Shown here: positions 1 to 64,000 of the stretch, in pieces | Layout of the letters: every line of letters begins with the position of its first letter | How positions within the stretch are numbered: the stretch's first letter is position 1 | Assembly (NCBI RefSeq): GCF_028128765.1 | Contig: NZ_LBJG01000027.1 | Coordinates: 186,001-250,000 of the forward strand | Origin: Bradyrhizobium sp. CCBAU 51627 | GTDB lineage: Bacteria > Pseudomonadota > Alphaproteobacteria > Rhizobiales > Xanthobacteraceae | Reading direction: 5' to 3' | DNA: 64,000 bases | Position numbers and translations under genes: made by a program | Notes under the pieces: generated by a model | What the model was told of the DNA's origin: nothing | Databases searched by the model: none | Seen by the model: the letters and a program-made list of their open reading frames with translations, nothing else

Positions 1-677
1 TTCGGATCGAGCCTGGCGAGCAGTTTCGCGATCCTGATGTCCGCAACGTCGCGCGTCACGAGATAGCGGATCGACTCAGGCAGCCAGGCGAACAGCACGA
101 TGAGGGTGAGAAGCGGAAGCACGCCGCCCACGACGAACACGGCCTGCCAGCCGAATGTGCCGATCAGTGGCGCGCTGACCAGGCCGCCGATCGTCGAGCC
201 CAACGGAAAGCCGCAGAACATGATGGCAATGAGCAACGCGCGCATTCGCTTTGGCGCGTATTCGCTGGTCAGCGCGACGATGTTGGGCATGGCTCCGCCG
301 AGGCCGAGGCCGGTCAGGAAGCGGTAGACCAGCAGCTCGTTCAGCGTGGTCGCGCGCGCCGTGATCAGTGCGAACACGCCGAACAGCAGCACGGACAGCA
401 GGATCACGCTCTTGCGGCCGAACCGGTCGGCCGCCGGGCTCAGGACAAAGGCACCTACAGCGAGCCCGGCCAGGCCCGCGCCGAAGATCGGACCGAAGCC
501 GGCCATGGCGGTCCCCCATTGCTCGGCGATGACAGGCGCGACATAGGCGATCGCCTGGGTGTCGAAACCGTCGAGCAGCGCGATCCACGCGCAAAGCACG
601 AGGATCAGAAGCTGGAGGCGTCCGAACCGCGCCTCTTCGATGACCTCGGTAACGTCTACGATATCAGCGGCGGACAT
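1..677 (-). CDS. MFS transporter, aromatic acid:H+ symporter (AAHS)-like, 3' end cut by window edge
   Basis: Reading the minus strand from ATG at 677 gives 225 codons of an uninterrupted MFS protein that runs off the window. Transmembrane segments 1-6 are visible, with the loop 2-3 signature ADRFGRKS and an N-terminal WIALLDGFDTQAIAY segment typical of the AAHS branch (PcaK/BenK-like importers of aromatic carboxylates). GGAG lies about 7 nt before the ATG. It is the third gene of a minus-strand set after the flavin monooxygenase and aryl-CoA ligase, 72 nt downstream of the ligase, which supports uptake of the same aromatic acid. The substrate is not readable from sequence. The C-terminal half is outside the window. 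Confidence 0.85.
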   Translation of the reverse strand, partial: MSAADIVDVTEVIEEARFGRLQLLILVLCAWIALLDGFDTQAIAYVAPVIAEQWGTAMAGFGPIFGAGLAGLAVGAFVLSPAADRFGRKSVILLSVLLFGVFALITARATTLNELLVYRFLTGLGLGGAMPNIVALTSEYAPKRMRALLIAIMFCGFPLGSTIGGLVSAPLIGTFGWQAVFVVGGVLPLLTLIVLFAWLPESIRYLVTRDVADIRIAKLLARLDP

Positions 678-749
678 CACGAACTCCAGTGAGCGTGGGT
701 TTCCAGGCGGGTGACTTTTCAGAAGACTTGGGAGAAGGCGGCTGGGCGT

Positions 750-2387
750 TCAGGCCACCAACGGTGCGCTACGCAGCTGTTGTCGGTCGATCTTGCCCGT
801 GCCCGTTTTCGGCAGGTCGGACCGGTATTCGATCAGGCGTGGATATTTGTAGGGAAGGAGCTTCGACTTGACGTGGTCCTGCAGTTCCCGCGTCAGCACG
901 TCGCTCGCAGCATGACCGTCCCGAAGGATCACGAAGGCTTTCGTGGTCATGCGGCGATCGGGAAGCTCGAGACCAAGGACCGCGCATTCGCGCACCGCCG
1001 GATGGTCGGACAGGCAGAGCTCGATCTCGACCGGGTAGATCCACTGGCCGCTCACCTTGATGAGATCGTCGACGCGGCCGACGAAGGTGAAGAAGCCGTC
1101 GGCATCCTCAACCAGCCGGTCGCCGGTCCAGATCCATCCCTCCTCGCGCATGGTCTGCTCGGTCTTGTCGGTCCTGTTCCAGTAGCACGGCGCATTGGAG
1201 TGACCGCGGACCCACATCACGCCTTCCTCGCCTTGCGTGACGGGATTCCCTTCGGGCGTGGTTAGTCGGATCTCATAGCCCGGCACGCGCTTGCCGGCGG
1301 TTCCGGTCTTCTTCTGCTCGCGCGTGTTCGACAGATAGATGTGCAGCACCTCGGTCGATCCGAGCCCTTCGACGATCTCGAGCCCGAAGCGCCGCTTCCA
1401 GTCGTTGAAAATGTCCTGCGACAGCACTTCGGCGGCCGACAGGCAGAGACGCACACTCGACAGGTCGGCAGTTTCGATGCGTGGATGATGCAGCAGCGCG
1501 TTGTAGAGCGTCGGCAGGCCGAAAAAGAGCGTCGGCTTGAACCGTTCGATCATGTCCAGAACGCCCACCGGCTCGGGTCGCCCGGCGAGCAGCACCGTGC
1601 TGGCGCCGACTGAGAACGGGAACGTGATCGAATTGCCGAAACCATAGGCGAAGAAAATCTTCGGCACGGAGAAACAGATGTCGCGCTCGGTGATGCCGAG
1701 GATGTGACGGCCGAAACTGTCGGCCGTGTAAGCCATGTCGTGCTGGAGATGCACGATGCCCTTCGGCCGGCCGGTGCTGCCGGAGGAGTACATCCAGAAC
1801 GCCATGTCATCGCGGGACGTCGGCGCGGCATCCAGCTCGGCAGGAAATTGGGAAAACCATCGGTCGCCATCGATAACCTTGACCGGGGGCTCGCCCGCGA
1901 CCTCGCCGTTGAGCACCACCAGGGTATGCAGCTGCGTTGGCCCGACCGTTTCCCGGTCAAAAAGATCGGCATATTCGGCATCGATGACGGCCACCGGCGC
2001 GGCCGAATCCTGCAGGTAGAAGCCGATGAGGTCCTTGGGTGACAGCGTGTTGATCAGCATTGGCACGAAGCCGGCACGGACCGCACCGAAGAACACCGCA
2101 GGATAGGACGCCGTATCGTTCAGCAGGAGGAGCACGCGGTCGCCACGGCGCAGCCCGAGCGATGCAAGCGCGTTGCCACATTGGGCGGCCCTGGCGCACA
2201 ACTCGCCATAGCTGGTGTTGCCGGTCGCGGTGTAGATCGCAACCTTGTCGGCGCGGCCCGCGCCGAGATTGTCGAACAGGATCTCGCTGGCGTTGTAGCG
2301 CGTGGCGATCTCGAAGCCGATCTCGTGCGCGCAGGGCGCATCGTCGGGCACGTGATCCACGATCGCGTGGTCGATTCCGTCCGTCAT
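750..2387 (-). CDS. Aryl-CoA ligase (benzoate/hydroxybenzoate/2-aminobenzoate-CoA ligase family)
   Basis: A 545-residue ANL adenylating enzyme that would convert an aromatic acid plus ATP and CoA to the aryl-CoA. The AMP-binding P-loop YSSGSTGRPKG, the A5 motif GSTEVLHIY, the hinge GRVDDLIKVSGQWIYPVEIE and the catalytic lysine in PKTGTGKIDR are all intact. The GSTEVLHIY and IKVSGQWIYP signatures place it with benzoate-CoA ligases rather than fatty-acyl ligases. ATG at 2387 is preferred because GAGGAG lies 8 nt upstream; an in-frame TTG at 2402 is a weaker choice. It starts 15 nt after the monooxygenase stop, so the two are probably one transcript. Whether the substrate is benzoate, salicylate, 4-hydroxybenzoate or anthranilate cannot be told by eye. 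Confidence 0.9.
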   Translation of the reverse strand: MTDGIDHAIVDHVPDDAPCAHEIGFEIATRYNASEILFDNLGAGRADKVAIYTATGNTSYGELCARAAQCGNALASLGLRRGDRVLLLLNDTASYPAVFFGAVRAGFVPMLINTLSPKDLIGFYLQDSAAPVAVIDAEYADLFDRETVGPTQLHTLVVLNGEVAGEPPVKVIDGDRWFSQFPAELDAAPTSRDDMAFWMYSSGSTGRPKGIVHLQHDMAYTADSFGRHILGITERDICFSVPKIFFAYGFGNSITFPFSVGASTVLLAGRPEPVGVLDMIERFKPTLFFGLPTLYNALLHHPRIETADLSSVRLCLSAAEVLSQDIFNDWKRRFGLEIVEGLGSTEVLHIYLSNTREQKKTGTAGKRVPGYEIRLTTPEGNPVTQGEEGVMWVRGHSNAPCYWNRTDKTEQTMREEGWIWTGDRLVEDADGFFTFVGRVDDLIKVSGQWIYPVEIELCLSDHPAVRECAVLGLELPDRRMTTKAFVILRDGHAASDVLTRELQDHVKSKLLPYKYPRLIEYRSDLPKTGTGKIDRQQLRSAPLVA

Positions 2388-2402
2388 GGGAGCGCTCCTC
2401 AA

Positions 2403-3551
2403 CTAGATGCTGGAGACCAGGGAATGCGCGTCGTAGCGCGCCATGAAGCGCGGCGACATCGCGCGGAGCTGACTGTCGTCGATCCGGCCGGAACGGGTGA
2501 TGTAGCTGTAGCCGAAATCCAGCGGAACCAGAGTCATGTGGTCGGCAAAGCGCTCATACCAGGCTGCGCTGGTCCTTGCGGCCTTGACCAGCTTCTCCAC
2601 CACCGGGCGGCGCACGGCCTCGTAGCTCTCCAGCGCACGGCGGAGATTGCCGGGCTCAGCGTCCAACGCATTGACGAGGGCAATGACATCCTCGAGGGCA
2701 AGGCGCGTGCCTGATCCGATCGAGAAATGCGCGGTGTGGAGCGCATCGCCGACGAGAACCATGTTGCGATGTGACCAGCGGTCGTTCCACAGCCAGGGAA
2801 AATTGCGCCAAACCGACTTGTTGTTGACGAGCGGGTGCCCGTCGAGCGTGTCGGCAAACACCTTCTCGCAAAGCGCCCTGCTCTCTTCCTCCGTCTTCTC
2901 CGCAAAGCCGGCGCGCAGCCAGGTGGCCCGATCGCACTCGACGATGAACGTGCTCATGCCCGGAGAGTAGCGATAGTGATGGGCGTTGAAGCAGCCGAAT
3001 TCAGTTTCGACGAAGGTCTGGGTCAGGGTCTCGAAGCGCTTGGTGGTGCCGTACCAGGCGAACTTGTTGTCGTCATAGGACAGGGAGGTCTTGAAATCGC
3101 CTTCATAGCTCCGTCGCACCAGCGAGTTCACACCGTCGGCGGCGACGATCAAATCGTATCCCGCGAGCTCGTCAACGGAGCGCACGAGCTTCCCGAACTG
3201 CAGATTCGCGCCGGCGGATCGTGCACGCCCGGTCAATTGCGTGATGAAATCGAGCCGCCCGACCGCGGAGAATCCGACGCCGTCGAGCACGACGCGTTCG
3301 CCGCGATGAACGAGCGTGATGTCGCGCCACGTCTCCATGCGGGCCGAGACGGCTTGCTCGGTTTCCGGATCGTCGGCGCGAAGGAAGTCGAGCGCCTTGT
3401 CGGAGAAGACGACGCCAAAGCCCCAGGTCGCGCCTTCGGGATTCTGCTCGAAGACATCGATATGGGCCTCGGGATGCCGACGCTTCCAGAGGGCTGCGAA
3501 ATACAGGCCCGCAGGCCCGCCCCCCATCACTGCAATGCGACTGAGCCGCAT
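2403..3551 (-). CDS. FAD-dependent aryl-CoA hydroxylase (salicylyl-CoA 5-hydroxylase / anthraniloyl-CoA monooxygenase type)
   Basis: A 382-residue group A flavin monooxygenase. The N-terminal FAD Rossmann motif is GGGPAGLYFAALWK with the ribose-binding acid in IDVFEQN. A DG segment (VAADGVNSLVRRSY) and the second FAD motif LVGDALHTAHFSIGSGTRLALED follow. Length and the GGGPAGLYFA start resemble SdgC-type hydroxylases, which act on the CoA thioester rather than on the free acid. It is the first gene of the minus-strand set, with GGGAAG before the ATG, and it diverges from the thioesterase and IclR genes. The ligase and thioesterase on either side support a CoA-bound substrate. The exact ring position attacked is inference. 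Confidence 0.8.
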   Translation of the reverse strand: MRLSRIAVMGGGPAGLYFAALWKRRHPEAHIDVFEQNPEGATWGFGVVFSDKALDFLRADDPETEQAVSARMETWRDITLVHRGERVVLDGVGFSAVGRLDFITQLTGRARSAGANLQFGKLVRSVDELAGYDLIVAADGVNSLVRRSYEGDFKTSLSYDDNKFAWYGTTKRFETLTQTFVETEFGCFNAHHYRYSPGMSTFIVECDRATWLRAGFAEKTEEESRALCEKVFADTLDGHPLVNNKSVWRNFPWLWNDRWSHRNMVLVGDALHTAHFSIGSGTRLALEDVIALVNALDAEPGNLRRALESYEAVRRPVVEKLVKAARTSAAWYERFADHMTLVPLDFGYSYITRSGRIDDSQLRAMSPRFMARYDAHSLVSSI

Positions 3552-3589
3552 GAGCTTCCCTTCCCTGTTGCTTTTGGTCGCTGTTCTTA

Positions 3590-3623
3590 TTGCGTATTAT
3601 GCAATCAATTTCGTAATACGCAA
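3590..3623. promoter_or_regulatory. Perfect 10-bp inverted repeat in the divergent promoter region
   Basis: TTGCGTATTA (3590-3599) and its exact complement TAATACGCAA (3614-3623) are separated by 14 bp. The repeat sits 39 bp upstream of the monooxygenase ATG and 96 bp upstream of the thioesterase ATG, in the 167-bp divergent gap beside an IclR-family gene. Two dyads spaced over about three helical turns would suit a dimer-of-dimers regulator. Binding is inferred. Confidence 0.6.
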
Positions 3624-3642
3624 GATATTTCTTGCGCTATAG

Positions 3643-3655
3643 GGAAATATTTTCC
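3643..3655. promoter_or_regulatory. IclR-type operator-like dyad
   Basis: GGAAATATTTTCC (3643-3655) has complementary GGAAA/TTTCC arms and closely resembles the E. coli IclR operator core (GGAAAT-N-ATTTCC). A further GGAAA at 3662-3666 makes a second overlapping TTTCC-N6-GGAAA dyad. It lies 64 bp before the thioesterase start, next to the iclR-like gene that would autoregulate through it. Confidence 0.55.
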
Positions 3656-3718
3656 GTATATGGAAATAGCGACCGCTATCAGACTTATGGCCGACGTTGA
3701 GCTGAAGGAGGAATTCGG

Positions 3719-4117
3719 ATGTTTGAGACAGCTTTCACGATCGAATGGGGCGATTGCGACGAAGCCGGAATCGTCTTTTATCCCAATTACTTCTATTGGT
3801 TTGACTGCACCTATCAGCGCTGGCTGCGGACGCATGGGTTGAGTCAACGGGAACTCAAGCGCCGCTTTAGAAGCGTCACACCGCTGGTCAATGTCGGCGC
3901 CCAGTTTGTCGGGCCGGCGCGCTATGACGATGAGCTGGTGATCCGCGCAGTGGTCGCCGAGTGGCAAGAGCGACGGTTTCGAATCGACTACAAGCTGTCG
4001 GTCGGGAACGTGCAGATTGCCAGCGGCTTCGAGCAGCGCGCCTGGGCAGCGGTGACGGACACAGGCGAACTCCGCGGCGCGAGCGTGCCGCAAGAGTTCA
4101 GGGACATGTTGAGATGA
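3719..4117 (+). CDS. 4-hydroxybenzoyl-CoA thioesterase-family hot-dog thioesterase
   Basis: A 132-residue single hot-dog domain protein. The stretch WGDCDEAGIVFYPNYFYWFD matches the active-site region of the Pseudomonas-type 4-hydroxybenzoyl-CoA thioesterase, with Asp14 in the position of the catalytic aspartate. The SD AAGGAGG (3705-3711) is strong. Its stop overlaps the ATG of the IclR gene (ATGA at 4114-4117), implying translational coupling. In this locus it would hydrolyse the hydroxylated aryl-CoA (for example gentisyl-CoA) to the free acid and recycle CoA. A role on the unhydroxylated aryl-CoA is an alternative. Confidence 0.88.
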   Translation: MFETAFTIEWGDCDEAGIVFYPNYFYWFDCTYQRWLRTHGLSQRELKRRFRSVTPLVNVGAQFVGPARYDDELVIRAVVAEWQERRFRIDYKLSVGNVQIASGFEQRAWAAVTDTGELRGASVPQEFRDMLR

Positions 4118-4962
4118 AACGAACGCGGGCGAAAGAGACTGATGACGAGAGCGGCGGGACAGCCCCCGGCGGCATCCAGGCTCTCGACGCTGCACTCTCT
4201 GTCCTGCGAGTCCTCCGATCCTTTGATGGGCCGGCGACGCTGTCGGATATCGCGCGCGAAGCCGGCATGCCGCCGAGCAAAGTCCATCGCTACCTGGCAA
4301 GCTTCATTCATGCAGGCCTTGCCGTACAGAAGGAGCGTTCCGGCCGCTACGACCTCGGCCGCGAAGCAGCTGAGCTAGGGGTCGCGGCCATCAGCCGGAA
4401 CAACTTCGTCGTCCGTGCCTCCGACGAGCTCGAGGAATTGGCCACGGTGACCGGGCAGGCCGCACTGCTTGCCGTCTGGAGCCACAATGGCCCAACCGTC
4501 GTCCGATTGGAGAGAGGGCCGCATCTGACGACCACGTCGATCGGTCTCGGCAGTACGTTTCCCTTGCTGGATTCCGCGACCGGACGCGTCTTCCTGTCCT
4601 ATCTGCCGTCGCCGCAGCTGGCCGTGCGGCTGCAAAACGAACTCGAACGCGCCGCTTCAGCCGGCGTGAGCTGGCCGGATCTCAATCCCGATCTGGCAAG
4701 TGTCGAGGCCGTGACGATGAAAGTCAGGCGGGAGCGTGTTGCGTATGTTGACGGACGTTACATTCCCGGGCTGGTCGCAATTTCGTCAGCGATCACGAAC
4801 TGGCAGGGCGAGATCGAAGTCGCCGCGACCTTGTTCGGCACGCACAAGGATTTGCTGCAGCCCGAAAGTCCCGCGCGAAGTGCCTTGATCGATTTCGCCT
4901 CCCGCCATTCGATCGCCCCACCGGCTCAGTTGGGCAAGCCGCGCGGCGCACAAGTGCGCTAG
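4114..4962 (+). CDS. IclR-family transcriptional regulator
   Basis: 282 residues. An N-terminal winged helix-turn-helix (about residues 18-75, with ATLSDIAREAGMPPSKVHRYLASF) is followed by the IclR effector-binding domain. ATG at 4114 overlaps the thioesterase stop; a longer in-frame start at 3961 would lie inside the thioesterase and has no support. The two dyads in the divergent promoter 460-520 bp upstream are plausible operators. IclR proteins commonly control aromatic catabolic operons in response to the substrate, so it is the likely local regulator of both arms. Confidence 0.9.
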   Translation: MKRTRAKETDDESGGTAPGGIQALDAALSVLRVLRSFDGPATLSDIAREAGMPPSKVHRYLASFIHAGLAVQKERSGRYDLGREAAELGVAAISRNNFVVRASDELEELATVTGQAALLAVWSHNGPTVVRLERGPHLTTTSIGLGSTFPLLDSATGRVFLSYLPSPQLAVRLQNELERAASAGVSWPDLNPDLASVEAVTMKVRRERVAYVDGRYIPGLVAISSAITNWQGEIEVAATLFGTHKDLLQPESPARSALIDFASRHSIAPPAQLGKPRGAQVR

Positions 4963-4993
4963 CTGGCACGAGGGCCTGACGGCATACAACCCT

Positions 4994-5067
4994 TGGAGCG
5001 GGTGAAGGGAATCGAACCCTCGTATTCAGCTTGGAAGGCTGCTGCTCTACCATTGAGCTACACCCGC
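4994..5067 (-). tRNA. tRNA-Gly (anticodon TCC)
   Basis: The minus strand gives a 74-nt cloverleaf from G at 5067 to an encoded CCA at 4994-4996. The acceptor GCGGGTG pairs with CACCCGC, the D-arm is GCTCAATGGTAGAGC, the anticodon loop is CTTCCAA (TCC), and the T-loop is GGTTCGATTCC. The TCC anticodon reads GGA/GGG glycine codons. Confidence 0.95.
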
Positions 5068-5179
5068 GACAGGGGCTCCCTAACACGGTCGGGCGGCGGT
5101 CTCAACTGCCCCTGGGACCGCTTTTGCCGGCTTTCCGGCCCTTGCACACAGTCCAGTTCCGCGCTGTCCCCGCCGGCCC

Positions 5180-5208
5180 TTAACAGCGGCAGCGTTGCGC
5201 CCTATATT
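5180..5208 (+). promoter_or_regulatory. Sigma-70-like promoter for the 5243 micro-ORF
   Basis: TTAACA (5180-5185) and TATATT (5203-5208) are spaced 17 bp apart, a good match to housekeeping -35/-10 hexamers. The predicted start near 5215 leaves a leader of about 28 nt before the GTG at 5243. Confidence 0.5.
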
Positions 5209-5242
5209 CAGCATCCCGAAACCAACGAAAGGAGGTGATCCA

Positions 5243-5287
5243 GTGTCTTATCTCAAGCGCTGTCACCTCGCTGGGATCGCCCGCTAA
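5243..5287 (+). CDS. Micro-ORF of 14 codons with an extreme Shine-Dalgarno sequence
   Basis: GTG at 5243 opens a 14-residue frame (VSYLKRCHLAGIAR). GAAAGGAGGTGATCC at 5227-5241 is fully complementary to the 3' end of 16S rRNA, far longer than a normal SD. A promoter-like pair lies upstream and a strong terminator hairpin at 5348 downstream, so the whole unit is a transcript of roughly 170 nt. I do not recognise the peptide. It could be a leader peptide, a highly translated microprotein, or a regulatory RNA whose anti-16S segment matters more than the peptide. Confidence 0.45.
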   Translation: MSYLKRCHLAGIAR

Positions 5288-5347
5288 GCTCTCGTCAAGG
5301 CTTGGCATCGGGGCGCTTCCAGCCCTGGACCAGCGAGCAAGAAATCG

Positions 5348-5382
5348 GGCGCGACGGGGTTCTCCCGCCGCGCCTTTTCTTT
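5348..5382 (+). terminator. Rho-independent terminator of the micro-ORF transcript
   Basis: GGCGCGACGGG (5348-5358) pairs with CCCGCCGCGCC (5364-5374), 10 of 11 pairs with one A-C mismatch and a 5-nt loop, followed by TTTTCTTT. The T-rich tail is on the plus strand, so it does not serve the kinase gene ending at 5417 on the minus strand. Confidence 0.75.
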
Positions 5383-5416
5383 GCTCTGATCGCTTCCCCG
5401 CCGGATGGGGCCCGGC

Positions 5417-7816
5417 TCAGGGCCCTTCGCCCGCGAGCATCTCTCGGATCTTCTGCGACAGGTCCGCCTTCCTGTACGGCTTCCGAAGCAGCGCGACGCC
5501 AGGATCGAGATGTCCCTCGTGGACGAGGGTATTGTCGGTATAGCCGGAGGTGTAGAGCACCCGCACGCCCGGTCGGCGGAGCCGGACCGCCTCGGCCAAT
5601 TCCCGCCCGTTCATGCCGCCGGGCATGATGATGTCGGTGAACAGGAGATCGAAGCTCGCGCCCTGGTCGACCAGCGCGAGCGCGGCTGCGCCATCGCCGG
5701 CGGTGAGCGTGCGATAGCCGAGGCTGCCGAGTTGGGCGATGACGTAGCCCTGCACCAGCGGATCGTCCTCGACCACGAGGATGGTCTCGTGTCCGCGCGC
5801 CGGTGCTGGCGCCTCAACCGGCCCGGACCTGGCTCCCGCCCCACCCGCCGATCGCGGCAAGAACAACCGTACCACCGTGCCGCGGCCCTCCTCGCTCTCG
5901 ATCGCGACGGTGCCGCCGGTCTGCTTGACAAAACCGTAAACCATGCTCAGGCCGAGCCCGGTGCCGCGGCCGACCCCCTTGGTGGTGAAGAACGGCTCGA
6001 ACACGCGGTCGCGAATGTCGGCCGGAATACCATGGCCGGTGTCGGCCACGGCGACCATGACAAAGGAGCCGGCATCGCCGTCGCCTTCGCCGGCACCGTC
6101 GACCTGCCGGTTTGCGGTCTCGAGCGTGAGCCTGCCGCCACCGGGCATCGCATCGCGCGCATTGACGGCGAGATTGACGATCGCCGACGAAAGCTGCGAC
6201 GGATCGGCCATCGCCGGCCACGTATCGTCGGCAAGCCGTGTCACGATCTCGACGTGCTCGCCGAGGATCGGCCGCAACAGCTTCGCCGTCTCGACCACGA
6301 GACCATTGACGTCGATCTCGCGCGGTTCCAGCGGCTGGCGCCGCGCGAAGGTGAGCAGCTGCGACGTGATCTCGGCGCCGCGCGAGGCCGCATCATCGAT
6401 GAGCTGGGCGATCGCTGCGAGCTCGGGCTTGTCCGCAAGCTCCTCCTGGATGATCTCGATGGTTCCGGTGATGACGGTCAGCACATTGTTGAAGTCGTGC
6501 GCGACGCCGCCGGTGAGCTGGCCGATCGCGTCCATCTTTTGGGACTGGCGAAGCCGCTCCTCGGTCTCGTGCTGCGCGGTAAGATCCGTGGCCGAGCCGC
6601 GATAGCCCATGAAACGGCCGTCGTCGGCGAACACCGGCTGACCGTTGACGCTGAAGCAATGCAGGTGCCCGGCTGCATCGCGGCCGCGATACTCGAATTT
6701 CCGGAACGGCTCGTGGCGATCGAGCGTCGCCATGTGGTCGTGCCATTTCTGCACTTCCGCGTCGTGATCGAACGCCGCGTCCGGACGCCGCTTGCCGATC
6801 AGCGCCTCAGGGTTCATGCCGAAAGCGCCGGCCCGGTCCGATATGTAGGTGAAAACATGATCTGGCCCGGTTTCCCAGAACCAGTCGGATGCGGTCTCGG
6901 CATAGTCGCGAAAGCGCTGCTCGCTCGCACGCGCATCCTCTTCGGCACGACGGCGGATCTTCAGATCGCGTTCGAGATTCGCATTGGCCTCGCGCAGCTC
7001 GCCATAGGCGCGACCGAGGTTGACGCACATGGCGTTGAATGCGTCGACCACCTTGTCCAGCTCGTCGGCGTCGTGAAACGCCCGTCGCTCCAGATGCAAA
7101 GGCGGCGGCGGCCTCGCCAGGCTGTACTTGCTGACGAACTCTGCGATGGCGACCAGATGCCGCGTCACCAGAATGTGGAACATGTAGATGATGAACAGTG
7201 AGACGACGAACGTCTTTGCCGCCTGGCTTGCCAGGATGACCAGGGCCCGGTGCAGCAATTGCTGATACACATCACTCAGCGTCGCCTCGACGTGGAGCAC
7301 GCCGATGGTGTGCGCGCTCCCCTGCACGGCATAGGTCAGCGGATAGTCGCGCGTCACCACCGAGCGGCTCTTTCGCTCGCCGACGGCGACACGGATGGGA
7401 TTGGGGCGATCGGCAATCTCGCGAACCTCGGCGGCCCGGATATCGGGCAGCCGCAGGATGCCGTCGAGCTGGAGCTCGAGCTGGTTCTGGTCGAGATTCC
7501 ACAGACTCTCGCCGAGGCTCGCGGTGGTGCTGCGGCCGACCTCCTCGAGCCGCGTCTCAATCACTCCGACTTCGCGTTCGTAGTCCAGATAGAGCTGGAG
7601 CGCGGTCAGTGTCAGCGTCACGACTGAGGAGAACAGCAGTACGGCGGCAAGCAGGCGGGGCCCGATGCCGCTGCGCGACCAGTTGAAAATCCGCGACAGC
7701 GGCGCCACGAGCATCGGCGACGCGAACGCGGCTGCGCCGCCGCTCAAATCCTGCTTCGCAGCCATCGGCGCAGCAGCGCGGCCGCGATCGGGATTCTTGT
7801 CACCTGCGTTGCCCAT
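5417..7816 (-). CDS. Membrane hybrid sensor histidine kinase (HAMP-PAS-HisKA-HATPase-REC)
   Basis: About 799 residues from ATG 7816 (an in-frame start at 7876 is possible; neither has a strong SD). The order is: a transmembrane helix (LLAAVLLFSSVVTLTLTAL), a periplasmic region of about 130 residues, a second helix (FVVSLFIIYMFHILV), a HAMP-like linker, a PAS domain with a DWFWETG start, HisKA with GGVAHDFNNVL (phospho-His), HATPase_c with NARDAM, VADTGHGI and GRGTGLGLSMV, and a C-terminal receiver with VVEDDP, the acceptor Asp in FTDIIMPG and Lys in LRKPYR. It is divergent from a periplasmic binding-protein gene, which could supply or share its ligand. The output partner is not in the window. 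Confidence 0.9.
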   Translation of the reverse strand: MGNAGDKNPDRGRAAAPMAAKQDLSGGAAAFASPMLVAPLSRIFNWSRSGIGPRLLAAVLLFSSVVTLTLTALQLYLDYEREVGVIETRLEEVGRSTTASLGESLWNLDQNQLELQLDGILRLPDIRAAEVREIADRPNPIRVAVGERKSRSVVTRDYPLTYAVQGSAHTIGVLHVEATLSDVYQQLLHRALVILASQAAKTFVVSLFIIYMFHILVTRHLVAIAEFVSKYSLARPPPPLHLERRAFHDADELDKVVDAFNAMCVNLGRAYGELREANANLERDLKIRRRAEEDARASEQRFRDYAETASDWFWETGPDHVFTYISDRAGAFGMNPEALIGKRRPDAAFDHDAEVQKWHDHMATLDRHEPFRKFEYRGRDAAGHLHCFSVNGQPVFADDGRFMGYRGSATDLTAQHETEERLRQSQKMDAIGQLTGGVAHDFNNVLTVITGTIEIIQEELADKPELAAIAQLIDDAASRGAEITSQLLTFARRQPLEPREIDVNGLVVETAKLLRPILGEHVEIVTRLADDTWPAMADPSQLSSAIVNLAVNARDAMPGGGRLTLETANRQVDGAGEGDGDAGSFVMVAVADTGHGIPADIRDRVFEPFFTTKGVGRGTGLGLSMVYGFVKQTGGTVAIESEEGRGTVVRLFLPRSAGGAGARSGPVEAPAPARGHETILVVEDDPLVQGYVIAQLGSLGYRTLTAGDGAAALALVDQGASFDLLFTDIIMPGGMNGRELAEAVRLRRPGVRVLYTSGYTDNTLVHEGHLDPGVALLRKPYRKADLSQKIREMLAGEGP

Positions 7817-8147
7817 GCATCCCGCCCTCGAATACGGCGACACCCTCTCCGGCCTGCCGGTCGCAGCCACGCGCAATTCGACGGTTTTGATACCCCCTCA
7901 GCACGCGATGCGCGCGGCAATCCTGTCGGCCCTTGGGCGATCTGAGGTCGGTGGGGTCATATCTTGCGCCCAGCAGCAGGATTTCCGCGCAAACTACCAC
8001 CCTCCGTGCTAGAATGACATCGGTGAAAATCCGGAGTCGCCTGCATGGCAGGCGACCGTCAGGTTTTTGACCGGCGTGAGTGCCATCTTCGGTGGATCGT
8101 GCGGACGCAGGAAGCTAGTGGTAGCAAGCGCCGAGCTGAGGGGCACC
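7817..8147. other. Divergent intergenic region between kinase and binding-protein genes
   Basis: 331 bp with no convincing gene. It holds a perfect 9-bp-arm palindrome at 8036-8056 (GTCGCCTGC ATG GCAGGCGAC) followed on the plus strand by GTCAGGTTTTT, which has the shape of an attenuator or terminator ahead of the binding-protein gene. Otherwise nothing recognised. Confidence 0.5.
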
Positions 8148-8861
8148 ATGTGGCGGATACTCGTCATTTGCCTGTCGCTGTTCACAGCAGGCTCGTCCGC
8201 CGCGCAGTCGGTCATCCGGCTGGCGCGGATCGCCGACATCCCGGATCAATATGTCGGCGGCGAGATGCTGCGGGCCGTCTACGCCAAGCTGAACATCAAG
8301 CTTGAATTTGAGGACGTTCCCGGCAAGCGGGCGCTGGCGCTGTCCAGCGCTGGCGAGGTCGACGGCGAAATCCAGCGGATCGGAACGCTGTCGCGCGACT
8401 ATCCGACGCTGCTCCAGGTCACGCCGGCGATCAACTACATCGAACCCGCCGTGTTCACGACCAAGCTCCATTTCGAGGTGGACGGCTGGAATTCGATCAG
8501 GAATTACAGCATCGGTATCGTCCGCGGCGTCGGCTCGTCGGAAGCCGGCACGCGCGGCATGGACCGCGTCACGGCGACCACGAGCCTCGAGAACATGATC
8601 AGGATGCTCGACGCCGATCGTTTCGACGTGATGGTCACCGACCTCTTCAGCGGACTGGCCGCGGTCCGCAAGCTCAATCTGCAGACCAGGATCTATCCGC
8701 TCTCCCCGCCGCTCGAGCGCATCCGCATCTACCATTATCTGCACGAGCGCCACCGCGATCTCGTGCCGAGGGTTGGACAGGTGATCGAGCAGATGGAGGC
8801 GAGCGGCGAATTGGCGGCGCTACGCGAGGCGCTCGTCAAGCAGGTCCTGAGCGCGCAGTGA
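8148..8861 (+). CDS. Periplasmic substrate-binding protein, SBP_bac_3-like
   Basis: 237 residues. The signal peptide MWRILVICLSLFTAGSSAAQ precedes a bilobed binding-protein type sequence (IRLARIADIPDQYVGGEMLRAVYAKLNI, then DGEIQRIGTLSRDYPTLLQVTPAINYIEPAVF, then SLENMIRMLDADRFDVMVTDLFSGL). The fold resembles amino-acid type solute-binding proteins. No ABC permease or ATPase is adjacent, so it may act as a sensor accessory for the divergent kinase. ATG 8148 is preferred with GAGGGG upstream because it exposes the signal peptide. The ligand is unknown. Confidence 0.7.
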   Translation: MWRILVICLSLFTAGSSAAQSVIRLARIADIPDQYVGGEMLRAVYAKLNIKLEFEDVPGKRALALSSAGEVDGEIQRIGTLSRDYPTLLQVTPAINYIEPAVFTTKLHFEVDGWNSIRNYSIGIVRGVGSSEAGTRGMDRVTATTSLENMIRMLDADRFDVMVTDLFSGLAAVRKLNLQTRIYPLSPPLERIRIYHYLHERHRDLVPRVGQVIEQMEASGELAALREALVKQVLSAQ

Positions 8862-8871
8862 GAACGCCGGC

Positions 8872-9057
8872 TCAGAGACCGAGGATGGCGAGCAGCGAGG
8901 GACGCTTGCCGCTGCGGCTTTCGACGATGCGCTCGCCGCCACTCTCGACGGAGCTGCCGTAATAGCGGTGATGGCCTGCCTGATCGCGCAGATCGGCAGG
9001 CTCCGACCTCCCTGCCCGCCGTGCATCGCAAATGATCTTGATGGTATGACCCGACAT
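8872..9057 (-). CDS. Small hypothetical protein, 61 aa
   Basis: Starts MSGHTIKIICDARRAGR with CGGAGG 6 nt upstream of the ATG, and ends 10 nt after the binding-protein stop on the opposite strand. It is polar, has no signal or membrane segment, and contains the short stretch HRYYGSSVESGG. I do not recognise a family. The good ribosome site and natural composition favour a real gene. Confidence 0.5.
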   Translation of the reverse strand: MSGHTIKIICDARRAGRSEPADLRDQAGHHRYYGSSVESGGERIVESRSGKRPSLLAILGL

Positions 9058-9260
9058 TGCCGCCTCCGATGAGCTTCGACCGCTCTGTGGCCATCAGTCG
9101 CCGTGTCTCCGGGCGGCGTTCATCGCCGAAGGCGGCAATCGGGTTTCAGGATGGTTTCGCCGCGGTCGCCAAGACGCAATAATCTGGTATCGGGATTGTC
9201 GGGAACGGCGGCGATCATACGTCCTTCGAGCGGCGCGCCCAAAAACGAAGCGAGGTGAAG

Positions 9261-9647
9261 ATGCTCTACGCGATCCTGGCCTACCATGTGGAAGACGAGC
9301 TTCTGGCGTGGACGCCGCAGGAGGACGCCGCCGTCGTGGCCAAGGTCATCGAGGTGCAGGCGCCCCTGAGGGCAAGCGGACATTTGGGGCCGGCCGCCCG
9401 CCTGGATAACACGCGAAAGGCCCGCACCTTGCGTGGCCCCGGCGCCGGCATCGTGCTGGACGGCCCGTTTGCGGAGACCAAGGAACAGCTTCTGGGCTTC
9501 CATCTCGTCGAATACGACACCGATGAAGAGGCGATCGCCGCGGCGCGGAAGCTGCGCGCGGTCAATCCGAGCGCCGTTTACGAAATCCGCCCGGTCAAGC
9601 TTTACGTGCCCGCCGATGGGTTCGGCGCGACGGCAGCAGGCAAATGA
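9261..9647 (+). CDS. YCII-related (DGPF-domain) protein
   Basis: 128 residues with the family hallmark VLDGPFAETKEQLLGFHLVE and a ferredoxin-like alpha/beta layout ending in EIRPVK. YCII proteins are small dimeric proteins of unclear or varied enzymatic role, sometimes linked to ECF sigma factors; no sigma gene is adjacent here. ATG 9261 follows GCGAGG by 5 nt; a GTG at 9255 is the alternative. Confidence 0.85.
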   Translation: MLYAILAYHVEDELLAWTPQEDAAVVAKVIEVQAPLRASGHLGPAARLDNTRKARTLRGPGAGIVLDGPFAETKEQLLGFHLVEYDTDEEAIAAARKLRAVNPSAVYEIRPVKLYVPADGFGATAAGK

Positions 9648-9656
9648 GCACCAAGC

Positions 9657-10259
9657 CTACACATCCGGTTCGTCCTGTGGCCCATAGAAGCGCCGGATCA
9701 GCAGCCCGCCGAAGGCAATGAACCACAGGAACGGCGCGACCTCAGGCGCAAACGCCGCAACGATCGTGCCGGGGACGAACACCAGCAGCGGAAACAATGA
9801 GGCCAGCGTCTCACGCCGCCAGCCGCCCAATATGGTCCACCAGAGCCAGGCATTGAGGCCAGCAATCGCCGAGAGGTGCAGACCGTAGAGCACGGCAACG
9901 GCGCTGCTCATGGTATAATTGGTGTAGAGGCCGTTGGTCACCGGCAACAGCACGATCGAGAGCAGGAAAAGCAGATTGAGGATCACGACCCCGCGGCTCC
10001 CCACGGGCTGACGCGCCAGCCGCCGGTGATGGCTGATCCAGAACAGACCGGCGATGATGAAGCTGAGCGCAAAGCCCGCGAGCTTGCCGGAATAGACCTT
10101 GGCAAGGTCGCTCCAGTCGGGCGCGCTGGCGAACACCGCGGCCTTGGGCAGGTCGTAGGCCAGAAGCGTCATGGCGACACCAAAAATGGTGTTGCTGAGC
10201 GATTCCAGCCGCCGCATCTCGAATTGTTCGGGCTTCGGTTCGGGCTTGGGCTCAATCAT
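9657..10259 (-). CDS. TMEM175-like (DUF1211) integral membrane protein
   Basis: 200 residues with six predicted hydrophobic helices. The first helix begins RRLESLSNTIFGVAMTLLAYDL, the bacterial counterpart of the RxxxFSD signature of TMEM175 potassium channels, but with LSN in place of FSD. The length fits the single six-helix repeat of bacterial members, which assemble as tetramers. Channel function in this variant is inferred. Its stop lies 9 nt from the converging YCII stop. Confidence 0.8.
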   Translation of the reverse strand: MIEPKPEPKPEQFEMRRLESLSNTIFGVAMTLLAYDLPKAAVFASAPDWSDLAKVYSGKLAGFALSFIIAGLFWISHHRRLARQPVGSRGVVILNLLFLLSIVLLPVTNGLYTNYTMSSAVAVLYGLHLSAIAGLNAWLWWTILGGWRRETLASLFPLLVFVPGTIVAAFAPEVAPFLWFIAFGGLLIRRFYGPQDEPDV

Positions 10260-10385
10260 GCCGGTGCGCTTTTCGGGGCTGGAACTTTGGGCCGCCTTTT
10301 CCCTAGGTGTTATCAGCAGTTCCGTCCAGCCGCATTGCGATTCGTGAGCGGATCGCCGATTCTCAGTCTTTCACCGGGGCGATTC

Positions 10386-12443
10386 GTGACAACCTATCTG
10401 GACACGCTCAATGCGGAGCAGCGCCGCGCCGTCGAGCATGGCGTGGCCGACGGCGCGACCGTGGGCGCCCCCCTGCTCGTCATTGCGGGTGCGGGCTCCG
10501 GCAAGACCAATACGCTGGCGCATCGCGTCGCGCACCTGATCGTCGCGGGCGCGGATCCGCGTCGCATCCTGCTCATGACCTTTTCGCGCCGCGCCGCCGC
10601 CGAGATGGCGGGCCGGGTCGAGCGCATCGCCCGCAAGGTGCTGGGCGAGAACAATGCCGCGATCATGCGCGATGCGCTGACCTGGGCCGGCACGTTCCAC
10701 GGCATCGGCGCGCGGCTGCTTCGCGAATATGCCGAGCGGATCGGCGTCGATCCCGCCTTCACCATCCACGACCGCGAGGATTCCGCCGACCTGATGAACC
10801 TGGTGCGGCACGAGCGCGGCCTGTCGAAGACCGAGAGCCGCTTTCCGGCCAAGGGCACGTGCCTTTCGATCTATTCCCGATGCGTCAACGCCGAGATGGA
10901 GATCGAGAAGGTGCTCGGCCAGCATTATCCCTGGTGCAGCGGCTGGGCCGCCGAGCTGAAGGGCCTGTTCGCCGCTTACGTCGAGGCCAAGCAGGCCCAG
11001 CAGGTGCTCGATTACGACGACCTCCTGCTGTACTGGTCGCAGATGATGAGCGACGCGCTGATCGCCGAGGAGATCGGCGGCCGCTTCGACCATGTGCTGG
11101 TCGATGAATATCAGGACACCAACCGCCTGCAATCCTCGATCCTTCTGGCGCTGAAGCCCGACGGGCATGGGCTCACCGTCGTCGGCGACGATGCGCAGTC
11201 GATCTACTCGTTCCGCGCCGCCACCGTCCGCAACATCCTGGATTTTCCGCAGAGCTTCTCGCCGCGCGCCGAGATGATCACGCTCGATCGCAATTACCGA
11301 TCGACGCAAACGGTGCTGGCGGCGGCCAATGGCGTCATCGGCCTCGCGCGCGAGCGCTTCACCAAAAACCTCTGGACCGACCGCACCGCCGGACAGAAGC
11401 CGCAACTCGTCACCGTGCACGACGAGGCCGACCAGGCGCGCTACATCGTCGAGGAAGTGCTGGCGAACCGGGAGCAAGGGGCGCTGCTCAAGCACCAGGC
11501 GGTGCTGTTCCGGACCTCCTCGCACTCCGGCCCGCTCGAAATCGAGCTGACCCGCCGCAACATTCCGTTCGTCAAGTTTGGCGGGCTGAAATTTCTCGAC
11601 GCCGCGCACGTGAAGGACGTGCTGGCGTTGCTCCGCTTTGCCGAAAATCCGCGCGACCGCGTCGCCGGCTTCCGCATCCTGCATCTGTTGCCCGGCATCG
11701 GCCCCGCGACAGCGCAGCGCGTGCTCGACCAGATGGCGGAGAGCACCGATCCGTTTGCCGCACTCGGCCGGCTGCCGGTGCCGGCGCGCACCGGTGCGGA
11801 CTGGACGGACTTCGTGCGCATCATCGAGAACCTGCGCTATTCGGAATGGCCCGTCGATCTCGAGCGCGTGCGGCTCTGGTACGAGCCGCATCTCGATCGG
11901 CTGCACGAGGATTCCGAGACGCGCCGCGCCGACCTGATGCAGCTCGAGCAGATCGCGAGCGGCTATGCCTCGCGCGAGAAATTCCTGACCGAGCTCACGC
12001 TCGACCCGCCGGATGCGACCAGCGACAAGTCGGGTCCACCGCTCCGCGACGAGGATTATCTGATCCTCTCCACCATCCACTCGGCCAAGGGCCAGGAGTG
12101 GAAGTCGGTGTTCGTGCTCAACGTCGTCGACGGCTGCATGCCCTCCGACCTCGGCGCCGGCACCAGCGCCGAAATCGAGGAGGAGCGCCGCCTGCTCTAT
12201 GTCGCGATGACGCGCGCCAAAGACGATCTTCATCTCGTCGTTCCGCAGCGCTTCTTCGTCCACGGCCAGGCCGCCAAGGGTGACCGCCACGTCTACGCCT
12301 CGCGCACCCGCTTCATCCCGGAGCAGCTGGTCTATCTGTTCGAGCGCACCGCCTGGCCGAAGGCCGCCGCCGGCGCCGCCCGAACCGCGGCGCAGGGGCC
12401 GAAGATCGACATTGGGGCCAAGATGCGAGGGATGTGGCGATAG
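10386..12443 (+). CDS. UvrD/Rep-family (superfamily 1) ATP-dependent helicase
   Basis: 685 residues from GTG 10386 (YLDTLNAEQRRAVEHG is the Q-motif region; a GTG at 10344 is possible). Walker A is AGAGSGKT at residues 34-41, motif II is DEYQDTN, motif III VVGDDAQSIYSFR, motif IV LDRNYRS, motif V STIHSAKGQEWKSVF and motif VI EERRLLYVAMTRAKDDL. All are intact, so it should be an active 3'-5' DNA translocase. It is shorter than UvrD (about 720) and lacks the UvrD C-terminal extension, ending in a KIDIGAKMRGMW tail. Confidence 0.9.
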   Translation: MTTYLDTLNAEQRRAVEHGVADGATVGAPLLVIAGAGSGKTNTLAHRVAHLIVAGADPRRILLMTFSRRAAAEMAGRVERIARKVLGENNAAIMRDALTWAGTFHGIGARLLREYAERIGVDPAFTIHDREDSADLMNLVRHERGLSKTESRFPAKGTCLSIYSRCVNAEMEIEKVLGQHYPWCSGWAAELKGLFAAYVEAKQAQQVLDYDDLLLYWSQMMSDALIAEEIGGRFDHVLVDEYQDTNRLQSSILLALKPDGHGLTVVGDDAQSIYSFRAATVRNILDFPQSFSPRAEMITLDRNYRSTQTVLAAANGVIGLARERFTKNLWTDRTAGQKPQLVTVHDEADQARYIVEEVLANREQGALLKHQAVLFRTSSHSGPLEIELTRRNIPFVKFGGLKFLDAAHVKDVLALLRFAENPRDRVAGFRILHLLPGIGPATAQRVLDQMAESTDPFAALGRLPVPARTGADWTDFVRIIENLRYSEWPVDLERVRLWYEPHLDRLHEDSETRRADLMQLEQIASGYASREKFLTELTLDPPDATSDKSGPPLRDEDYLILSTIHSAKGQEWKSVFVLNVVDGCMPSDLGAGTSAEIEEERRLLYVAMTRAKDDLHLVVPQRFFVHGQAAKGDRHVYASRTRFIPEQLVYLFERTAWPKAAAGAARTAAQGPKIDIGAKMRGMWR

Positions 12444-12498
12444 ACGCAAGAGTCCGGCCGCGGGACCTGTCAGGATATCAGGAAACCAGAGGTCCGAG

Positions 12499-13479
12499 AT
12501 GAAAGCCGTCGTCGTCGAGCAATATGCCCCTGTCGATCAGATCCAGCTGAAGGACGTTCCGGCTCCGCGTCTGGAGCCCGGACAATTGCGCATTCGGGTG
12601 GAAGCGGCGGGCATCGGCTTTGTCGACGGTTTGAAGGTCGAGGGGCGCTATCAGACCAAAGATCCCCTGCCCTTCATTCCCGGGACCGAATTCGCAGGCG
12701 TCGTGGCCGAAGCGCCCGGCAGGCCGGGCGGCTATCAACCCGGCATGCGCGTGATGGGCATGACGCGGTCGGGTGCGCTTGCCGAGGAGATCGTCGTCGA
12801 CCCTGAGGCGGTCTATGCCTTGCCGGACGGTGTCACGGCGGAGGTTGCCGCCTCGTTTCGCGCCAACTATCTGACGGCGCTCTACGCGCTGAGTGCGCGC
12901 GCCACGCTGGCCGCAGGCGAGCAGCTTCTGGTGCTGGGTGCGGCCGGCGGCACCGGAATTGCGGCCGTCCAGATCGGCAAGCTGCTCGGCGCTCGCGTCA
13001 TCGCAGCGGCCTCGACACCGGAGAAGCGCGAGTTCGCGCGCGGACAGGGCGCCGACGCTGTGATCGACTATACGCAAGCGGACTGGCGCGACACTCTCAA
13101 GGAGCTGGCGCACGGACACGGCGCGGACGTCATCTTCGATCCCGTCGGCGGCGAAATCTCGGTGCAGGCCTTTCGCTCCATCGCCTGGCGCGGGCGCCAT
13201 CTCGTGGTTGGTTTTGCCGCCGGCGCGATTCCCGCGCTGCCGTTCAATCTGCCGCTGCTGAAAGGCGGCGCTCTGCTCGGCGTCGACCTTGCGCAGATTC
13301 CGCTGCGCGAGCCCGACATGCAGAAGCGCCTGATCTCGCAGTTGACGGGCTGGCTTGCCGACGGGCAGCTGAAGCCCGTGGTCGGCCACGTCTTCGCGCT
13401 CGAGGATTTCCGCGAGGCGTTCAGGACGATGCAGACACGCTCTGCGCTTGGCAAGATGGTCGTGCGGATCGCACCATAG
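12499..13479 (+). CDS. Zinc-independent MDR quinone oxidoreductase (NADPH:quinone reductase family)
   Basis: 326 residues with a GroES-like N-terminal domain and a Rossmann domain with the nucleotide motif VLGAAGGTGIAAVQIGK. The catalytic zinc ligands of alcohol dehydrogenases are absent, as in quinone oxidoreductases. AGAGG precedes ATG 12499. It stands alone between the helicase and the luciferase-like gene, all on the plus strand with gaps of 55-97 bp. The physiological acceptor is unknown; enoyl or quinone substrates are both possible. Confidence 0.88.
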   Translation: MKAVVVEQYAPVDQIQLKDVPAPRLEPGQLRIRVEAAGIGFVDGLKVEGRYQTKDPLPFIPGTEFAGVVAEAPGRPGGYQPGMRVMGMTRSGALAEEIVVDPEAVYALPDGVTAEVAASFRANYLTALYALSARATLAAGEQLLVLGAAGGTGIAAVQIGKLLGARVIAAASTPEKREFARGQGADAVIDYTQADWRDTLKELAHGHGADVIFDPVGGEISVQAFRSIAWRGRHLVVGFAAGAIPALPFNLPLLKGGALLGVDLAQIPLREPDMQKRLISQLTGWLADGQLKPVVGHVFALEDFREAFRTMQTRSALGKMVVRIAP

Positions 13480-13576
13480 ACCTCACAAACGGAAACCGAG
13501 CATTTCCGGAATGCCGCCTTGTCGCTTGGCCGCGGTCCATTAGATCTGGTCGATCCTCCCCACAGAGACTTGATCG

Positions 13577-14608
13577 ATGACCGCACCGCTTCAATTCGGA
13601 CTGGATACTTTTGGCGACGTCACCAAGGACGCCTCAGGCAGCATGCTTTCGCACGCGCAGGTGATCCGCAATGTCGTCGACGAAGCGGTGCTGGCGGACG
13701 AACTCGGCCTCGACTTCATCGGGCTCGGCGAGCATCACCGCACTGATTTTGCGATCTCCTCGCCCGAAACCGTGCTCGCGGCGATCGCGTCGCGCACCAG
13801 GCGCATTCATCTCGGCTCGGCCGTGACGGTGTTGAGCTCGGACGATCCCATTCGCGTATTCCAGCGCTTTGCGACGCTGGATGCGCTCTCAGGCGGCCGC
13901 GCCGAGGTGATCCTCGGCCGCGGCTCGTTCACGGAATCCTTTCCGCTGTTCGGCTTCGACCTGCGCAAGTATGAAGAGCTGTTCGAGGAAAAGCTCGACC
14001 TGTTCGCTGCATTGCTGTCGCAAGAGCCGGTGACCTGGCAGGGCAAGCTGCGTCCGCCGCTACGGGATCAGCTGGTCTATCCGCCCGTGGAGAACGGCGC
14101 GCTGAAGACCTGGATCGGCGTCGGCGGCAGCCCGCAATCGGTGGTGCGCGCTGCGCACTACGATCTGCCGCTGATGCTCGCGATCATCGGTGGCGATCCG
14201 GCGCGGTTTACGCCCTACGTCGATCTCTATCACCGCGCCTTCAAAGAGTTTGGCCGCCCCGCCCAGCCGATCGGCGTGCACTCGCCCGGCTATGTCGCCG
14301 AAACCGACGAGCAGGCGCGCGAGGAGCTGTGGCCCGATTACAAGGCGATGCGCGACCGCATCGGCCGCGAGCGCGGCTGGCCTCCGATGGGCCGCGATGA
14401 ATTCGTCAGCGAGGCCGAGCACGGCTCGCTCTATGTCGGCTCGCCGGAAACGGTCGCACGCAAGATCGCCAAGACCGCGAAGGCGCTTGGGATTGCGCGG
14501 TTCCAGTTGAAGTATTCGGCAGGGCCCCTGCCGCACGAGAAGCTGATGCGAAGCATCGAGCTTTATGGGCGGAAGGTGGTGCCGATGGTGCGGGAGATGA
14601 TGGGGTGA
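13577..14608 (+). CDS. LLM-class (luciferase-like) flavin-dependent monooxygenase
   Basis: 343 residues of the bacterial luciferase-like TIM barrel. Visible marks are DFIGLGEHHRTDFAISSP near residue 45, the segment SAVTVLSSDDPIRVFQRFATLD, and SGGRAEVILGRGSF, which are typical of FMN-dependent members such as YhbW/LuxA-like proteins. It would use reduced FMN or F420 and oxygen on an unknown small substrate. The preceding quinone reductase could supply redox balance but no operon is demonstrated. Confidence 0.88.
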   Translation: MTAPLQFGLDTFGDVTKDASGSMLSHAQVIRNVVDEAVLADELGLDFIGLGEHHRTDFAISSPETVLAAIASRTRRIHLGSAVTVLSSDDPIRVFQRFATLDALSGGRAEVILGRGSFTESFPLFGFDLRKYEELFEEKLDLFAALLSQEPVTWQGKLRPPLRDQLVYPPVENGALKTWIGVGGSPQSVVRAAHYDLPLMLAIIGGDPARFTPYVDLYHRAFKEFGRPAQPIGVHSPGYVAETDEQAREELWPDYKAMRDRIGRERGWPPMGRDEFVSEAEHGSLYVGSPETVARKIAKTAKALGIARFQLKYSAGPLPHEKLMRSIELYGRKVVPMVREMMG

Positions 14609-15063
14609 TTCCGCGACAGTCCGCCTACGCCCTGCGGGCTACGGCGTGACAGCCTTCGCTCACTTCGCGCCTCTAATTTAGTTCCGAGGCTGGCTGGCCG
14701 AGCCGTAGCTCGCGAAGCGAGCGAAGGCTGGCGCTGCGAGCCACCCCCAGACATTTCGTGATAGAAAACTCGATCGCCGAAACGAAACCACGCCACTCAA
14801 GACAAGCACAATCAGACAGGCAGTGAGGAAGTACATTATCTAAGCCGCCCGGAGAACTACCAGTTGTCCCAAGCGATGGGATTGCGTTGGGGCGACGTTC
14901 TCGCGGCTTGCTTTGACCGCAAACGAGATAGATGCCATGAGGATCAACGTGCGCCCGCGAGGAGATATTTGTTAGGCTTTAAGGAGTATCCGGCGGCCTC
15001 AACTACGGCAATCGCAGTGAGGCCGCACCAACAGGTCGCGCGTTTGGATCGGGCGGCGGATTG
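14609..15063. other. Intergenic region with palindromic repeat, no gene recognised
   Basis: 455 bp without a supported coding frame. The first 130 bp are an imperfect-palindrome repeat (separate entry). The rest, about 14780-15063, is less GC-rich and contains a short frame starting near 14864 whose sequence I cannot relate to any family; I treat it as noncoding or decayed. Confidence 0.5.
14651..14729. repeat. Inverted repeat with 19-bp arms
   Basis: AGCCTTCGCTCACTTCGCG (14651-14669) and CGCGAAGCGAGCGAAGGCT (14711-14729) are complementary except one position. A smaller dyad (CGCCTACGCCCTGCGGGCTACGGCG) lies just upstream. The CGAAGCGAGCGAAGGCTGG string is of the type dispersed through Bradyrhizobium intergenic DNA. 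Confidence 0.7.
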
Positions 15064-15447
15064 CTATTGCTTCACTCCATCGACTGCAACGATGTTGTAC
15101 TTAGCGAACCCTTCGCCAACCTTTCTGATGGCCTCATACTCGGATGAATGACGCCACCCATTCAGCGCATCCATGCTTTCCCAGCGTAAGATAACAACGC
15201 GACCTTTTGGGAAGGAGCCATCAATCTGCGTTCCGGCTCCAGCAGCCACGTACACACCGCCATGGTCCTTGATCGTTTTCTGCGCCGTGGGCAGGTATTG
15301 CTTCGTGTATCCTTCCTGATTTGTGATCTCGTTGATCGCAACCATGTAAACGGGCGGTTTGGCTTGGGCGTGGAGAGTCTGGATCGCAGACGCGCCAATC
15401 ACGGACCCTGCCAGCATCGACAACGCTACCGCATAACGGATCCTCAT
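15064..15447 (-). CDS. Secreted DUF1330-family protein
   Basis: 127 residues. A signal peptide (MRIRYAVALSMLAGSVIGASAIQTLHAQ) precedes a single dimeric alpha/beta-barrel type DUF1330 domain (YMVAINEITNQEGYTKQYLP ... GRVVILRWESMDALNGWRHSSEYEAIRKVGE). GGGAG lies 9 nt before ATG 15447. The family has no settled function. Exported versions with this layout are common in rhizobia. It sits in a region of lower gene density between repeats. Confidence 0.85.
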   Translation of the reverse strand: MRIRYAVALSMLAGSVIGASAIQTLHAQAKPPVYMVAINEITNQEGYTKQYLPTAQKTIKDHGGVYVAAGAGTQIDGSFPKGRVVILRWESMDALNGWRHSSEYEAIRKVGEGFAKYNIVAVDGVKQ

Positions 15448-15719
15448 TATCGTACTCCCTTTGGTCGGTCATCCCCCAAGATTGGGGATAAGAGCTTGTA
15501 GCCCAACCTTGGTCCACCGCAGGAAAAGAAGCGTAGTCAAAAAGTCGCAGTCGGTCCCGAATGGTAGTCCTCCGACCGAGCAATAACCGTCCGCTCAGGC
15601 TCGCAGCGGCACTTACGACTGAGTGTCAGGACACCTTGGCGCTAAGTCAGCCGTGGCCGTACAGACGTTTCCCGGAGCTGGCTGCGCTCCGGGGCGGCAC
15701 GCTCTAATCGGAGGCCAAT

Positions 15720-15830
15720 ATGCCATCAATACCGATCAATGAAGCTGAGCTAGTCCTTCGCATGCTCGAAGCGGCCACGGGAGTGAAGCGCCCGAAAGGC
15801 AAGACGCACAAGAAGCGATCGACACGGTGA
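15720..15830 (+). CDS. Micro-ORF A, 36 aa, basic C-terminus
   Basis: ATG 15720 follows CGGAGG by 6 nt. The peptide begins MPSIPINEAELVLRMLEAATG and ends KGKTHKKRSTR, an amphipathic helix followed by a strongly basic tail. A 23-bp hairpin (CCCGGAGC...GCTCCGGG, 15672-15694) is just upstream. Its stop overlaps the GTG of the next micro-ORF. Too short for domain assignment; the ribosome site and the overlap argue that it is translated. Confidence 0.45.
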   Translation: MPSIPINEAELVLRMLEAATGVKRPKGKTHKKRSTR

Positions 15831-15931
15831 CACCACCAATCCGCGAGCAAGTTCTGAGAACGTCTCGCGCTGCCATGCTGTACTTCCTTGAACAGGCAGA
15901 ATGTTCGGCCGATGACCGGACTCTACATTGA
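15827..15931 (+). CDS. Micro-ORF B, 34 aa, overlapping micro-ORF A
   Basis: GTG 15827 overlaps the TGA of the preceding micro-ORF by 4 nt (GTGA), the classic arrangement for translational coupling. The peptide starts VTPPIREQVLRTSRAAMLYFLEQAE and looks helical. No family recognised. Confidence rests on the overlap and on the natural amino-acid mix. Confidence 0.38.
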   Translation: MTPPIREQVLRTSRAAMLYFLEQAECSADDRTLH

Positions 15932-16170
15932 TCCTCAATTCGCAGCGGTGATCGCGACGGAAGGCAGGCCGCAAATCCACCTTTCGAGACCCGTTCTAGA
16001 GGTGTATGGTTCACCCGCTACTTTGAGCTGCCGTCGAGGATGTGCCGAAATCTGGAGGCAGCGACAAGGCCATCGGCAGGCAGCGCGGCTGTCCTCAGCC
16101 AAGCGACTCTTTTCGGGCTATTGCCCTCGATTGATTATGCCAAGGCAAACTCGATTGCAGGAGTAGTTCA

Positions 16171-16689
16171 ATGGGAAAGAGCTTTATCTTGACGGTCGCT
16201 GCTTCCACACTCTTGATCAGCGCGTGCGGAGTTGCGCAGTCGGAGACGATCGGGCGATATGAATGCAACATCGTTGGAGCGGCCAGCCAAGACCCCATCG
16301 GTGACCACGATGGGCATCGGATCGTCGGTACGCAATATGCCTGCGCCGGCGTTGAGGGCCTCCTGAAAGGAGCGCTATACACTGGAAGTTCTACCAGTGA
16401 ATGGGACGGCCCTAAAGGGCGGTACCTAAATGGGATCGGATTGTTGCGCTCGCCCAATGGGATTGGAGTCACACTCGTCACCGAAGGCGCAGGCTCGGTG
16501 GTGATGAAGGACGGTAAACCAGTCGGAAGCGAAAGCACGGGAAAGGCGATCTATCAATTCGCGACTGGTGTATTTGCGCCGCTCTCTGGAAAGGCGGTCA
16601 AGTGGGCGGTTCAACCCGCGGGGTTCAATCGGTTTAGCCTTGAAGTCATGACGGACGACGAGGTGACCACTGCCACCGCGAAACAATAG
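16171..16689 (+). CDS. Putative lipoprotein or secreted protein, 172 aa
   Basis: AGGAG lies 8 nt before ATG 16171. The N-terminus MGKSFILTVAASTLLISAC reads as a lipoprotein signal with Cys19 in an LISAC lipobox; signal peptidase I cleavage after VAQS is an alternative. The mature part is rich in Gly, Ser and Thr with patterns such as SGKAVKWAVQPAGFNRFSLEVM suggesting beta structure. No family recognised. The gene has lower GC than its neighbours. Confidence 0.6.
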   Translation: MGKSFILTVAASTLLISACGVAQSETIGRYECNIVGAASQDPIGDHDGHRIVGTQYACAGVEGLLKGALYTGSSTSEWDGPKGRYLNGIGLLRSPNGIGVTLVTEGAGSVVMKDGKPVGSESTGKAIYQFATGVFAPLSGKAVKWAVQPAGFNRFSLEVMTDDEVTTATAKQ

Positions 16690-16965
16690 GTTGCTTTGGG
16701 GGGTCTAGGCTGGGCTCCGTCTTGAGAGGCATTTCAAGACGGGGCTCCGGGCACAATGCGCGCGAAACTAACGTCGAGGAAATCTCTTGCCCCGCCCCCA
16801 AGCCCCATACTTGCGCTCCGTTACGCCAGCATTCCTCCCGGTGCGGATCAGGTCGTCGTGTAAGCATGGGCATAGCGCTGATTAAGACCGCCGATCGCAA
16901 TCCACGACCGATTGGGCCATCCGCGCGACGGACCACATGAGGTTGGTCAACTGACCAGCCGCCCT
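16690..16965. other. Noncoding stretch, nothing recognised
   Basis: 276 bp between the lipoprotein-like gene and the remnant gene. No frame with a credible start, ribosome site or family resemblance was found on either strand, and no strong palindrome. Confidence 0.4.
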
Positions 16966-17503
16966 TTAGCTATTTCGTCGCTCGGGCCTGCGCGACGACC
17001 TTCTCCGCGTATGAGAGACCGAGTAGCCCGACATTTGGAGGATGAACTTTGGCGATGCTGTTGCCCCGAAAGTGGGCACAGGATACGTCTGCCCGCGATT
17101 GATGACGGAAATCAACGCGACATGCGGATCGCTGATCTCGAGTTCAACACGTATGCCGGCATGTGGCCGCGCAGGATCGACAGGCTGTGCGCCAATCGGA
17201 CGTACGAAGCCCGGCTCGCGTCGGGTGACCATTGCCAGACCGTGCGCGTCTGCGTTGCGCGCCTGCATCAGGTAGGAGAGCAACGGATCGGCTTTGCGGT
17301 ACCGCTCGATGCCCCCATCCCAAGCATCCCCCCTTTCCTCCCAAAGCCGCCCCAAGTCGGGTGAAGATGCGCTTAAAATGGACGAGGAAAGTGGCCCAAT
17401 GCCGCTCGATTTCGCCGGGATGCTGGGTCGCTCCCAACTCGATTAGAGACTGATGCGCCATGCCAATCTCGCTTTGCGCACGTGCGAGATGACTGCCATC
17501 CAT
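16966..17503 (-). pseudogene. Frameshifted hypothetical gene
   Basis: On the minus strand, ATG 17503 opens a sensible frame (MDGSHLARAQSEIGMAHQSL ... GEIERHWATFLVHFKRIFTRL) that turns to Gly/Arg junk near 17355. A second frame then picks up a natural sequence (RKADPLLSYLMQARNADAHG ... ISDPHVALISVINRGQTYPVPT) and ends at 16966. The two halves read as one protein of about 180 residues split near 17350-17360 in a purine-rich run. The family is unknown to me. A sequencing indel would look the same. Confidence 0.6.
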
Positions 17504-17586
17504 GATCTTCTCCAAGAAGCGCGAGTGCCGCCAGCCGAGGCCCACAGACCTTTTGGAAGCACCTATCTCTTAACTTGTTGAAAAGG

Positions 17587-17673
17587 CTGGTGGGGGAGGA
17601 AGGACTCGAACCTTCGAAGCCATGAGGCGGCTGATTTACAGTCAGCTCCCTTTGCCACTCGGGACACTCCCCC
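17587..17673 (-). tRNA. tRNA-Tyr (anticodon GTA)
   Basis: The minus strand gives an 87-nt class II tRNA from 17673 to an encoded CCA at 17587-17589. The acceptor GGGGGAG pairs with CTCCCCC, the anticodon loop is CTGTAAA, and the long variable arm (CCGCCTCATGGC) and T-arm GGTTCGAGTCC are clear. It lies 207 bp upstream of the divergent rlmB. Confidence 0.95.
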
Positions 17674-17880
17674 GTTCGACGGCAGCACAATCGGGCCGGA
17701 CCTTGCCGGCGGACCGAAGACGGCCATGGAACGTGAAGGCCGCGACAGCCCGGATGGGGGCGCGACCGGGCGCGTTTATGGGCGAAGCGGTGGGGCAAAG
17801 TCAACCGAGGCGAACAGCTAAAATCGCCCTCGCAGCCACCCAAATTGCCATATTCCGGGACCCGTGACACAAGCGAGCCC

Positions 17881-18711
17881 ATGAAGGATCGAAAATTCGT
17901 CCCCAAGGGCCCTCGCAGCGGGTCTAAGCCCTTTAAGAAGCCCGGGAAATCGGCTGGCCGGCCGGCCTGGCGCGACCGCGATTCGCATGCCGACGGCCCC
18001 GTCATCCTCTATGGCTGGCACACCGTCACCATGGCGCTCGCCAACCCGCAGCGGCGGATCCGCAAGCTGACGCTGACCGAGAACGCCGCACGGCGGCTCG
18101 CGGACGAAAACATCGCGAGCCCGATAGCGCCCGAGATCGTCCGGCCGCAGGAGATCGACCGCCTCCTCTCCCCGGACGCCGTACATCAGGGTCTGCTGGC
18201 CGAGGCCGATCCCCTGCCCTCGCCCGACATCGAGACGCTGAAGCAAGAGGGCATGGTGCTGGTGCTCGACCAGATCACCGATCCGCACAATGTCGGTGCC
18301 ATCCTCCGCTCGGCTGCGGCCTTCGCGGTGAAGGCGATCGTCACCACCGCACGTCACAGCCCCGAAGCAACAGGCGTGCTCGCGAAAGCCGCCTCCGGCG
18401 CGCTGGAGCTGGTGCCTGTCGTGACGGTGCAGAACCTCGCGCGCGCCCTGACGGCCTTGAACGAGCGCGGCTTCCAGACCGTCGGCCTTGACAGCGAAGG
18501 CAGCGAGGACCTCTCGGACGTCACGCTGCGCGAGCCGCTCGCGCTGGTGCTCGGCGCCGAAGGCAAGGGCCTCAGGCAATTGACGCGCGAGACCTGCAGT
18601 GTCGTGGCGCGGCTCGACATGCCCGGCGAGATCAAGAGCCTCAACGTGTCGAATGCTGCCGTGCTCTCGCTCTATGTCGGCGCGAGCCGGCTGGGGCTGA
18701 TGAAGCGCTAA
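17881..18711 (+). CDS. rlmB: 23S rRNA (guanosine-2'-O)-methyltransferase RlmB, SPOUT/TrmH family
   Basis: 276 residues from ATG 17881 (an upstream in-frame start at 17845 would only add a short tail). A basic N-terminal tail is followed by a substrate-binding domain (YGWHTVTMALANPQRRI) and the SPOUT knot with motif 1 DQITDPHNVGAILRSAAAF, motif 2 LVLGAEGKGL and motif 3 MPGEIKSLNVSNAA. The enzyme methylates G2251-equivalent in the peptidyl-transferase P loop. Neighbouring tRNA-Tyr is a common arrangement in rhizobia. A tRNA TrmH-type target is a less likely alternative. Confidence 0.88.
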   Translation: MKDRKFVPKGPRSGSKPFKKPGKSAGRPAWRDRDSHADGPVILYGWHTVTMALANPQRRIRKLTLTENAARRLADENIASPIAPEIVRPQEIDRLLSPDAVHQGLLAEADPLPSPDIETLKQEGMVLVLDQITDPHNVGAILRSAAAFAVKAIVTTARHSPEATGVLAKAASGALELVPVVTVQNLARALTALNERGFQTVGLDSEGSEDLSDVTLREPLALVLGAEGKGLRQLTRETCSVVARLDMPGEIKSLNVSNAAVLSLYVGASRLGLMKR

Positions 18712-18748
18712 AAAGACAAAACGCCCGTCCGCATCACGCGAACGGGCG
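18712..18748 (-). terminator. Rho-independent terminator for the 18774-19795 minus-strand unit
   Basis: On the minus strand, CGCCCGT and ACGGGCG arms (18742-18748 and 18722-18728) are followed by TTTTGTCTTTT. The hairpin could also act for rlmB on the plus strand, but there the downstream bases are not T-rich. Confidence 0.75.
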
Positions 18749-18773
18749 CTTGGTTGGCTCGACCGATCAGAGA

Positions 18774-19271
18774 TCAGTAATAGCGGCGCAGAACGCGATG
18801 GCCGCCATAGTACGGCGCGTAGCGGTGGCTGTAGCCATAGCGCGGACCGTAGCCGTAATGCGTGCGCGGCAGATAGCCGTAGCGCGGGCCGTAGCCATAG
18901 CGATACGGACGGTAGTACGGGCGGTGATGATAGGCGTACGGCGCGACAGCCGCGCGATAACCGTAGCCGTAGCCATAATTCGCGGGCGCGACGACCGCGT
19001 CCTCCTGGTAGGTCGGATACGGCGCGAAGGCGCCGGGACCGGTGTAGGTCGGCCCCTGGTTGACGTAGTAGTACTGCGTCGTCGGCTCGGCCAAGCGCTC
19101 ATAGCCATAACCATAGCCGACCCCATAGCCATAACCGCCGCAGCCGGTGTCGCAACCGGTGAAGACCGGCGCAACCGGCTGGCACGGATTGAAGCCGCAG
19201 GCCATGGCCGGTGCGCTGCCCACGAACATCACGGCAGCCGCCGCGACCAGTCCCGAAATCATCTGACGCAT
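18774..19271 (-). CDS. Secreted Gly/Tyr-rich protein, 165 aa
   Basis: A signal peptide (MRQMISGLVAAAAVMFVGSAPAMA) is followed by a Cys-containing segment (CGFNPCQPVAPVFTGCDTGCGG, four Cys) and a long low-complexity tail of YGYGYG, PYRYGYGPRYGY and similar repeats. AGGAG precedes the ATG. Such GY-rich exported proteins are frequent in Bradyrhizobium, with no assigned function; cell-surface or envelope structural roles are plausible. It lies 44 bp downstream of the 19316 gene and ends at a terminator. Confidence 0.75.
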   Translation of the reverse strand: MRQMISGLVAAAAVMFVGSAPAMACGFNPCQPVAPVFTGCDTGCGGYGYGVGYGYGYERLAEPTTQYYYVNQGPTYTGPGAFAPYPTYQEDAVVAPANYGYGYGYRAAVAPYAYHHRPYYRPYRYGYGPRYGYLPRTHYGYGPRYGYSHRYAPYYGGHRVLRRYY

Positions 19272-19315
19272 TACTCTCTCCTGTTGATTTTCGTCTTGTT
19301 GGGTTTTGACGTTTC

Positions 19316-19795
19316 TTAACCCGGCGGCCTGCCGGGCATTTCTGTCTGCGGTCGCGCCCGCCGCGGATGGTCATTGATCTCGGGCGCGAGGATCACCGGC
19401 GGCGGATTGACCGGCACATCCATTTGCGGCGGCAGCGGCGCGGACGATGCGCCCCAGCTACGCTGATAGCTCTCGGCCGGCTTCGGCAATTTGCGGTTCG
19501 CGGGCGGCTCGACTTCGAGACGGCCATAGCCGGGCTGCAGGCCCATGCTGGGGTAATAATGGCCGACGTCGCCGGGCTGCCGTTCCGCCACATAGCGTCC
19601 GCCATAGATGGTGGGCTGCACCTGGACGTTCTTGCCCAGACCCCAGACGCCTTCGACGACGCTATAGGACGCGTCGATATTGTTGATGATGATCGGCACG
19701 CCGGGACGGCCGGGCACGACGATATCGAAACCGCCGCCGGCAAAGGCCGTCGCAGGCAGTCCGATCAGAAAGGCGGCAAGCGCGGATGCGCGCAT
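19316..19795 (-). CDS. Secreted Pro-rich hypothetical protein, 159 aa
   Basis: The signal peptide MRASALAAFLIGLPATAFA is followed by GGFDIVVPGRPGVPIIINNIDASYSVVEGVWGLGKN and a proline-rich C-terminus (PPQMDVPVNPPPVILAPEIN). No enzymatic motif is seen. The GRPGVPIIINN core is distinctive and probably conserved, but I cannot name the family. It is probably cotranscribed with the Gly/Tyr-rich gene downstream. Confidence 0.7.
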   Translation of the reverse strand: MRASALAAFLIGLPATAFAGGGFDIVVPGRPGVPIIINNIDASYSVVEGVWGLGKNVQVQPTIYGGRYVAERQPGDVGHYYPSMGLQPGYGRLEVEPPANRKLPKPAESYQRSWGASSAPLPPQMDVPVNPPPVILAPEINDHPRRARPQTEMPGRPPG

Positions 19796-19957
19796 GGAAG
19801 TATCCCGGTTATCCGGAACACAACCTATCGGATCGCAGCATAGAGAGGGTTAAGGGCGCCTCACCAATTTCCGGTAAGCCTAATGCGTAAGGATCGCGTG
19901 CCGCTCAAATGCCGCGCAAGACAATAGCGAGATGTTAACGGGCTGCCGCTCGCACCT

Positions 19958-19982
19958 GGAACTCGCTCAGCTCACATCCGTT
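19958..19982 (+). promoter_or_regulatory. EcfG-type (general stress) promoter
   Basis: GGAAC (19958-19962), 16 bp, CGTT (19979-19982) fits the alphaproteobacterial EcfG sigma-factor consensus. The predicted start is near 19989, giving a leader of about 84 nt before the secreted-protein ATG at 20073. Confidence 0.65.
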
Positions 19983-20072
19983 TGACTGGATAAGTCGGCA
20001 AAATGTCCCGTTTCGCCGGAACGGCAGCCGCCTTCAGCATTTAGCTCCCGATCAACAACATGGGAGAGAACA

Positions 20073-20522
20073 ATGACAAAGCTGACACTTCTCGGTGCAA
20101 CGGCCATCGCGGCAACCATGTTGGCGGGCTCCGCTATGGCGCAAACGGTGGCCGCTCCGGGGCGCTGCACGGGGCAATTCCCCAACGCCAGTTGCGCGAA
20201 CGTCGGACCGGGCAATCCGTATGCCGAACGTGGCTATCGCCATCGCCGGGTGAGCTATCGCCACAGCAATGGCGATTGGAATAACGACTGGAACAGGACG
20301 CATACGGGCTTCTGGCCGACCGACGTGGCCGGCGATGTCGCCGGCGCTGCGATCGGGACTGCGGGCGCGATCGCAACCGCGCCGTTCCGCGCGTTGGACA
20401 ACAGCTACGCTTATGACAACCGTGGCTGGGACACGCGAACCTACGCCCAGCGGAACGGCTTCGTCTGTACGCCCGGTACCTGGTTCAAGGGCGAGGACGG
20501 CCGCCGGCACATCTGCCAGTAA
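20073..20522 (+). CDS. Secreted hypothetical protein, 149 aa, probably stress-induced
   Basis: GGGAGAG lies before ATG 20073. The signal peptide MTKLTLLGATAIAATMLAGSAMAQ precedes a mature part containing a Gly/Ala-rich hydrophobic stretch (DVAGDVAGAAIGTAGAIATAPF) and a C-terminal NGFVCTPGTWFKGEDGRRHICQ with two Cys. A perfect EcfG-type promoter upstream and a 10-bp-stem terminator downstream make it a monocistronic unit. Function unknown. Confidence 0.75.
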   Translation: MTKLTLLGATAIAATMLAGSAMAQTVAAPGRCTGQFPNASCANVGPGNPYAERGYRHRRVSYRHSNGDWNNDWNRTHTGFWPTDVAGDVAGAAIGTAGAIATAPFRALDNSYAYDNRGWDTRTYAQRNGFVCTPGTWFKGEDGRRHICQ

Positions 20523-20546
20523 GCCGATTTCGTGGCGTACGCGCCA

Positions 20547-20575
20547 ACAGGCGGCCGCATGGCCGCCTGTTTCGT
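20547..20575 (+). terminator. Terminator-like hairpin after the 20073 gene
   Basis: ACAGGCGGCC (20547-20556) and GGCCGCCTGT (20561-20570) form a perfect 10-bp stem with a 4-nt loop, followed by TTCG. The T-tract is short but the stem is very strong. Confidence 0.6.
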
Positions 20576-20676
20576 GCCCACGCGGGTTCTGGCACTTTCC
20601 AACCAAGTCTGATATTGCGACGCGCGGGCGGGCAGCCCCGCGCGCGCCGGCCCCTGCCCGTTTCCCTAGGGGCGTC

Positions 20677-20751
20677 GCCGGCTTAGCTCAGCGGTAGAGC
20701 AGCGGTTTTGTAAACCGAAGGTCGGGGGTTCAATCCCCTCAGCCGGCACCA
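20677..20751 (+). tRNA. tRNA-Thr (anticodon TGT)
   Basis: A 75-nt cloverleaf: acceptor GCCGGCT/AGCCGGC, D-arm GCTCAGCGGTAGAGC, anticodon loop TTTGTAA (TGT), T-loop GGTTCAATCCC, discriminator A and encoded CCA at 20749-20751. Confidence 0.95.
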
Positions 20752-20884
20752 GCTTCCGATGTGCCCTCAGGCCGACGCCTTCCTCACACTTCCTTGTCCC
20801 TGGGAGTGACAGCGCAAGGTCGCCGCAACAGCATCCGGCATCGATCATCGACCACGCTCCGCGTCCAAGCGACCAAGACTGTTA

Positions 20885-21573
20885 TCAGTCAGGCAATTCA
20901 TCCAGCCGCCACAACCCGAGGCTTTTGTCGCGCCAGCCGCCATCGCCCTCGTCGCAACGCTCGTTGATCACCTTGCGCGGAGACGGCCAGTTGAACGGCG
21001 CCTTCGTCATGTTGAGCGCGCGCCAGTCGCCGTCCTCGCAATCGCGATTGTCCCGCCATTCAGGAAACGTCGTGGCCAGCAGGAATTGCGCGCCGCTCGC
21101 GCGGAAGCGGGCGACAGCGCGTGCGATGTTCTGAAAGCTCAGATGCACGAGACAATCGCGGCACAGGATGACATCGCAACTCGGTAGCGCATCGCGCGTG
21201 ATGTCGCCAAGGAGGAAGCGGCCGCGCGCCTCGCCGCGCGCCACGCGCGCCGTGTTGGCCGCGATCAGCGACGGCACGATGTCGATGCCGGTGTAGTCGA
21301 TGTCGAGCTCCATGTTGCCGATCCAGCGGGCATCGCCGCAGGGTGCATCGAGCAGCGACCGGGCGCCGAGCTGTTGCAACAAGCCAGGCAGAGTCTCGCG
21401 GATCGCGGCGGTGGCGCAATCCTCCGAGCCGAGACCCGAGACGGAGGTCGCGCCCCCCAGAGATTGGTGCGCTCGATCCGCTCGAAGCGCGCAGCGAGCT
21501 CGAGGCCAGCAAAGTTCGCCCGGTCAGCAACGAACCGCTGATGGGCGAGCACAGGGGGACGGTGTGAAATCAT
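20885..21573 (-). pseudogene. Class I SAM-dependent methyltransferase, frameshifted in a G run
   Basis: From ATG 21573 the minus strand encodes a natural N-terminus (MISHRPPVLAHQRFVADRA ... RFERIERTNLWGA) that goes out of frame at a run of six G (plus-strand C 21453-21458). One added G restores LWGGATSVSGLGSEDC and leads straight into the methyltransferase core LLDAPCGDARWIGNME, IDIVPSLIAANT and CDVILCRDCLVHLSF, ending at 20885. The restored protein would be about 230 residues. The core alone lacks the N-terminal cap. This is either a true mutation or an assembly error in a homopolymer. Confidence 0.75.
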
Positions 21574-21661
21574 CGGCTGGAGACTCGCGTCAAGATTCCG
21601 TCGCAAGCCCAATATACATGCGACGCATCGCGTCCGAAACGTCTCTCCTGCGAGCCCACTC

Positions 21662-22105
21662 GTGATCAGCCGACGCGCGGCTCTGGCCGCCATCGCCGCA
21701 GTATACGGTCGCCGTACCGTGACCGCCGTGCTTGGCCGATCCGACTGTTCGGGACAGGTCGGCCTGCTTGGCTTCTCGTTGGGCAGCTACATCGCCGCCG
21801 AGGCCGCTGCGCGCGACAATCGCATCGCAGCTCTCGCGGTGCTCTATGGCGGCATGCCCACGGCCATGGTCGCGAAGGTCAAGCACCTGCCGCCGCTGAT
21901 CGCATTGCATGGCGAGGCCGACAAGAACGTCTCGATCTCGGAAGGACGGGAGCTGGTTGCGCTCGGCAAGTCGGTTGGCGCCGAGACCGAATTCGTGCCC
22001 TATCCAGGCAAGGGCCACGGCTTTGACTTCTCCGACACCGACCCGATGACATCGGACGCGATCAATCGGGTCACACAGTTCTTCCAGGTCAAACTCGCCG
22101 TCTGA
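21662..22105 (+). pseudogene. Dienelactone hydrolase-like alpha/beta hydrolase with internal deletion
   Basis: GTG 21662 opens a Tat-like start (ISRRAALAAIAAV) that joins directly to the C-terminal half of a dienelactone-hydrolase family enzyme: nucleophile elbow GFSLGSY, acid in HGEADKNV and base in GKGHGFDFSD. At 147 residues it lacks the first strands and oxyanion region, about 100 residues, that should lie between the signal and VTAVLGRSD. Catalytic triad residues remain, but folding without the N-terminal core is doubtful. It is divergent from the frameshifted methyltransferase by 88 bp. Confidence 0.6.
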
Positions 22106-22116
22106 CCGCAACCGGC

Positions 22117-22836
22117 TCAATCCGGCTTCTGCCATTCCATGATGTGGAAGTACGGGACGCGGCGATGACTGGCGATCCTGGCGGGATCGCCTCCGCTAGG
22201 CTCCGGCTCGACGAACATGCGCAACACCAGACCCTGATCCAGCAACAGCGTCATGTATCTGCTGAGGGGACGATGCCAGTTCTGGACCCGGATGCCGCGC
22301 CAGCTCAGCCAGATCGGCCGCTCGTCCATGTAGTGATCGATCGTAAACCGCGCGGTGCCTTCGCCGTCGCGCGTCCAGCCCATCGGCTGGCCGGCGGTGT
22401 TGAAGCTGGTGAGATTGGCAATCAGCAGCGTGCCGCCCGGCCGCAGCGCCCCCGCCATCTTCGCGATCGCAGCGTCGAGATCGGGCATGTCGATCAGGCT
22501 GAGATAGCTGACCACCAGGTCGAAATCCGCATCGACGTCCATGGTCTCCGCACGGCCCAGCCGATAGTCGCCATGCGGGTCCAGCTCCCGGGCGCGCCTC
22601 AGCAGCGCTTCGGTCGGGTCAATGCCGGTCGTGCGGATGCCGGCGCGCTGCATGATGCGGCAAAAGCGCCCCTCTCCGCAGCCGACGTCCAGCGCACGGC
22701 GGAAGCCGCGGTGTTCGACGCGCGCCTGCATCGGCGCATCGAGCACGTAGCGGCGACCATAGTCGCCGTCGTCACCCTGCTCGACGATCCAGGCGGCCGC
22801 TGACGCGCTCCAGCCGTCGCTGACGTCCTCGCTCAT
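22117..22836 (-). CDS. Class I SAM-dependent methyltransferase
   Basis: 239 residues from ATG 22836 (GAAGGCCGAG upstream; an in-frame start at 22896 is weaker). SAM motif I is ALDVGCGEGRFCR, the acidic end of strand 2 is GIDPTEALLRRAR, and motif post-I/II are FDLVVSYLSLIDMPDLDAAI and LRPGGTLLIANL. The layout is that of UbiE/Methyltransf_11 type small-molecule methyltransferases. Substrate unknown. Unlike its neighbour at 20885 it is intact. Confidence 0.88.
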   Translation of the reverse strand: MSEDVSDGWSASAAAWIVEQGDDGDYGRRYVLDAPMQARVEHRGFRRALDVGCGEGRFCRIMQRAGIRTTGIDPTEALLRRARELDPHGDYRLGRAETMDVDADFDLVVSYLSLIDMPDLDAAIAKMAGALRPGGTLLIANLTSFNTAGQPMGWTRDGEGTARFTIDHYMDERPIWLSWRGIRVQNWHRPLSRYMTLLLDQGLVLRMFVEPEPSGGDPARIASHRRVPYFHIMEWQKPD

Positions 22837-22995
22837 ATCTCGGCCTTCAGGATTGGACGTTCGTCGCGCGAAAAGCCCGAGAGGGCTACTGATCACAGAC
22901 GGAATGCAAGTTCAACATCAGGTAGCATGCAGTCCGCATGTCAAAAAGCGCTCAAGAGCCGCATCGATGCATTCATCGCGCGTTTGGTGTCGTTC

Positions 22996-23040
22996 GAGCA
23001 TGATCGCCCGGAAAAACCGCTACGCGCTTTTCCGGATCGC
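22996..23040. repeat. CCGGAAAA..TTTTCCGG palindromic intergenic repeat
   Basis: GATCGCCCGGAAAAACCGC followed by TACGCGCTTTTCCGGATC forms a stem (CCGGAAAA with TTTTCCGG) around a CGC-rich centre. It has the form of the dispersed GCATGATC-CGGAAAA type element common in Bradyrhizobiaceae; a diverged copy is at 24281-24314. Confidence 0.65.
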
Positions 23041-23050
23041 GCCGGAGCGA

Positions 23051-23215
23051 TCAAACCGGCGAGACCTCCTTGCCATCCTCAGACCGGGCTTGGGCGCGCA
23101 CCAGATCCTCGACGAATGCGATCACCTCCGCCCGCTTCTCGGGCGGCAGGGAGAGAAAGGCCCGCACAAGCCGCAGGCCCTGCGCTTCGTCTGACGGTTC
23201 GAGCTTGGAATCCAT
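23051..23215 (-). CDS. Small acidic helical protein, 54 aa
   Basis: MDSKLEPSDEAQGLRLVRAF is followed by LSLPPEKRAEVIAFVEDLVRAQ, a helix pattern resembling the tail that follows helix-turn-helix domains in some Xre-type regulators, but no DNA-binding helix is present. Only a weak AGAG lies before ATG 23215. Function unknown. Confidence 0.55.
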   Translation of the reverse strand: MDSKLEPSDEAQGLRLVRAFLSLPPEKRAEVIAFVEDLVRAQARSEDGKEVSPV

Positions 23216-23320
23216 TGCTCTAATGTCGGGCGTCCGGGAAAAATATGCAATCCCTTGCGGACGGCCCGCTTGATTCGCCGCCCGGGCTTTGGTGGAATAG
23301 CTCGAACAGGGTGGTGGACC

Positions 23321-23689
23321 ATGAAGTGGATCAGGGAGCGCGACGCACTGATCGCGCAGACACTGGCCTTTGTGCAGTCGGTGTCCGGCAGGAAGGACGA
23401 TTTTCGTCAACGGGATACCACTGCGGCTGCAGAAGTCACCTCGGTCCAGGCGGTGACAGTCGCGTTCGAACCGCCGCAGGCCGATCCGCCGCCGCAGGTT
23501 GCCCCGTCGCCCCAACCCGTTCCCCCGCCCTCGGCAAGTGATTTCCGCAGCGAGATGCAGGCCCGCATTGCCAGTTTCAGAAAACATCAGGAACGTTTTG
23601 AGCGCGAGCGCGAGGACTATTGTGCGGCAACTTTGACCAGGCTACGCGCCGCAATCCGCGACGCGGCCCCGCCGCCAGCCCCGAAGTAG
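23321..23689 (+). CDS. Hypothetical protein with Pro-rich linker, 122 aa
   Basis: From ATG 23321 an N-terminal helix (MKWIRERDALIAQTLAFVQSVSG) is joined by a proline-rich linker (PPQADPPPQVAPSPQPVPPP) to a C-terminal charged helix (MQARIASFRKHQERFERERED). No signal peptide. Function unknown; the two-helix layout with a flexible linker suggests a protein-interaction role. Confidence 0.5.
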   Translation: MKWIRERDALIAQTLAFVQSVSGRKDDFRQRDTTAAAEVTSVQAVTVAFEPPQADPPPQVAPSPQPVPPPSASDFRSEMQARIASFRKHQERFEREREDYCAATLTRLRAAIRDAAPPPAPK

Positions 23690-23700
23690 GGCCGGACCGC

Positions 23701-23808
23701 CTATAACCACGACCAAACCAGCCAGAGATTGGCCGCGCAGGCGCCAAGCAGTGCCAGCGTCAGTGGCAGGAGCATGTGCCCGCAACAGGTTTTCAGATCG
23801 GTCGTCAT
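23701..23808 (-). CDS. Small membrane peptide, 35 aa
   Basis: ATG 23808 gives MTTDLKTCCGHMLLPLTLALLGACAANLWLVWSWL, a short polar head with two Cys and one hydrophobic helix. It converges on the 23321 gene with an 11-nt gap. The ribosome site is weak (GGATG). The hydrophobic pattern is the main reason to list it. Confidence 0.35.
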   Translation of the reverse strand: MTTDLKTCCGHMLLPLTLALLGACAANLWLVWSWL

Positions 23809-23933
23809 GGCTGGAAACATCCGCTGATTCCGCCGAACGAGTCCCAAAGTTTCTTTTTTTGGCGATTCAGGACTCGTTAAGGACTCAGGACCCGGCTATG
23901 TGGCGCCCTCGATCACGGCCCCGTGATTAATCT

Positions 23934-23959
23934 GGAACCCCTCGCCGCATCACTTCGTT
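23934..23959 (+). promoter_or_regulatory. EcfG-type promoter
   Basis: GGAAC (23934-23938), 17 bp, CGTT (23956-23959). The predicted start near 23966 leaves a leader of about 20 nt before ATG 23987. Confidence 0.6.
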
Positions 23960-23986
23960 AACGCGCTTTCCGGGAGCGGAAAGCAA

Positions 23987-24241
23987 ATGCCCTACGCCCT
24001 GTTCTGCAACGACAGCCAGATCAGCAAAGCCTATCCGAGCGAAGCCGACGTCTGGAAACTCGCACAACGGAGCGGTCTGGTCGTGGACGTCGGCACCGAT
24101 GGGGAACGGCACGGTCCGCGCCGGATGCTCGACAACGACTATGAGATCAAATCCTGCCGGGCCGCCCAAGGCGAGGATCCGGCCAAGAACAAAGCGGACG
24201 CCGAGCGGGAATCCAGGATGGAGCTTCAGCTCAACTCGTAA
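23987..24241 (+). CDS. Small hypothetical protein, 84 aa, probably stress-induced
   Basis: MPYALFCNDSQISKAYPSEADVWKLAQRSGLVVDV reads as a compact alpha/beta unit; a charged C-terminus (GEDPAKNKADAERESRMELQL) follows. No signal or membrane segment. An EcfG-type promoter is directly upstream and a CCGGCC-AAA-GGCCGG hairpin follows the stop (24245-24259). Family not recognised, but the frame looks genuine. Confidence 0.65.
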   Translation: MPYALFCNDSQISKAYPSEADVWKLAQRSGLVVDVGTDGERHGPRRMLDNDYEIKSCRAAQGEDPAKNKADAERESRMELQLNS

Positions 24242-24280
24242 GACCCGGCCAAAGGCCGGCAGCCAGGTGGCATGGGCTTG

Positions 24281-24314
24281 CCCGAAAGCCGCTTCGCACT
24301 TTCCCGGATCATGC
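24281..24314. repeat. Diverged copy of the palindromic intergenic repeat
   Basis: CCCGAAAGCCGCTTCGCACT then TTCCCGGATCATGC parallels the element at 22996-23040, with the same CCGGAAA/TTTCCGG skeleton, GCTTCGC centre and GGATCATGC end. Confidence 0.55.
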
Positions 24315-24315
24315 C

Positions 24316-24558
24316 TCAGGGCGTCGCGGTCGCCAGGGAAGCCTGCTCACCGGGGAGCGCCACGCAGGCCTTGCGACGGTGCAGCCCGCGGATCGCCCCG
24401 GTCACCTTGAGGACCTTCCCTGACGGACAGGAGGCGTCCTTCACGAACGCGACCTCGTAAGGTGCCAACATCAGAGGCTCGGATTTGAGGATTGTTTGGG
24501 CAGAGCACGGCAGGGCAACGAAGCACGAGACCACCATCACCGACGCCAACATACGCAT
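24316..24558 (-). CDS. Small secreted protein, 80 aa
   Basis: From ATG 24558 a signal peptide (MRMLASVMVVSCFVALPCSAQ) precedes ILKSEPLMLAPYEVAFVKDASCPSGKVLKVTGAIRG with a CPSGKVLKVTG core and two mature cysteines. I recall similar short exported proteins in Bradyrhizobium (DUF6719-like), but cannot confirm. The ribosome site is poor, so an upstream in-frame start is possible. Confidence 0.55.
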   Translation of the reverse strand: MRMLASVMVVSCFVALPCSAQTILKSEPLMLAPYEVAFVKDASCPSGKVLKVTGAIRGLHRRKACVALPGEQASLATATP

Positions 24559-24740
24559 GTTCGATATCCCACCAGCCCGGCAATGCACTAATACGCCTTC
24601 CGAAGCGCGAGTTCCGTACGTCGCAAAAATTATTTTTGCTTTACTCGCCACTCGTGACACGCATGAGAAAGGCGCGCGCCGGACTGTTTGCGTGCAAATG
24701 ACGCGCCAGATGGTTCACGCGATGCAAGCTGCGAGGCAAG

Positions 24741-24768
24741 AAAACAAAAGGCCGGCGGAGCGCCGGCC
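24741..24768 (-). terminator. Rho-independent terminator of the outer membrane protein gene
   Basis: GGCCGGCG (24750-24757) pairs perfectly with CGCCGGCC (24761-24768) over a 3-nt loop. On the minus strand the stem is followed by TTTTGTTTT. Confidence 0.85.
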
Positions 24769-24803
24769 TTCGTCAGATGGTGATCGTGCCCGGACTCGGC
24801 AGG

Positions 24804-25511
24804 TCAATAGCGCGAGGCCGCCGGCCCGCCCCAACCGAAGCGGTAGTTCACACCGACCTTGACGGTATGCTCGTCGTCCCGGCCGCGAACGCCGACGATG
24901 TCGGCCGGACCGGAGGTAAAGGTGGTGCTGCCGAAATTGTAGTACTGGTACTCGGCCTTGGCCGACCAGTTCGGCGCGAACATGTACTCAAGGCCGGCGC
25001 CGAGGGTATAGCCGTCCTTGCTGTTACCGGTGGCGGTGAAGGGCTGCGGCACGCCGGCGATGTTGACGCCAAGACCACCATTACGCCAGGCATAGCCGCC
25101 CTTGGCGTACAGCAGCGTCGGGCCCCAGGTGTAGCCGATGCGGCCGGTCACCGAGCCGAGTTGGTCGGTGTTGGACGTCACCTGCGTGCCCAGCGGGAAC
25201 GTGACACCGTTGTTGTTGGTCGGCAGCCAGGAATACTGGGCCTCGATACCCAGCACCCAATTGGGCGCGAACTGGTAGTCGAAGCCGCCCTGCACGCCGC
25301 CCAGGAAGCGGGCGTCGCTCGATTGGAAGGTGGTGTCGCCGGCGAAGGCGCCGCCGACATGGCCGCCGATGTAGAAGCCGGTCCAATTGTAGATCACCTG
25401 CGGCGGCGTGTAGGCCGGCGCCTTGGTGTAGGTGCGCGGCTGGATATCGGCCGCGGCCGCCGGTGCGGCCAGCGCAAGCAGAGCCGCTGCACCGAGCAAA
25501 ATCGTCTTCAT
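24804..25511 (-). CDS. Outer membrane beta-barrel protein (Omp25/RopB-like porin family)
   Basis: 235 residues. The signal peptide MKTILLGAAALLALAAPAAAA is followed by the family hallmark YNWTGFYIGGHVGGAF, alternating amphipathic strands, GYTLGAGLEYMFAPNWSAKAEYQYYNFG and a terminal strand EHTVKVGVNYRFGW. This is an eight-stranded barrel protein of the opacity/OMP_b-brl type abundant in rhizobia. ATG 25511 with GGGGATGATC upstream is preferred; ATG 25517 is possible. A strong terminator follows. Confidence 0.88.
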   Translation of the reverse strand: MKTILLGAAALLALAAPAAAADIQPRTYTKAPAYTPPQVIYNWTGFYIGGHVGGAFAGDTTFQSSDARFLGGVQGGFDYQFAPNWVLGIEAQYSWLPTNNNGVTFPLGTQVTSNTDQLGSVTGRIGYTWGPTLLYAKGGYAWRNGGLGVNIAGVPQPFTATGNSKDGYTLGAGLEYMFAPNWSAKAEYQYYNFGSTTFTSGPADIVGVRGRDDEHTVKVGVNYRFGWGGPAASRY

Positions 25512-25795
25512 GATCATCCCCGTTCTTTCAAAATCGACCCTCGGGAAACAACGTGGCGTGAATTTGGTTGCTTCACGGCGATGCCGGAACGTTGATCGTT
25601 CGTTACTGTGACGGCGCGGCAACAATGCGATTCTGTTCCGTCACGTCCGCCTGCGGCCAGCAATTTTCGACCGCGCAAGACCTGCCGTCACAATTTGTCG
25701 CAAGCCAAACCACCTCGTTCAAAGCTCGCCAAAATGTGATCCAGCGGCTCCGGCAGTACCTCTCCTAGCACCGCGCGATGAAGGCAGGCTTTGCG
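25512..25795. other. Upstream region of the outer membrane protein gene
   Basis: 284 bp between the starts and ends of two minus-strand genes, AT-richer than its neighbours around 25540-25750. It should hold the omp promoter; no motif could be assigned with confidence. Confidence 0.35.
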
Positions 25796-26218
25796 CTACC
25801 GCGTCATCTTTTCCAGTTCTGGAAAGGGCGCGTAAACCGCGCCGGCACAAAGCTCGCTGGCGCGATCGACGACGCGGTCGCCCCGGCCGTTAACGAAGAC
25901 GACGGCGCGCTCGCGGATCGTCTTGTAGCTGCCGTCGCTCTCGCGCGGCGTGTAGCGCAGGCAGCTGACATAGAACTGCCGCCCTCCGACCTCTCGCAAC
26001 ACGGGATCGGCCACGCCGGCTTCACGCACGCCGACCGGATCATTCAAATAGGCGTGCATCAGGGCCAGCGTGTCGCCGCGAAAATTGTCGGGCAACGGCT
26101 GCGGCCCTCCGGCCTGGGTCCCTTGCATCAGGGATGGACGGTCACCATCGCTGCCGAAGCACGCCGCCAGAGTCAGCGGCAGAACCAGGATTGCCGCACG
26201 TTTCGCCAATTGCCCCAA
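25796..26218 (-). CDS. Putative lipoprotein, 140 aa
   Basis: The N-terminus RAAILVLPLTLAACFGSDG carries an LAAC lipobox, so it is probably a lipid-anchored envelope protein. The mature part includes DTLALMHAYLNDPVGVREAG and GGRQFYVSCLRYTPRESDGSYK, a composition seen in conserved rhizobial lipoproteins of unknown role. The start is uncertain: TTG 26218 or TTG 26209, the latter with TTGGGG nearby. Confidence 0.7.
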   Translation of the reverse strand: MGQLAKRAAILVLPLTLAACFGSDGDRPSLMQGTQAGGPQPLPDNFRGDTLALMHAYLNDPVGVREAGVADPVLREVGGRQFYVSCLRYTPRESDGSYKTIRERAVVFVNGRGDRVVDRASELCAGAVYAPFPELEKMTR

Positions 26219-26412
26219 GGACTGAATTCTCCGCCGAACCAGACTCGCACGATGCTTCTAGCTCCAAGGTTGCACAAAGGGAATTCTCTTCCATCAACGA
26301 CGCGCCGGCCCGCCGCCAGCACCTTGCGCTCGCGCACACGGCATGACGAACGGGCCGGCCTGAACTCCGCGCGGGGCGGCGGGCAATGGATGCCGCCCCG
26401 CGGGATCAGTCG

Positions 26413-26772
26413 TCAGCTACGCTTTTCGGTCGTTGCCGGCTTGCCGAGATCCGGCTGCGCCTTCAGCGACTTCTTGGCCGACAGATGCTTGTGGTGATGG
26501 CGATGCGTCCGCACCGTCTTGTGCTCGTCGGGCGTGATCGCGGCGTTGGCGTTCATCGCCTTGCCCTTGGTATCGACCTTGGCGCCCGACTTGATGTCGG
26601 CCGTCTTGGCGTCGGCCTTGACGCCGGCGTCGGGTTTGGCGGCAGTGGTCTTGGTTTGGGTCTGATCCGCCTTGATCACCGGTGCGGTCGTGGTCTTGCC
26701 GGCCTCAGCGGCGAAGGCCGGGGCTGCGATGACGGAAGCTGCGAGCAAGGCTGCGGAAATCGTCTTCAACAT
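26413..26772 (-). CDS. Secreted Lys/Ala/Thr-rich protein with His cluster, 119 aa
   Basis: GAGGAG precedes ATG 26772. The signal peptide MLKTISAALLAASVIAAPAFAA is followed by a low-complexity, probably disordered chain of Lys, Ala, Thr and Asp and a RTHRHHHKHLSAKK cluster near the C-terminus. The His cluster could bind metal, but this is speculation. No family recognised. Confidence 0.6.
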   Translation of the reverse strand: MLKTISAALLAASVIAAPAFAAEAGKTTTAPVIKADQTQTKTTAAKPDAGVKADAKTADIKSGAKVDTKGKAMNANAAITPDEHKTVRTHRHHHKHLSAKKSLKAQPDLGKPATTEKRS

Positions 26773-27027
26773 GGTGGTCTCCTCTTGGAAGGATCTTGAG
26801 GCGGCGCCCTCTCGCCGACCCTTCGATCATGGGGAGAGCCTAGATGGCGCACGCTGAACCCGTTCTGAAGCGCCTGGCAGGCTTCCGTTCATCTGGATGA
26901 CAAGTTTGTTATGTTGCCGGGGGAGCGCCGAACGGGCGGGGGAGTGCCGGGAATGTTTCTGCCGGCCGGGTGTTCCGGTCTTTGGGCAATCGTGTAGGAT
27001 CGCCACGTTCCATACGGGAGAACTTCG

Positions 27028-27570
27028 ATGCGCAGACTTTCCATGCTTCTGGTACCGGGCCTTGTCTCGATGGCGCTGGCGGCCGGACCGGTGCTGACGA
27101 GCGCCTATGCCGCCGGCAGCGACGATCCCTCGCCGCCGCCGAAGTCGGATAGCTCGGCCAAGAAAGGGAAGAAGAAGAGCTCTTCCGTCAGCGATCCCAA
27201 ATTCCTCGCGGCCTATCGCACTGCCTACACCACGATTTACGACAAGCACGATTATACGGACGCGATCGGCCAGCTGAAGCAGCTCAAGCGTGACGACGTC
27301 GCCGACGTTGCGAACCTGATCGGATACTCCTATCGCAAGCTCGGCGATTACCAATCCTCGAAGATCTATTACGAGATCGCGCTTAAGGACGATCCGAACC
27401 ACGTCCGCACCTGGCAGTATTATGGCCTCTGGCAGCTCGAGCAGGGCAATCGCGAACAGGCGCAATACCACCTGAACAAGATCGCCTCGCTCGCCGGCAC
27501 CGACAGCTCCGAGTATCGCTCGCTGGCTGCCGCCCTCGACAAGCCGACTGGCGCGACGCTCGTCTACTAA
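27028..27570 (+). CDS. Secreted TPR-repeat protein, 180 aa
   Basis: A signal peptide (MRRLSMLLVPGLVSMALAAG ... SAYAA) is followed by a Ser/Lys-rich linker and two to three TPR units: AYTTIYDKHDYTDAIGQLKQL, ADVANLIGYSYRKLGDYQSSKIYYEIAL and VRTWQYYGLWQLEQGNREQAQYHL. It probably mediates protein contacts in the periplasm. It is the only gene in its unit and is followed by a 13-bp-arm hairpin at 27596. Confidence 0.82.
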   Translation: MRRLSMLLVPGLVSMALAAGPVLTSAYAAGSDDPSPPPKSDSSAKKGKKKSSSVSDPKFLAAYRTAYTTIYDKHDYTDAIGQLKQLKRDDVADVANLIGYSYRKLGDYQSSKIYYEIALKDDPNHVRTWQYYGLWQLEQGNREQAQYHLNKIASLAGTDSSEYRSLAAALDKPTGATLVY

Positions 27571-27595
27571 GCCCAGCGCATCTTCGCATGAAATG

Positions 27596-27626
27596 AACGG
27601 GCACAACCTTACCGGTTGTGTCCGTT
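27596..27626. promoter_or_regulatory. Strong hairpin between the TPR and serine hydrolase genes
   Basis: AACGGGCACAACC (27596-27608) and GGTTGTGTCCGTT (27614-27626) form a 13-bp stem with one G-T pair and a 5-nt loop. There is no clear T-tract, so it could be a weak terminator, an mRNA 3' end stabiliser or an operator 54 bp before ATG 27680. Confidence 0.55.
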
Positions 27627-27679
27627 CTGCTATCTCAGTTAGCCTGCGCGCACCCATTCCCTCGCAAACCGGTAGCGCA

Positions 27680-29068
27680 ATGGACACGTGGCTGCGATCC
27701 GCGATCGACTACATCAGCTCCTGGATCGAATTCCAGCAGAGTAGCTTCCAACAGCCGGGCGTCATCGTCGCCTTCGTCCACCGCGGCGAAGTCGTCGCCG
27801 AGCATGCGTTCGGTCTCGCCAATCTCGACACCGGCGAGAAGCTGACGCCGCGTCACCGCTTCCGCATCGCCTCGCATTCCAAGAGTTTTACGTCGGCCGG
27901 CGTCATGAAACTGCGCGAGCAGCGCAAGCTCCGGCTCGACGATCCCGTCGGCCAATATGTTAGCGGTTTGCATCCGCGCGTCGCCGAGACGACCATTGCG
28001 CAGGTGCTCTCGCACAGCGCCGGGCTGACGCGCGACGGCGCCGATTCCGGTCAGTTCATCGACAGCCGTCCCTATCTCAATGCGAAAGAGCTGCTCGCGG
28101 AACTGAAGCTGCCGACCGCGATCGAACCCGGCACGCGTTTCAAATATTCCAATCACGGCTTTGGCCTGATGGGCCTCGTTATCGAAGCGGCGACCAAGGA
28201 GCCCTATTCCGCATGGATCAAGCGCGACATCGTCGAACCGGCCGGCTTGCGCGAGACCGAGCCGAATGCGCAGCTTCCCAAGGGTGCGCCGTTTGCGCGC
28301 GGCCACACGCGAAAGCTGCCGCTCGGCGAACGCTGCGTAATTCCCGGCGACAATCCCGCCCATGCGATGGCGTCGGCCGCGGGCTTCGTCGCCACCGCCG
28401 CGGACACCGCGCGTTTCTTCGCCCAGCTTGCGCCCAACGCCAGGAAGAGCGTGCTGTCGATCGCGAGCCGCCGCGAGATGACGCGGCATCAATGGCGCGT
28501 TCCGCAGAACTTCGAGGCCTATTACGGTCTCGGCGTCAGCGCCGGCAAGACCGACGGCTGGGACTGGTTCGGCCATGGCGGCGGCTTCCAGGGCTATATC
28601 TCCCGAACCTGCTCCATTCCCGCGTGCGAGCTCGCAATCAGCATCCTCAGCAATTCCATCGACGGTGCGGCACCGTTCTGGATGGACGGTGCGATGCAGA
28701 TCCTGCGGGTCTTCAAGACACGCGGTGCCCCCGACCGGCGCGTGCGCGACTGGACCGGTCGCTGGTGGACGATCTGGGGCGCGACCGACCTCGTGCCCGC
28801 CGGCAACCGCGTGCTCGTCGCCAATCCGCAGTTCAACAATCCGCTGATGGATGCCGCCGAGATCGAGGTCACCGGCCGGGACACCGGCAGGCTCGCCTGG
28901 GCGGCCGGCTATTCCAGCCATGGCGAGCCGGTGCGGCGCGTCCGCGACAAGCGCGGGAGGATCAGCGACATCTGGCTTGCCGGCGCCAACGTCAAGCCCG
29001 CGACTGTTGTGGCACGCGAGATCGCGCGGCGCTACCCGCCACGCAAGAAACGCCCTACTCCCGAATGA
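27680..29068 (+). CDS. Serine hydrolase of the beta-lactamase / penicillin-binding (class C, EstB-like) family
   Basis: 462 residues, no signal peptide. The SxxK motif is S65-H-S-K68, the YxN motif Y156-S-N158 and the third motif H299-G-G. A C-terminal extension of about 120 residues after the catalytic domain (VRDWTGRWWTIWGATDLVPAGN...) is beta-rich, as in several D-aminopeptidase/EstB-like members. The cytoplasmic setting and the intact motifs favour an esterase or peptidase on small substrates rather than antibiotic resistance. Its 3' end overlaps the S10 peptidase gene by 14 bp. Confidence 0.88.
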   Translation: MDTWLRSAIDYISSWIEFQQSSFQQPGVIVAFVHRGEVVAEHAFGLANLDTGEKLTPRHRFRIASHSKSFTSAGVMKLREQRKLRLDDPVGQYVSGLHPRVAETTIAQVLSHSAGLTRDGADSGQFIDSRPYLNAKELLAELKLPTAIEPGTRFKYSNHGFGLMGLVIEAATKEPYSAWIKRDIVEPAGLRETEPNAQLPKGAPFARGHTRKLPLGERCVIPGDNPAHAMASAAGFVATAADTARFFAQLAPNARKSVLSIASRREMTRHQWRVPQNFEAYYGLGVSAGKTDGWDWFGHGGGFQGYISRTCSIPACELAISILSNSIDGAAPFWMDGAMQILRVFKTRGAPDRRVRDWTGRWWTIWGATDLVPAGNRVLVANPQFNNPLMDAAEIEVTGRDTGRLAWAAGYSSHGEPVRRVRDKRGRISDIWLAGANVKPATVVAREIARRYPPRKKRPTPE

Positions 29069-30614
29069 GCGCCTCGACCTCCCCGCGAAACGCCTGACGC
29101 GAGCCGTCGCGCGAATAGAACATGTGGCCGCCGGGATAGACCACGAACTTCACCCGCGACGTTGCGAAAGCAGGCAGCTGATCGAGCGCCCGTTTCGTGC
29201 CGAAATAGGGCGTAGCCAGATCGAACAGGCCATGCGCGACCAGGACGTTCAGTTTTGCATCGGTAGCGAGGATCTGGCGGAGCTCGGATAGCGATTGTGG
29301 GGGGTTGATACCGCCGCCAAAATCCCAGTTGTGCTCGACCGCGCCGTTGAGGACTTCATAGGAGCCGGCCGGCCGCCAGTTGAGCTTGCGCGTGAGCACA
29401 TCGACCGCGGCGCTCGTCAGCGGCGCCTGAAGCGCATCGCCCGAGGGGTCGCCGAAATGCGAGCTGCTCGAATCCGGATAAGGATCGAAGCCGCGTACGG
29501 AAGCATCGTAGCGACCGGTCACCATGCCGTTCTTGCGATCGAGTTCGCGGCGGAATTCGCCGACATCGAAGCGGCCAGCGAGCCTGCGACTTACCACCTG
29601 GTCGATGCCGGTCAGCTCCGCGACCTTGTCGGCGAGACGATTGGTCGCCTCCTTGTCCGCCTCTCCCTTGACGAGGTCGGCCAGAAACTCGCCGCGTGCA
29701 TAGGCCTCCACATCGGCGAGATCGGCACGCTTGACCGGCCCTTTGGCTGCGCGCGCCACCGCAACATAGCTCGGCAAGGTCGCGACATATTGCAGAAGGC
29801 TGGTGCCCGTGAATTCGCGGAAATCCAGCAGCGGCGACACCAGAATCAATCCTCTGACGCCGACACCGTGCTGAAGCTGCAATTGACGCACCACCTTCGG
29901 CCCACGAATGCCTCCATAGCTTTCGCCCGCGACGTATTTGGGCGAGGTCAGGCGGTTGTGCTTCTCCAGCCAGCGGCGGATGACGAGCGCAATCGAATTG
30001 ACGTCGCCGTTGACCGAATAGAACCGTTTTCGCGCATCCTCGCCGCTCGCGATGACACGGCTGTAGCCGGTGCCGACGGGATCGATGAAAACGAGATCGG
30101 TGAAATCGAGCCAGGTCTCCGCGTTGGGCTTCACCTCGGGCGAAGTCGACGGAGATAGCCTCTCGCCGTCGAGCGGCAGCCGCCACGGCCCGACCGCGCC
30201 GAACTGGAGCCACGCCGAGGACGCACCCGGCCCGCCGTTAAACAGGAACGTCACCGGGCGCGTGGCGCGATCGGCGCCATCGAGTTCGTAGGACGTATAG
30301 GCGATGTCGGCCAGCGGCTCGCCCTTGTCGTCAAACACGCGGATCGAGCCCGCAGTCGCAGCGAAATTGAGCGTTCGGCCCGGCAGGTCGAGGCTCTGCT
30401 TCGTCGTCGAGTCGCCGGGCAAACGATGCTGCTCGGCGGCCGACAGCGAGCCCTGCGCCGCATTGCCGCCGCGCCCGCCCTTCTGGCCCGCGGGCGCCGT
30501 CCCCTCGCTGCGCGGCTGCGGTGGATCGTCCGCGCGCGCCAGCCCCGCGAAGGCGAAAGCAGACAGCGCCAGGACCAGGCCCGCGCGGCGCAGCATCGGC
30601 AAGCTCAAAGCCAT
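29055..30614 (-). CDS. Secreted S10-family serine carboxypeptidase
   Basis: 519 residues. The signal peptide [28 protein letters not shown] is followed by a Gly-rich linker and the S10 fold: substrate-clamp motif [12 protein letters not shown], nucleophile GESYGGIRG, catalytic Asp in [11 protein letters not shown] and His in YPGGHMFY. This is the bacterial S10 type with a long insertion between nucleophile and acid. It would cut C-terminal residues from peptides in the periplasm. Convergent 14-bp overlap with the serine hydrolase gene. Confidence 0.9.
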
Positions 30615-30860
30615 CCTTATTCTCCCTGCCCGCCCGCAAATTTCTGGCCCGTAGTTCTAACCGGCAAATGCGACAGTTTGGGGATCCGAGGCCGGAGACC
30701 GGCTTTCCGGGCCCGATCAACCCCGGTTTTTGCCTTCAGACGAGACGCCCTGGCTCGCGGGCGTTTGCCTTGCCGGCCGGTCATCCTCGACAATAGAGGC
30801 CCAGGTCGTATAGACGACCTCGGCGGAACTTTCTCAGCCAGCGACACCTGCCTGGAAGCC

Positions 30861-31640
30861 ATGACCAAGCCATTGCGATACGACCGGATCGCCTTCGTCG
30901 CCAGCCCAGGCAACGAAGCGCAGACCGCCTTCAGGCAGCTCACCCAGAGCTACGGCAATTGCGACCCGAACGAAGCCGACGTCGTGGTGGCGCTCGGCGG
31001 CGACGGGTTGATGCTCCAGACCCTGCACCAGCACATGCACACGGGGAAGCCGATCTACGGAATGCACCGTGGCACGGTCGGCTTCCTGATGAACGAATAC
31101 TCGACGCACGATCTGCGCGCGCGGCTCGCGGCGGCGCAGGAATCCGAGATCAACCCGCTCCTGATGCGCGCGACCGACATCAACGACCGCGTCCACCTGC
31201 ACCACGCCATCAACGAGGTCGCGCTGTTCCGTCAGACCTATCAGGTGGCGCGCCTGCGCATCGTGATCGACGAGCGGGAGCGCATGCCGGAACTGATGGC
31301 CGATGGCATCATGGTGGCGACACCTGCAGGATCCACCGCCTACAATCTGTCTGCCCAGGGACCGATCTTGCCGATCAACGCCGCGCTGCTGGCGCTGACG
31401 CCGATCAGCGCCTTCCGTCCCCGCCGCTGGCGCGGCGCGCTCCTGCCGAACACGGCCTATGTCGTGATCGAGGTTCTTGAGGGCGACAAGCGCCCGGTGG
31501 CCGCGGTCGCGGACCACGACGAGGTGCGCGATGTCCGCCGCGTCGAGGTGTTGTCCGACAAGACCATTTCGATGCGGATGCTGTTCGATCCCGGCCACAG
31601 CCTGGAGGAGCGAATTCTGCGCGAGCAATTCGGCGCCTGA
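30861..31640 (+). CDS. nadK: NAD kinase
   Basis: 259 residues. It phosphorylates NAD to NADP with ATP or polyphosphate. The GGDG motif is at residues 46-49, the NE motif in INEVALFR, and the NAD site [30 protein letters not shown] is typical of the alphaproteobacterial form, which is shorter than the E. coli enzyme. ATG 30861 is the natural start; an upstream open frame to 30426 overlaps the divergent peptidase gene and has no support. Single-gene unit. Confidence 0.92.
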
Positions 31641-31737
31641 ACCACCTGCCCCGCGGGCCGCCTGACGTCGTTCGCAACGCTTCATTAACCTCCGGCGCGA
31701 TATGGTTAACGACGGTTGACCGCTTTGGCCGGACGTC

Positions 31738-32283
31738 ATGTTCCGTATCGACTTCAACAAGCTGCGCTTCCTCGTCTGCGACGACAATCCGCACATGCGC
31801 CGCATCCTGCGGACGCTGCTGCATTCGTTCGGCGCGCGCGAGGTCTATGAGGCCGAGGACGGCGCGACGGCGCTCGAAATGTACAGCCATTACGTGCCGG
31901 ACATCGTCATCACCGACTGGGCGATGCCGATCTTCGACGGGCTCGAGCTTGCACAGATGATCCGGCAGCCGGAATCCAAGGGCAACCCTTATGCGCCGAT
32001 CATCATGCTGACGGGGCATTCCGAGAAGCGCCGCGTCACCGTCGCCCGCGATGCCGGCGTCACCGAATTCCTGGCCAAACCGATCTCGGCCAAGGGCCTC
32101 TACCAGCGGATTCTCAACGTGGTCGCCAGTCCCCGGCCCTTCATCAAGACCAAGACCTATTTCGGCCCGGACCGGCGCCGCAACACCAACTCGGCCTATA
32201 TGGGCCCGGAGCGCCGCGTCGGCGAAAAGCACGAAGTGCTTCAGCAGCCCTCGCTGCTCGACAAGGCCCGCTCCTCCATCTAG
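31738..32283 (+). CDS. CheY-like response regulator with C-terminal extension
   Basis: 181 residues. Receiver domain residues 1-128: acidic pair D15/D16, phospho-acceptor D60 in VITDWAMP, T92 and K114 in FLAKPIS. The 50-residue tail has two similar short motifs, FGPDRRRN and MGPERRVG, and no DNA-binding domain. It is followed 30 bp downstream by an Hpt protein, so the pair looks like the back half of a phosphorelay whose kinase is elsewhere. Confidence 0.88.
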   Translation: MFRIDFNKLRFLVCDDNPHMRRILRTLLHSFGAREVYEAEDGATALEMYSHYVPDIVITDWAMPIFDGLELAQMIRQPESKGNPYAPIIMLTGHSEKRRVTVARDAGVTEFLAKPISAKGLYQRILNVVASPRPFIKTKTYFGPDRRRNTNSAYMGPERRVGEKHEVLQQPSLLDKARSSI

Positions 32284-32313
32284 CGCAAGGTCTCACACGA
32301 CGAGGCAGGCATC

Positions 32314-32892
32314 ATGGCGAAGAACAGCGCAAGGGACATCGAGGTCAAGGCCTTCGCCACGCATCACGTCATTACGCAGCCCAATCCGCTGCGCAAGGTG
32401 CTGCGCCGTGTCGAAGAAAAGGACATGGACGATCCGATTGGCCGCGCCGAGAAGGCGCTGGCCGGCCTCTCCAGCGAGTTCAAGGACTGGATGACGACCG
32501 AGGTCAACCGTCTGTCGGCCGCCCATGCCGCCATCCGCAACGAGGGCTTCACCAAGGAACGGCGCGACGAGCTGTTCCATGCCGCCCACGACATCAAGGG
32601 CGACGCTGCCACGTTTGGCTTTCCGGCCGCAGCGGGCGTCGCCGAGAGCCTCTGCCGCATCATCGAGCACGCGCCGGATTTCGAGAAGGTCCCGGCCGAG
32701 CTATTCACGCACCACATCAACGCGATCATTGCCATCGTGCACGAGAACACCCGGCTCGACAGCATCAGCGTCTCCGCCGAGCTCAGCCACCGTCTGCGCA
32801 AGGTGGCCGACGACTATCTCACGGACGTCAACCGCGACCGCCCCGAACATCTCGAAGCGGTCCTGGCGCCGAGCATCGCGCCGGCGGAGTAA
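32314..32892 (+). CDS. Hpt-domain histidine phosphotransfer protein
   Basis: 192 residues. The Hpt motif FHAAHDIKGDAATFGF places the phospho-His at H92, in a four-helix bundle covering about residues 50-150. The position directly after the receiver protein supports direct phosphoryl exchange. AGGCAGGC precedes ATG 32314. No kinase, receiver or output domain is fused to it. Confidence 0.88.
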   Translation: MAKNSARDIEVKAFATHHVITQPNPLRKVLRRVEEKDMDDPIGRAEKALAGLSSEFKDWMTTEVNRLSAAHAAIRNEGFTKERRDELFHAAHDIKGDAATFGFPAAAGVAESLCRIIEHAPDFEKVPAELFTHHINAIIAIVHENTRLDSISVSAELSHRLRKVADDYLTDVNRDRPEHLEAVLAPSIAPAE

Positions 32893-32912
32893 GGCCCCGA
32901 TTCTCTCTCCCC

Positions 32913-32990
32913 GTCATTGCGAGCGCAGCGAAGCAATCCAGACTGTCCCCGCGGAGGGGTTCTGGATTGCTTCGCTGCGCTCGCAATGAC
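32913..32990. repeat. Palindromic repeat with perfect 30-bp arms
   Basis: Arm 1 (32913-32942) begins GTCATTGCGAGCGCAGCG and arm 2 (32961-32990) is its exact complement, with an 18-bp GC-rich loop. This is the dispersed ATTGCGAGCGCAGCGAAGCAATCC element often seen in Bradyrhizobium; a degenerate copy is at 51915-51977. It lies between convergent genes and may act as a bidirectional transcription stop. Confidence 0.85.
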
Positions 32991-33013
32991 TGGGTTTGCC
33001 GGTCCAGCTCGAA

Positions 33014-34189
33014 CTACGCCGCAATCAGATCGTCATACATGGGATCAATTGCATCCTCCGCGACCAGTTCGTCGCAGAACAGCCTTGCCTCTTCCCGCGC
33101 AGATTCGGTGGCGAAGCGGCGCAGCAGGACCATCAGGGGCTCGGTAGCGCCGCGGTCGGTCTCGCAATGGGTCAGCACGCGCTCGACCATGCGCCGGCGC
33201 AAGCGCGCTGCGGTGTCGTCGGTGTCGACAAAGCCCTGCTCGTGGCAGGCATCGAGCGCGACCTGGAACGCGGCAAACGTCGCCTCCGGCAACCCGGCGC
33301 GGCGAAGCAGCGCGTGCAGGCTGTTGCCGCCGCGATCGTGCAGCAGTGCGGAAACGCGCGCCAGCGGCAGGTCAGCGAGTTCGGCGAGCGCGGCATCAAA
33401 CAGGTCGAGATTGCTCGACAACAACGCGCGCAGGATCAGTCCCGCGGTGAGCTGGCCGGTGATCCGCAGATGCTTGACCAGATCCTGCATATCGTCACCG
33501 CGCGAGCGCGCTGCGATGTTCATGGTGGAGCGATCGCGCGCCTCGATCGTCATGCGCTCGGCACGGTCGGCGCTGAGCCAGTTCCGGGCCACGACGAATT
33601 GGGCCAGCGTCTCGGAGAGCTTTGCCACAAGCGCGGCGCGCGTTGCGGCCGGAATGTCGTCCAGCACCAGCATCGCCTCGCGGATCGCGGCGAGATGGCC
33701 GTGACGCTCGACAATGCGATTCCAGGAGAACGGTGCGAGCTCCGCGTGAGGGTTTTCGATCAGCTCGAGTGAGGCCGCCGCGCAACCGACTTCGGCGATG
33801 GCGGCACAGACCGAGACCGGCAGCGCAATCCGGCGCGCGACCGCGCATTGCACCTCCTCGTTGCCAGTCGCGACGATGTCGACGAGATCGGCGTCGACCA
33901 GCAGCGGCGAATGTTCGAGCACGGGCAGCGCCACGGTCGGCTGGTCCGTCGACAGCGCCCGCACGATCGACGCCGGCGCATCGAGGCTGCGTGCAAAGGC
34001 CTCGGCCATCGCCTGCCGCACCAGCGGCGACGGATCGTCGAGCAGCATCAGCAGCGCGCCTTCGGCCGCAACGCGGTCATCATGCGAAAGGTCTGAGATC
34101 AGCCAGGCCCGGGCCAACGCCCGCGTAGCCTCCGCCCGCTCACCGGCGGGCGCCGTCCTGATCCAATTGATGAACTGCCGAACAATCAT
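33014..34189 (-). CDS. DUF2336-domain protein
   Basis: 391 residues of helical repeats: LARAWLISDLSHDDRVAAEGALLMLLDDPSPLVRQAMAEAFA near the N-terminus and further HEAT-like units ending in DLIAA. DUF2336 is largely restricted to alphaproteobacteria; the HEAT-like pattern suggests a scaffold. The upstream gap has TTAA-CAAAGCG-TTCACC (34264-34280), an imperfect CtrA box. It neighbours a lytic transglycosylase with a perfect CtrA box, hinting at cell-cycle linked envelope or motility functions. Confidence 0.8.
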   Translation of the reverse strand: MIVRQFINWIRTAPAGERAEATRALARAWLISDLSHDDRVAAEGALLMLLDDPSPLVRQAMAEAFARSLDAPASIVRALSTDQPTVALPVLEHSPLLVDADLVDIVATGNEEVQCAVARRIALPVSVCAAIAEVGCAAASLELIENPHAELAPFSWNRIVERHGHLAAIREAMLVLDDIPAATRAALVAKLSETLAQFVVARNWLSADRAERMTIEARDRSTMNIAARSRGDDMQDLVKHLRITGQLTAGLILRALLSSNLDLFDAALAELADLPLARVSALLHDRGGNSLHALLRRAGLPEATFAAFQVALDACHEQGFVDTDDTAARLRRRMVERVLTHCETDRGATEPLMVLLRRFATESAREEARLFCDELVAEDAIDPMYDDLIAA

Positions 34190-34345
34190 GCTGCTTCCGG
34201 CTTACACAACAAACGAAAATGGTGACGGCCCGTCACCTGCAACACAAAATAAACCACGACGCTTAACAAAGCGTTCACCATAACCGGCTGGTTTTATTGA
34301 TGATTTGTTAAGAGCTGAGGATCGATCAGCCGCGCCGGCAACGCA

Positions 34346-35365
34346 CTAGCTTGAGAAGGTGCCGCTGCGGTCGCTGAAGAGATCGAGCGGCTGCGGCGGA
34401 CGGACATTGGGCGTCGCCGACGCAACCGAGGTCAGCGAGGCGTTGTTGCCCCACAGTTTCTGCACGGTCGTCGAGACCGGCTGCGTGGCGTCGCCCGGCT
34501 GATAGATCGAGCGAAATGCCGGCGCGGAGGGTGCATTGTCAGCGACGGTCATTGACGATGCCGCACTCACCGGCGTGACGCCTCGCGCGTCCGGGAAGGT
34601 CTGGAGGAAGACGGCATTGTCGACGATCGGCGCAGCAGGCTGCACGCCATTGGCGCTGGCGACCTGCGTCGTCGAGGGCGTAGCGCCATACATCGCCATC
34701 GCGCTGCGGGTGACCTTCGAATTCGCCGCGCTGGCGTAGCGCGCGTCCAGCACCGAATAGACTTCGGAGACGCTGCGGGCACGGCCGTCCCTGGCGTAGA
34801 AGATCGAGCGATTGGCCGAGGCCGCGTTGGGAAACAGCCGCGCACCAACCGCTTGCGGATTGTCCTCGGCATTGGCGATCAGTTTCGCCGCGCCGCCGAC
34901 GCCCATGAAATGGGCCATATAGAGCTCACTGTCGGAGGGCCTGCGGCCGAGCAGACCGGTGAGCTTGAAGCTGTTGGACTGCGTCAGCGCCGCCGCCATG
35001 CTGGACGCAGCCTCGGGATCGTCGCGGAGCTTCATGATCGATCGCTTCATGAAGGGGTCATCGACGGTGTAGCTGCCCGACGAGGTCCTGGTGATCGCGT
35101 CGGCGTAGTTGCCGTAGCCGAGCTGGGCCCCCGCCTCCTTCACCGTGCCGAGCCAGGTCTGGTCGATGAATTGATAGAGACCGTGGGCGGACGAGGTGGT
35201 GGCGCCCGCAGACGGATCGAAATCCGATTCCATCTTGGCGGTCGTCACCATGTATTGGAAGCTGACGCCGGTCCGGTTGGAGACCTGCTTGATCGCGCCG
35301 GCCACACGCGTCTGCGACGGATCGAGAAACGCCGTCTGCGAGACACTGGAATTGTCGACCGACAT
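34346..35365 (-). CDS. Lytic transglycosylase (SLT-fold) domain protein
   Basis: 339 residues. The SLT-like segment has a catalytic-type Glu in TTAKMESDFDPSAGATTSSAHGLYQFIDQTWL, the ES..P..SS..AxGLxQ pattern of family 1 transglycosylases. The C-terminal 170 residues are Ala/Ser/Pro-rich and look disordered. No signal peptide, as in flagellar rod-type muramidases. ATG 35365 is chosen over the longer frame to 35425. A perfect CtrA box lies 77 bp upstream. It would cleave peptidoglycan glycan strands during division or flagellum assembly. Confidence 0.82.
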   Translation of the reverse strand: MSVDNSSVSQTAFLDPSQTRVAGAIKQVSNRTGVSFQYMVTTAKMESDFDPSAGATTSSAHGLYQFIDQTWLGTVKEAGAQLGYGNYADAITRTSSGSYTVDDPFMKRSIMKLRDDPEAASSMAAALTQSNSFKLTGLLGRRPSDSELYMAHFMGVGGAAKLIANAEDNPQAVGARLFPNAASANRSIFYARDGRARSVSEVYSVLDARYASAANSKVTRSAMAMYGATPSTTQVASANGVQPAAPIVDNAVFLQTFPDARGVTPVSAASSMTVADNAPSAPAFRSIYQPGDATQPVSTTVQKLWGNNASLTSVASATPNVRPPQPLDLFSDRSGTFSS

Positions 35366-35441
35366 GATGGAGTGCCCGCCCGCGCGGCATTGGAGGCGCC
35401 GGCAATTCGGCGCCCGTCGTCCCACCGTGGGACAGGCATGG

Positions 35442-35456
35442 TTAATGCGGGGTTAA
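35442..35456 (-). promoter_or_regulatory. CtrA-binding box
   Basis: On the minus strand TTAA-CCCCGCA-TTAACC matches the full CtrA consensus TTAA-N7-TTAAC(C). It lies 77 bp upstream of the transglycosylase ATG and downstream of the hisI stop. Confidence 0.7.
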
Positions 35457-35489
35457 TTCGGGGGCGCGCTTCCCCGATTCAATTCCGGG

Positions 35490-35912
35490 CTACTTCTTGT
35501 AGACCGAGTCCGGATCGAACAGCCGCTCCGAATCGACGAACACAAGCGTCGCGCCTGCATCGTCCGCCTCGACCTTGCGATAGAAGCACGAGCGGCGGCC
35601 GGTGTGGCAGGCGGCGCCGATCTGCTCGACGCGAATCCAGACCGCGTCCTGGTCGCAATCGGTGCGGATCTCGACCACGCGCTGGGTCTGACCTGAGGTC
35701 TCACCTTTTCGCCACAACGCATTGCGCGAGCGGCTGAAGTACCAGGCCTCGCCCGTGGCAATGGTCTTGCGCAGCGCCTCCTCGTTCATGTGCGCGACCA
35801 TGAGGACGTCACCGGTCGCGACGTCGGTCGCGACGACCGTCACAAGGCCGGCGGCATCGAACTTGGGGAGAAAGACCAGGCCTTCCTCGATCTCATGGGA
35901 GTGAGCGGACAC
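35490..35912 (-). CDS. hisI: Phosphoribosyl-AMP cyclohydrolase (histidine biosynthesis)
   Basis: 140 residues, the monofunctional size (no HisE fusion). It opens the purine ring of PR-AMP to ProFAR, step three of histidine synthesis. The family signatures [38 protein letters not shown], the metal-binding DCDQDA and [10 protein letters not shown] are intact. It starts 27 bp after folE stops, so the two are probably cotranscribed, an arrangement known in rhizobia. Confidence 0.95.
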
Positions 35913-35939
35913 AGCAACTCTCGCCAGTCATTCGCGAGG

Positions 35940-36632
35940 TCAGCGCTGCAGGCCTCGTACCAGGGACAGGAAACGGGCCTGCTCCGCCGGATTGTCGCGG
36001 AACATGCCGGTGAAACGGCTGGTGAAGGTGGAGGCGCCATGCTTGGCGACGCCGCGCACCGACATGCAGGTATGCTCGGCCTCGATCAGGACGGCGACGC
36101 CGCGCGGCTTCAGGATTTCGTCGATCGCAGCTGCGATCTGCGCCGTCAAATGCTCCTGGGTCTGGAGCCGACGGGCAAAAATGTCGGTGAGCCGGGCGAG
36201 CTTGGACAGACCGACGACGCGCTCCACCGGAGTATAGGCGATGTGCGCCTTGCCGTAGAACGGCATCATGTGATGCTCGCATTGCGAGGTAAACTCGATG
36301 TCGCGCACCAGCACGAAATCGTCATAGCCCGCAGTCTCGCCAAACGTACGGTCGAGCACCTCGGCTGGGCACTGATGGTAGCCCTGATAGAGCTCGTCGA
36401 AGGCCTCGACCACGCGGCGCGGCGTGTCGAGCAGGCCCTCGCGCTGCGGGTTCTCACCGATATAGGCGAGCAGCGTCTTCACGGCCGCCTCCGCCTCGGC
36501 GCGCGCCGGGCGCGGCTGGTCGGCACGGACGGCGGCGGCGAGGAATTCAGAGGGATCAAGCTCCGCCGGGCGGCTGTCGAGCTGCCGGTCGGAAGGCTTG
36601 TTCGGGCGGATGGATTTGATCGTCGCGTCCAT
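35940..36632 (-). CDS. folE: GTP cyclohydrolase I (type IA)
   Basis: 230 residues from ATG 36632 (GGAG upstream; an in-frame start at 36740 is weaker). It converts GTP to 7,8-dihydroneopterin triphosphate for folate. Zinc ligands are in [18 protein letters not shown] and [34 protein letters not shown] and [16 protein letters not shown] are typical. The 45-residue N-terminal tail is variable. It is the upstream gene of the hisI pair and divergent from the IscU-like gene. Confidence 0.95.
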
Positions 36633-36872
36633 GTCTACTCCGTTCGACGGCCCTGCGGCCGGAGTGTCACCGGCAGACGAGGCGGACAAGCCGCCGGACG
36701 CCTGAAGAGAACAGTATTCGGCGAAAGGCCCATTTGGCAATAACGCCGGCAGCGCACACCTGGATCACCGCCAGCGAAGCCGGGCTGTTTTTCCGCCAGT
36801 TCCAGCCCTATATAGGATCGTGGCCGGCGCCCGCCAAGGCCGATCCGGCTCGTAAGTGTTGGACTCCATCAC

Positions 36873-37328
36873 ATGCTGAACGACATCTATAACAAGCGGA
36901 TCATCGAGCTGGCTGGCAATATTCCGCGGCTCGGGCGGTTGGCGGACCCCGACGCCAGCGCCACCGCCCATTCCAAATTGTGCGGCTCGACTGTGAAGAT
37001 CGACCTCAAGATGGAGGGCGACACCGTCACCGACTTCGCCCACGACGTGAAGGCCTGCGCGCTGGGGCAAGCCTCCTCGTCCATCATGGCAAGCCACGTG
37101 GTCGGCTCGACCGCGAGTGAACTCCGTGAGTTACGCGAAACCGTTCGCAAGATGCTCAAGGAGAATGGAGCGCCTCCCGAAGGCAAGTGGGAAGAGATCA
37201 AATTCCTCGAGCCGGTCCGCGACTACAAGGCGCGCCACGCCTCGACGCTGTTGACCTTCGACGCCGTGGTCGATGCGATCGGCCAGATCGAGGCGAGGGC
37301 GAAGCAGCCCGCTACCGCGCAAGGCTGA
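36873..37328 (+). CDS. IscU/NifU-N-like Fe-S scaffold-family protein
   Basis: 151 residues with the IscU fold landmarks: an N-terminal LNDIYNKRIIELAGNIPRLG, Cys37 in SKLCGSTVKI and Cys62 in VKACALGQASSSIMA. The position of the third ligand cysteine (CATL in canonical scaffolds) reads HASTLL, so only two of three cysteines remain. This divergent clade is common in alphaproteobacteria. It may carry or deliver Fe-S or act outside the SUF pathway; standard scaffolding is uncertain. Confidence 0.8.
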   Translation: MLNDIYNKRIIELAGNIPRLGRLADPDASATAHSKLCGSTVKIDLKMEGDTVTDFAHDVKACALGQASSSIMASHVVGSTASELRELRETVRKMLKENGAPPEGKWEEIKFLEPVRDYKARHASTLLTFDAVVDAIGQIEARAKQPATAQG

Positions 37329-37333
37329 AGCTC

Positions 37334-38233
37334 TTATTTCTGCGGCGTCGAAGCTGGAGCCGCGACGCCCGCGAGCGGGACCACGGCTTCCGCCGTCTTG
37401 GTCGACTTGGCAGGTTGAGGGTCCGACTCCTGGCCGAACCTGGCCTGCGTCTTCGGTGCAAGCTCCGCCACCGCAGGTGCCGTGACGTCCACATGCGGCA
37501 GCACGTCGGCCACGAGATCTGTCGTCACGAGATTGGTCAGCTTCAGCTCGGCCGCGTTGAGTTCGTGCAGATCTTCCCAGGGCGGCACATTGAGCGCGAG
37601 CGACAGCAGATCACCCGCACCGCCCATATCGAAGGTGTATTTGGCGAGCCGGCCGATGTCGCGTTCCACGATCATCAGATCCTGCGCAGTGTAGCTCGCC
37701 GCTTTGGCGTCATCCGCGCGGTCGCCCATCCAGATCTGATGGACGCGAACATGAGCCGCTTCCGGCACGTAACGTTTCTTGCCGGCCAGCAGCAGGAACA
37801 CGCACATGGATTCGCAATAGGCTTCCGAGGCGACCGTCGGACGGGCGCCCTGCCCGCTCTTCTGCTGCGTGATGCCGACCGTGGTGAGAAGACCGAGGGT
37901 GCGGAAGCGCCGGCCGAGCGTGATCGCATCGTTGACGGAACCGCCGCTGGAGTCGAGTACGACGGTGGCCCCGCCGAGCTGGCGTCCGCGGGCAAAGTCG
38001 TCAAAATCCTTCGGCGTATCGGCAGTGATGATGCCCACCGCACTGACCCAGCCGCGGCAATTGGGTTCGCAGGCGACCCAGCTGAATTTCATCGGCAGCT
38101 TGCGCTCTTCGAGGGCAGCACCGGCTCGGGCCGACGATCCGAATGTCGCGACGGCGCCTGCCAGCACGACTCCGCAAGCGGCGGTTCCCACCAGCAACCA
38201 GCCGCGAAGGTTGAGCGACTTCAGAAGTTTCAA
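37334..38233 (-). CDS. Exported ClpP-like (COG3904-type) predicted protease
   Basis: 299 residues. An N-terminal hydrophobic segment (WLLVGTAACGVVLAGAVATFG) acts as signal or anchor. A crotonase/ClpP-type core follows: VVLDSSGGSVNDAITLGRRFR, then EAYCESMCVFLLLAGKKRYVPEAAHVRVHQIWMG, which puts Ser (ESMC) and His (RVHQ) where the ClpP/SDH-type dyad lies. A Pro/Ala-rich C-terminal tail of about 70 residues follows. The sequence suggests a periplasmic peptidase, but activity is unproven in this family. It converges on the IscU-like gene with a 5-bp gap. Confidence 0.75.
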   Translation of the reverse strand: MKLLKSLNLRGWLLVGTAACGVVLAGAVATFGSSARAGAALEERKLPMKFSWVACEPNCRGWVSAVGIITADTPKDFDDFARGRQLGGATVVLDSSGGSVNDAITLGRRFRTLGLLTTVGITQQKSGQGARPTVASEAYCESMCVFLLLAGKKRYVPEAAHVRVHQIWMGDRADDAKAASYTAQDLMIVERDIGRLAKYTFDMGGAGDLLSLALNVPPWEDLHELNAAELKLTNLVTTDLVADVLPHVDVTAPAVAELAPKTQARFGQESDPQPAKSTKTAEAVVPLAGVAAPASTPQK

Positions 38234-38474
38234 ACTGATCCCTTCCCCAAGCCCATTCGCGCGATTATCCCCGCTTCGCGCTCGATGAGTCGATCATACA
38301 GTCGTATGTTTTCACGCGTGTCATAAAAATGGTATCCGGGGGAATACAGTTCGTCCATAGGGACTTGCTGCACTGCTCCCAAAAAGCACGGAAAATATGG
38401 CGCAAAAACAACTGCTTGCTGTTCCCTGCGCCGGAACCGGGCAAGATCTCGCTCACGATCGCGGCACAGCGCAC

Positions 38475-38813
38475 ATGAAGCATTCAGCCTGCGAGCATTG
38501 TTCCGCTTCCCTCGCCGAGGCGCTGCGGCTGCCGCGCAGATTCGGCCGCGCGCTGATCTGGCTCTACAGGCATACGCTCTCGCCGTTGGTCGGCTACAAT
38601 TGCCGCCATCTGCCGACCTGCTCCGTCTATGGCGATGAGGCAATCGAGCGGTTCGGTCTCTGGGCCGGTGGCTGGATGACACTCGCGCGCGTGTTGCGCT
38701 GCAATCCATTCGGCACGTCGGGGATCGACAATGTGCCCCTCACTCCGCCGCAGAATGCGCGCTGGTATTTGCCGTGGCGCTACGCTCGCTGGCGCGGGGT
38801 CAATTCGTCTTGA
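38475..38813 (+). CDS. yidD: Membrane protein insertion efficiency factor YidD
   Basis: 112 residues from ATG 38475 (an open frame reaches back to 38397). The YidD core LIWLYRHTLSPLVGYNCRHLPTCSVYGDEAIERFG contains the conserved PxCRxxPTCSxY-type motif, followed by the RVLRCNPFGTSGIDNVP signature. It is a small amphipathic membrane-associated protein that assists YidC-dependent insertion. Here it is not next to rnpA-yidC, a common situation in alphaproteobacteria. Confidence 0.92.
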   Translation: MKHSACEHCSASLAEALRLPRRFGRALIWLYRHTLSPLVGYNCRHLPTCSVYGDEAIERFGLWAGGWMTLARVLRCNPFGTSGIDNVPLTPPQNARWYLPWRYARWRGVNSS

Positions 38814-38849
38814 GTTTGCTGCGGTGCTTTGCGCATTTCTGCCCTGAGC

Positions 38850-38874
38850 GGAACTGGAACTCTGCCCTCGCGTT
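38850..38874 (+). promoter_or_regulatory. EcfG-type promoter
   Basis: GGAAC (38850-38854), 16 bp, CGTT (38871-38874); predicted start near 38881, giving a leader of about 24 nt before the small membrane protein ATG at 38905. Confidence 0.65.
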
Positions 38875-38904
38875 GTCGTGATGCTCCCACGGGAGGAAAC
38901 AACA

Positions 38905-39117
38905 ATGCGCTGGAAAATCAGCCGTCATTTTCATTTCTGGCCTGGTTCGCACCTTAGCTTCAATCCAAGGGAACACGATCCCAGAACCGTCGACATACTC
39001 GCGATCATCGCGCTGCTCATGCTGGTCCTCGGCTCCGGCTGGTATCTGTCGGCAAGTCTTGCGACACCGCCGAGCACGACGGCGTTCATCGTGCCCAGCC
39101 AAAGCGTGCATTGGTAG
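38905..39117 (+). CDS. Small single-pass membrane protein, 70 aa, probably stress-induced
   Basis: GGGAGG precedes ATG 38905. A polar head (MRWKISRHFHFWPGSHLSFN) is followed by one transmembrane helix (ILAIIALLMLVLGSGWYL) and a short tail ending SVHW. A perfect EcfG-type promoter sits 31 bp upstream. Its stop is adjacent to that of the convergent 39118 gene without a spare base. Function unknown. Confidence 0.7.
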   Translation: MRWKISRHFHFWPGSHLSFNPREHDPRTVDILAIIALLMLVLGSGWYLSASLATPPSTTAFIVPSQSVHW

Positions 39118-40332
39118 TCAGCGGAACCAGAAGAAGCGTCCGGGTGGCGGCGGAATCGGCTCGGGTGGACGTAGTCGCTTCGACCGCGGCGGCTTCGGCG
39201 GCGGCTCGGCCGACGACGTCGTCTCCGCGGCCGGGGCGATCTCGCTTCCCGGGACCTTCACGGACAGCAGCAGATTCGACTCATGCATCCGCCAGCGATA
39301 GCCGACGCCGAAATCGATCGGCTGGGCACGCGTGAACAATTCAGCGTAGCGCTCCTGATAGCGGCCAGGGAATTCGTCGATCGGTCCGAGATAGCGGCCG
39401 AACGGGAAGAACCGCCATTGCCGCGGATTGTAACTGGCGAGCGGGATACCGGAATCGTCCTGGATAATGGTCGCGCTGTTGGCAAGCAGCCAGTCGCGGA
39501 CCACGGTAAAATTGCCTGCGTGCAAGAGATACGACGCGCTCTTGATCAGGCTGTTGCCCGGCCCGAGCGTCGCGCAGAATTTCAGGAAGCCGGTGGCACG
39601 CGCGCCCGGGTTGGAAAGATCGGTCGAGAAATAATATAGCGTGCGCGCCTCGCCGTCGCTGCCCGCAAAGGTGATGCGTACGCCGCGCGTGGCGTTCGGC
39701 CCCGGATTGTCATTGCCTCCATGGACCCCGCCCTTGTCGTCGAGCGCGACCATCTCGACGTTGCGGATGGTTTTGCCGGAGCGCGCCAGGAAGACGTAGA
39801 GGATCGGCAAGGTACCGTTGACCTGGTTGGCGTGCAGATCGACCTTCATCTGCTTGGTGATGAAGAAGGAAAAGCTGAGGATCGAGCCAAGCGAACGCTC
39901 GACATTGTAGAGCGCGGCATTGACCGAGCTACGCGGCAGCCTGGTCAGATCGGGCACTGCACCGACCGGCTCCAGGGCGCCCAGCACGTAAGTGCTGGCC
40001 TTGGAATAGAAGGCGTTTGCGTAGAGGAAATCCGGACCGCTGAAGAAGTAGAACATGGTCGGCCGGGGCGCGGCGAGATTGACGTCCGACCAGCTCCGGA
40101 TCTTCGATATCTGCCGCTGCTCGAGCTCGGCGAAGGCGCCGTCGAAGAATCTGGCGTGATGCTGCCAGGACGGGTCCCTGGTGAGCGGCACCAGCGGCGA
40201 GTCCGCCGACGGCTGCATCCCTGCGAGGAAGCGCGCGGTGTCGTCAAATGTGACTTCGGCCGCACGCCCGGACGAGATGGCCGCACCCAAAAACGCAAGT
40301 GCGACGGCCGCAAGTCTCATGGATCGAAACAT
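39118..40332 (-). CDS. Secreted hypothetical protein, 404 aa, paired with an APC transporter
   Basis: ATG 40332 lies 2 nt after the transporter stop, so the two genes are cotranscribed. The signal peptide MFRSMRLAAVALAFLGAAISSGRA is followed by about 340 residues with blocks such as RPTMFYFFSGPDFLYANAFYSKASTYVLGALEPVG, YYFSTDLSN and PFGRYLGPIDEFPGRYQ, then a Pro/Lys-rich C-terminus (PPPKPPRSKRLRPPEP). No catalytic motif recognised. An open frame continuing upstream to 41523 is only an antiframe of the transporter gene. Confidence 0.75.
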   Translation of the reverse strand: MFRSMRLAAVALAFLGAAISSGRAAEVTFDDTARFLAGMQPSADSPLVPLTRDPSWQHHARFFDGAFAELEQRQISKIRSWSDVNLAAPRPTMFYFFSGPDFLYANAFYSKASTYVLGALEPVGAVPDLTRLPRSSVNAALYNVERSLGSILSFSFFITKQMKVDLHANQVNGTLPILYVFLARSGKTIRNVEMVALDDKGGVHGGNDNPGPNATRGVRITFAGSDGEARTLYYFSTDLSNPGARATGFLKFCATLGPGNSLIKSASYLLHAGNFTVVRDWLLANSATIIQDDSGIPLASYNPRQWRFFPFGRYLGPIDEFPGRYQERYAELFTRAQPIDFGVGYRWRMHESNLLLSVKVPGSEIAPAAETTSSAEPPPKPPRSKRLRPPEPIPPPPGRFFWFR

Positions 40333-40334
40333 GT

Positions 40335-41702
40335 CTATTCGCGATCGGGTGACGTGGCAGCGGCGACCGGCCGCCTGCGGAAAACAGCATAAATCAGCAG
40401 GCCCGAGAGCATGACGAGCATCCCCGACAGCGACTGCACGGGCCGCTCGGTCAAGAGGTAGTACATCATCGATGCGGTCACGAGCAGGAAAATGAGCGGC
40501 GTGAACGGGTATCCCCAGGCGCGATAGGGGCGTGGCAGGTCGGGATCGGTGATGCGCAGCTTGATCACACCGGCAACAGTGAAGAACGAGCAGAACAGCA
40601 GCGCGAACTGGATGAAGTCGAGCACCGCCTCGAAGCTGCGGGTGAACAGCAACAGATTGGCCACCGCGAGCTGAAACAGGATCGCGTAGGCCGGCGCGCC
40701 GCTCACCGATTTCTTCGAGAACACGCGCAGCGCCGGAATGTCCTCCCCCATCGTCATCATCACACGCGGTCCGATCCACATCATCGCGCTGATCGAGGAG
40801 ATCAGGCCGACGCATATCATCGCGCCGACGATCCGTCCGCCGAGGCTCCCGAAGATGCTGCTGCCGGCTACGCTTGCGACGTCGAGCTGGCCGGCCAGCG
40901 CGCTGATTGGCGTCGAATGAAGGAACACCGCATTGAGCGCGACGTACAGCGCCAGGACGATCAGGGTGCCCGCAAGCAGCGCGCGCGGCAGGCTCTGCTG
41001 CGGCGTGTTCATCTCGCCGATGATGTAGGTCGCGGCATTCCAGCCCGAGAACGAATACATCACGAAAACCAGCCCGATCGCGAAGGGGGCACTGATGATA
41101 TGGGCGAGATCGCCCGTCTGCGGCGCAAAGGAGATCGGCTGCGGCGTGCCAACGACGAATCCGGCGACGAGGAATGCAACGATCAGCACGACCTTGAGGA
41201 TGGTCGAGATCAGCTGGAAGGTCGAGGAGTGCCTGACCCCGGTCAATTGCACGATCGAGACCAGCCACACCACGCCGATGGCAAGCGGGATCGGCGGCAG
41301 ATCTGGCATGACGGATTTGGCGTATTCGCCGAAGGCCATGGCGGCAAGTGCCACCGGGGCAGCAAAGCCGACTGTCGCCGAGACCCAGCCGGCGAGAAAA
41401 CCGAACGCCGGATGATAGGTACGGCCGAGGAAATTGTACTCTCCGCTCGAGCGCGGAAACATCGCGCCGAGCTCGCTGTAGGAGAACACGCCACACAGCG
41501 CGACGATGCCGCCAATCGTCCACAGCGCGAGGATCGAGAAGCCCGAGGGGATGTCCTTCACCTGGAAGCCGAGGCTGGTGAAGACGCCGACGCCGATCAT
41601 ATCGGCGACGACGATGGCGGTTGCGACCAGAACGGAAACCCCGGAGCCGCCTCCAGTCAGCCGCCCGGTCCAGGGCGCGGTTCCCGCATCTGATGCCGTC
41701 AT
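40335..41702 (-). CDS. APC-superfamily amino acid permease
   Basis: 455 residues, 12 predicted helices. The first helix has the APC signature VVADMIGVGVFTSLGF with the GVG unwound segment; helix 3 has FLAGWVSATVGFAAPVALAAMAFGEYAKS, and YSFSGWNAATYIIGEM is the conserved helix-6 motif. It resembles basic or neutral amino acid exchangers/importers such as the SteT/LAT-like group. Substrate unknown. Its stop almost touches the start of the secreted 404-aa protein. Confidence 0.9.
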   Translation of the reverse strand: MTASDAGTAPWTGRLTGGGSGVSVLVATAIVVADMIGVGVFTSLGFQVKDIPSGFSILALWTIGGIVALCGVFSYSELGAMFPRSSGEYNFLGRTYHPAFGFLAGWVSATVGFAAPVALAAMAFGEYAKSVMPDLPPIPLAIGVVWLVSIVQLTGVRHSSTFQLISTILKVVLIVAFLVAGFVVGTPQPISFAPQTGDLAHIISAPFAIGLVFVMYSFSGWNAATYIIGEMNTPQQSLPRALLAGTLIVLALYVALNAVFLHSTPISALAGQLDVASVAGSSIFGSLGGRIVGAMICVGLISSISAMMWIGPRVMMTMGEDIPALRVFSKKSVSGAPAYAILFQLAVANLLLFTRSFEAVLDFIQFALLFCSFFTVAGVIKLRITDPDLPRPYRAWGYPFTPLIFLLVTASMMYYLLTERPVQSLSGMLVMLSGLLIYAVFRRRPVAAATSPDRE

Positions 41703-42036
41703 CTGGGTCCTTAGCCTCAGGCGTCGCGCCTCGTGGGAGGCATCGTGCAGATTGGTCCAGTCAATTCAAGCAGGGTTAACAAGGGCTAAATGAGGCAGCC
41801 CAAATAGGTAATTAGCCACCTAAATACCCGCTCCTTGCCGATAAACCCGCAGTCGACCGCGGAAATCCGCGCTCCCCTCCCACAATCGCGACACGATTGC
41901 GTGGTCTTTTTTGATCGTTCCGGATGTGGGGAGAGTTTCTCCGGACGCTTAACGTCGCCTAAACGCCAGTCGGCTCAATTAGCTCAATATTGCCGATAGA
42001 CGTGACTTGATAGACGTGACTTGGGGTCATGGGTGG
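41703..42036. other. Divergent intergenic region with a 14-bp tandem repeat
   Basis: 334 bp between the APC gene and the lipoprotein hydrolase. It contains TTAACGTCGCCTAAAC (near 41950), one mismatch from a CtrA box, TTAACAAGGGCTAAA near 41776, and a tandem GATAGACGTGACTT repeat at its right end. No gene. Confidence 0.45.
41995..42022. repeat. Perfect tandem duplication of 14 bp
   Basis: GATAGACGTGACTT occurs twice head to tail (41995-42008 and 42009-42022), 15 bp before the hydrolase ATG at 42037. It could be a duplicated operator half-site or a replication slippage product. Confidence 0.75.
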
Positions 42037-43380
42037 ATGGTCGGGGCCGTTCCGAAATTGAAAGCAGACGTGCGTGCTGACCGGACCAGGGCGTCCGGCG
42101 CGTGCGGTCGTGCACTTCGGATTGCTCTGATCTCAGGCTTGGTGCCACTCTCGCTCACATTGGTTCAATGCGGCCAGTCGCCCAATCCGACAGCGCTCGC
42201 CGCGAGCTCCCAGGCCAATGTCCAGGTCGTTGGGAAGACCAATCCCCAAATCTCCAATCGACAAGTCGCAAGCGGCGACACGTTCGAGGATCGCTTTCCT
42301 GCCCCGCAATTTAAGGACCGTTTCCCGTCCGCAAGCGAAAGCTTGCTGCAACGGCAGATGTCGGATTTCTCGCCCAAACGCGCCGTGCAGCAACAGCCTC
42401 AGCCAGAGCAGGCGCCCTACAAGGTCGCCTCGCTCGAGCCGCAGATCCCCTACAAGCGTCCGCAGCGTGAGGACCTGACGACCCTCGTCAGCATGAAGTC
42501 CTCGGCCTTTCCTTATTTCGGCAACAACCCCGCTTCCGACGCGCCCTTTCTCAACGTCTCCAAGGGCGACCGCCGTGGCCACCGCAGCTATTCAGGGCGC
42601 GTGTTCTGGCAGGACGAGACCTACAACGACAGCCGCGTGCTGGTGCATGTCCCTGAGCATTTCGACGTGCGCAAGCCCGGCGTGATCGTGGTGTTCTTCC
42701 ATGGCAATGGGGCAACGCTGGAACGCGACGTGCGCGACCGCCAGCTCGTGCCGCAGCAGATCACCGCCTCGGGCGCCAACGCCGTGCTGCTGGCCCCCCA
42801 GATGGCCGTCGACGCGGCCGATTCCAGCGCCGGAAAATTCTGGCAACCGGGCGGCCTCAAGCGCTTCATGGAGGAATCGGCAAGCCACCTCGCCCGTCTC
42901 ACCGGCGATCCCAACGGCGCGCGCGCCTTCGCCAACATGCCGATCGTGATCGTCGGCTATAGCGGCGGCTTCCTGCCGACCGCCTGGAGTCTGGAGGTCG
43001 GCGGCATCAGCGATCGCGTCCGCGGCGTCGTGCTGCTCGATGCGGTCTATGGCGAGATGGACAAGTTCGCGTCGTGGATCGAGAGCCACCGCTCCGGCTT
43101 CTTCGTCAGCTCCTACACGCACTATACCGCACGGCGGGACCGCGAGCTGATGAGCATGCTCAGGCAAAAGGGTATCAGCGTGTCCGAGGACATGGATGGA
43201 CCCTTGCGTCCCGGCAGCGTCGTATTCGTCGAAACCGGCGATGGGATTACCCATCGCGATTACGTCAACCGCGCGTGGACACAGTATCCGCTCAAGGACG
43301 TGCTGGTGAAGATGTCCGCCACGCCGGCGCTGGCACTGACGCGCGTCGCAGCCACCAGCTCTTCGGCATCGAGCCGATAA
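42037..43380 (+). CDS. Lipoprotein with alpha/beta hydrolase domain, 447 aa
   Basis: From ATG 42037 the N-terminus includes a hydrophobic stretch ending LVPLSLTLVQC, a lipobox. A Gln/Pro-rich linker of about 100 residues leads to an alpha/beta hydrolase domain with oxyanion loop VVFFHGNGATLERD, nucleophile elbow VIVGYSGGFLP and the base His probably in GDGITHRDYVN. TTG 42007 and GTG 42016 are other in-frame starts. Esterase or depolymerase-like function on the envelope is plausible; the substrate is unknown. Confidence 0.72.
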   Translation: MVGAVPKLKADVRADRTRASGACGRALRIALISGLVPLSLTLVQCGQSPNPTALAASSQANVQVVGKTNPQISNRQVASGDTFEDRFPAPQFKDRFPSASESLLQRQMSDFSPKRAVQQQPQPEQAPYKVASLEPQIPYKRPQREDLTTLVSMKSSAFPYFGNNPASDAPFLNVSKGDRRGHRSYSGRVFWQDETYNDSRVLVHVPEHFDVRKPGVIVVFFHGNGATLERDVRDRQLVPQQITASGANAVLLAPQMAVDAADSSAGKFWQPGGLKRFMEESASHLARLTGDPNGARAFANMPIVIVGYSGGFLPTAWSLEVGGISDRVRGVVLLDAVYGEMDKFASWIESHRSGFFVSSYTHYTARRDRELMSMLRQKGISVSEDMDGPLRPGSVVFVETGDGITHRDYVNRAWTQYPLKDVLVKMSATPALALTRVAATSSSASSR

Positions 43381-43395
43381 TTGCAGCTCTCTTGT

Positions 43396-43788
43396 TCAGC
43401 TCTTGGGCAGCTTCGGAATGCTCTCGGCAAAGCCATTGAAGCAGGCCAGACGCTCGTCCTCTTCCTTGAGGAAACGGCAGTCGGCGACACCTTTGGCCTT
43501 GGGTGCCTTGGGCTTCGGCGCCGGCGGAATCACGGCGTCGTAGCAGTTGAGGCGGTCCTTGGTGCCGTCATCGATGTCGAGGCACGCCTGGAGCCTTACG
43601 GCGATCGATTGCGGCTTGCCTTTTGGCGCCGCGGAGGCCGGCTTGGCAGCCGCTTCCTTCGTGCCAGCCTTGGTCCCCTTGGGCTTGACCTGCACCAGTG
43701 GCTTGTCCCCCACCATCGGTGGCTTGTCGGTTTGCGCAAACGCGGAGGCTGAATAGAGCACCGCGGCAACCGCCAGAATCATCCTCAT
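43396..43788 (-). CDS. Secreted Lys/Ala/Pro-rich protein with C-terminal Cys motif, 130 aa
   Basis: From ATG 43788 the signal peptide MRMILAVAAVLYSASAFAQ precedes a low-complexity basic segment and a C-terminal RLQACLDIDDGTKDRLNCYDAVIPP ... DCRFLKEEDERLACFNGFAE. The paired C-(x)n-RLxCYD/RLACFN motifs resemble the cysteine-containing motifs of small exported proteins in rhizobia. Function unknown. Confidence 0.62.
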   Translation of the reverse strand: MRMILAVAAVLYSASAFAQTDKPPMVGDKPLVQVKPKGTKAGTKEAAAKPASAAPKGKPQSIAVRLQACLDIDDGTKDRLNCYDAVIPPAPKPKAPKAKGVADCRFLKEEDERLACFNGFAESIPKLPKS

Positions 43789-43879
43789 CTCAGTCAACTC
43801 TCTTTGGTCCCCACGACTGGCCTTCTAGCGCTCTGACGCGCGGTTTGCCAAGCGCCTTGCACAGACGAAAACGCAGGAT

Positions 43880-45055
43880 TCAGGCCTTGGTGGCAGCCAG
43901 CGGCGGGCGCCGGGTCAGGATCACCAGGATGACCGCCAGCACGACGAAGCCGACCGCCACGAAGCCGAGCATATGCAGCTGCTCGCGGGCGAACAGCATC
44001 CCGCCAACGGCGGAGCCGACTGCCTGTCCGATATAGAGGACGGATGTATTGAGCGCGACGGTCGCCGATGCCAGCGGCGGCGCGGCCGCGACCAGTCGCA
44101 CCTGCTGCATCGAATTGGTCGATGCAAAGCCAAGCCCCCAGATCGCGACCGCGCCGGCCATCAGCACGAGCGTGCCGGCACCGAGCGCCCAGCCCGTCAT
44201 CCCGGCAAGCAACAGGGACGTGAACAGCACGGAGGTGCGGTAAGACCCCGCGGTGTCGACAATGCGGGTCGCGATGACGAGGCCAAGAAAGCCGCAAACG
44301 CCGTAGAGCGCGAACACGAGACCGATCGCATCAGGGCCGGCGCCGGTGAGCTTGTTGAGCAGCGGACCCATGTAGGTGAAAACGACGAACTGCCCCGACA
44401 TTTGCAGCATGGTGATCGCAAGCAGGAGCAGGATGATCCTGCTGCGGCCGACCTCGGCCCAGGTCTTCAGATCCACCGGGGCGCCCTTCAAGCCTCCCGG
44501 CAACCGCATCAGCAAGAACAGGAAGCTGACACAGCCGAGCGCACCGATCTCGCCATAGGCGGCGCGCCAGCCATAGCGGCTGGCGATCAAGGTGATCAGC
44601 GGAAGGCCGGCGGCGGCCGCGAGCGACCAGCCCAGGAAGATATAGGCAATGGTGCTGCCGCGCCGCTCCGCCGGCACGATCAGCGCCGCCGTGCCCGCGG
44701 CCTGCGGTGTGTACAGCGCGCCGACCGCGAGCATCACCAGGCGGATGGCGAGGAGGTTCGCATAGTCGGGCGCAAAGGCCGAGGCCAGATTGCCGAGAGC
44801 CAGCACGGCGAGCGTCATGGTGAGCAAGATCCGCCGTTCAATGCGGCTGGTCAGCCACGCCGTCAGCGGCGAGCCGATGCACAGGATGATCGCACCAAAG
44901 GTGATAAGGAGCCCGGCGGCATGGATGCTGACATCGAGCCCGGTCGCTAGCTCCGGCAGCATGCCCGCCGGCGCCAGGACCGAGCAGCCGGTGACAAGAT
45001 TGCCGAGCATCAGGGCTGAAGGGGCGAGACGGCGGGCGGCGGGGGCATTTTCCAT
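43880..45055 (-). CDS. MFS transporter (Cmx/AraJ-like 12-helix exporter family)
   Basis: 391 residues from ATG 45055. Twelve hydrophobic helices are visible, with SPLTAWLTSRIERR in loop 2-3, GALYTPQAAGTAALIVPAERRGSTIAYIFLGWSLAAAAGLPL (motif C-like helix 5) and a NTSVLYIGQAVGSAVGG motif in helix 11. This pattern is typical of DHA-type arabinose/chloramphenicol exporter relatives. Substrate unknown. A long open frame continues upstream to 48901 antisense to thrS and is a GC-bias artefact. Confidence 0.85.
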   Translation of the reverse strand: MENAPAARRLAPSALMLGNLVTGCSVLAPAGMLPELATGLDVSIHAAGLLITFGAIILCIGSPLTAWLTSRIERRILLTMTLAVLALGNLASAFAPDYANLLAIRLVMLAVGALYTPQAAGTAALIVPAERRGSTIAYIFLGWSLAAAAGLPLITLIASRYGWRAAYGEIGALGCVSFLFLLMRLPGGLKGAPVDLKTWAEVGRSRIILLLLAITMLQMSGQFVVFTYMGPLLNKLTGAGPDAIGLVFALYGVCGFLGLVIATRIVDTAGSYRTSVLFTSLLLAGMTGWALGAGTLVLMAGAVAIWGLGFASTNSMQQVRLVAAAPPLASATVALNTSVLYIGQAVGSAVGGMLFAREQLHMLGFVAVGFVVLAVILVILTRRPPLAATKA

Positions 45056-45160
45056 GCAAACGCATGTAGCGGCGGCTCGTGACGAGTTAAAGGGCACGGC
45101 CCGAAATAGTTGGAGCGCTGCCTCCGCTTTTGCGCGCCACTTTCTTGGAAATGCCGGATT

Positions 45161-45188
45161 GCACGGGCCGAATCGCCTGATATATCGC
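45161..45188 (+). promoter_or_regulatory. Possible thrS promoter
   Basis: TTGCAC (45161-45166), 16 bp, TATATC (45183-45188) resembles a housekeeping promoter and would give a 5' leader of about 45 nt before ATG 45242. The -35 is only moderate. Confidence 0.35.
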
Positions 45189-45241
45189 TCGTTCCCGCTT
45201 ACCTGCGCTCGTTCGCAGGAGTGAGCCTCAGGAGAAAAGCA

Positions 45242-47284
45242 ATGTCTGACCAGCCCAAATCCGAATCCGGCTTCCAATATTCCCTCAGCAACCTGAAGCC
45301 CGTGACCCCCGCCGCCAAAGTCACCCTTACCTTCCCCGACGGCGCCCAGCGCCAATATGACAAGAGCATTACCGGCCTCGATGTCGCCAAGGGCATCTCG
45401 CCCTCGCTCGCGAAGCGCACCGTGGCGATGGCACTCGACGGCGTGCTTACCGATCTCAACGATCCCATCGAAGCTGACGCCAACCTCAGGCTGATCACCC
45501 GCGACGAGCCGGAAGCGCTCGAACTGATCCGCCACGACTGCGCCCACGTGCTCGCCGAAGCCGTGCAATCGCTGTGGCCGGGCACGCAGGTGACCATCGG
45601 CCCGGTGATCGAGAACGGCTTCTACTACGACTTCTTCCGCAACGAGCCGTTCACGCCCGAGGATTTCGCCGCCATCGAGAAGAAGATGCGGGAGATCATC
45701 GCGCGCGACAAGCCGTTCACCAAGGAAGTCTGGGACCGCGAGAAAACGAAGCAAGTGTTCCGCGACAAGGGCGAGGCCTTCAAGGTCGAGCTGGTCGACG
45801 CCATTCCCGGCAACGAGCCGATCAAGATCTACTACCAGGGCGACTGGTTCGATCTCTGCCGCGGCCCGCACATGACCTCGACCGGCAAGGTCGGAGGCGC
45901 CTTCAAATTGATGAAGGTGGCCGGCGCCTATTGGCGTGGCGACAGCAACAACCCGATGCTGACCCGCATCTACGGCACCGCCTTCGCCAAGCAGGAGGAC
46001 CTCGACGCCTATCTTAAGCAGATCGAGGAAGCCGAGAAGCGCGACCATCGCAAGCTCGGACGCGAGCTCGACCTCTTCCATTTCCAGGAGGAAGGCCCTG
46101 GAGTCGTGTTCTGGCATCCGAAGGGCTGGACCATCTTCCAGCAGCTCATCGCCTATATGCGCCGCCGCCTGACCGGCGACTACAGCGAGGTCAACGCACC
46201 GCAGATCCTCGACAAGGTGCTGTGGGAGACCTCGGGCCATTGGGGCTGGTATCGCGAGAACATGTTCGCGGCGCAGTCGGCCGGCGACGAGGCCGAGGAC
46301 AAGCGCTGGTTTGCGCTCAAGCCGATGAACTGCCCCGGCCACGTCCAGATCTTCAAGCACGGCCTGAAGAGCTACCGGGACCTGCCGCTCCGTCTCGCCG
46401 AGTTCGGCGTGGTGCATCGCTACGAGCCATCGGGCGCCATGCACGGCCTGATGCGTGTGCGCGGCTTCACCCAGGACGACGCGCATATCTTCTGCACGGA
46501 GGATCAGCTCGCCGAGGAGTGCCTCAAGATCAACGATCTGATCCTGTCGACCTATGCCGATTTCGGCTTCACCGGTGATCTCACCGTGAAACTGTCGACA
46601 CGGCCGGAGAAACGCGTCGGCACGGATGCGATGTGGGATCATGCCGAGCGCGTGATGGCGACGGTGCTGCGCGAGATCCAGTCGCAGAACAATCACATCA
46701 AGACCGAGATCAACCCGGGCGAAGGCGCGTTCTACGGGCCGAAGTTCGAGTATGTGCTGCGCGACGCCATCGGCCGCGACTGGCAATGCGGCACCACGCA
46801 GGTCGACTTCAACCTGCCGGAGCGGTTCGGTGCTTTCTATATCGATCATGACGGCGGCAAGAAACCGCCCGTCATGGTGCACCGCGCGATCTGTGGCTCG
46901 ATGGAGCGCTATATCGGCATCCTGATCGAGCACTATGCCGGCAACTTCCCGCTCTGGCTCTCGCCGGTGCAGGCGGTGGTCACGACCATCACCTCGGAAG
47001 GCGACGAATACGCCAAGGTGGTCCTGGAGCAGGCGCGGCGCGCGGGGCTTCGGGTCGAGATCGACCTGCGCAACGAGAAGATCAACTACAAGGTCCGTGA
47101 GCACTCGCTGGCCAAGATTCCAGCGCTGCTCGTGGTCGGCAAGAAAGAGGCCGAGACGCATTCGGTCTCGGTCCGCCGGCTCGGCAGTGATGGCCAGAAG
47201 GTGATGACGACCGCGGAGGCCATCGCTGCGCTGGTCGACGAAGCGACCCCGCCGGACGTGCGACGGGCGCGCGGGGCGGCCTGA
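45242..47284 (+). CDS. thrS: Threonyl-tRNA synthetase
   Basis: 680 residues from ATG 45242, AGGAG upstream. An N-terminal TGS domain ([27 protein letters not shown]) is followed by the editing domain with [19 protein letters not shown], the class II core with [12 protein letters not shown] (zinc Cys), [14 protein letters not shown], and the zinc His plus motif 3 in [25 protein letters not shown]. The anticodon-binding domain ([17 protein letters not shown]) ends the protein. Full length, intact. No T-box, as expected outside Firmicutes. Confidence 0.97.
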
Positions 47285-47318
47285 TTTCTGAAATCGATCT
47301 AAATTCGCTTCCGGTTGC

Positions 47319-47351
47319 GGGCGTGCATGCCTATCTCGGCATGGCACGCCC
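47319..47351. promoter_or_regulatory. Hairpin between thrS and the nitroreductase gene
   Basis: GGGCGTGCATGCC and GGCATGGCACGCCC form a 13-bp stem with one bulged base and a 6-nt loop, 34 bp after the thrS stop. There is no T-tract, so termination is uncertain; it could be an mRNA processing or stabilising structure. Confidence 0.5.
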
Positions 47352-47377
47352 GACGACCAGCCGAAGAGATCATCCCA

Positions 47378-47941
47378 ATGCTTGATGCCATCGAACTCCT
47401 GAAGACCCGCCGCTCGGTCAAGCCGCGCGAGATGACCGGCCCCGGCCCTTCGCCGGCCGAGCTCGAGACCATTCTCACCATCGGCGCGCGGGTGCCCGAC
47501 CACGGCAAGCTCGTGCCCTGGCGCTTCATCATTTTCGAGGGCGACGCACGTCAGCGCGCCGGCGAGGTGATTGCCAAGGTCTTTGCCCGCAAGAATCCCG
47601 GCGCGCCCGCCGCCGATATCGAAATCGAGCGCAAGCGCCTCACTGACGCGCCGCTGGTGATCGGCATCGTCAGCTTCACCAAGCCGCATCCGAAGGTGCC
47701 GGCTTGGGAGCAGGAATTGTCGGCAGGTGCCAGCGCCATGAACATCGTCACGGCGGCGACGGCTCTCGGTTATGGCGCGGCCTGGTTGACGGGCTGGTTC
47801 GCCTTCGATCGCGACGTGCTTGATGGCCTCGGCCTCAAGGCGGACGAGAAACTTGCCGGCTTCGTCCACATCGGCAAGCCGACCAAGCCGAGCGAGGATC
47901 GTCCGCGACCGGTCCTTTCCGAAATCGTGACGCGCTTCTAA
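47378..47941 (+). CDS. Nitroreductase-family flavoprotein (YdjA-like)
   Basis: 187 residues. The family start ELLKTRRSVKP contains the FMN-phosphate contact Arg-Arg-Ser, ARVPDHGKLVPWRFIIF is the NADH/FMN segment typical of the short YdjA branch, and GASAMNIVTAATALGYGAAWLTGW is the conserved helix. It should reduce nitro, quinone or enone substrates with NAD(P)H as a homodimer. Located 94 bp after thrS in the same direction. Confidence 0.9.
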   Translation: MLDAIELLKTRRSVKPREMTGPGPSPAELETILTIGARVPDHGKLVPWRFIIFEGDARQRAGEVIAKVFARKNPGAPAADIEIERKRLTDAPLVIGIVSFTKPHPKVPAWEQELSAGASAMNIVTAATALGYGAAWLTGWFAFDRDVLDGLGLKADEKLAGFVHIGKPTKPSEDRPRPVLSEIVTRF

Positions 47942-48004
47942 TCGAAGACTTGTTGACGCTCCTGATGTCTTGCGGCTTTGTTCCCGGCGAGGGAGGAAGC
48001 CCGG

Positions 48005-49273
48005 ATGAAGCGTCGTGAATTTCTGGTCGGGGCCGCAATGCTGGCCGGCACGATGGCGCGGAGCCGCGCCGCCGACATCCCGGCCCCCGCGCCCGACAAG
48101 CTGCGACGCATCACCTCGTACTTCGAGAACGAGGTCACCACCGGCCGATTGCCGGGGGCGATTGTGCTCGTCCAGCAGCACGGCAAGCCTGTTTATTTCA
48201 AGATGTTCGGCGTGCGCGACGTGAGGACGCGCCTGTCGATGACGCCGGACACGATCTTCGCGATCCATTCCATGACCAAGCCGATCACCAGCCTCGCCGC
48301 GATGATGCTGATCGACGAGGGCAAGCTCGCGCTCGCCGATCCCGTGTCGAAATACGTCCCCCTCTTCGCCGGCACCAAAGTGGGTCTCGAGGTCACCAAG
48401 CCCGACGGTTCGCTGGCGCTCGATCTGGTGCCTCCGGTTCGTCCCGTGACGATCAGGGACCTGATGCGGCACACCTCCGGCATCAGCTACGATTATATCG
48501 GCGGCAAATGGGTCGAACTCGCCTACAAGGAAGCCGACATCTTCGCCGGCCAGTTCGATAACAGGGAATTTGCCGATCGCATCGCCAAGCTGCCGCTGGC
48601 GCGGCAGCCGGGCACGTTGTGGCGTTACGGTCATTCCACCGATGTGCTCGGCAGCGTCATCGAGATCATCACCGGGCAGACGCTGTACGACGCCCTGAAG
48701 CAACGCATTCTCGATCCACTCGGCATGACCAGCACGAAATTCGTGCTGTCGACACTGGACGAGCTCGAGCGCATGGCACGGCCGCTGCCGAGCGACCAGA
48801 TCCTGCTCGATGCCGAGCGCGAACGGCTTGCCCATCGGGAATGGCAATCCGGCGGCGGCGGCCTGCTCTCGACCATCACCGACTATCAGCGCTTCTCGCA
48901 AATGCTGCTCAACGGCGGTGAGTTCGACGGCAAGCGCTATCTCAGCCCCGCCGCCTTCAAGGATATGACGACCGACCAGATCGGACCGGGCTCCGGCGTC
49001 GGACGCGACTATTTCTATTTCCCGGGCGACGGCTTTGGCTATGGCTACGGCCTTGCGGTACGCACCGATCCCGGCGACGCGAAACCGCCTCCGCCGGGCT
49101 CGCTCGGCGAATTGAAATGGGATAGCGGCAGCGGCACCTATTTCGGCGTCGATCCCAAGCTCGACATGATCTACCTGCTGATGCAGCAGACCCAGAACGA
49201 GCGCGGCCGCATCACGCCGGCGTTCAAGGCGCTGGTCTACGATTGCTATCCCGAGGAGCTACGCCGCCCGTGA
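48005..49273 (+). CDS. Tat-exported serine hydrolase, beta-lactamase class C / EstB-like
   Basis: 422 residues from ATG 48005 with GGGAGGAAG upstream. The N-terminus MKRREFLVGAAMLAGTMARS is a twin-arginine signal. SxxK is S89-M-T-K92; the YxN position reads Y208-G-H210; the region GSGTYFGVDPKLDMIYLLM holds the third motif. YxH in place of YxN is seen in esterase-type members. Periplasmic esterase/DD-peptidase-like hydrolysis is the likely role. It differs from the 27680 enzyme, which lacks a signal. The 3' end overlaps the GGDEF/EAL gene by 15 bp. Confidence 0.88.
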   Translation: MKRREFLVGAAMLAGTMARSRAADIPAPAPDKLRRITSYFENEVTTGRLPGAIVLVQQHGKPVYFKMFGVRDVRTRLSMTPDTIFAIHSMTKPITSLAAMMLIDEGKLALADPVSKYVPLFAGTKVGLEVTKPDGSLALDLVPPVRPVTIRDLMRHTSGISYDYIGGKWVELAYKEADIFAGQFDNREFADRIAKLPLARQPGTLWRYGHSTDVLGSVIEIITGQTLYDALKQRILDPLGMTSTKFVLSTLDELERMARPLPSDQILLDAERERLAHREWQSGGGGLLSTITDYQRFSQMLLNGGEFDGKRYLSPAAFKDMTTDQIGPGSGVGRDYFYFPGDGFGYGYGLAVRTDPGDAKPPPPGSLGELKWDSGSGTYFGVDPKLDMIYLLMQQTQNERGRITPAFKALVYDCYPEELRRP

Positions 49274-51721
49274 AGCGCGCTGGCCGAAATCGGCCAGCAA
49301 TTTTGCGATCTCGGCGGCCGGCCGTGCCGCACTGAACAGAAAGCCCTGCACCTCGTTGCAGCCTTCGGCGCGCAGCCAGTCGAGCTGATCCTCGGTCTCG
49401 ACGCCCTCTGCGGTCGTGGTGATGTTGAGGCTGCGTCCGAGGCCGGAGATCGCGCGGACGATTGCGCCGCAATCGGGCCGCTGCGCCAGATCCTTGACGA
49501 AGGATCGGTCGATCTTGATCTTGTCGAACGGAAAGCTGCGCAGATAACTCAGGCTGGAATAGCCGGTGCCAAAATCATCCATGGAGATGCCGACGCCGAG
49601 CTCGCGGAGCTGATGCAGGATCGCGAGGTTGGCATCGGTCTCGGCGAGGAAGATCGACTCGGTGATCTCGAGCTCGAGCCGCTTCGGCGACAGGCCGGAT
49701 TGCGCCAGCGCCGAGATCACGACCTGAACGAGATTACGGCTGCGGAACTGCGCCGGCGACAGATTGACCGCGACCTTGACGTCGAGGGGCCACTTCACTG
49801 CTTCGGCGCAAGCCTCGCGCAGCACCCACTCGCCGAGCTGCGTGATCAGGCCGATGTCCTCGGCAACCGGGATGAACTCGGCCGGCGAGATCATGCCCTT
49901 GTCGGGATGACGCCAGCGCAACAGCGACTCGAAGCCGGAGATGCGGTCGGAGGCGATCGACACCAGCGGCTGGTAGTGCAGCTCGAACTCACCATTGGCA
50001 AAGGCGCGGCGCAGATCGAGCTCCAGATCGCGGCGCCTCTGCGCCTGCAGGTCCATCTCGCGTTCGAAGAAATGGTGCACGCCACCGCCGTCGGATTTCG
50101 CCCGGTACAACGCCATGTCGGCGTTGCGCATCAACTCCTCTGACGTCACGCCGTCGCCCGGCGACAGCGCGATGCCGATGCTGGCGCCGATCACCATCTC
50201 CTGACCGTCGATGTCGTAGGGCGACTTCAGCATGTCGATCAGCAAGGTCGCGCAGGCACTCGCCTCGTTCGGCGAGACGTCGGCCGCCAGTATCACGGCG
50301 AATTCGTCGCCGCCAAGGCGCGCCGCAAGATTGGCGCCGCGGACCGCTGTGGTCAGGCGTTCTGCGACCAACTTGAGCAGGCGATCGCCTGCGGGATGCC
50401 CGAAGGAATCGTTGATGTTCTTGAACAGGTCGAGATCGATGTAGAGCACGCCGACGCGCTTGCCGCCGGCCTGGTCGAGCGCCTGCTTCAGGCGCTCCCG
50501 GAAATATTCCCGGTTCGGCAGATCGGTCAGCCCGTCATGATGGGCCATATGGGCGATCCGCGCCTCGGCCTTGCGGCGTTCGGTGATGTCGACCACCGCG
50601 ACCAGATAGCCATCGCGATCGCCGAAGGCGACGCGACGGCCGAAAGTCAGCACCTCGATCTCGCTGCCGTCGGCGCGCAAGTGCCGCCAGTTGCGCGAGG
50701 AGTGGTAGGTATCTCCGATGCGTTCAAGCGCCTCGGCGTGGCTGTCCCACTCGTCCTCGGGCCAGATCTCGTGCAACTTCATGCGCAGAAATACTGCGCG
50801 ACTATAGCCGTAATGCTGGACTGCGGCGTCATTGACGCCAAGGAACTGCTTGGTCTCTGCGTCGAACACCCACATCGGCATCGGGTTGCTGTCGAACAGC
50901 AGCCGAAACGAGGCATCGCGCCGCTTCAGTGCGGTCACATCTGAGATCGTCAGCGAGACCACGTCGGCAAACGCGGTGGCGCTGAGGCGGAGGTAGCGGC
51001 CATCGTGCTCGATCTCGAGCTGCTCGCCGCGGCCGCCGGAGACCGCCTTGAGGAGGAATTCCATGATTTCGGGCGCGGCCAGCAGCGTGTTGCCCTCGCC
51101 GATCCGCCGCCACAGCAAGCCGGCACTTTCGACCTTCAACAGCAGTCCCGCGCTCTTGTTATGATGCACGATCTGGAGATCGAACGGCCTGCCGCCGGCA
51201 TCGCGCAGCGTCGCCAGCGAGACCACCGCATCGTCAGTCGCGGCGAAAATCGCGTCGAGCAGATTGTACTGCGCACCGCGCTCGTTGACGTAGACCCCCA
51301 CGAGCTTGGCGCCCCAGCGCGAGGCCGTCGGCATCGCCAGCAGATCGTAGGTCCTGACCATGCCGTCGCGCACGCAATGTGCGCTGGCCTGGTGCGGCTG
51401 TTCGTTGCCGAGCGCGTTTGCCACGGCTTCGGACAGCGCGGTGGCGCAATCGGGCGACAGCTCCGCGACCGGAATGTCCCAGCGTTCCTCGCCGAGCCAT
51501 TTCTGCACATAACGTCCGCTGCGAGACAGCTCGAGTGTATCGTCGCCCCTCAGCAGCGCGATGTGATCGGCCAGCCGTCCGAGACTGCCGAGCATCACAT
51601 CCTCATAGCGCGGCAGCCGGTCCCCCGGCTTCAACGCGGCACGCCATTTGCGCTGAAGCACCGGGATGTCGTCAAACATTTCGGTGGCCGGTTTGCCCGG
51701 CATCTTCTTCGCGGCACTCAT
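49259..51721 (-). CDS. PAS-GGDEF-EAL cyclic di-GMP signalling protein
   Basis: About 820 residues from ATG 51721 (ATG 51751 and TTG 51760 are in-frame alternatives). Soluble, no membrane segment. N-terminal PAS-like regions (RYEDVMLGSLGRLADHIALLRGD; later DSNPMPMWVFDAETKQFLGVNDAAVQHYGYS) lead to a GGDEF domain with intact RLGGDEFAV and an EAL domain reading GFESLLRWRHPDKG (ESL, not EAL), with DDFGTGYSSLSYL intact. It can probably make c-di-GMP; phosphodiesterase activity is plausible since ESL variants can be active. Convergent with the Tat hydrolase gene. Confidence 0.9.
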   Translation of the reverse strand: MSAAKKMPGKPATEMFDDIPVLQRKWRAALKPGDRLPRYEDVMLGSLGRLADHIALLRGDDTLELSRSGRYVQKWLGEERWDIPVAELSPDCATALSEAVANALGNEQPHQASAHCVRDGMVRTYDLLAMPTASRWGAKLVGVYVNERGAQYNLLDAIFAATDDAVVSLATLRDAGGRPFDLQIVHHNKSAGLLLKVESAGLLWRRIGEGNTLLAAPEIMEFLLKAVSGGRGEQLEIEHDGRYLRLSATAFADVVSLTISDVTALKRRDASFRLLFDSNPMPMWVFDAETKQFLGVNDAAVQHYGYSRAVFLRMKLHEIWPEDEWDSHAEALERIGDTYHSSRNWRHLRADGSEIEVLTFGRRVAFGDRDGYLVAVVDITERRKAEARIAHMAHHDGLTDLPNREYFRERLKQALDQAGGKRVGVLYIDLDLFKNINDSFGHPAGDRLLKLVAERLTTAVRGANLAARLGGDEFAVILAADVSPNEASACATLLIDMLKSPYDIDGQEMVIGASIGIALSPGDGVTSEELMRNADMALYRAKSDGGGVHHFFEREMDLQAQRRRDLELDLRRAFANGEFELHYQPLVSIASDRISGFESLLRWRHPDKGMISPAEFIPVAEDIGLITQLGEWVLREACAEAVKWPLDVKVAVNLSPAQFRSRNLVQVVISALAQSGLSPKRLELEITESIFLAETDANLAILHQLRELGVGISMDDFGTGYSSLSYLRSFPFDKIKIDRSFVKDLAQRPDCGAIVRAISGLGRSLNITTTAEGVETEDQLDWLRAEGCNEVQGFLFSAARPAAEIAKLLADFGQRASRAA

Positions 51722-51914
51722 TGCAGTCCCCAACGCACTTTCGCGCCGCATCCAATGCAAGCGCCCTTAATGCGGTGTAAAGAGCGCGCTGCCTCGGGTT
51801 CCGTTCGGCGATTATGACAGTTTTAAGTCGGGCGATGGTTAGCGCGTCTTAGAAACTATGACAGTGGTTTGAAATGCGATCGCCTCTTGTCCCGGACGCG
51901 CCGCAACGCGCAAA

Positions 51915-51977
51915 AAAGCAATCCAGAGTCTTTCCGCGGATACATTTCCGGATTGCTTCGCTGCGCTCGCGATGACG
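51915..51977. repeat. Degenerate copy of the ATTGCGAGCGCAGCG palindrome
   Basis: The right arm (51949-51977) begins CGGATTGCTTCGCTGCGCTC and matches the 32961-32990 arm with two changes. The left arm keeps only AAGCAATCCAGA (51917-51928); its outer half is lost. Confidence 0.7.
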
Positions 51978-52609
51978 GAGCAAGCAGACACGCCTTCGCA
52001 TCCTCGCGGCGCATCTCGCCCGAGGTTTGCTTCATCAAGCTCGCCCTCATCTGAAAAAGGGCGCAGGGAAGACCGGGTGCTGGCTGGCACCCGCGGTCCA
52101 CTGTGCGAAGAGTTGCGCTACAAGAGGCTGCACAGCGGCATACAGGTGAAGCCGAAACATCCGGCCTTCCCTGCGCAGTGGTTTGACGGCTTATGTCGTG
52201 ATCTCCCCGGGGAGCGCTGCACTATTGCCCCCGTCGCCCTGCAGATAGCTGATGCGAAGGTCCGGTTGGACCACACGCATCACCGCAAGACTTGGCGCAC
52301 AGACTTCGGCCGCCAGGACCACACGATTTTGCCGTACGCAGGAATCACACCGGTCGTGTGCGCGACGCTTTCGCTCACGGTTGCCCGCCCTGCGAAAGCC
52401 TTCCGCGCCGATGTGACCCACGCCCACCGCCGCCCGGCCCGCGTTCGTGACGATCGCGATACGCCCCTCTTCCTTGGGCCGGGTTGCCGCAACACATACG
52501 CCCTTTCCGAATTTCGGTAAAGCGGAATATTTTTGGCGGAGGGAATTGCCCCACGGCTAGCGTGTTTTGCCCGTCGGGCAACGCAAGTGATTGATGTGTC
52601 GAAACAGAT

Positions 52610-52637
52610 GGTGGGTTACGCCTTCGGCTAACCTACC
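52610..52637. repeat. GGTGGGTTA hairpin repeat
   Basis: GGTGGGTTA (52610-52618) and TAACCTACC (52629-52637) pair with one G-T around CGCCTTCGGC. The GTGGGTTACGCCTTCGGCTAACC form is of the dispersed-palindrome type. It lies just beyond the stop of the minus-strand 52661 gene. Confidence 0.6.
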
Positions 52638-52660
52638 CTACGAAACGTCGTTCGCCGCGA

Positions 52661-52942
52661 CTAATCCTCGCTCGACGCCGCCGAGCGGTTGCGCAAGTGC
52701 GCCTGGGAGAGCAGGAAGAACAGGGCGCGCTCGCCGTGGTATTTGGCTGAGGGCCGCGTGCGCTCGAAGCCATCGGCAAAAATCTTGCCGGAGTGGTCAC
52801 AGACCTGCCACCGCCAACCGAACCGTTTGCGCCTGGTGAGGATCACTTCGAACATGCCGCCGCGCTTGGTCCCCTGCTCCTGGCCGATCGCGCGAGCCCA
52901 CCAAGACTGCGCCGGCTTCCCCATTGGATCGACGCCCGACAT
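52661..52942 (-). CDS. Hypothetical protein, 93 aa
   Basis: The core MFEVILTRRKRFGWRWQVCDHSGKIFADGFERTRPSAKYHGERALFFLL looks like a small antiparallel beta domain (cf. YegP/DUF1508-like short repeats, W-x-V-x-D-x-x-G-K), followed by a polar tail. The start may be ATG 52942 or internal ATG 52855; neither has a strong SD. Family assignment is tentative. Confidence 0.55.
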   Translation of the reverse strand: MSGVDPMGKPAQSWWARAIGQEQGTKRGGMFEVILTRRKRFGWRWQVCDHSGKIFADGFERTRPSAKYHGERALFFLLSQAHLRNRSAASSED

Positions 52943-53255
52943 ATAACGCGACAGGATGGAAAGCGAATGAAATTCATTGCCGGAAATATGTATCCTGCAC
53001 CGGTATCGCGAGGTCGCGACGATCCCGGAATAAGCCGACGCCGCCGGTGTTTGCTCGATCTTGCAGCTCAGTTTGGCGGCGCTGACTGGTCGCGCTTGCA
53101 GCGCATTCAGGTCAGAACACAGCGCCCTGATCAGGTGCGCGCGTACTCACCTAAGTAAAGGTAACGGGAGATGGCATCTTCGTGCGCTGAATGAGAGTTG
53201 GTGCAAATCCCCGACGAGGATCGAGCCGGTCTTCATAGACGAGGACCAAGCAGCG
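52943..53255. other. Intergenic region, nothing recognised
   Basis: 313 bp between two minus-strand genes. No credible frame on either strand; a plus-strand frame from 53061 is the antisense of the 53256-54323 gene. No strong repeat seen. Confidence 0.4.
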
Positions 53256-54323
53256 CTAATGCGCGACGACTTCGACTTCGCCGTCGACGCCGTTCACGAC
53301 GTTGAAGCCGCGCTCGTAGACCTTGCCTTCGTTCTTGGCGATGGCGCGGTACTCGCCTTCGGAGAGCACGACACGCGGGAAGGCGCCGATCGATTCCTTG
53401 ATCACGTCGCCGCCTGGCGTCAGCACCGACCAGGCGGTGTTGGCGAGCGCCTCGCCCCCCTTGTCGCTGACGAGCTTGAGCGTGATCACGGCGGCGCGGT
53501 GGGTGATGGTGACGTCGGTGAGCTTGCCGGCCTGGACGCGGATGTCCGAGCGCACCACCGAATTGGCATCGCCGTAGTTGGAGATGATGTAGTAGGTCCC
53601 CTCCGGGATCAGCACGACGTCGCCGGCGGCGACATTCGGCACCAGCGCGGCGCGCTCGCCGGATTCGAACTGGCTGCCCTTGTAGATCGCGAACGAGATC
53701 TGGTTCTGCGGAATGCGGCTGGTGCCGACCCGCCCCTCGATGCGAAGGCCGCCGGCCGGCAGCACGAAGGATTCGCGGTCGGTCTCGGCCTTCAGGCTGA
53801 CGGTACGCACCGCGCTGACGAGCCCGAAGGCGACGTGCACGACGTAATTGCCGGGCGGCAGCACGATGTTGGGCGTGGCGCTACGGTCTTCGCGGATCAG
53901 CTTGAAGGTGCCGTTCTCGTCGGGACGGTCGGCAAATACCCGCCAGACCAGGCCACTGCTGATTGCGGGGGTGTCCTTGCCGTATTTGGCCGACAGCGAC
54001 AGCACGGCCTGCCCGGGCGCAGCCGCATTGAGGGGGGCTGCCGGCGGTACGGTCGTCACCGCGGGCGGCATGCTGGGCGTATTCGGCTGCATCAGGGTCG
54101 GCGGCAGGCTCGGACCGGCGCCCGGACCTGAGGGCGGCGCCAGGCTGACGGCCCCGCCGGGGTCGGGAACGGGAGCCGGCGGCACCGGCGGCGGACGATC
54201 GGAGAAAAGCTGCGCCTGGGCGGTATTTTGGCCCAGGGCGACGAGGCACAGGGCCAAGACAAGCGCCGGCCGCAGCCTGCCGCTGCGCCACCAGCCGATG
54301 ATGCCGTCACCCCCGAAAGTCAT
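53256..54323 (-). CDS. Secreted beta-rich hypothetical protein, 355 aa
   Basis: A long N-terminal region with a signal segment (LRPALVLALCLVALGQNTAQAQ), a Pro/Gly-rich linker of about 70 residues, then about 240 residues of repeating beta-sandwich-like units, each with a G-Y or G-N-Y turn: IVLPPGNYVVHVAFG, VLIPEGTYYIISNYGD and VVLSEGEYRAIAKNEGKVYERGFNV. These resemble carboxypeptidase-regulatory/transthyretin-like repeats. No enzymatic site. An envelope structural or binding role is likely. Confidence 0.72.
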   Translation of the reverse strand: MTFGGDGIIGWWRSGRLRPALVLALCLVALGQNTAQAQLFSDRPPPVPPAPVPDPGGAVSLAPPSGPGAGPSLPPTLMQPNTPSMPPAVTTVPPAAPLNAAAPGQAVLSLSAKYGKDTPAISSGLVWRVFADRPDENGTFKLIREDRSATPNIVLPPGNYVVHVAFGLVSAVRTVSLKAETDRESFVLPAGGLRIEGRVGTSRIPQNQISFAIYKGSQFESGERAALVPNVAAGDVVLIPEGTYYIISNYGDANSVVRSDIRVQAGKLTDVTITHRAAVITLKLVSDKGGEALANTAWSVLTPGGDVIKESIGAFPRVVLSEGEYRAIAKNEGKVYERGFNVVNGVDGEVEVVAH

Positions 54324-54569
54324 GGCCTCTGCTTTTCACCGAAAACGCGGCAAATTCAAGCCTCTGAAACCTTGGGAAATACGACTTCGCGGCCGACCTT
54401 TGGAACCCGGTTGACGCTTGCGTGATTACATCAGAGGCAACCAGCCATCGCCACACTCCTGCCCACTGCGTCTCGAACGCTTGTAAACCAAGCTTTGCCG
54501 TCTTTCTGGCGAAGCGGAAGCGCGGTGCCTACTCTGGAACGAGGGCTGGCCCGGAGTAGGAGAGTTTCG

Positions 54570-55598
54570 GTGCTGGATATCTTGAAAGGTCGGGGCGTGA
54601 ACGGTGCGAATGGCGAGAAGGTCGGCCTCGGCAGCATCCGCCGTCCCGTCCTCGGTCTCGCGCTGGGAGGCGGCGCGGCACGCGGCTTCGCCCATATCGG
54701 GATCATGAGAACACTGCTGGCCAACGGCATCGTGCCCGATGTCGTGGTCGGCACCTCGATCGGCGCGGCGGTCGGCGGCGCCTATGCGGCCAATCGGCTC
54801 GACGCGCTGGAAGACTGGGCGCGCAGCCTGCAGGGCGTGCGCAACATCCTCGGCTATCTCGACATCCGCCTCAACGGTTCGGGCCTGATCGGCGGCGAGA
54901 AGCTCGCAAGCCGGCTGGAGGAATCGATCGGCCAGACCCTGATCGAGGACCTGCCGATGAAATACGCCTCGGTCGCGACCGAGGTCCGCACCGGCCATGA
55001 GATCTGGCTGACGCGCGGCCGCCTGGTGGAGGCCATGCGCGCGTCCTATGCCCTGCCCGGCATCTTCTCGCCGGTGATGATCGGCGACCGCTGGCTGGTC
55101 GACGGCGCGCTGGTGAACCCGGTGCCGGTGTCGGCGGCGCGGGCGCTCGGCGCCGAGATCGTCATCGCCGTCAACCTGTCGACCGACGTCTTCACCCATT
55201 CGACGACGATCCATGCGCACGGCGCGATGCCTGCGCCTGATGGGCCCATGACCGAGGAGCCACCGGTCAAGCGGCGCTTTGCGCGCATCTTCTCGCCGGA
55301 GAAAACCGTCAAGCGCGAGTTCTTCGGCAGCGCCGGGCGTCCCGGCATTTCGTCGGTGATGGTGGATGCCTTCAACATCATGCAGGACCGCATCACCCGC
55401 GCGCGGCTCGCCGGTGATCCGCCGGACCTGCTGATCACGCCGCGGGTCGGCCAGTTCGGCTGGTTCGATTTCCACCGCGCCGACGATCTGATCGCGCACG
55501 GCGCGCGTGCCGCCGAACGCGCGCTGGAGTCGATCCAGGAAACGATCGACGTGCTGGCGCCGGCGCCGAAAGGCGCCGCGCCAAAGGCGGCGGAGTAA
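54570..55598 (+). CDS. Patatin-like phospholipase
   Basis: 342 residues from GTG 54570, with AGGAG about 7 nt upstream. The oxyanion motif is LALGGGAARGFAHIG, the nucleophile elbow VVGTSIGAAVGG and the catalytic Asp in VDGALVNPVPV; all intact. This is the RssA-like branch of bacterial patatins. It lacks a signal peptide and probably acts on membrane lipids from the cytoplasmic side. It converges on the CBS gene with a 7-bp gap. Confidence 0.9.
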   Translation: MLDILKGRGVNGANGEKVGLGSIRRPVLGLALGGGAARGFAHIGIMRTLLANGIVPDVVVGTSIGAAVGGAYAANRLDALEDWARSLQGVRNILGYLDIRLNGSGLIGGEKLASRLEESIGQTLIEDLPMKYASVATEVRTGHEIWLTRGRLVEAMRASYALPGIFSPVMIGDRWLVDGALVNPVPVSAARALGAEIVIAVNLSTDVFTHSTTIHAHGAMPAPDGPMTEEPPVKRRFARIFSPEKTVKREFFGSAGRPGISSVMVDAFNIMQDRITRARLAGDPPDLLITPRVGQFGWFDFHRADDLIAHGARAAERALESIQETIDVLAPAPKGAAPKAAE

Positions 55599-55605
55599 GT
55601 CCGGT

Positions 55606-56034
55606 TCAGGCCGTCTTGATGTAGTCGCGCAGCGCTTCCTGCTCGGACTCGTATTCCTGGACGCGGCGCTTGACGATGTCGCCGATCGAGATCAGGCCGA
55701 CCACCTTGTTGTTCTCGAGCACCGGAAGGTGGCGGAACTTGCCTGTTGTCATCATCTCCATGAGCTCGGCGACCGTGTCGGTCTCCTTGCACGTGACGAC
55801 CTTGCGGGTCATGACCTGGCTCACCGGCTCTTCCAGCACGCCGGCACCGCGCTCGCCGAGCACGCGAACGATGTCGCGCTCCGACAGGATGCCCTCGAGC
55901 CGGCTCTGGTTCATCACCAGCACCGCGCCGATCTTCTTCTCGCCAAGCAGCTTGATCGCGGCAGCCAGCTTCGCGCCTGGCTCGACGCTCATGATCTGGT
56001 GGCCCTTGGTGTTGAGAATGGAACGTACCGTCAT
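55606..56034 (-). CDS. CBS-domain pair protein
   Basis: 142 residues from ATG 56034, with GGGAGG upstream. Two CBS motifs are clear: IMSVEPGAKLAAAIKLLGEKKIGAVLVM ... GILSERDIVRVL and VVTCKETDTVAELMEMMTTGKFRHLPVLENNKVVGLISIGDIVK. The SERDIVR and SIGDIVK ends are typical adenosine-ligand contacts. Stand-alone pairs of this type bind AMP/ATP/NAD-type ligands and regulate unknown partners. Confidence 0.9.
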   Translation of the reverse strand: MTVRSILNTKGHQIMSVEPGAKLAAAIKLLGEKKIGAVLVMNQSRLEGILSERDIVRVLGERGAGVLEEPVSQVMTRKVVTCKETDTVAELMEMMTTGKFRHLPVLENNKVVGLISIGDIVKRRVQEYESEQEALRDYIKTA

Positions 56035-56222
56035 TGTCGCCTCCCTGAAGCGGATCCGTCCGCTTTCCGCGGTCCGGACTTGTTCGCGAGTCTTCAACTA
56101 ACAGTTTTGGCGCCGGTTTCACGCTCGTGCGCTTTGCGAAGCATCGCTGCTAGCAGCTTGTCGCTTCGGAACATTCTTCTTGGGAATGATGGATGAATTC
56201 GGGCTGCGCTGCAAGCGCCGCT

Positions 56223-57032
56223 TCAAATACCGTTTGAAAGGTCCCGTGATGACGCATCCGCAGCATCGTCGCTTCGCACGCGCGGCACCGGATCGAACAG
56301 CGCGAACAGCAACAGCCCTGCGAAGAAGCCGCCGATATGCGCCTGCCAGGCAACGCCCGCACTCTCACCGTCGACGCCGATCCCGCCGGCACCGAAGATG
56401 ATGTTGAGGGCGAACCACACGCCCAGAAAGCCGATGATCCGCCCGTCGCGCAGGGCATGCAACAGCGGCAGAGCCGGAACCCTGGCTGCGGTATCTGCAT
56501 CCGAACGACTGAACGACAGGAAGCTGCCCCGCACGAAGGCGAACCGGATTGCCGCCGCCATCGCGCCCGATACCGAGGCCGAAGCGCCGATCATCGGCAC
56601 CACCGCGTGCTCGTGGGTGACGAGATGGGCGAGCGCGCCCGCCGCCGCCGTCACCGCCAGGAACACGAAGAAGCGCAGCGCGCCAAACCGTCGCGCCAGC
56701 GCGCTGCCGAACGGCAGCAGCCACAGCACGTTGAAGGCGAGATGGGTGAGGTTGGCGTGCAGCAGCGAATAGGTGACGAAGGTCCAGACCTTGGCCCCAG
56801 CTCCGCCCTCGAATTGCAGATTGACCAGCGAGGAATCGTAGCGCTTCGGGATGAAGCCAAAGACGTCGATGGTCCAGTTATCCAGCTCCGGCGGCAACAG
56901 CACCCGCAGATGAATCAGCGCCAGGAGGGCGACATAGGCCGTCAGCGGCCACGGCAGCGTCAGGATCGGCTCGCGGGGCGCCTCTTCGACGACGACCGGC
57001 TGATCCGATGGGGGTTGTGGCGGGGAATCCAA
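56223..57032 (-). CDS. Rhomboid-family intramembrane protease
   Basis: 269 residues, six to seven helices. The HANLTHLAFNVLWLLPFGSALARRFG segment is the conserved L1/helix 2 with His and Asn. The nucleophile region reads GASASVSGAMAA, in place of the more usual GASG, and the catalytic His is in WQAHIGGFFAGLL. Ser and His are both available, so activity is plausible. It would cleave transmembrane substrates near their outer face. Confidence 0.85.
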   Translation of the reverse strand: MDSPPQPPSDQPVVVEEAPREPILTLPWPLTAYVALLALIHLRVLLPPELDNWTIDVFGFIPKRYDSSLVNLQFEGGAGAKVWTFVTYSLLHANLTHLAFNVLWLLPFGSALARRFGALRFFVFLAVTAAAGALAHLVTHEHAVVPMIGASASVSGAMAAAIRFAFVRGSFLSFSRSDADTAARVPALPLLHALRDGRIIGFLGVWFALNIIFGAGGIGVDGESAGVAWQAHIGGFFAGLLLFALFDPVPRVRSDDAADASSRDLSNGI

Positions 57033-57104
57033 GGCGGTTTCGCTTTCAGGCGATCGAAACTACAAGCCTGCAGATAGTCGCCTTTGCCGCCCTTGCGCAA
57101 GTGC

Positions 57105-57140
57105 ACAAAGGGAAAAGGCAGGACCCTGGGAAGCCCTGCC
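57105..57140 (-). terminator. Rho-independent terminator of an upstream minus-strand transcript
   Basis: GGCAGG and CCTGCC arms (57117-57122, 57135-57140) with internal GGG/CCC pairing possible are followed on the minus strand by TTTTCCCTTT. It lies upstream of the rhomboid gene, so it must end a transcript begun further right. Confidence 0.55.
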
Positions 57141-57319
57141 TGTCCGTGTCGGCCTTCCCGGCGCAACGGAAGAACAAGGAGTATCCCCACCCCTCCCCGC
57201 GGCCAGTGACCAAACTGTTTGACGCCCGTGTACAGGCCCCGCCGAGAACCTGGATGAAAGCGGCGAGGCTTGCGACCGCGACCACCATAGCAAGGGCGAC
57301 GCCGGGCGAAAGCGCATAG

Positions 57320-57334
57320 TTAATTTAACGTTAA
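57320..57334. promoter_or_regulatory. CtrA-type box
   Basis: TTAA-TTTAACG-TTAA (57320-57334) keeps both TTAA half sites at the 7-bp spacing; the spacer itself contains TTAACG. It is 150 bp upstream of the PAS protein and about 180 bp upstream of the minus-strand terminator. Confidence 0.45.
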
Positions 57335-57483
57335 CGACGCAAAGACAGCGCCCGCGACGCCAAATACGCCCCCGCGGCATGGACGCTGCAATTCCCCTCC
57401 TGCACAACATCAAAGGGATCTCTGGTGCGCTGAAGCGGGACAGGTTTGTCCCATGAGGTTGCGCCGAGGGGTGAGCGTCGGTC

Positions 57484-58038
57484 ATGAAACATCCATCTAG
57501 TCGCGCGTTTTTCGCGTATTGGGACGAGAAGCGCGGCAACGGGCGGGCCCCTGATCGGGCCGATATCGACCCGGCCGCCGTGCGCGAGCTACTGGGCGAT
57601 ATCTTCGTCCTGTCCTGCGAGCCGAAGACAGGCTTTCCATTCCGCGTCGCCGGCACCCGCGTCTGCGCCCTCGCCGGCCGCGATCTCAAGGACCAGGGCT
57701 TTGCCGCACTGTTCGCCGATGCGAGCCGCGGCGAGATCGAGGAAATCGCGACCGTCGTTGCCGACGAAACGTTAGGTGCCATCGCCGGCCTCACGGCGCT
57801 GCGCGAGGACGGCAGCAAGGCCTATCTCGAGCTGCTGCTGCTGCCCTTCAACGCCCGCCCGCACACGCCGGTGAGCTTGACCGGCGTGCTCGCGCCGTTC
57901 GACGACGAATGCGGCGCGCTTTCAGCCTTCACCGTCACCTCCTGGCGCTATCTGCACCAACCGGAGAAATTGCTGCCGCGCGCAATCCGCAAACTGCAGA
58001 TCGCACGCGGGCTGATGGTGTACGAGGGGCTGCGCTAG
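57484..58038 (+). CDS. Small PAS-domain regulator (PAS_5-like), 184 aa
   Basis: The whole chain is one PAS-type domain: FFAYWDEKRGNGRAPDRADIDPAAVRELLGDIFVLSCEPKTGFPFRVAGTRVCALAGRDLKDQGF, then LLLLPFNARPHTPVSLTGVLAPF. The W-xxxRG-x-APxRxDIDP entry is characteristic of the alphaproteobacterial PAS_5/MopJ-like group, proteins linked to stress and c-di-GMP control in Caulobacter relatives. No output domain. It is followed by the Crp/Fnr gene in the same direction with an EcfG promoter in between. Confidence 0.8.
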   Translation: MKHPSSRAFFAYWDEKRGNGRAPDRADIDPAAVRELLGDIFVLSCEPKTGFPFRVAGTRVCALAGRDLKDQGFAALFADASRGEIEEIATVVADETLGAIAGLTALREDGSKAYLELLLLPFNARPHTPVSLTGVLAPFDDECGALSAFTVTSWRYLHQPEKLLPRAIRKLQIARGLMVYEGLR

Positions 58039-58127
58039 GACCAGTTCTCGCGTCCGACGCGCAGCATTGCGAGCAGCGGCCAAAATACGGCCGCTCAAAG
58101 GTGCGCGCACGCTTGTAATCCGTCACT

Positions 58128-58152
58128 GGAACCTTAACATTCAAGGTGCGTT
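58128..58152 (+). promoter_or_regulatory. EcfG-type promoter for the Crp/Fnr gene
   Basis: GGAAC (58128-58132), 16 bp, CGTT (58149-58152). The predicted start near 58159 rules out the in-frame GTG at 58146 as translation start. Confidence 0.68.
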
Positions 58153-58238
58153 TGCCCAACCCGCTGTGGGTAAGCGTTCACGCGGCCGGGCCGGTGAAGA
58201 TGCATCTGCCGGGCCTCCGTCCAGGGACGATTCCCGTG

Positions 58239-59027
58239 ATGGAGCACGCGACTCGAGTTGGCAATCGCCTGTTAGCTGCGTTACCGCCGGCGGACTTCGC
58301 TTTGCTTGCACCGCATCTGCGGAAAGTACCGCTCACGCACGACGCAGTCCTGGTTCGATCGGGCGACAAGGTCGAGCATCTCTGGTTTCCCTGCAGCGGC
58401 GCGATCGCCCTCATCATGGAGCTGCCAAACGGACAGACGGCGGCAACTGCCGTGATCGGCAACGATGGGAGCGTCGGGCTGATGACAGCACTCGCCCCGA
58501 CCCGATCGCCCATGACCGCTGTCGTGCGCGTGGCGGGGACAGCGCTGCAGATTTCGCCCGCGCGATTTCACACCGCACTCGAACGCAGTCCCGCCATCGC
58601 AAACTCGGTTCAGCTTCTCACCAGGGCGATGCTTACGCAATTCCAGCACGTCGCGGCCTGCAATGCGCTGCATTCCGTCGAAGCGCGCCTCGCCCGCTGG
58701 CTTCTGCACATTCACGACCGGACCGACGGTGGTGACATCTTGTCCTTGACGCAGGAGACGCTGTCGGAATTGCTCGGCGTCCGGCGTACCACGGTCACGC
58801 ATGTGGTGAGCGCGTTGCGAACCTCACGCGCGATCAAATCCAGCCGGCGCGGCCAGCTCGAGATCGACAGGCATCGGCTCGAGGCCGTCGCCTGTGAGTG
58901 CTACAAGGTGATGAGCCGCAGGATCGATCGGATCGTTTCGCAGGAGGCGCCGAGGCTGCGTCACGCCGCACCGGCGCGGACAGGCTGCCTCCCTCCGGAG
59001 CCACCGCTCGCCAAGACTGACTCGTAA
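58239..59027 (+). CDS. Crp/Fnr-family transcriptional regulator
   Basis: 262 residues from ATG 58239 (ATG 58200 also possible). A cyclic-nucleotide-like sensor fold (LLAALPPADFALLAPHLRKVPLTHDAVLVRSGDKVEHLWFPCSGAIAL) is followed by a dimer helix and a winged helix (LSLTQETLSELLGVRRTTVTHVVSALRTS). The cysteine tetrad of FNR is absent, so it is not an Fe-S oxygen sensor. The EcfG-type promoter makes it a probable second-tier regulator of the general stress response. A C-terminal tail of about 45 residues overlaps the convergent 58961 gene. Confidence 0.85.
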   Translation: MEHATRVGNRLLAALPPADFALLAPHLRKVPLTHDAVLVRSGDKVEHLWFPCSGAIALIMELPNGQTAATAVIGNDGSVGLMTALAPTRSPMTAVVRVAGTALQISPARFHTALERSPAIANSVQLLTRAMLTQFQHVAACNALHSVEARLARWLLHIHDRTDGGDILSLTQETLSELLGVRRTTVTHVVSALRTSRAIKSSRRGQLEIDRHRLEAVACECYKVMSRRIDRIVSQEAPRLRHAAPARTGCLPPEPPLAKTDS

Positions 59028-59188
59028 ACCCACGCCTCTCTGGCGAACCATTCGTGCGTCGCGGCGCACATCCTGCAATAGGTGCGCGAAAAGAACACCG
59101 CGCTGCACCGGAACCTTTCGCCATCCATCTCGATGCCCGTCGGAATGGCGCTTCCCGTTTCCGGGCACTTGATCATGACCATACCCAT
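58961..59188 (-). CDS. Small Cys-containing protein, 75 aa
   Basis: GGAGG lies 8 nt before ATG 59188. The sequence MGMVMIKCPETGSAIPTGIEMD is followed by RFRCSAVFFSRTYCRMCAATHEW, giving Cys at four positions (KCP, RCS, YCRMC), a likely zinc or metal site. Similar short proteins are frequent in Bradyrhizobium. Its 3' end overlaps the Crp/Fnr gene by 67 bp on the opposite strand. Confidence 0.65.
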   Translation of the reverse strand: MGMVMIKCPETGSAIPTGIEMDGERFRCSAVFFSRTYCRMCAATHEWFAREAWVYESVLASGGSGGRQPVRAGAA

Positions 59189-59304
59189 CCTGATTTCCTC
59201 CAGATTGGCATCACCTCGATTATGAGGGGGCCGCAACCGGCTGGACGGCATCTTTTCTTGCGAAGACGCTCACCCAGCCGGTCGGCGCGGCCAACCGCTT
59301 CGAT

Positions 59305-59796
59305 TCAAGCAGCGCTACGCAAAACCCGGTTCAAGCTCTGCTTGATCGGATCAGCCGTTTCGGTCGCAACCTTCCGGGCGAGGTCCCAGAGCTCGCGATT
59401 CTGGGCCGAAGTTGTTTCAAGGATCTTGCGACTGTGGGCGGTAGAGAGATCTACGAGATCGGCAAACGACCTCGCATCGACAAGCTGGGAAAAGAATTCG
59501 AGCGTGGAAATGGTGTTGACGTGGGATATCTCGATAACCTTGGTGCGGTAGTCGGCGGCCCGCCTGGCATTGGTCGAGCAGGCATCGCAGAGAGCTGCGG
59601 TCATCTCCTCGGACGTCGCCTTGATCTGCGCAAAATTCGCCTGGGCCCGTGTCGCGCCCTGCTCGGCGAAATTGCCGAAGATCGTCTGCATGTTGAAGAA
59701 CGGTACGTCGAACTGGAGCTTTGCGCTTCCGTTGGCTCCTCCGTTCTGCGGAGCGGCATTCGTGTCTGCGTTCAAATTGACATCACTCACGGGCAT
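59305..59796 (-). CDS. Phasin-family protein
   Basis: 163 residues, all helical after a Gly/Asn-rich N-terminus. FAEQGATRAQANFAQIKATSEEMTAALCDACSTNARRAADYRTKVIEISHVNTISTLEFFSQLVDARSFADLVDLSTAHSRKILE matches the phasin_2 pattern (YRAKLLEIARANTNAAFDFAREL-like). Phasins coat polyhydroxybutyrate granules and control their size. No PHB synthase or PhaR gene is in the window. Confidence 0.85.
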   Translation of the reverse strand: MPVSDVNLNADTNAAPQNGGANGSAKLQFDVPFFNMQTIFGNFAEQGATRAQANFAQIKATSEEMTAALCDACSTNARRAADYRTKVIEISHVNTISTLEFFSQLVDARSFADLVDLSTAHSRKILETTSAQNRELWDLARKVATETADPIKQSLNRVLRSAA

Positions 59797-60147
59797 TCAT
59801 CCTCTCAAGCGAAACTAGATCATGGATTGAAGACTCCCCGTGGCATCCAGCGGTGCCTGTGGCGCCGGGACACCAGTACTCCCATTTTTCAATGCGGTAG
59901 GATTGTTGCTGCGGATAACCGCCCCCGCCCCCTTGCAGAGCCGACTATGACCGACGAAAGTCTGGGGTTCGGTTCGCTTTCGGACTCTCGGCGCAAAATT
60001 AAATCAATTCATGCGGCGAAGCGGCGCAGACTGCGTTTTACATCTTTGAAGTTGTTGCAGGCGCACACGCCAACCTGAGATCAGCTCCGGCGTTGGGGGC
60101 CGGACACCGCCTGCACCAGCGACGCCCGGCCCTTCGCTATCGATCCA
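59797..60147. other. Intergenic region upstream of phasin
   Basis: 351 bp that should hold the phasin promoter. TTTTACATC...GTTGTTGCAGG and AATTAAATCAATTCATGCGG are AT-rich patches. A plus-strand frame of 43 codons (59947-60078, MTDESLGFGSLSD...) has a weak SD; I am not convinced it is a gene. Confidence 0.4.
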
Positions 60148-60528
60148 TCACGGCATCGCCAGATGCCAGGCGCCGTTCAGGAAACCATCGCCGGTGATGT
60201 CGCCGGGCTTGGTGTCCTTGGCGAAAGTGTAGAGCGGCTTGCCCTTGTGCGCCCACTGCCTGGAGCCGTCGTCCCGGATGATGATGGTGTAGCCGTCACC
60301 CGGCGCGTCGCTGGCCTCGGCCTTCAGCGCCGGCCAGTTTGTCGCACACGGGCCGTTGCAGGCCGACTTGCCGTCCGTGTCCTTGTCGAAGGTGTAGAGC
60401 GACATGCCCTTGGCATCGGTCAGCACGCTGCCCTTGCCGGTCTTGGTCGGCGGTGCCGCAAACGCAGCGGAGCTGATCGCAAGGGACGCAACGAACGTGA
60501 GCGCGAGGCGGATCGAGGATGTCGTCAT
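60148..60528 (-). CDS. Secreted COG4315-type repeat protein, 126 aa
   Basis: AGGAGACACC precedes ATG 60528. The signal peptide MTTSSIRLALTFVASLAISSAAFA precedes two copies of the Y-T-F-x-K-D repeat (SLYTFDKDTDGKSACNGPCATNWPAL and PLYTFAKDTKPGDITGDGF). This family of short exported Yx(F/W/Y)xxD proteins is widespread; proposed links are to envelope stress or electron transfer, unproven. The CNGPCATNWP cysteines are conserved. Confidence 0.85.
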   Translation of the reverse strand: MTTSSIRLALTFVASLAISSAAFAAPPTKTGKGSVLTDAKGMSLYTFDKDTDGKSACNGPCATNWPALKAEASDAPGDGYTIIIRDDGSRQWAHKGKPLYTFAKDTKPGDITGDGFLNGAWHLAMP

Positions 60529-60682
60529 GGTGTCTCCTGTCATGCATTGGCCAGAAAATTTGCTTGCATGGGTAGGACGCCGCAATGCGCGCACTATTCC
60601 TCGAACGTGCGCAAAGATATTTTTGGCTGCGCGTATCGATGCGACGGAATAAATTGCGGTGGTCGATACGGAGCAAGCAGGA

Positions 60683-61186
60683 ATGAGCAAGCCGCGTTGG
60701 CGCCGCGCGCACAAAGGAGATCTCGAAGCGATCAGCGCGATCGCGACACGGATTCATCCTGATCTACCCGAGCGTCCCGAAGTGCTTTCGGAGAAGATGC
60801 GGCTTTATCCTGACGGCTGTCGCGTGCTTGCCATAGCCAACGAGATCGCGGGCTACGGCCTCGCCCATCCCTGGATGCGGCAACACATCCCGCCTCTCGA
60901 CGGCTTCCTCGAGCGATTGCCGCAGGCCGCCGACTGTCTCTATCTGCACGACGTCGCCGTGCTGCCCGACTATCGCGGCGGCGTGGCGCGCGCTTATGTC
61001 ACGGAGATCGAGCAGATCGCGCGATCTTCCGGCATCACGACCCTTGCCCTGGTCTCGGTCTACGGCACGCGCGTGCTATGGGAGCGTCTCGGCTTCCACC
61101 CCGTCGCAGCGGATGCGGCGCTGCACGACAAGCTGTCGTCCTACGGCGCAACCGCGACCTACATGCTGCGCGAGCTCGGCAGATAG
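60683..61186 (+). CDS. GNAT-family N-acetyltransferase
   Basis: 167 residues from ATG 60683 (AGGA upstream; ATG-like start at 60659 is weaker). The acetyl-CoA site is LYLHDVAVLPDYRGGVARAYVTEIEQIAR, with the R/Q-x-x-G-x-A form of motif A (DYRGGVA), and the C-terminal VSVYGTRVLWERLGFHPV. Substrate unknown. Confidence 0.88.
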   Translation: MSKPRWRRAHKGDLEAISAIATRIHPDLPERPEVLSEKMRLYPDGCRVLAIANEIAGYGLAHPWMRQHIPPLDGFLERLPQAADCLYLHDVAVLPDYRGGVARAYVTEIEQIARSSGITTLALVSVYGTRVLWERLGFHPVAADAALHDKLSSYGATATYMLRELGR

Positions 61187-61307
61187 GCGCTCCTCGTGCG
61201 CGGCTCACGCGGGCGTGAAGCCCGACTTCGAACCGGCTTCGATCAGCTCCCGTCGAAGAACTGTGCGAGCCATTCCGGTCTCGCCGAATTGAGGCTGGAG
61301 AATTTCC

Positions 61308-61613
61308 ATGAAACTCACATTGCCCAAAGTTGCTTTGATCACATTCGTTGCGACGACCGCATTCACCGCAACCAGTGCCAACGCGTTACAGTTTCGCACC
61401 TATGGCTGCGACGTCGGCTTGTTCGAAAGCTGCGGCATCCTCAACCTGCAGGATCCGGCACCCGGTCGGCGCCCCGTCATTCGCCTCGATCGCGATACGT
61501 CGCCGACCTACATGAAGCAGGCCGATCCGCGCTACAATTCGGCGATGCGCGACGCCGGCGGTGGTGGCGGCGGAGGAGGCGGTGGTGGTGGCGGAGGCGG
61601 CGGTGGCCGCTGA
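61308..61613 (+). CDS. Secreted protein with C-terminal tract of 17 glycines, 101 aa
   Basis: ATG 61308. A signal peptide (MKLTLPKVALITFVATTAFTATSANA) is followed by LQFRTYGCDVGLFESCGILNLQDPAPGRRPVIRLDRDTSPTYM and then 17 consecutive Gly codons before a final Arg. The tract uses mixed GGC/GGT/GGA codons, which points to selection for glycine rather than fresh slippage. The two Cys may form a disulfide. Function unknown. Confidence 0.7.
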   Translation: MKLTLPKVALITFVATTAFTATSANALQFRTYGCDVGLFESCGILNLQDPAPGRRPVIRLDRDTSPTYMKQADPRYNSAMRDAGGGGGGGGGGGGGGGGGR

Positions 61614-61680
61614 GCCCACAACGACAGTTCAGATGATGTCGCCGGTGCAATCCGGCGGCATCATCACTGCCGACGGCAAT

Positions 61681-63771
61681 TCAACCGCGGCGCTTCTTCT
61701 TGCCCTTCTTGCCCGGCGCGCCCGGCCATTCAGTGACCGACGGCGCATATTTGGCGTCACCGGATCTGTTGCCGAATGTCTTGTTTTTCTTCCCAAACGC
61801 CGGCTTGCCGAATTTCCCGCCCTCATGAGACTTAACGTGGGGCTTGGCATGGGGCTTGGCGTGCGGCTTGCCCTGATGCTTCGCTTCAGGCTTTCCGCGC
61901 GGCCTGTCGTGCTGCTTCGGCCCGTTCGCGCTCCAGGGATCGTCGCTGCGGCGGACAACGTGATCCTCGTCCCCTTCATCGCGCCGCGGCGGCTTGTCCA
62001 CGGCAGGACGGCCTTGCGACGCACCCGTCATCGGCTCGATGCGGATGCTGTCCTCCTTGTCCGGGCGCTTGACCTTGACGGCGAAGGCCTCCGCGACGCG
62101 CTCGGAGATCTCGAACTCGGTGGTGGTGTCCATGATCTTGATCGCGCCGATGTCGCGCTTGTCGATGCCGCCGCGGCGGCAGATCATCGGCAGCAGCCAG
62201 CGCGCCTCCGCATTCTTGCGACGGCCGATGGCGGCGCGGAACCAGACGGTCGGCTCCGCCATGACATGCTTCGAGGATTTCCCCGATTTGGCGCGAGGCC
62301 TCTCGGAGCGATCGTCACCACGCGATGCGCGATCGTCGCGATGACGGGTGTCCCGCCGTCCGCGATCCTCGCCGGGATCGATGATGTCTTCCGGCGACGG
62401 CAGCCGCGCGCGATAGAGCCGCGCGAGCGCCGCGGCGATGTCCTCGGCCGACCGCTCGGCCAGCAGGGCCTTCGCCAGCTCCAGATCGTCTGATGTCGTC
62501 TCCTCGGTAAACAACGCGTCCTTCATGCGCTCATGATCGAGCTTGCGGATTTCGTCGGCCTGCGGCGCCAAACCCCAGACAGCCTCGGTGCCTGACAGAT
62601 TGAGCAGCAACTCTGCGCGACGGCGCCGGGCCGGCGGCACCAGCAGCACGCTGACGCCTTTGCGGCCCGCGCGTCCGGTTCTGCCCGAGCGGTGCTGCAT
62701 CACTTCAGGGTCGTTCGGCAGGTCGGCATGAATGACGAGGTCGAGACTCGGCAGATCGATACCGCGGGCCGCAACATCTGTCGCGACACAAACGCGGGCG
62801 CGTCCGTCCCGGAGCGATTGAAGCGCCAAAGTGCGTTCGTTCTGCGTCAACTCGCCTGACAGCGCGACAACCGAGAAGCCGCGCTCCAGCAGCGCCGCCT
62901 GCAAATGCCGGACGGCGTCGCGCGTGTTGCAGAACACCAGCGCGCTCGGCGCCTCGTAGAACCTCAGGATATTGACGGCCGCATGCTCGACATCACCGGG
63001 AGCGACCCGGATGGCGCGATACTCGATGTCGGCGTGCCCGCCCTCGTCGCCCGCGACCTCGATGCGAAATGCATCCTGCTGATACTGTTTTGCCAGCGCC
63101 ACGATGCCGCGCGGAAAGGTCGCGGAAAAAAGCAAGGTGCGCCGCGTCTCCGGCGTGGTCTCGAGGATGAACTCCATGTCCTCGCGAAAGCCGAGATTGA
63201 GCATCTCGTCGGCCTCGTCGAGCACGACGACCTTCAATTCCGAGGTATCGAGGCGATTGCGACGCAGATGATCGCACAGGCGGCCGGGCGTGCCGACGAC
63301 GATATGGGCGCCAGCGGCCAGCTCGCGCTGCTCACGGCGCGGATCCATGCCGCCAACGCAGGAGACGACGCGCGCCTGCGCATGCTCATAGAGCCAGGTG
63401 AGCTCGCGCTGGACCTGCAAAGCGAGCTCGCGGGTCGGCGCGACGATCAGCGCCAGAGGTGCTGCGGCCTGCGCGAACCGCTCGGCACCATCGAGCAGGT
63501 CCTTGGCCATGGCCAGACCGTAGGCGACGGTCTTGCCCGATCCGGTCTGGGCCGACACCAGCAGGTCGCGGTCGATGGTATCCTCACCGAGCACGGCAAG
63601 CTGAACCGGCGTCGGTGAATCGTAATTGCGCTCAGCCAGGGCGCGGGCGAGCGGCGGGGTCAGGGCCGGAAAGGACACGGGATGGAAAACCTTGGTTGGT
63701 CCGGGCGCGGAACGGAAAGCCGAGGGGCCTGACACTGCTGCATTCGCGGCAGAGGGCCCGGTCACACCCAT
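61681..63771 (-). CDS. DEAD-box ATP-dependent RNA helicase (DeaD/CsdA-like) with DbpA-type RNA-binding domain
   Basis: 696 residues. Q-motif and motif I (AQTGSGKTVAYGLAM), Ia PTRELALQ, TPGR, motif II DEADEM, motif III SATF, motif V VATDVAARGIDLPS and motif VI HRSGRTGRAGRKG are intact. After a charged linker a DbpA-like RNA-binding domain is visible (TVWFRAAIGRRKNAEARWLLPMICRRGGI), then a long Lys/His/Pro/Gly-rich tail (PHAKPHAKPHVKSH). It probably works in ribosome assembly and cold adaptation. No SD precedes ATG 63771. Confidence 0.92.
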   Translation of the reverse strand: MGVTGPSAANAAVSGPSAFRSAPGPTKVFHPVSFPALTPPLARALAERNYDSPTPVQLAVLGEDTIDRDLLVSAQTGSGKTVAYGLAMAKDLLDGAERFAQAAAPLALIVAPTRELALQVQRELTWLYEHAQARVVSCVGGMDPRREQRELAAGAHIVVGTPGRLCDHLRRNRLDTSELKVVVLDEADEMLNLGFREDMEFILETTPETRRTLLFSATFPRGIVALAKQYQQDAFRIEVAGDEGGHADIEYRAIRVAPGDVEHAAVNILRFYEAPSALVFCNTRDAVRHLQAALLERGFSVVALSGELTQNERTLALQSLRDGRARVCVATDVAARGIDLPSLDLVIHADLPNDPEVMQHRSGRTGRAGRKGVSVLLVPPARRRRAELLLNLSGTEAVWGLAPQADEIRKLDHERMKDALFTEETTSDDLELAKALLAERSAEDIAAALARLYRARLPSPEDIIDPGEDRGRRDTRHRDDRASRGDDRSERPRAKSGKSSKHVMAEPTVWFRAAIGRRKNAEARWLLPMICRRGGIDKRDIGAIKIMDTTTEFEISERVAEAFAVKVKRPDKEDSIRIEPMTGASQGRPAVDKPPRRDEGDEDHVVRRSDDPWSANGPKQHDRPRGKPEAKHQGKPHAKPHAKPHVKSHEGGKFGKPAFGKKNKTFGNRSGDAKYAPSVTEWPGAPGKKGKKKRRG

Positions 63772-64000
63772 GATGATTTGATTTGGACGCTCTTTACGCC
63801 AACAGCGGCCAAATCACCATGTTTTTGATGCATGGCATTGGCGACAGGGTGAACAGCTTTGGGACGCCCAGGCCGCGCTTTTGAGCCGGAACGGCGGACT
63901 TTTGCTGCCATCTCGCTTAAATTGGCCCCGACTGAACGTACCAAGAATGCATGGATGACCTCGTCAGACCAACGGCGCTGCGGCGATTGCACGCTTTGCT
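63772..64000. other. Window edge, upstream of the helicase gene
   Basis: 229 bp containing the helicase leader. A minus-strand GTG frame from 63992 (QSPQRRWSDEVIHAFLVRS...) overlaps the helicase start by 10 bp and has no SD. I cannot decide whether it is a gene. Confidence 0.35.

Follow-up and report, generated by a model that had tools for sequence, protein, structure and literature searches.

The closest described system to the locus treated here is rreB, a small mRNA of the Bradyrhizobiaceae reported by Hahn and colleagues. It reportedly carries a 17-nt Shine-Dalgarno (SD) sequence followed by a GTG start and an open reading frame (ORF) for 14 amino acids, in an mRNA of about 165 nt. The RNA is said to co-sediment with 30S subunits, to be weakly translated, and to be stabilised once the start codon is removed. 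It is also said to be conserved in the family and to have relatives, called rreR, in the Rhodobacter/Roseobacter group.

The report itself (Hahn et al. 2017, RNA Biol 14:1353) stands in the reference lists of PMC7298713 and PMC7217052. Table 1 of PMC7217052 includes a 14-aa peptide from B. japonicum and an 18-aa peptide from Dinoroseobacter shibae, both entered as unstructured.

A unit of this kind lies in the genome of Bradyrhizobium sp. CCBAU 51627. The window, meaning the whole stretch of DNA that was analysed, is 64,000 nucleotides long. Between 5180 and 5380 on its plus strand are found a sigma70-like promoter, a 17-nt anti-16S sequence, a GTG-started ORF of 14 codons, and a terminator (Table 1). 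The unit appears to be the already known gene rreB. Like rreB, with its complementarity of at least 16-17 nt to the 16S 3' end at a small ORF, it has an extended SD of 17 nt; it also shares the GTG, the 14-aa ORF, and the conservation in the family, and an mRNA of about 165 nt is predicted for it. Against the reported features of rreB, no difference was found. As an observation, the original prediction, which drew attention to the locus from its letters, is correct and sharp, but it concerns a gene already known. Its interpretation is supported in part, and it mentions neither the ORF-SD pairing nor an earlier description of the gene. The folding evidence given below adds to rreB. The reading preferred here, at a probability of roughly 0.6, is a stand-alone, self-locked rreB small mRNA that free 30S subunits open through their 16S tail, and whose likely output is the RNA rather than the peptide.

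Table 1. Features of the unit and its flanks, with positions in the window
Feature	Position	Strand	Remarks
tRNA-Gly	4994-5067		divergent from the unit
Promoter	TTAACA 5180-5185; TATATT 5203-5208	+	17-nt spacer; 10/12 consensus matches
Predicted transcript, about 165 nt	5215-5380	+	predicted from promoter and terminator alone; start taken from the -10, end from the T run
Extended SD, GAAAGGAGGTGATCCAG	5227-5243	+	exact complement of 17 nt at the 16S gene 3' end
14-codon ORF, GTG to TAA	5243-5287	+	peptide MSYLKRCHLAGIAR
P1	5232-5269	+	SD core and start region (5232-5246) with codons 5-9 (5257-5269)
P2	5270-5323	+	codons 10-14, stop and following bases (5270-5290) with 5299-5323
P2 outer stem	5270-5276 / 5317-5323	+	
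P3	5267-5337	+	codons 9-11, CTCGCTGG (5267-5274), with CCAGCGAG (5330-5337)
Intrinsic terminator, possibly bidirectional	5347-5378	+	hairpin 5347-5374, then TTTTCTTT
Histidine-kinase-like gene	5417-7876	-	convergent with the unit

The unit and its conservation

The original prediction described a complete small transcription unit, with a -35/-10 pair upstream and a terminator downstream, and for the predicted transcript this is supported at both ends. The promoter is the sole promoter-like site within 1 kb, where shuffled sequences give 0.1. Among 145 related loci, the first upstream match to TATATT with at most two changes is TATATT itself in 64 and TATACT in 18. Under a loose rule (a hairpin, then at least 4 T in 8), a terminator follows in 91/91 related units. 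In the window, a pattern scan scored the terminator on the minus strand only, the plus stem having an A.C mismatch; folding shows the hairpin on the plus strand. On the minus strand the stem 5348-5374 is uninterrupted, with G-T in place of A.C, and the convergent kinase gene may use it as well. At the unit, no Rfam family scored above its gathering threshold, and the only matches in the window are three tRNAs.

The genome's own 16S gene ends in CTGGATCACCTCCTTTC, followed by TAAGGATG, so the 17-nt match is exact for the organism that carries it. The mature 16S end presumably lies one base beyond the match. With no mismatch, the site is the only one in the window at three mismatches or fewer, a limit at which 12 of 100 shuffled controls also gave a match. 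The calculated chance expectation for an exact 17-mer, in 64 kb on two strands, is about 7e-6. The first 14 bases of the match, GAAAGGAGGTGATC, occur in the 8.27-Mb assembly only at the 16S end and at the 5227 locus. The 17-base match to the 16S tail is borne out exactly, but its placement just ahead of the GTG is not. The two overlap by one base, the final G of the match also opening the GTG, and the spacing from GGAGG to GTG is 7 nt.

Both the 16S match and the frame are kept in close relatives. BLAST found the unit in 140/146 genomes of the genus (135/137 of the good ones), and in the 90 of these 140 that were fetched, the SD, the GTG, and the 14-codon ORF were all present (90/90). A covariance search with a model of 91 units, of the kind proposed for the family, matched 152/296 family genomes at E 0.01. 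By our own count 97/296 are strong, at E 2e-12 or better. Among the weak remainder are many units of a second form, called form B here; the form found in the window is form A. Plasmid and phage collections gave no match to the unit.

The 179 form-A units include repeated loci, the window unit occurring four times, and the sets compared differ in size. These are 159 distinct sequences for codons, 98 non-redundant sequences for P3 pairs, 64 for P1 and P3 cells, 145 loci for SD and promoter, 80 sequences for energies, 83 for the P2 outer stem, and 65/67 for codon usage. One locus (L181) was missed by the limit on SD changes and two (L152, L157) by a position filter; all three were inspected separately.

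The exact 17-mer is found in 94 of the 145 form-A loci fetched with the whole unit. In these 145 loci there are 53 substituted SD cells. Pairing with 16S survives as G-U in 51 of them (A-to-G or C-to-T changes); 35 of the 53 are one variant, so that the number of events is small. The remaining two, at the outermost base, lose the pairing. The comparison supports an SD held to the 16S tail by complementarity, among units that were listed only with few SD changes, so that loci with a lost or much altered SD are under-counted.

Helices predicted for the coding sequence

The stretch 5215-5380 folds better than 200/200 shuffles (z -3.6). P1 belongs to the best fold of 73/80 form-A sequences. Across 64 sequences, 99.4% of its 832 cells are paired, compared with 26-58% in slid controls. 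No double compensatory change was found in P1 among these sequences, and its support consists of invariance and wobble-keeping changes. The predicted pairing of the start codon averages 0.96 in 67 form-A sequences. In form A, P1 is predicted to sequester the SD and the GTG with the ORF's own codons 5-9. A very strong start site, which the original prediction had considered, is not supported, because the predicted fold hides the SD and GTG under these codons and because translation is reportedly weak.

P2 involves the end of the ORF. The third base of the stop codon and its P2 partner are AU in 44 of 91 units, GC in 33, GU in 10, and unpaired in 4. The outer stem keeps at least 5/7 pairs in 82/83 folds, with compensatory variants such as GCUGGGA/UCUCAGC, GCUGAGG/CCUCGGC, and GCUGGGG/CCCCGGC; to identify these partners, RNAs were truncated ahead of the P3 motif and their minimum-energy folds were used, a procedure that favours pairing.

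P3 joins part of the same codons to a strand further downstream. Its two sides are CTCGCTGG with CCAGCGAG in 68/98 sequences and CTCGCTGA with TCAGCGAG in 21/98; the other combinations are A/C (4), G/T (2), T/G inside the helix (2), and C/A (1). In alignment A2, both sides have changed from G-C to A-U in 16/64 sequences, all at one pair, so that the double changes may be few events. In total, 98.8% of P3 cells are paired in 64 sequences, against 28-44% in slid controls. None of 500 shuffles matched the observed number of paired cells, number of double-changed cells, or covariation score; the other two measures were matched by all 500.

Neither the P2 outer stem nor the three outermost pairs of P1 can form together with P3. 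For codons 9-11 the comparison supports two mutually exclusive downstream partners, in the P2 outer stem and in P3, and compensatory changes occur in both. In computed energy P3 lies on average 4.2 kcal/mol above the ensemble (0.4 to 10; 80 sequences). In the window the P2 outer stem is favoured over P3 by about 5 kcal/mol, whether or not the SD is held open.

A role for P3 in releasing the start codon was considered and rejected. With P3 formed in 80 sequences, the start codon stays paired (0.95 vs 0.96), so that P3 alone is no "on" switch; pairing of AAAGGAGG is 0.47 vs 0.57. Covariation of the SD with the ORF codons LAGIAR/LAEAAR was likewise dropped as an idea, since mixed combinations occur. 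In the minimum-energy fold, the partner of GAAAG in the SD (5227-5231) is the U tract at the 3' end of the terminator (5375-5380). This pairing, which is absent in the centroid, is a possible extra hold on the SD.

Codons, peptides, and related forms

The ORF in the window reads GTG TCT TAT CTC AAG CGC TGT CAC CTC GCT GGG ATC GCC CGC TAA. Over 159 distinct form-A sequences, the minor-allele fractions at positions 1, 2, and 3 are 0.266, 0.168, and 0.105 in codons 2-5, and 0.045, 0.061, and 0.004 in codons 6-13. In codons 6-13 the third positions are the most conserved, which is the reverse of ordinary protein selection. For instance, codon 12 encodes I, V, F, A, or D, and its third base is always C (65 non-redundant sequences). 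Codons that are rare in the window are fixed: TGT in 65/65 (usage 0.145), GCT in 62/63 Ala (0.057), GGG in 45/45 Gly (0.133), and TCT in 62/62 Ser (0.024), the usage reference being 26 ORFs picked by a crude script.

The start is GTG in 159/159 distinct form-A sequences. The 15th codon is TAA in 61, TAG in 66, TGA in 26, and TGG in 0, where independent bases predict TGG in 11/153; relatedness inflates these codon and stop counts. The other 6/159 ORFs end nearby, and no ORF of more than 17 codons occurs among the 179 form-A units, duplicates included. Given the constancy of third bases together with the kept start and stop, the fold and the translation both seem to be kept, the peptide less so.

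Related units were also sought in the class. The sequence AAAGGAGGTGATCCAGD was found in 25/387 genomes, of which 3 matches are 16S ends of other taxa and 22 are not. These 22 comprise 2 of form A, 15 of form B, 2 of form C, and 3 others. At three loci (L155, L159, and L161, at about 1500), an exact 16-nt SD precedes ORFs unlike those of forms A, B, and C; by eye, the ORF of L161 has a signal-peptide-like start.

A scan of GTDB contigs for AAAGGAGGTGATCCAGTGTCTCATTG yielded at least 120 form-B loci. The hosts among the matches listed include Methylobacterium, Bosea, Microvirga, Brevundimonas, Belnapia, Roseococcus, and others. Nearly all complete form-B loci among the matches listed encode peptides of 20-28 residues unlike that of form A, the MSHC start of these peptides being set by the scan pattern. 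At a Microvirga locus (L268) the encoded peptide is intermediate and has 14 residues, MSHCHCRRLAVVAR. One form-B unit (L296) is found in a metagenome-assembled genome labelled Ramlibacter, a betaproteobacterium, which may reflect contamination or transfer.

Form B has a helix of its own, between codons 3-5 (CATTGTC) and a GACAATG close to the terminator. Of the 91 non-redundant form-B loci listed, drawn from at least 120, 85 have CAATG in the 120 nt that follow the stop, where 5.7 are expected. The next two pairs of the helix covary (81/84 and 75/84 paired; p 0.0004 and 0.001 in permutations that ignore relatedness), and the position beyond the helix does not (12/84 paired, 18.1 expected). The helices of forms A and B together indicate that the ORF makes up one strand of the fold, while the other strand lies between the stop and the terminator.

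Form-B terminators were found in 67/84 loci, and 7 of these 67 were dropped as mis-called before a swap test on the other 60 sequences. The test, which sets native against swapped pairs of form-B helices, was left unused: native pairing was favoured for L2 (z -7.4) and for an inner hairpin (z -6.7), yet the control, which pairs the same form-B codons with the 30 nt after the stop, also reached z -6.7. L1 of form B was not significant in this test (z -1.3, p 0.10), the retrieval pattern having fixed most of one strand.

The form-B SD is mostly open in the predicted fold, with an SD-ORF pairing of 0.20 vs 0.57 in form A. Locking of the SD is not universal, and it is not claimed for form B. Against ORF shuffles, the SD-ORF duplex has a mean z of -1.48 in form A (67 sequences), -1.10 in form B (95), -1.34 in form C (2), and -1.82 in the others (4/5 sequences), and z falls below -1 in 72% of form A and 56% of form B. 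Coming from related sequences with one shared SD, these energies are no more than supportive.

The codon evidence bears on one alternative in particular. In this model the 14-aa peptide is the trans-acting product of an ordinary small mRNA, and the structure of the RNA does no more than tune its dose. The invariant GTG and the interchange of three stop codons, with TGG in 0/153, agree with it. A precedent is peTrpL, also of 14 aa, which PMC7298713 and PMC10117765 present as a leader peptide needed for regulation. The model is nevertheless rather unlikely. The amino-acid-changing positions of codons 6-13 vary more than the third bases, the peptides of forms A, B, and C have by eye no evident common sequence, and the B. 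japonicum and Dinoroseobacter peptides are among those given as unstructured in PMC7217052. What counts may be the folding RNA and not the peptide.

Readings of the unit and comparison with known systems

The preferred reading, a self-locked rreB mRNA opened by free 30S subunits, can be set out as a series of steps. Transcription would run from the unit's own promoter to its own terminator, with no neighbouring gene included. In the free RNA, P1 is predicted to lock the SD core and the GTG. Pairing with the 16S tail on a free 30S subunit would begin at GAAAGG, the loosely bound 5' part of the SD, and strand displacement would then lead to a 17-bp SD:16S duplex, which is computed to outcompete P1. 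In computed terms, opening the 17-nt SD in the window costs 10.4 kcal/mol and opening GAAAGG alone 3.8 kcal/mol, while the isolated duplex is worth -32.2 kcal/mol, numbers that will differ on a real 30S subunit. Codons 9-11 would swap between the P2 outer stem and P3, giving the RNA more than one state. Because the long duplex reaches the start codon, initiation should be slow. The likely output would be the 30S-bound RNA and the act of translation; the peptide, which has no sequence conserved between lineages, is a less likely one. The RNA would gauge or buffer free 30S, either in trans or through an effect on the ribosome pool. Sensing or titration of 30S, as first suggested for this locus, is compatible with a stand-alone gene, with wobble-keeping SD changes, and with competing helices.

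A related model dispenses with a role for translation. Here the RNA is a non-coding sponge that masks the 16S tail of free 30S subunits, in hibernation or quality control, and translation is incidental. Such a sponge accords with the complementarity to the 16S tail and its wobble-keeping substitutions, with a computed duplex much stronger than the lock, and with the reported co-sedimentation with 30S. The kept start and stop codons and the bounded length of the ORF in the 179 form-A units make it rather unlikely, too. A 30S-responsive RNA is ranked above both the trans-acting peptide and the pure sponge.

The preferred reading may be extended, tentatively, to the class. It is possible, if doubtful, that these units form a class-wide alphaproteobacterial family of stand-alone RNA switches, with the 30S subunit as the ligand, the ORF codons as the lock, and the peptide as a by-product that drifts between lineages. 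The complement of the 16S tail would be the bait, and the ORF codons would provide both the lock and the strands of the competing helices. Free 30S would open the lock by strand displacement, and short, slow translation would reset it. The RNA would in this way report how much free 30S is present or whether the 16S 3' end is intact.

A leader or attenuator of a neighbouring gene would likewise have competing helices ahead of a terminator, but this explanation is very improbable here. The gene behind the terminator is convergent rather than co-directional, and the competing helices do not overlap the terminator stem. In 20 form-B loci the nearest ORFs, from crude calls, are alike only within three pairs of related genomes. 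Since these loci have no common neighbour genes, the gene probably acts on its own. For the convergent gene in the window, NCBIfam matches are listed, none of them above its cut-off. The neighbouring tRNA-Gly(tcc) recurs in 6/6 congeners examined and in 2/5 form-A loci of other genera, and in 0/24 loci of other kinds, one of which has tRNA-Gly(ccc). Finally, a chance match or a 16S gene fragment, which the 16S match itself and nothing more would favour, is refuted by the conservation in congeners and the related units elsewhere, and is further opposed by the chance expectation for the 17-mer and the lack of an Rfam rRNA match at the unit.

Two of the congeners examined carry insertions that split the unit, which speaks against its being essential. 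In one (L106 in G310, about 265-2515), some 2.2 kb with HEPN_Swt1 and DUF5343 proteins lie between the promoter and the SD, which is complete but cut off from its promoter. CAACGAAAGG is found at both junctions, and the insert looks like a site-specific insertion. In the other (L358 in G254, 331-2797 on the reverse complement), the unit is split at the start codon by about 2.45 kb of DNA, in which an ORF resembling a cytosine methyltransferase was recognised by eye. TCCAGTG is found at both junctions, and the ORF and helix strands behind the insert are still intact.

If the switch reading is true, bacteria possess an RNA dedicated to gauging free or intact 30S subunits. To our knowledge, no direct sensor of either has been described. 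The unit would also be an example of a coding sequence fixed by RNA folding instead of by the protein. It calls for caution with short conserved ORFs from genomics, which need not imply a functional peptide.

To the features of rreB given above, the present analysis adds P1, the predicted pairing of the ORF with the SD, together with the P2 and P3 partners, all on comparative evidence, and a second form, with different peptides, in many alphaproteobacteria. The relative rreR resembles form C (loci L171 and L172), in which an extended SD is followed by a GTG and an 18-codon ORF. Both differ from the unit in the window by an unlike peptide, in a comparison based on two form-C loci.

Other systems share single features with the unit. 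The Sinorhizobium meliloti RNA rnTrpL likewise is a small RNA that encodes a 14-aa peptide, peTrpL; as presented in the relevant passages of PMC7298713 and PMC10117765, it differs in being leaderless, in lying within the trp attenuator, and in having no extended SD. In tisB (in the account given in PMC7708055) and in translational riboswitches, the ribosome binding site is hidden in structure, as is predicted for the unit. Here the sequestering strand would be the ORF's own coding sequence, and the competitor the 16S tail. SD motifs longer than usual are also described for initiation in Staphylococcus aureus (in the part of PMC13009471 concerned with them), where the extended SD is a species-wide feature of initiation, whereas here it belongs to one dedicated unit.
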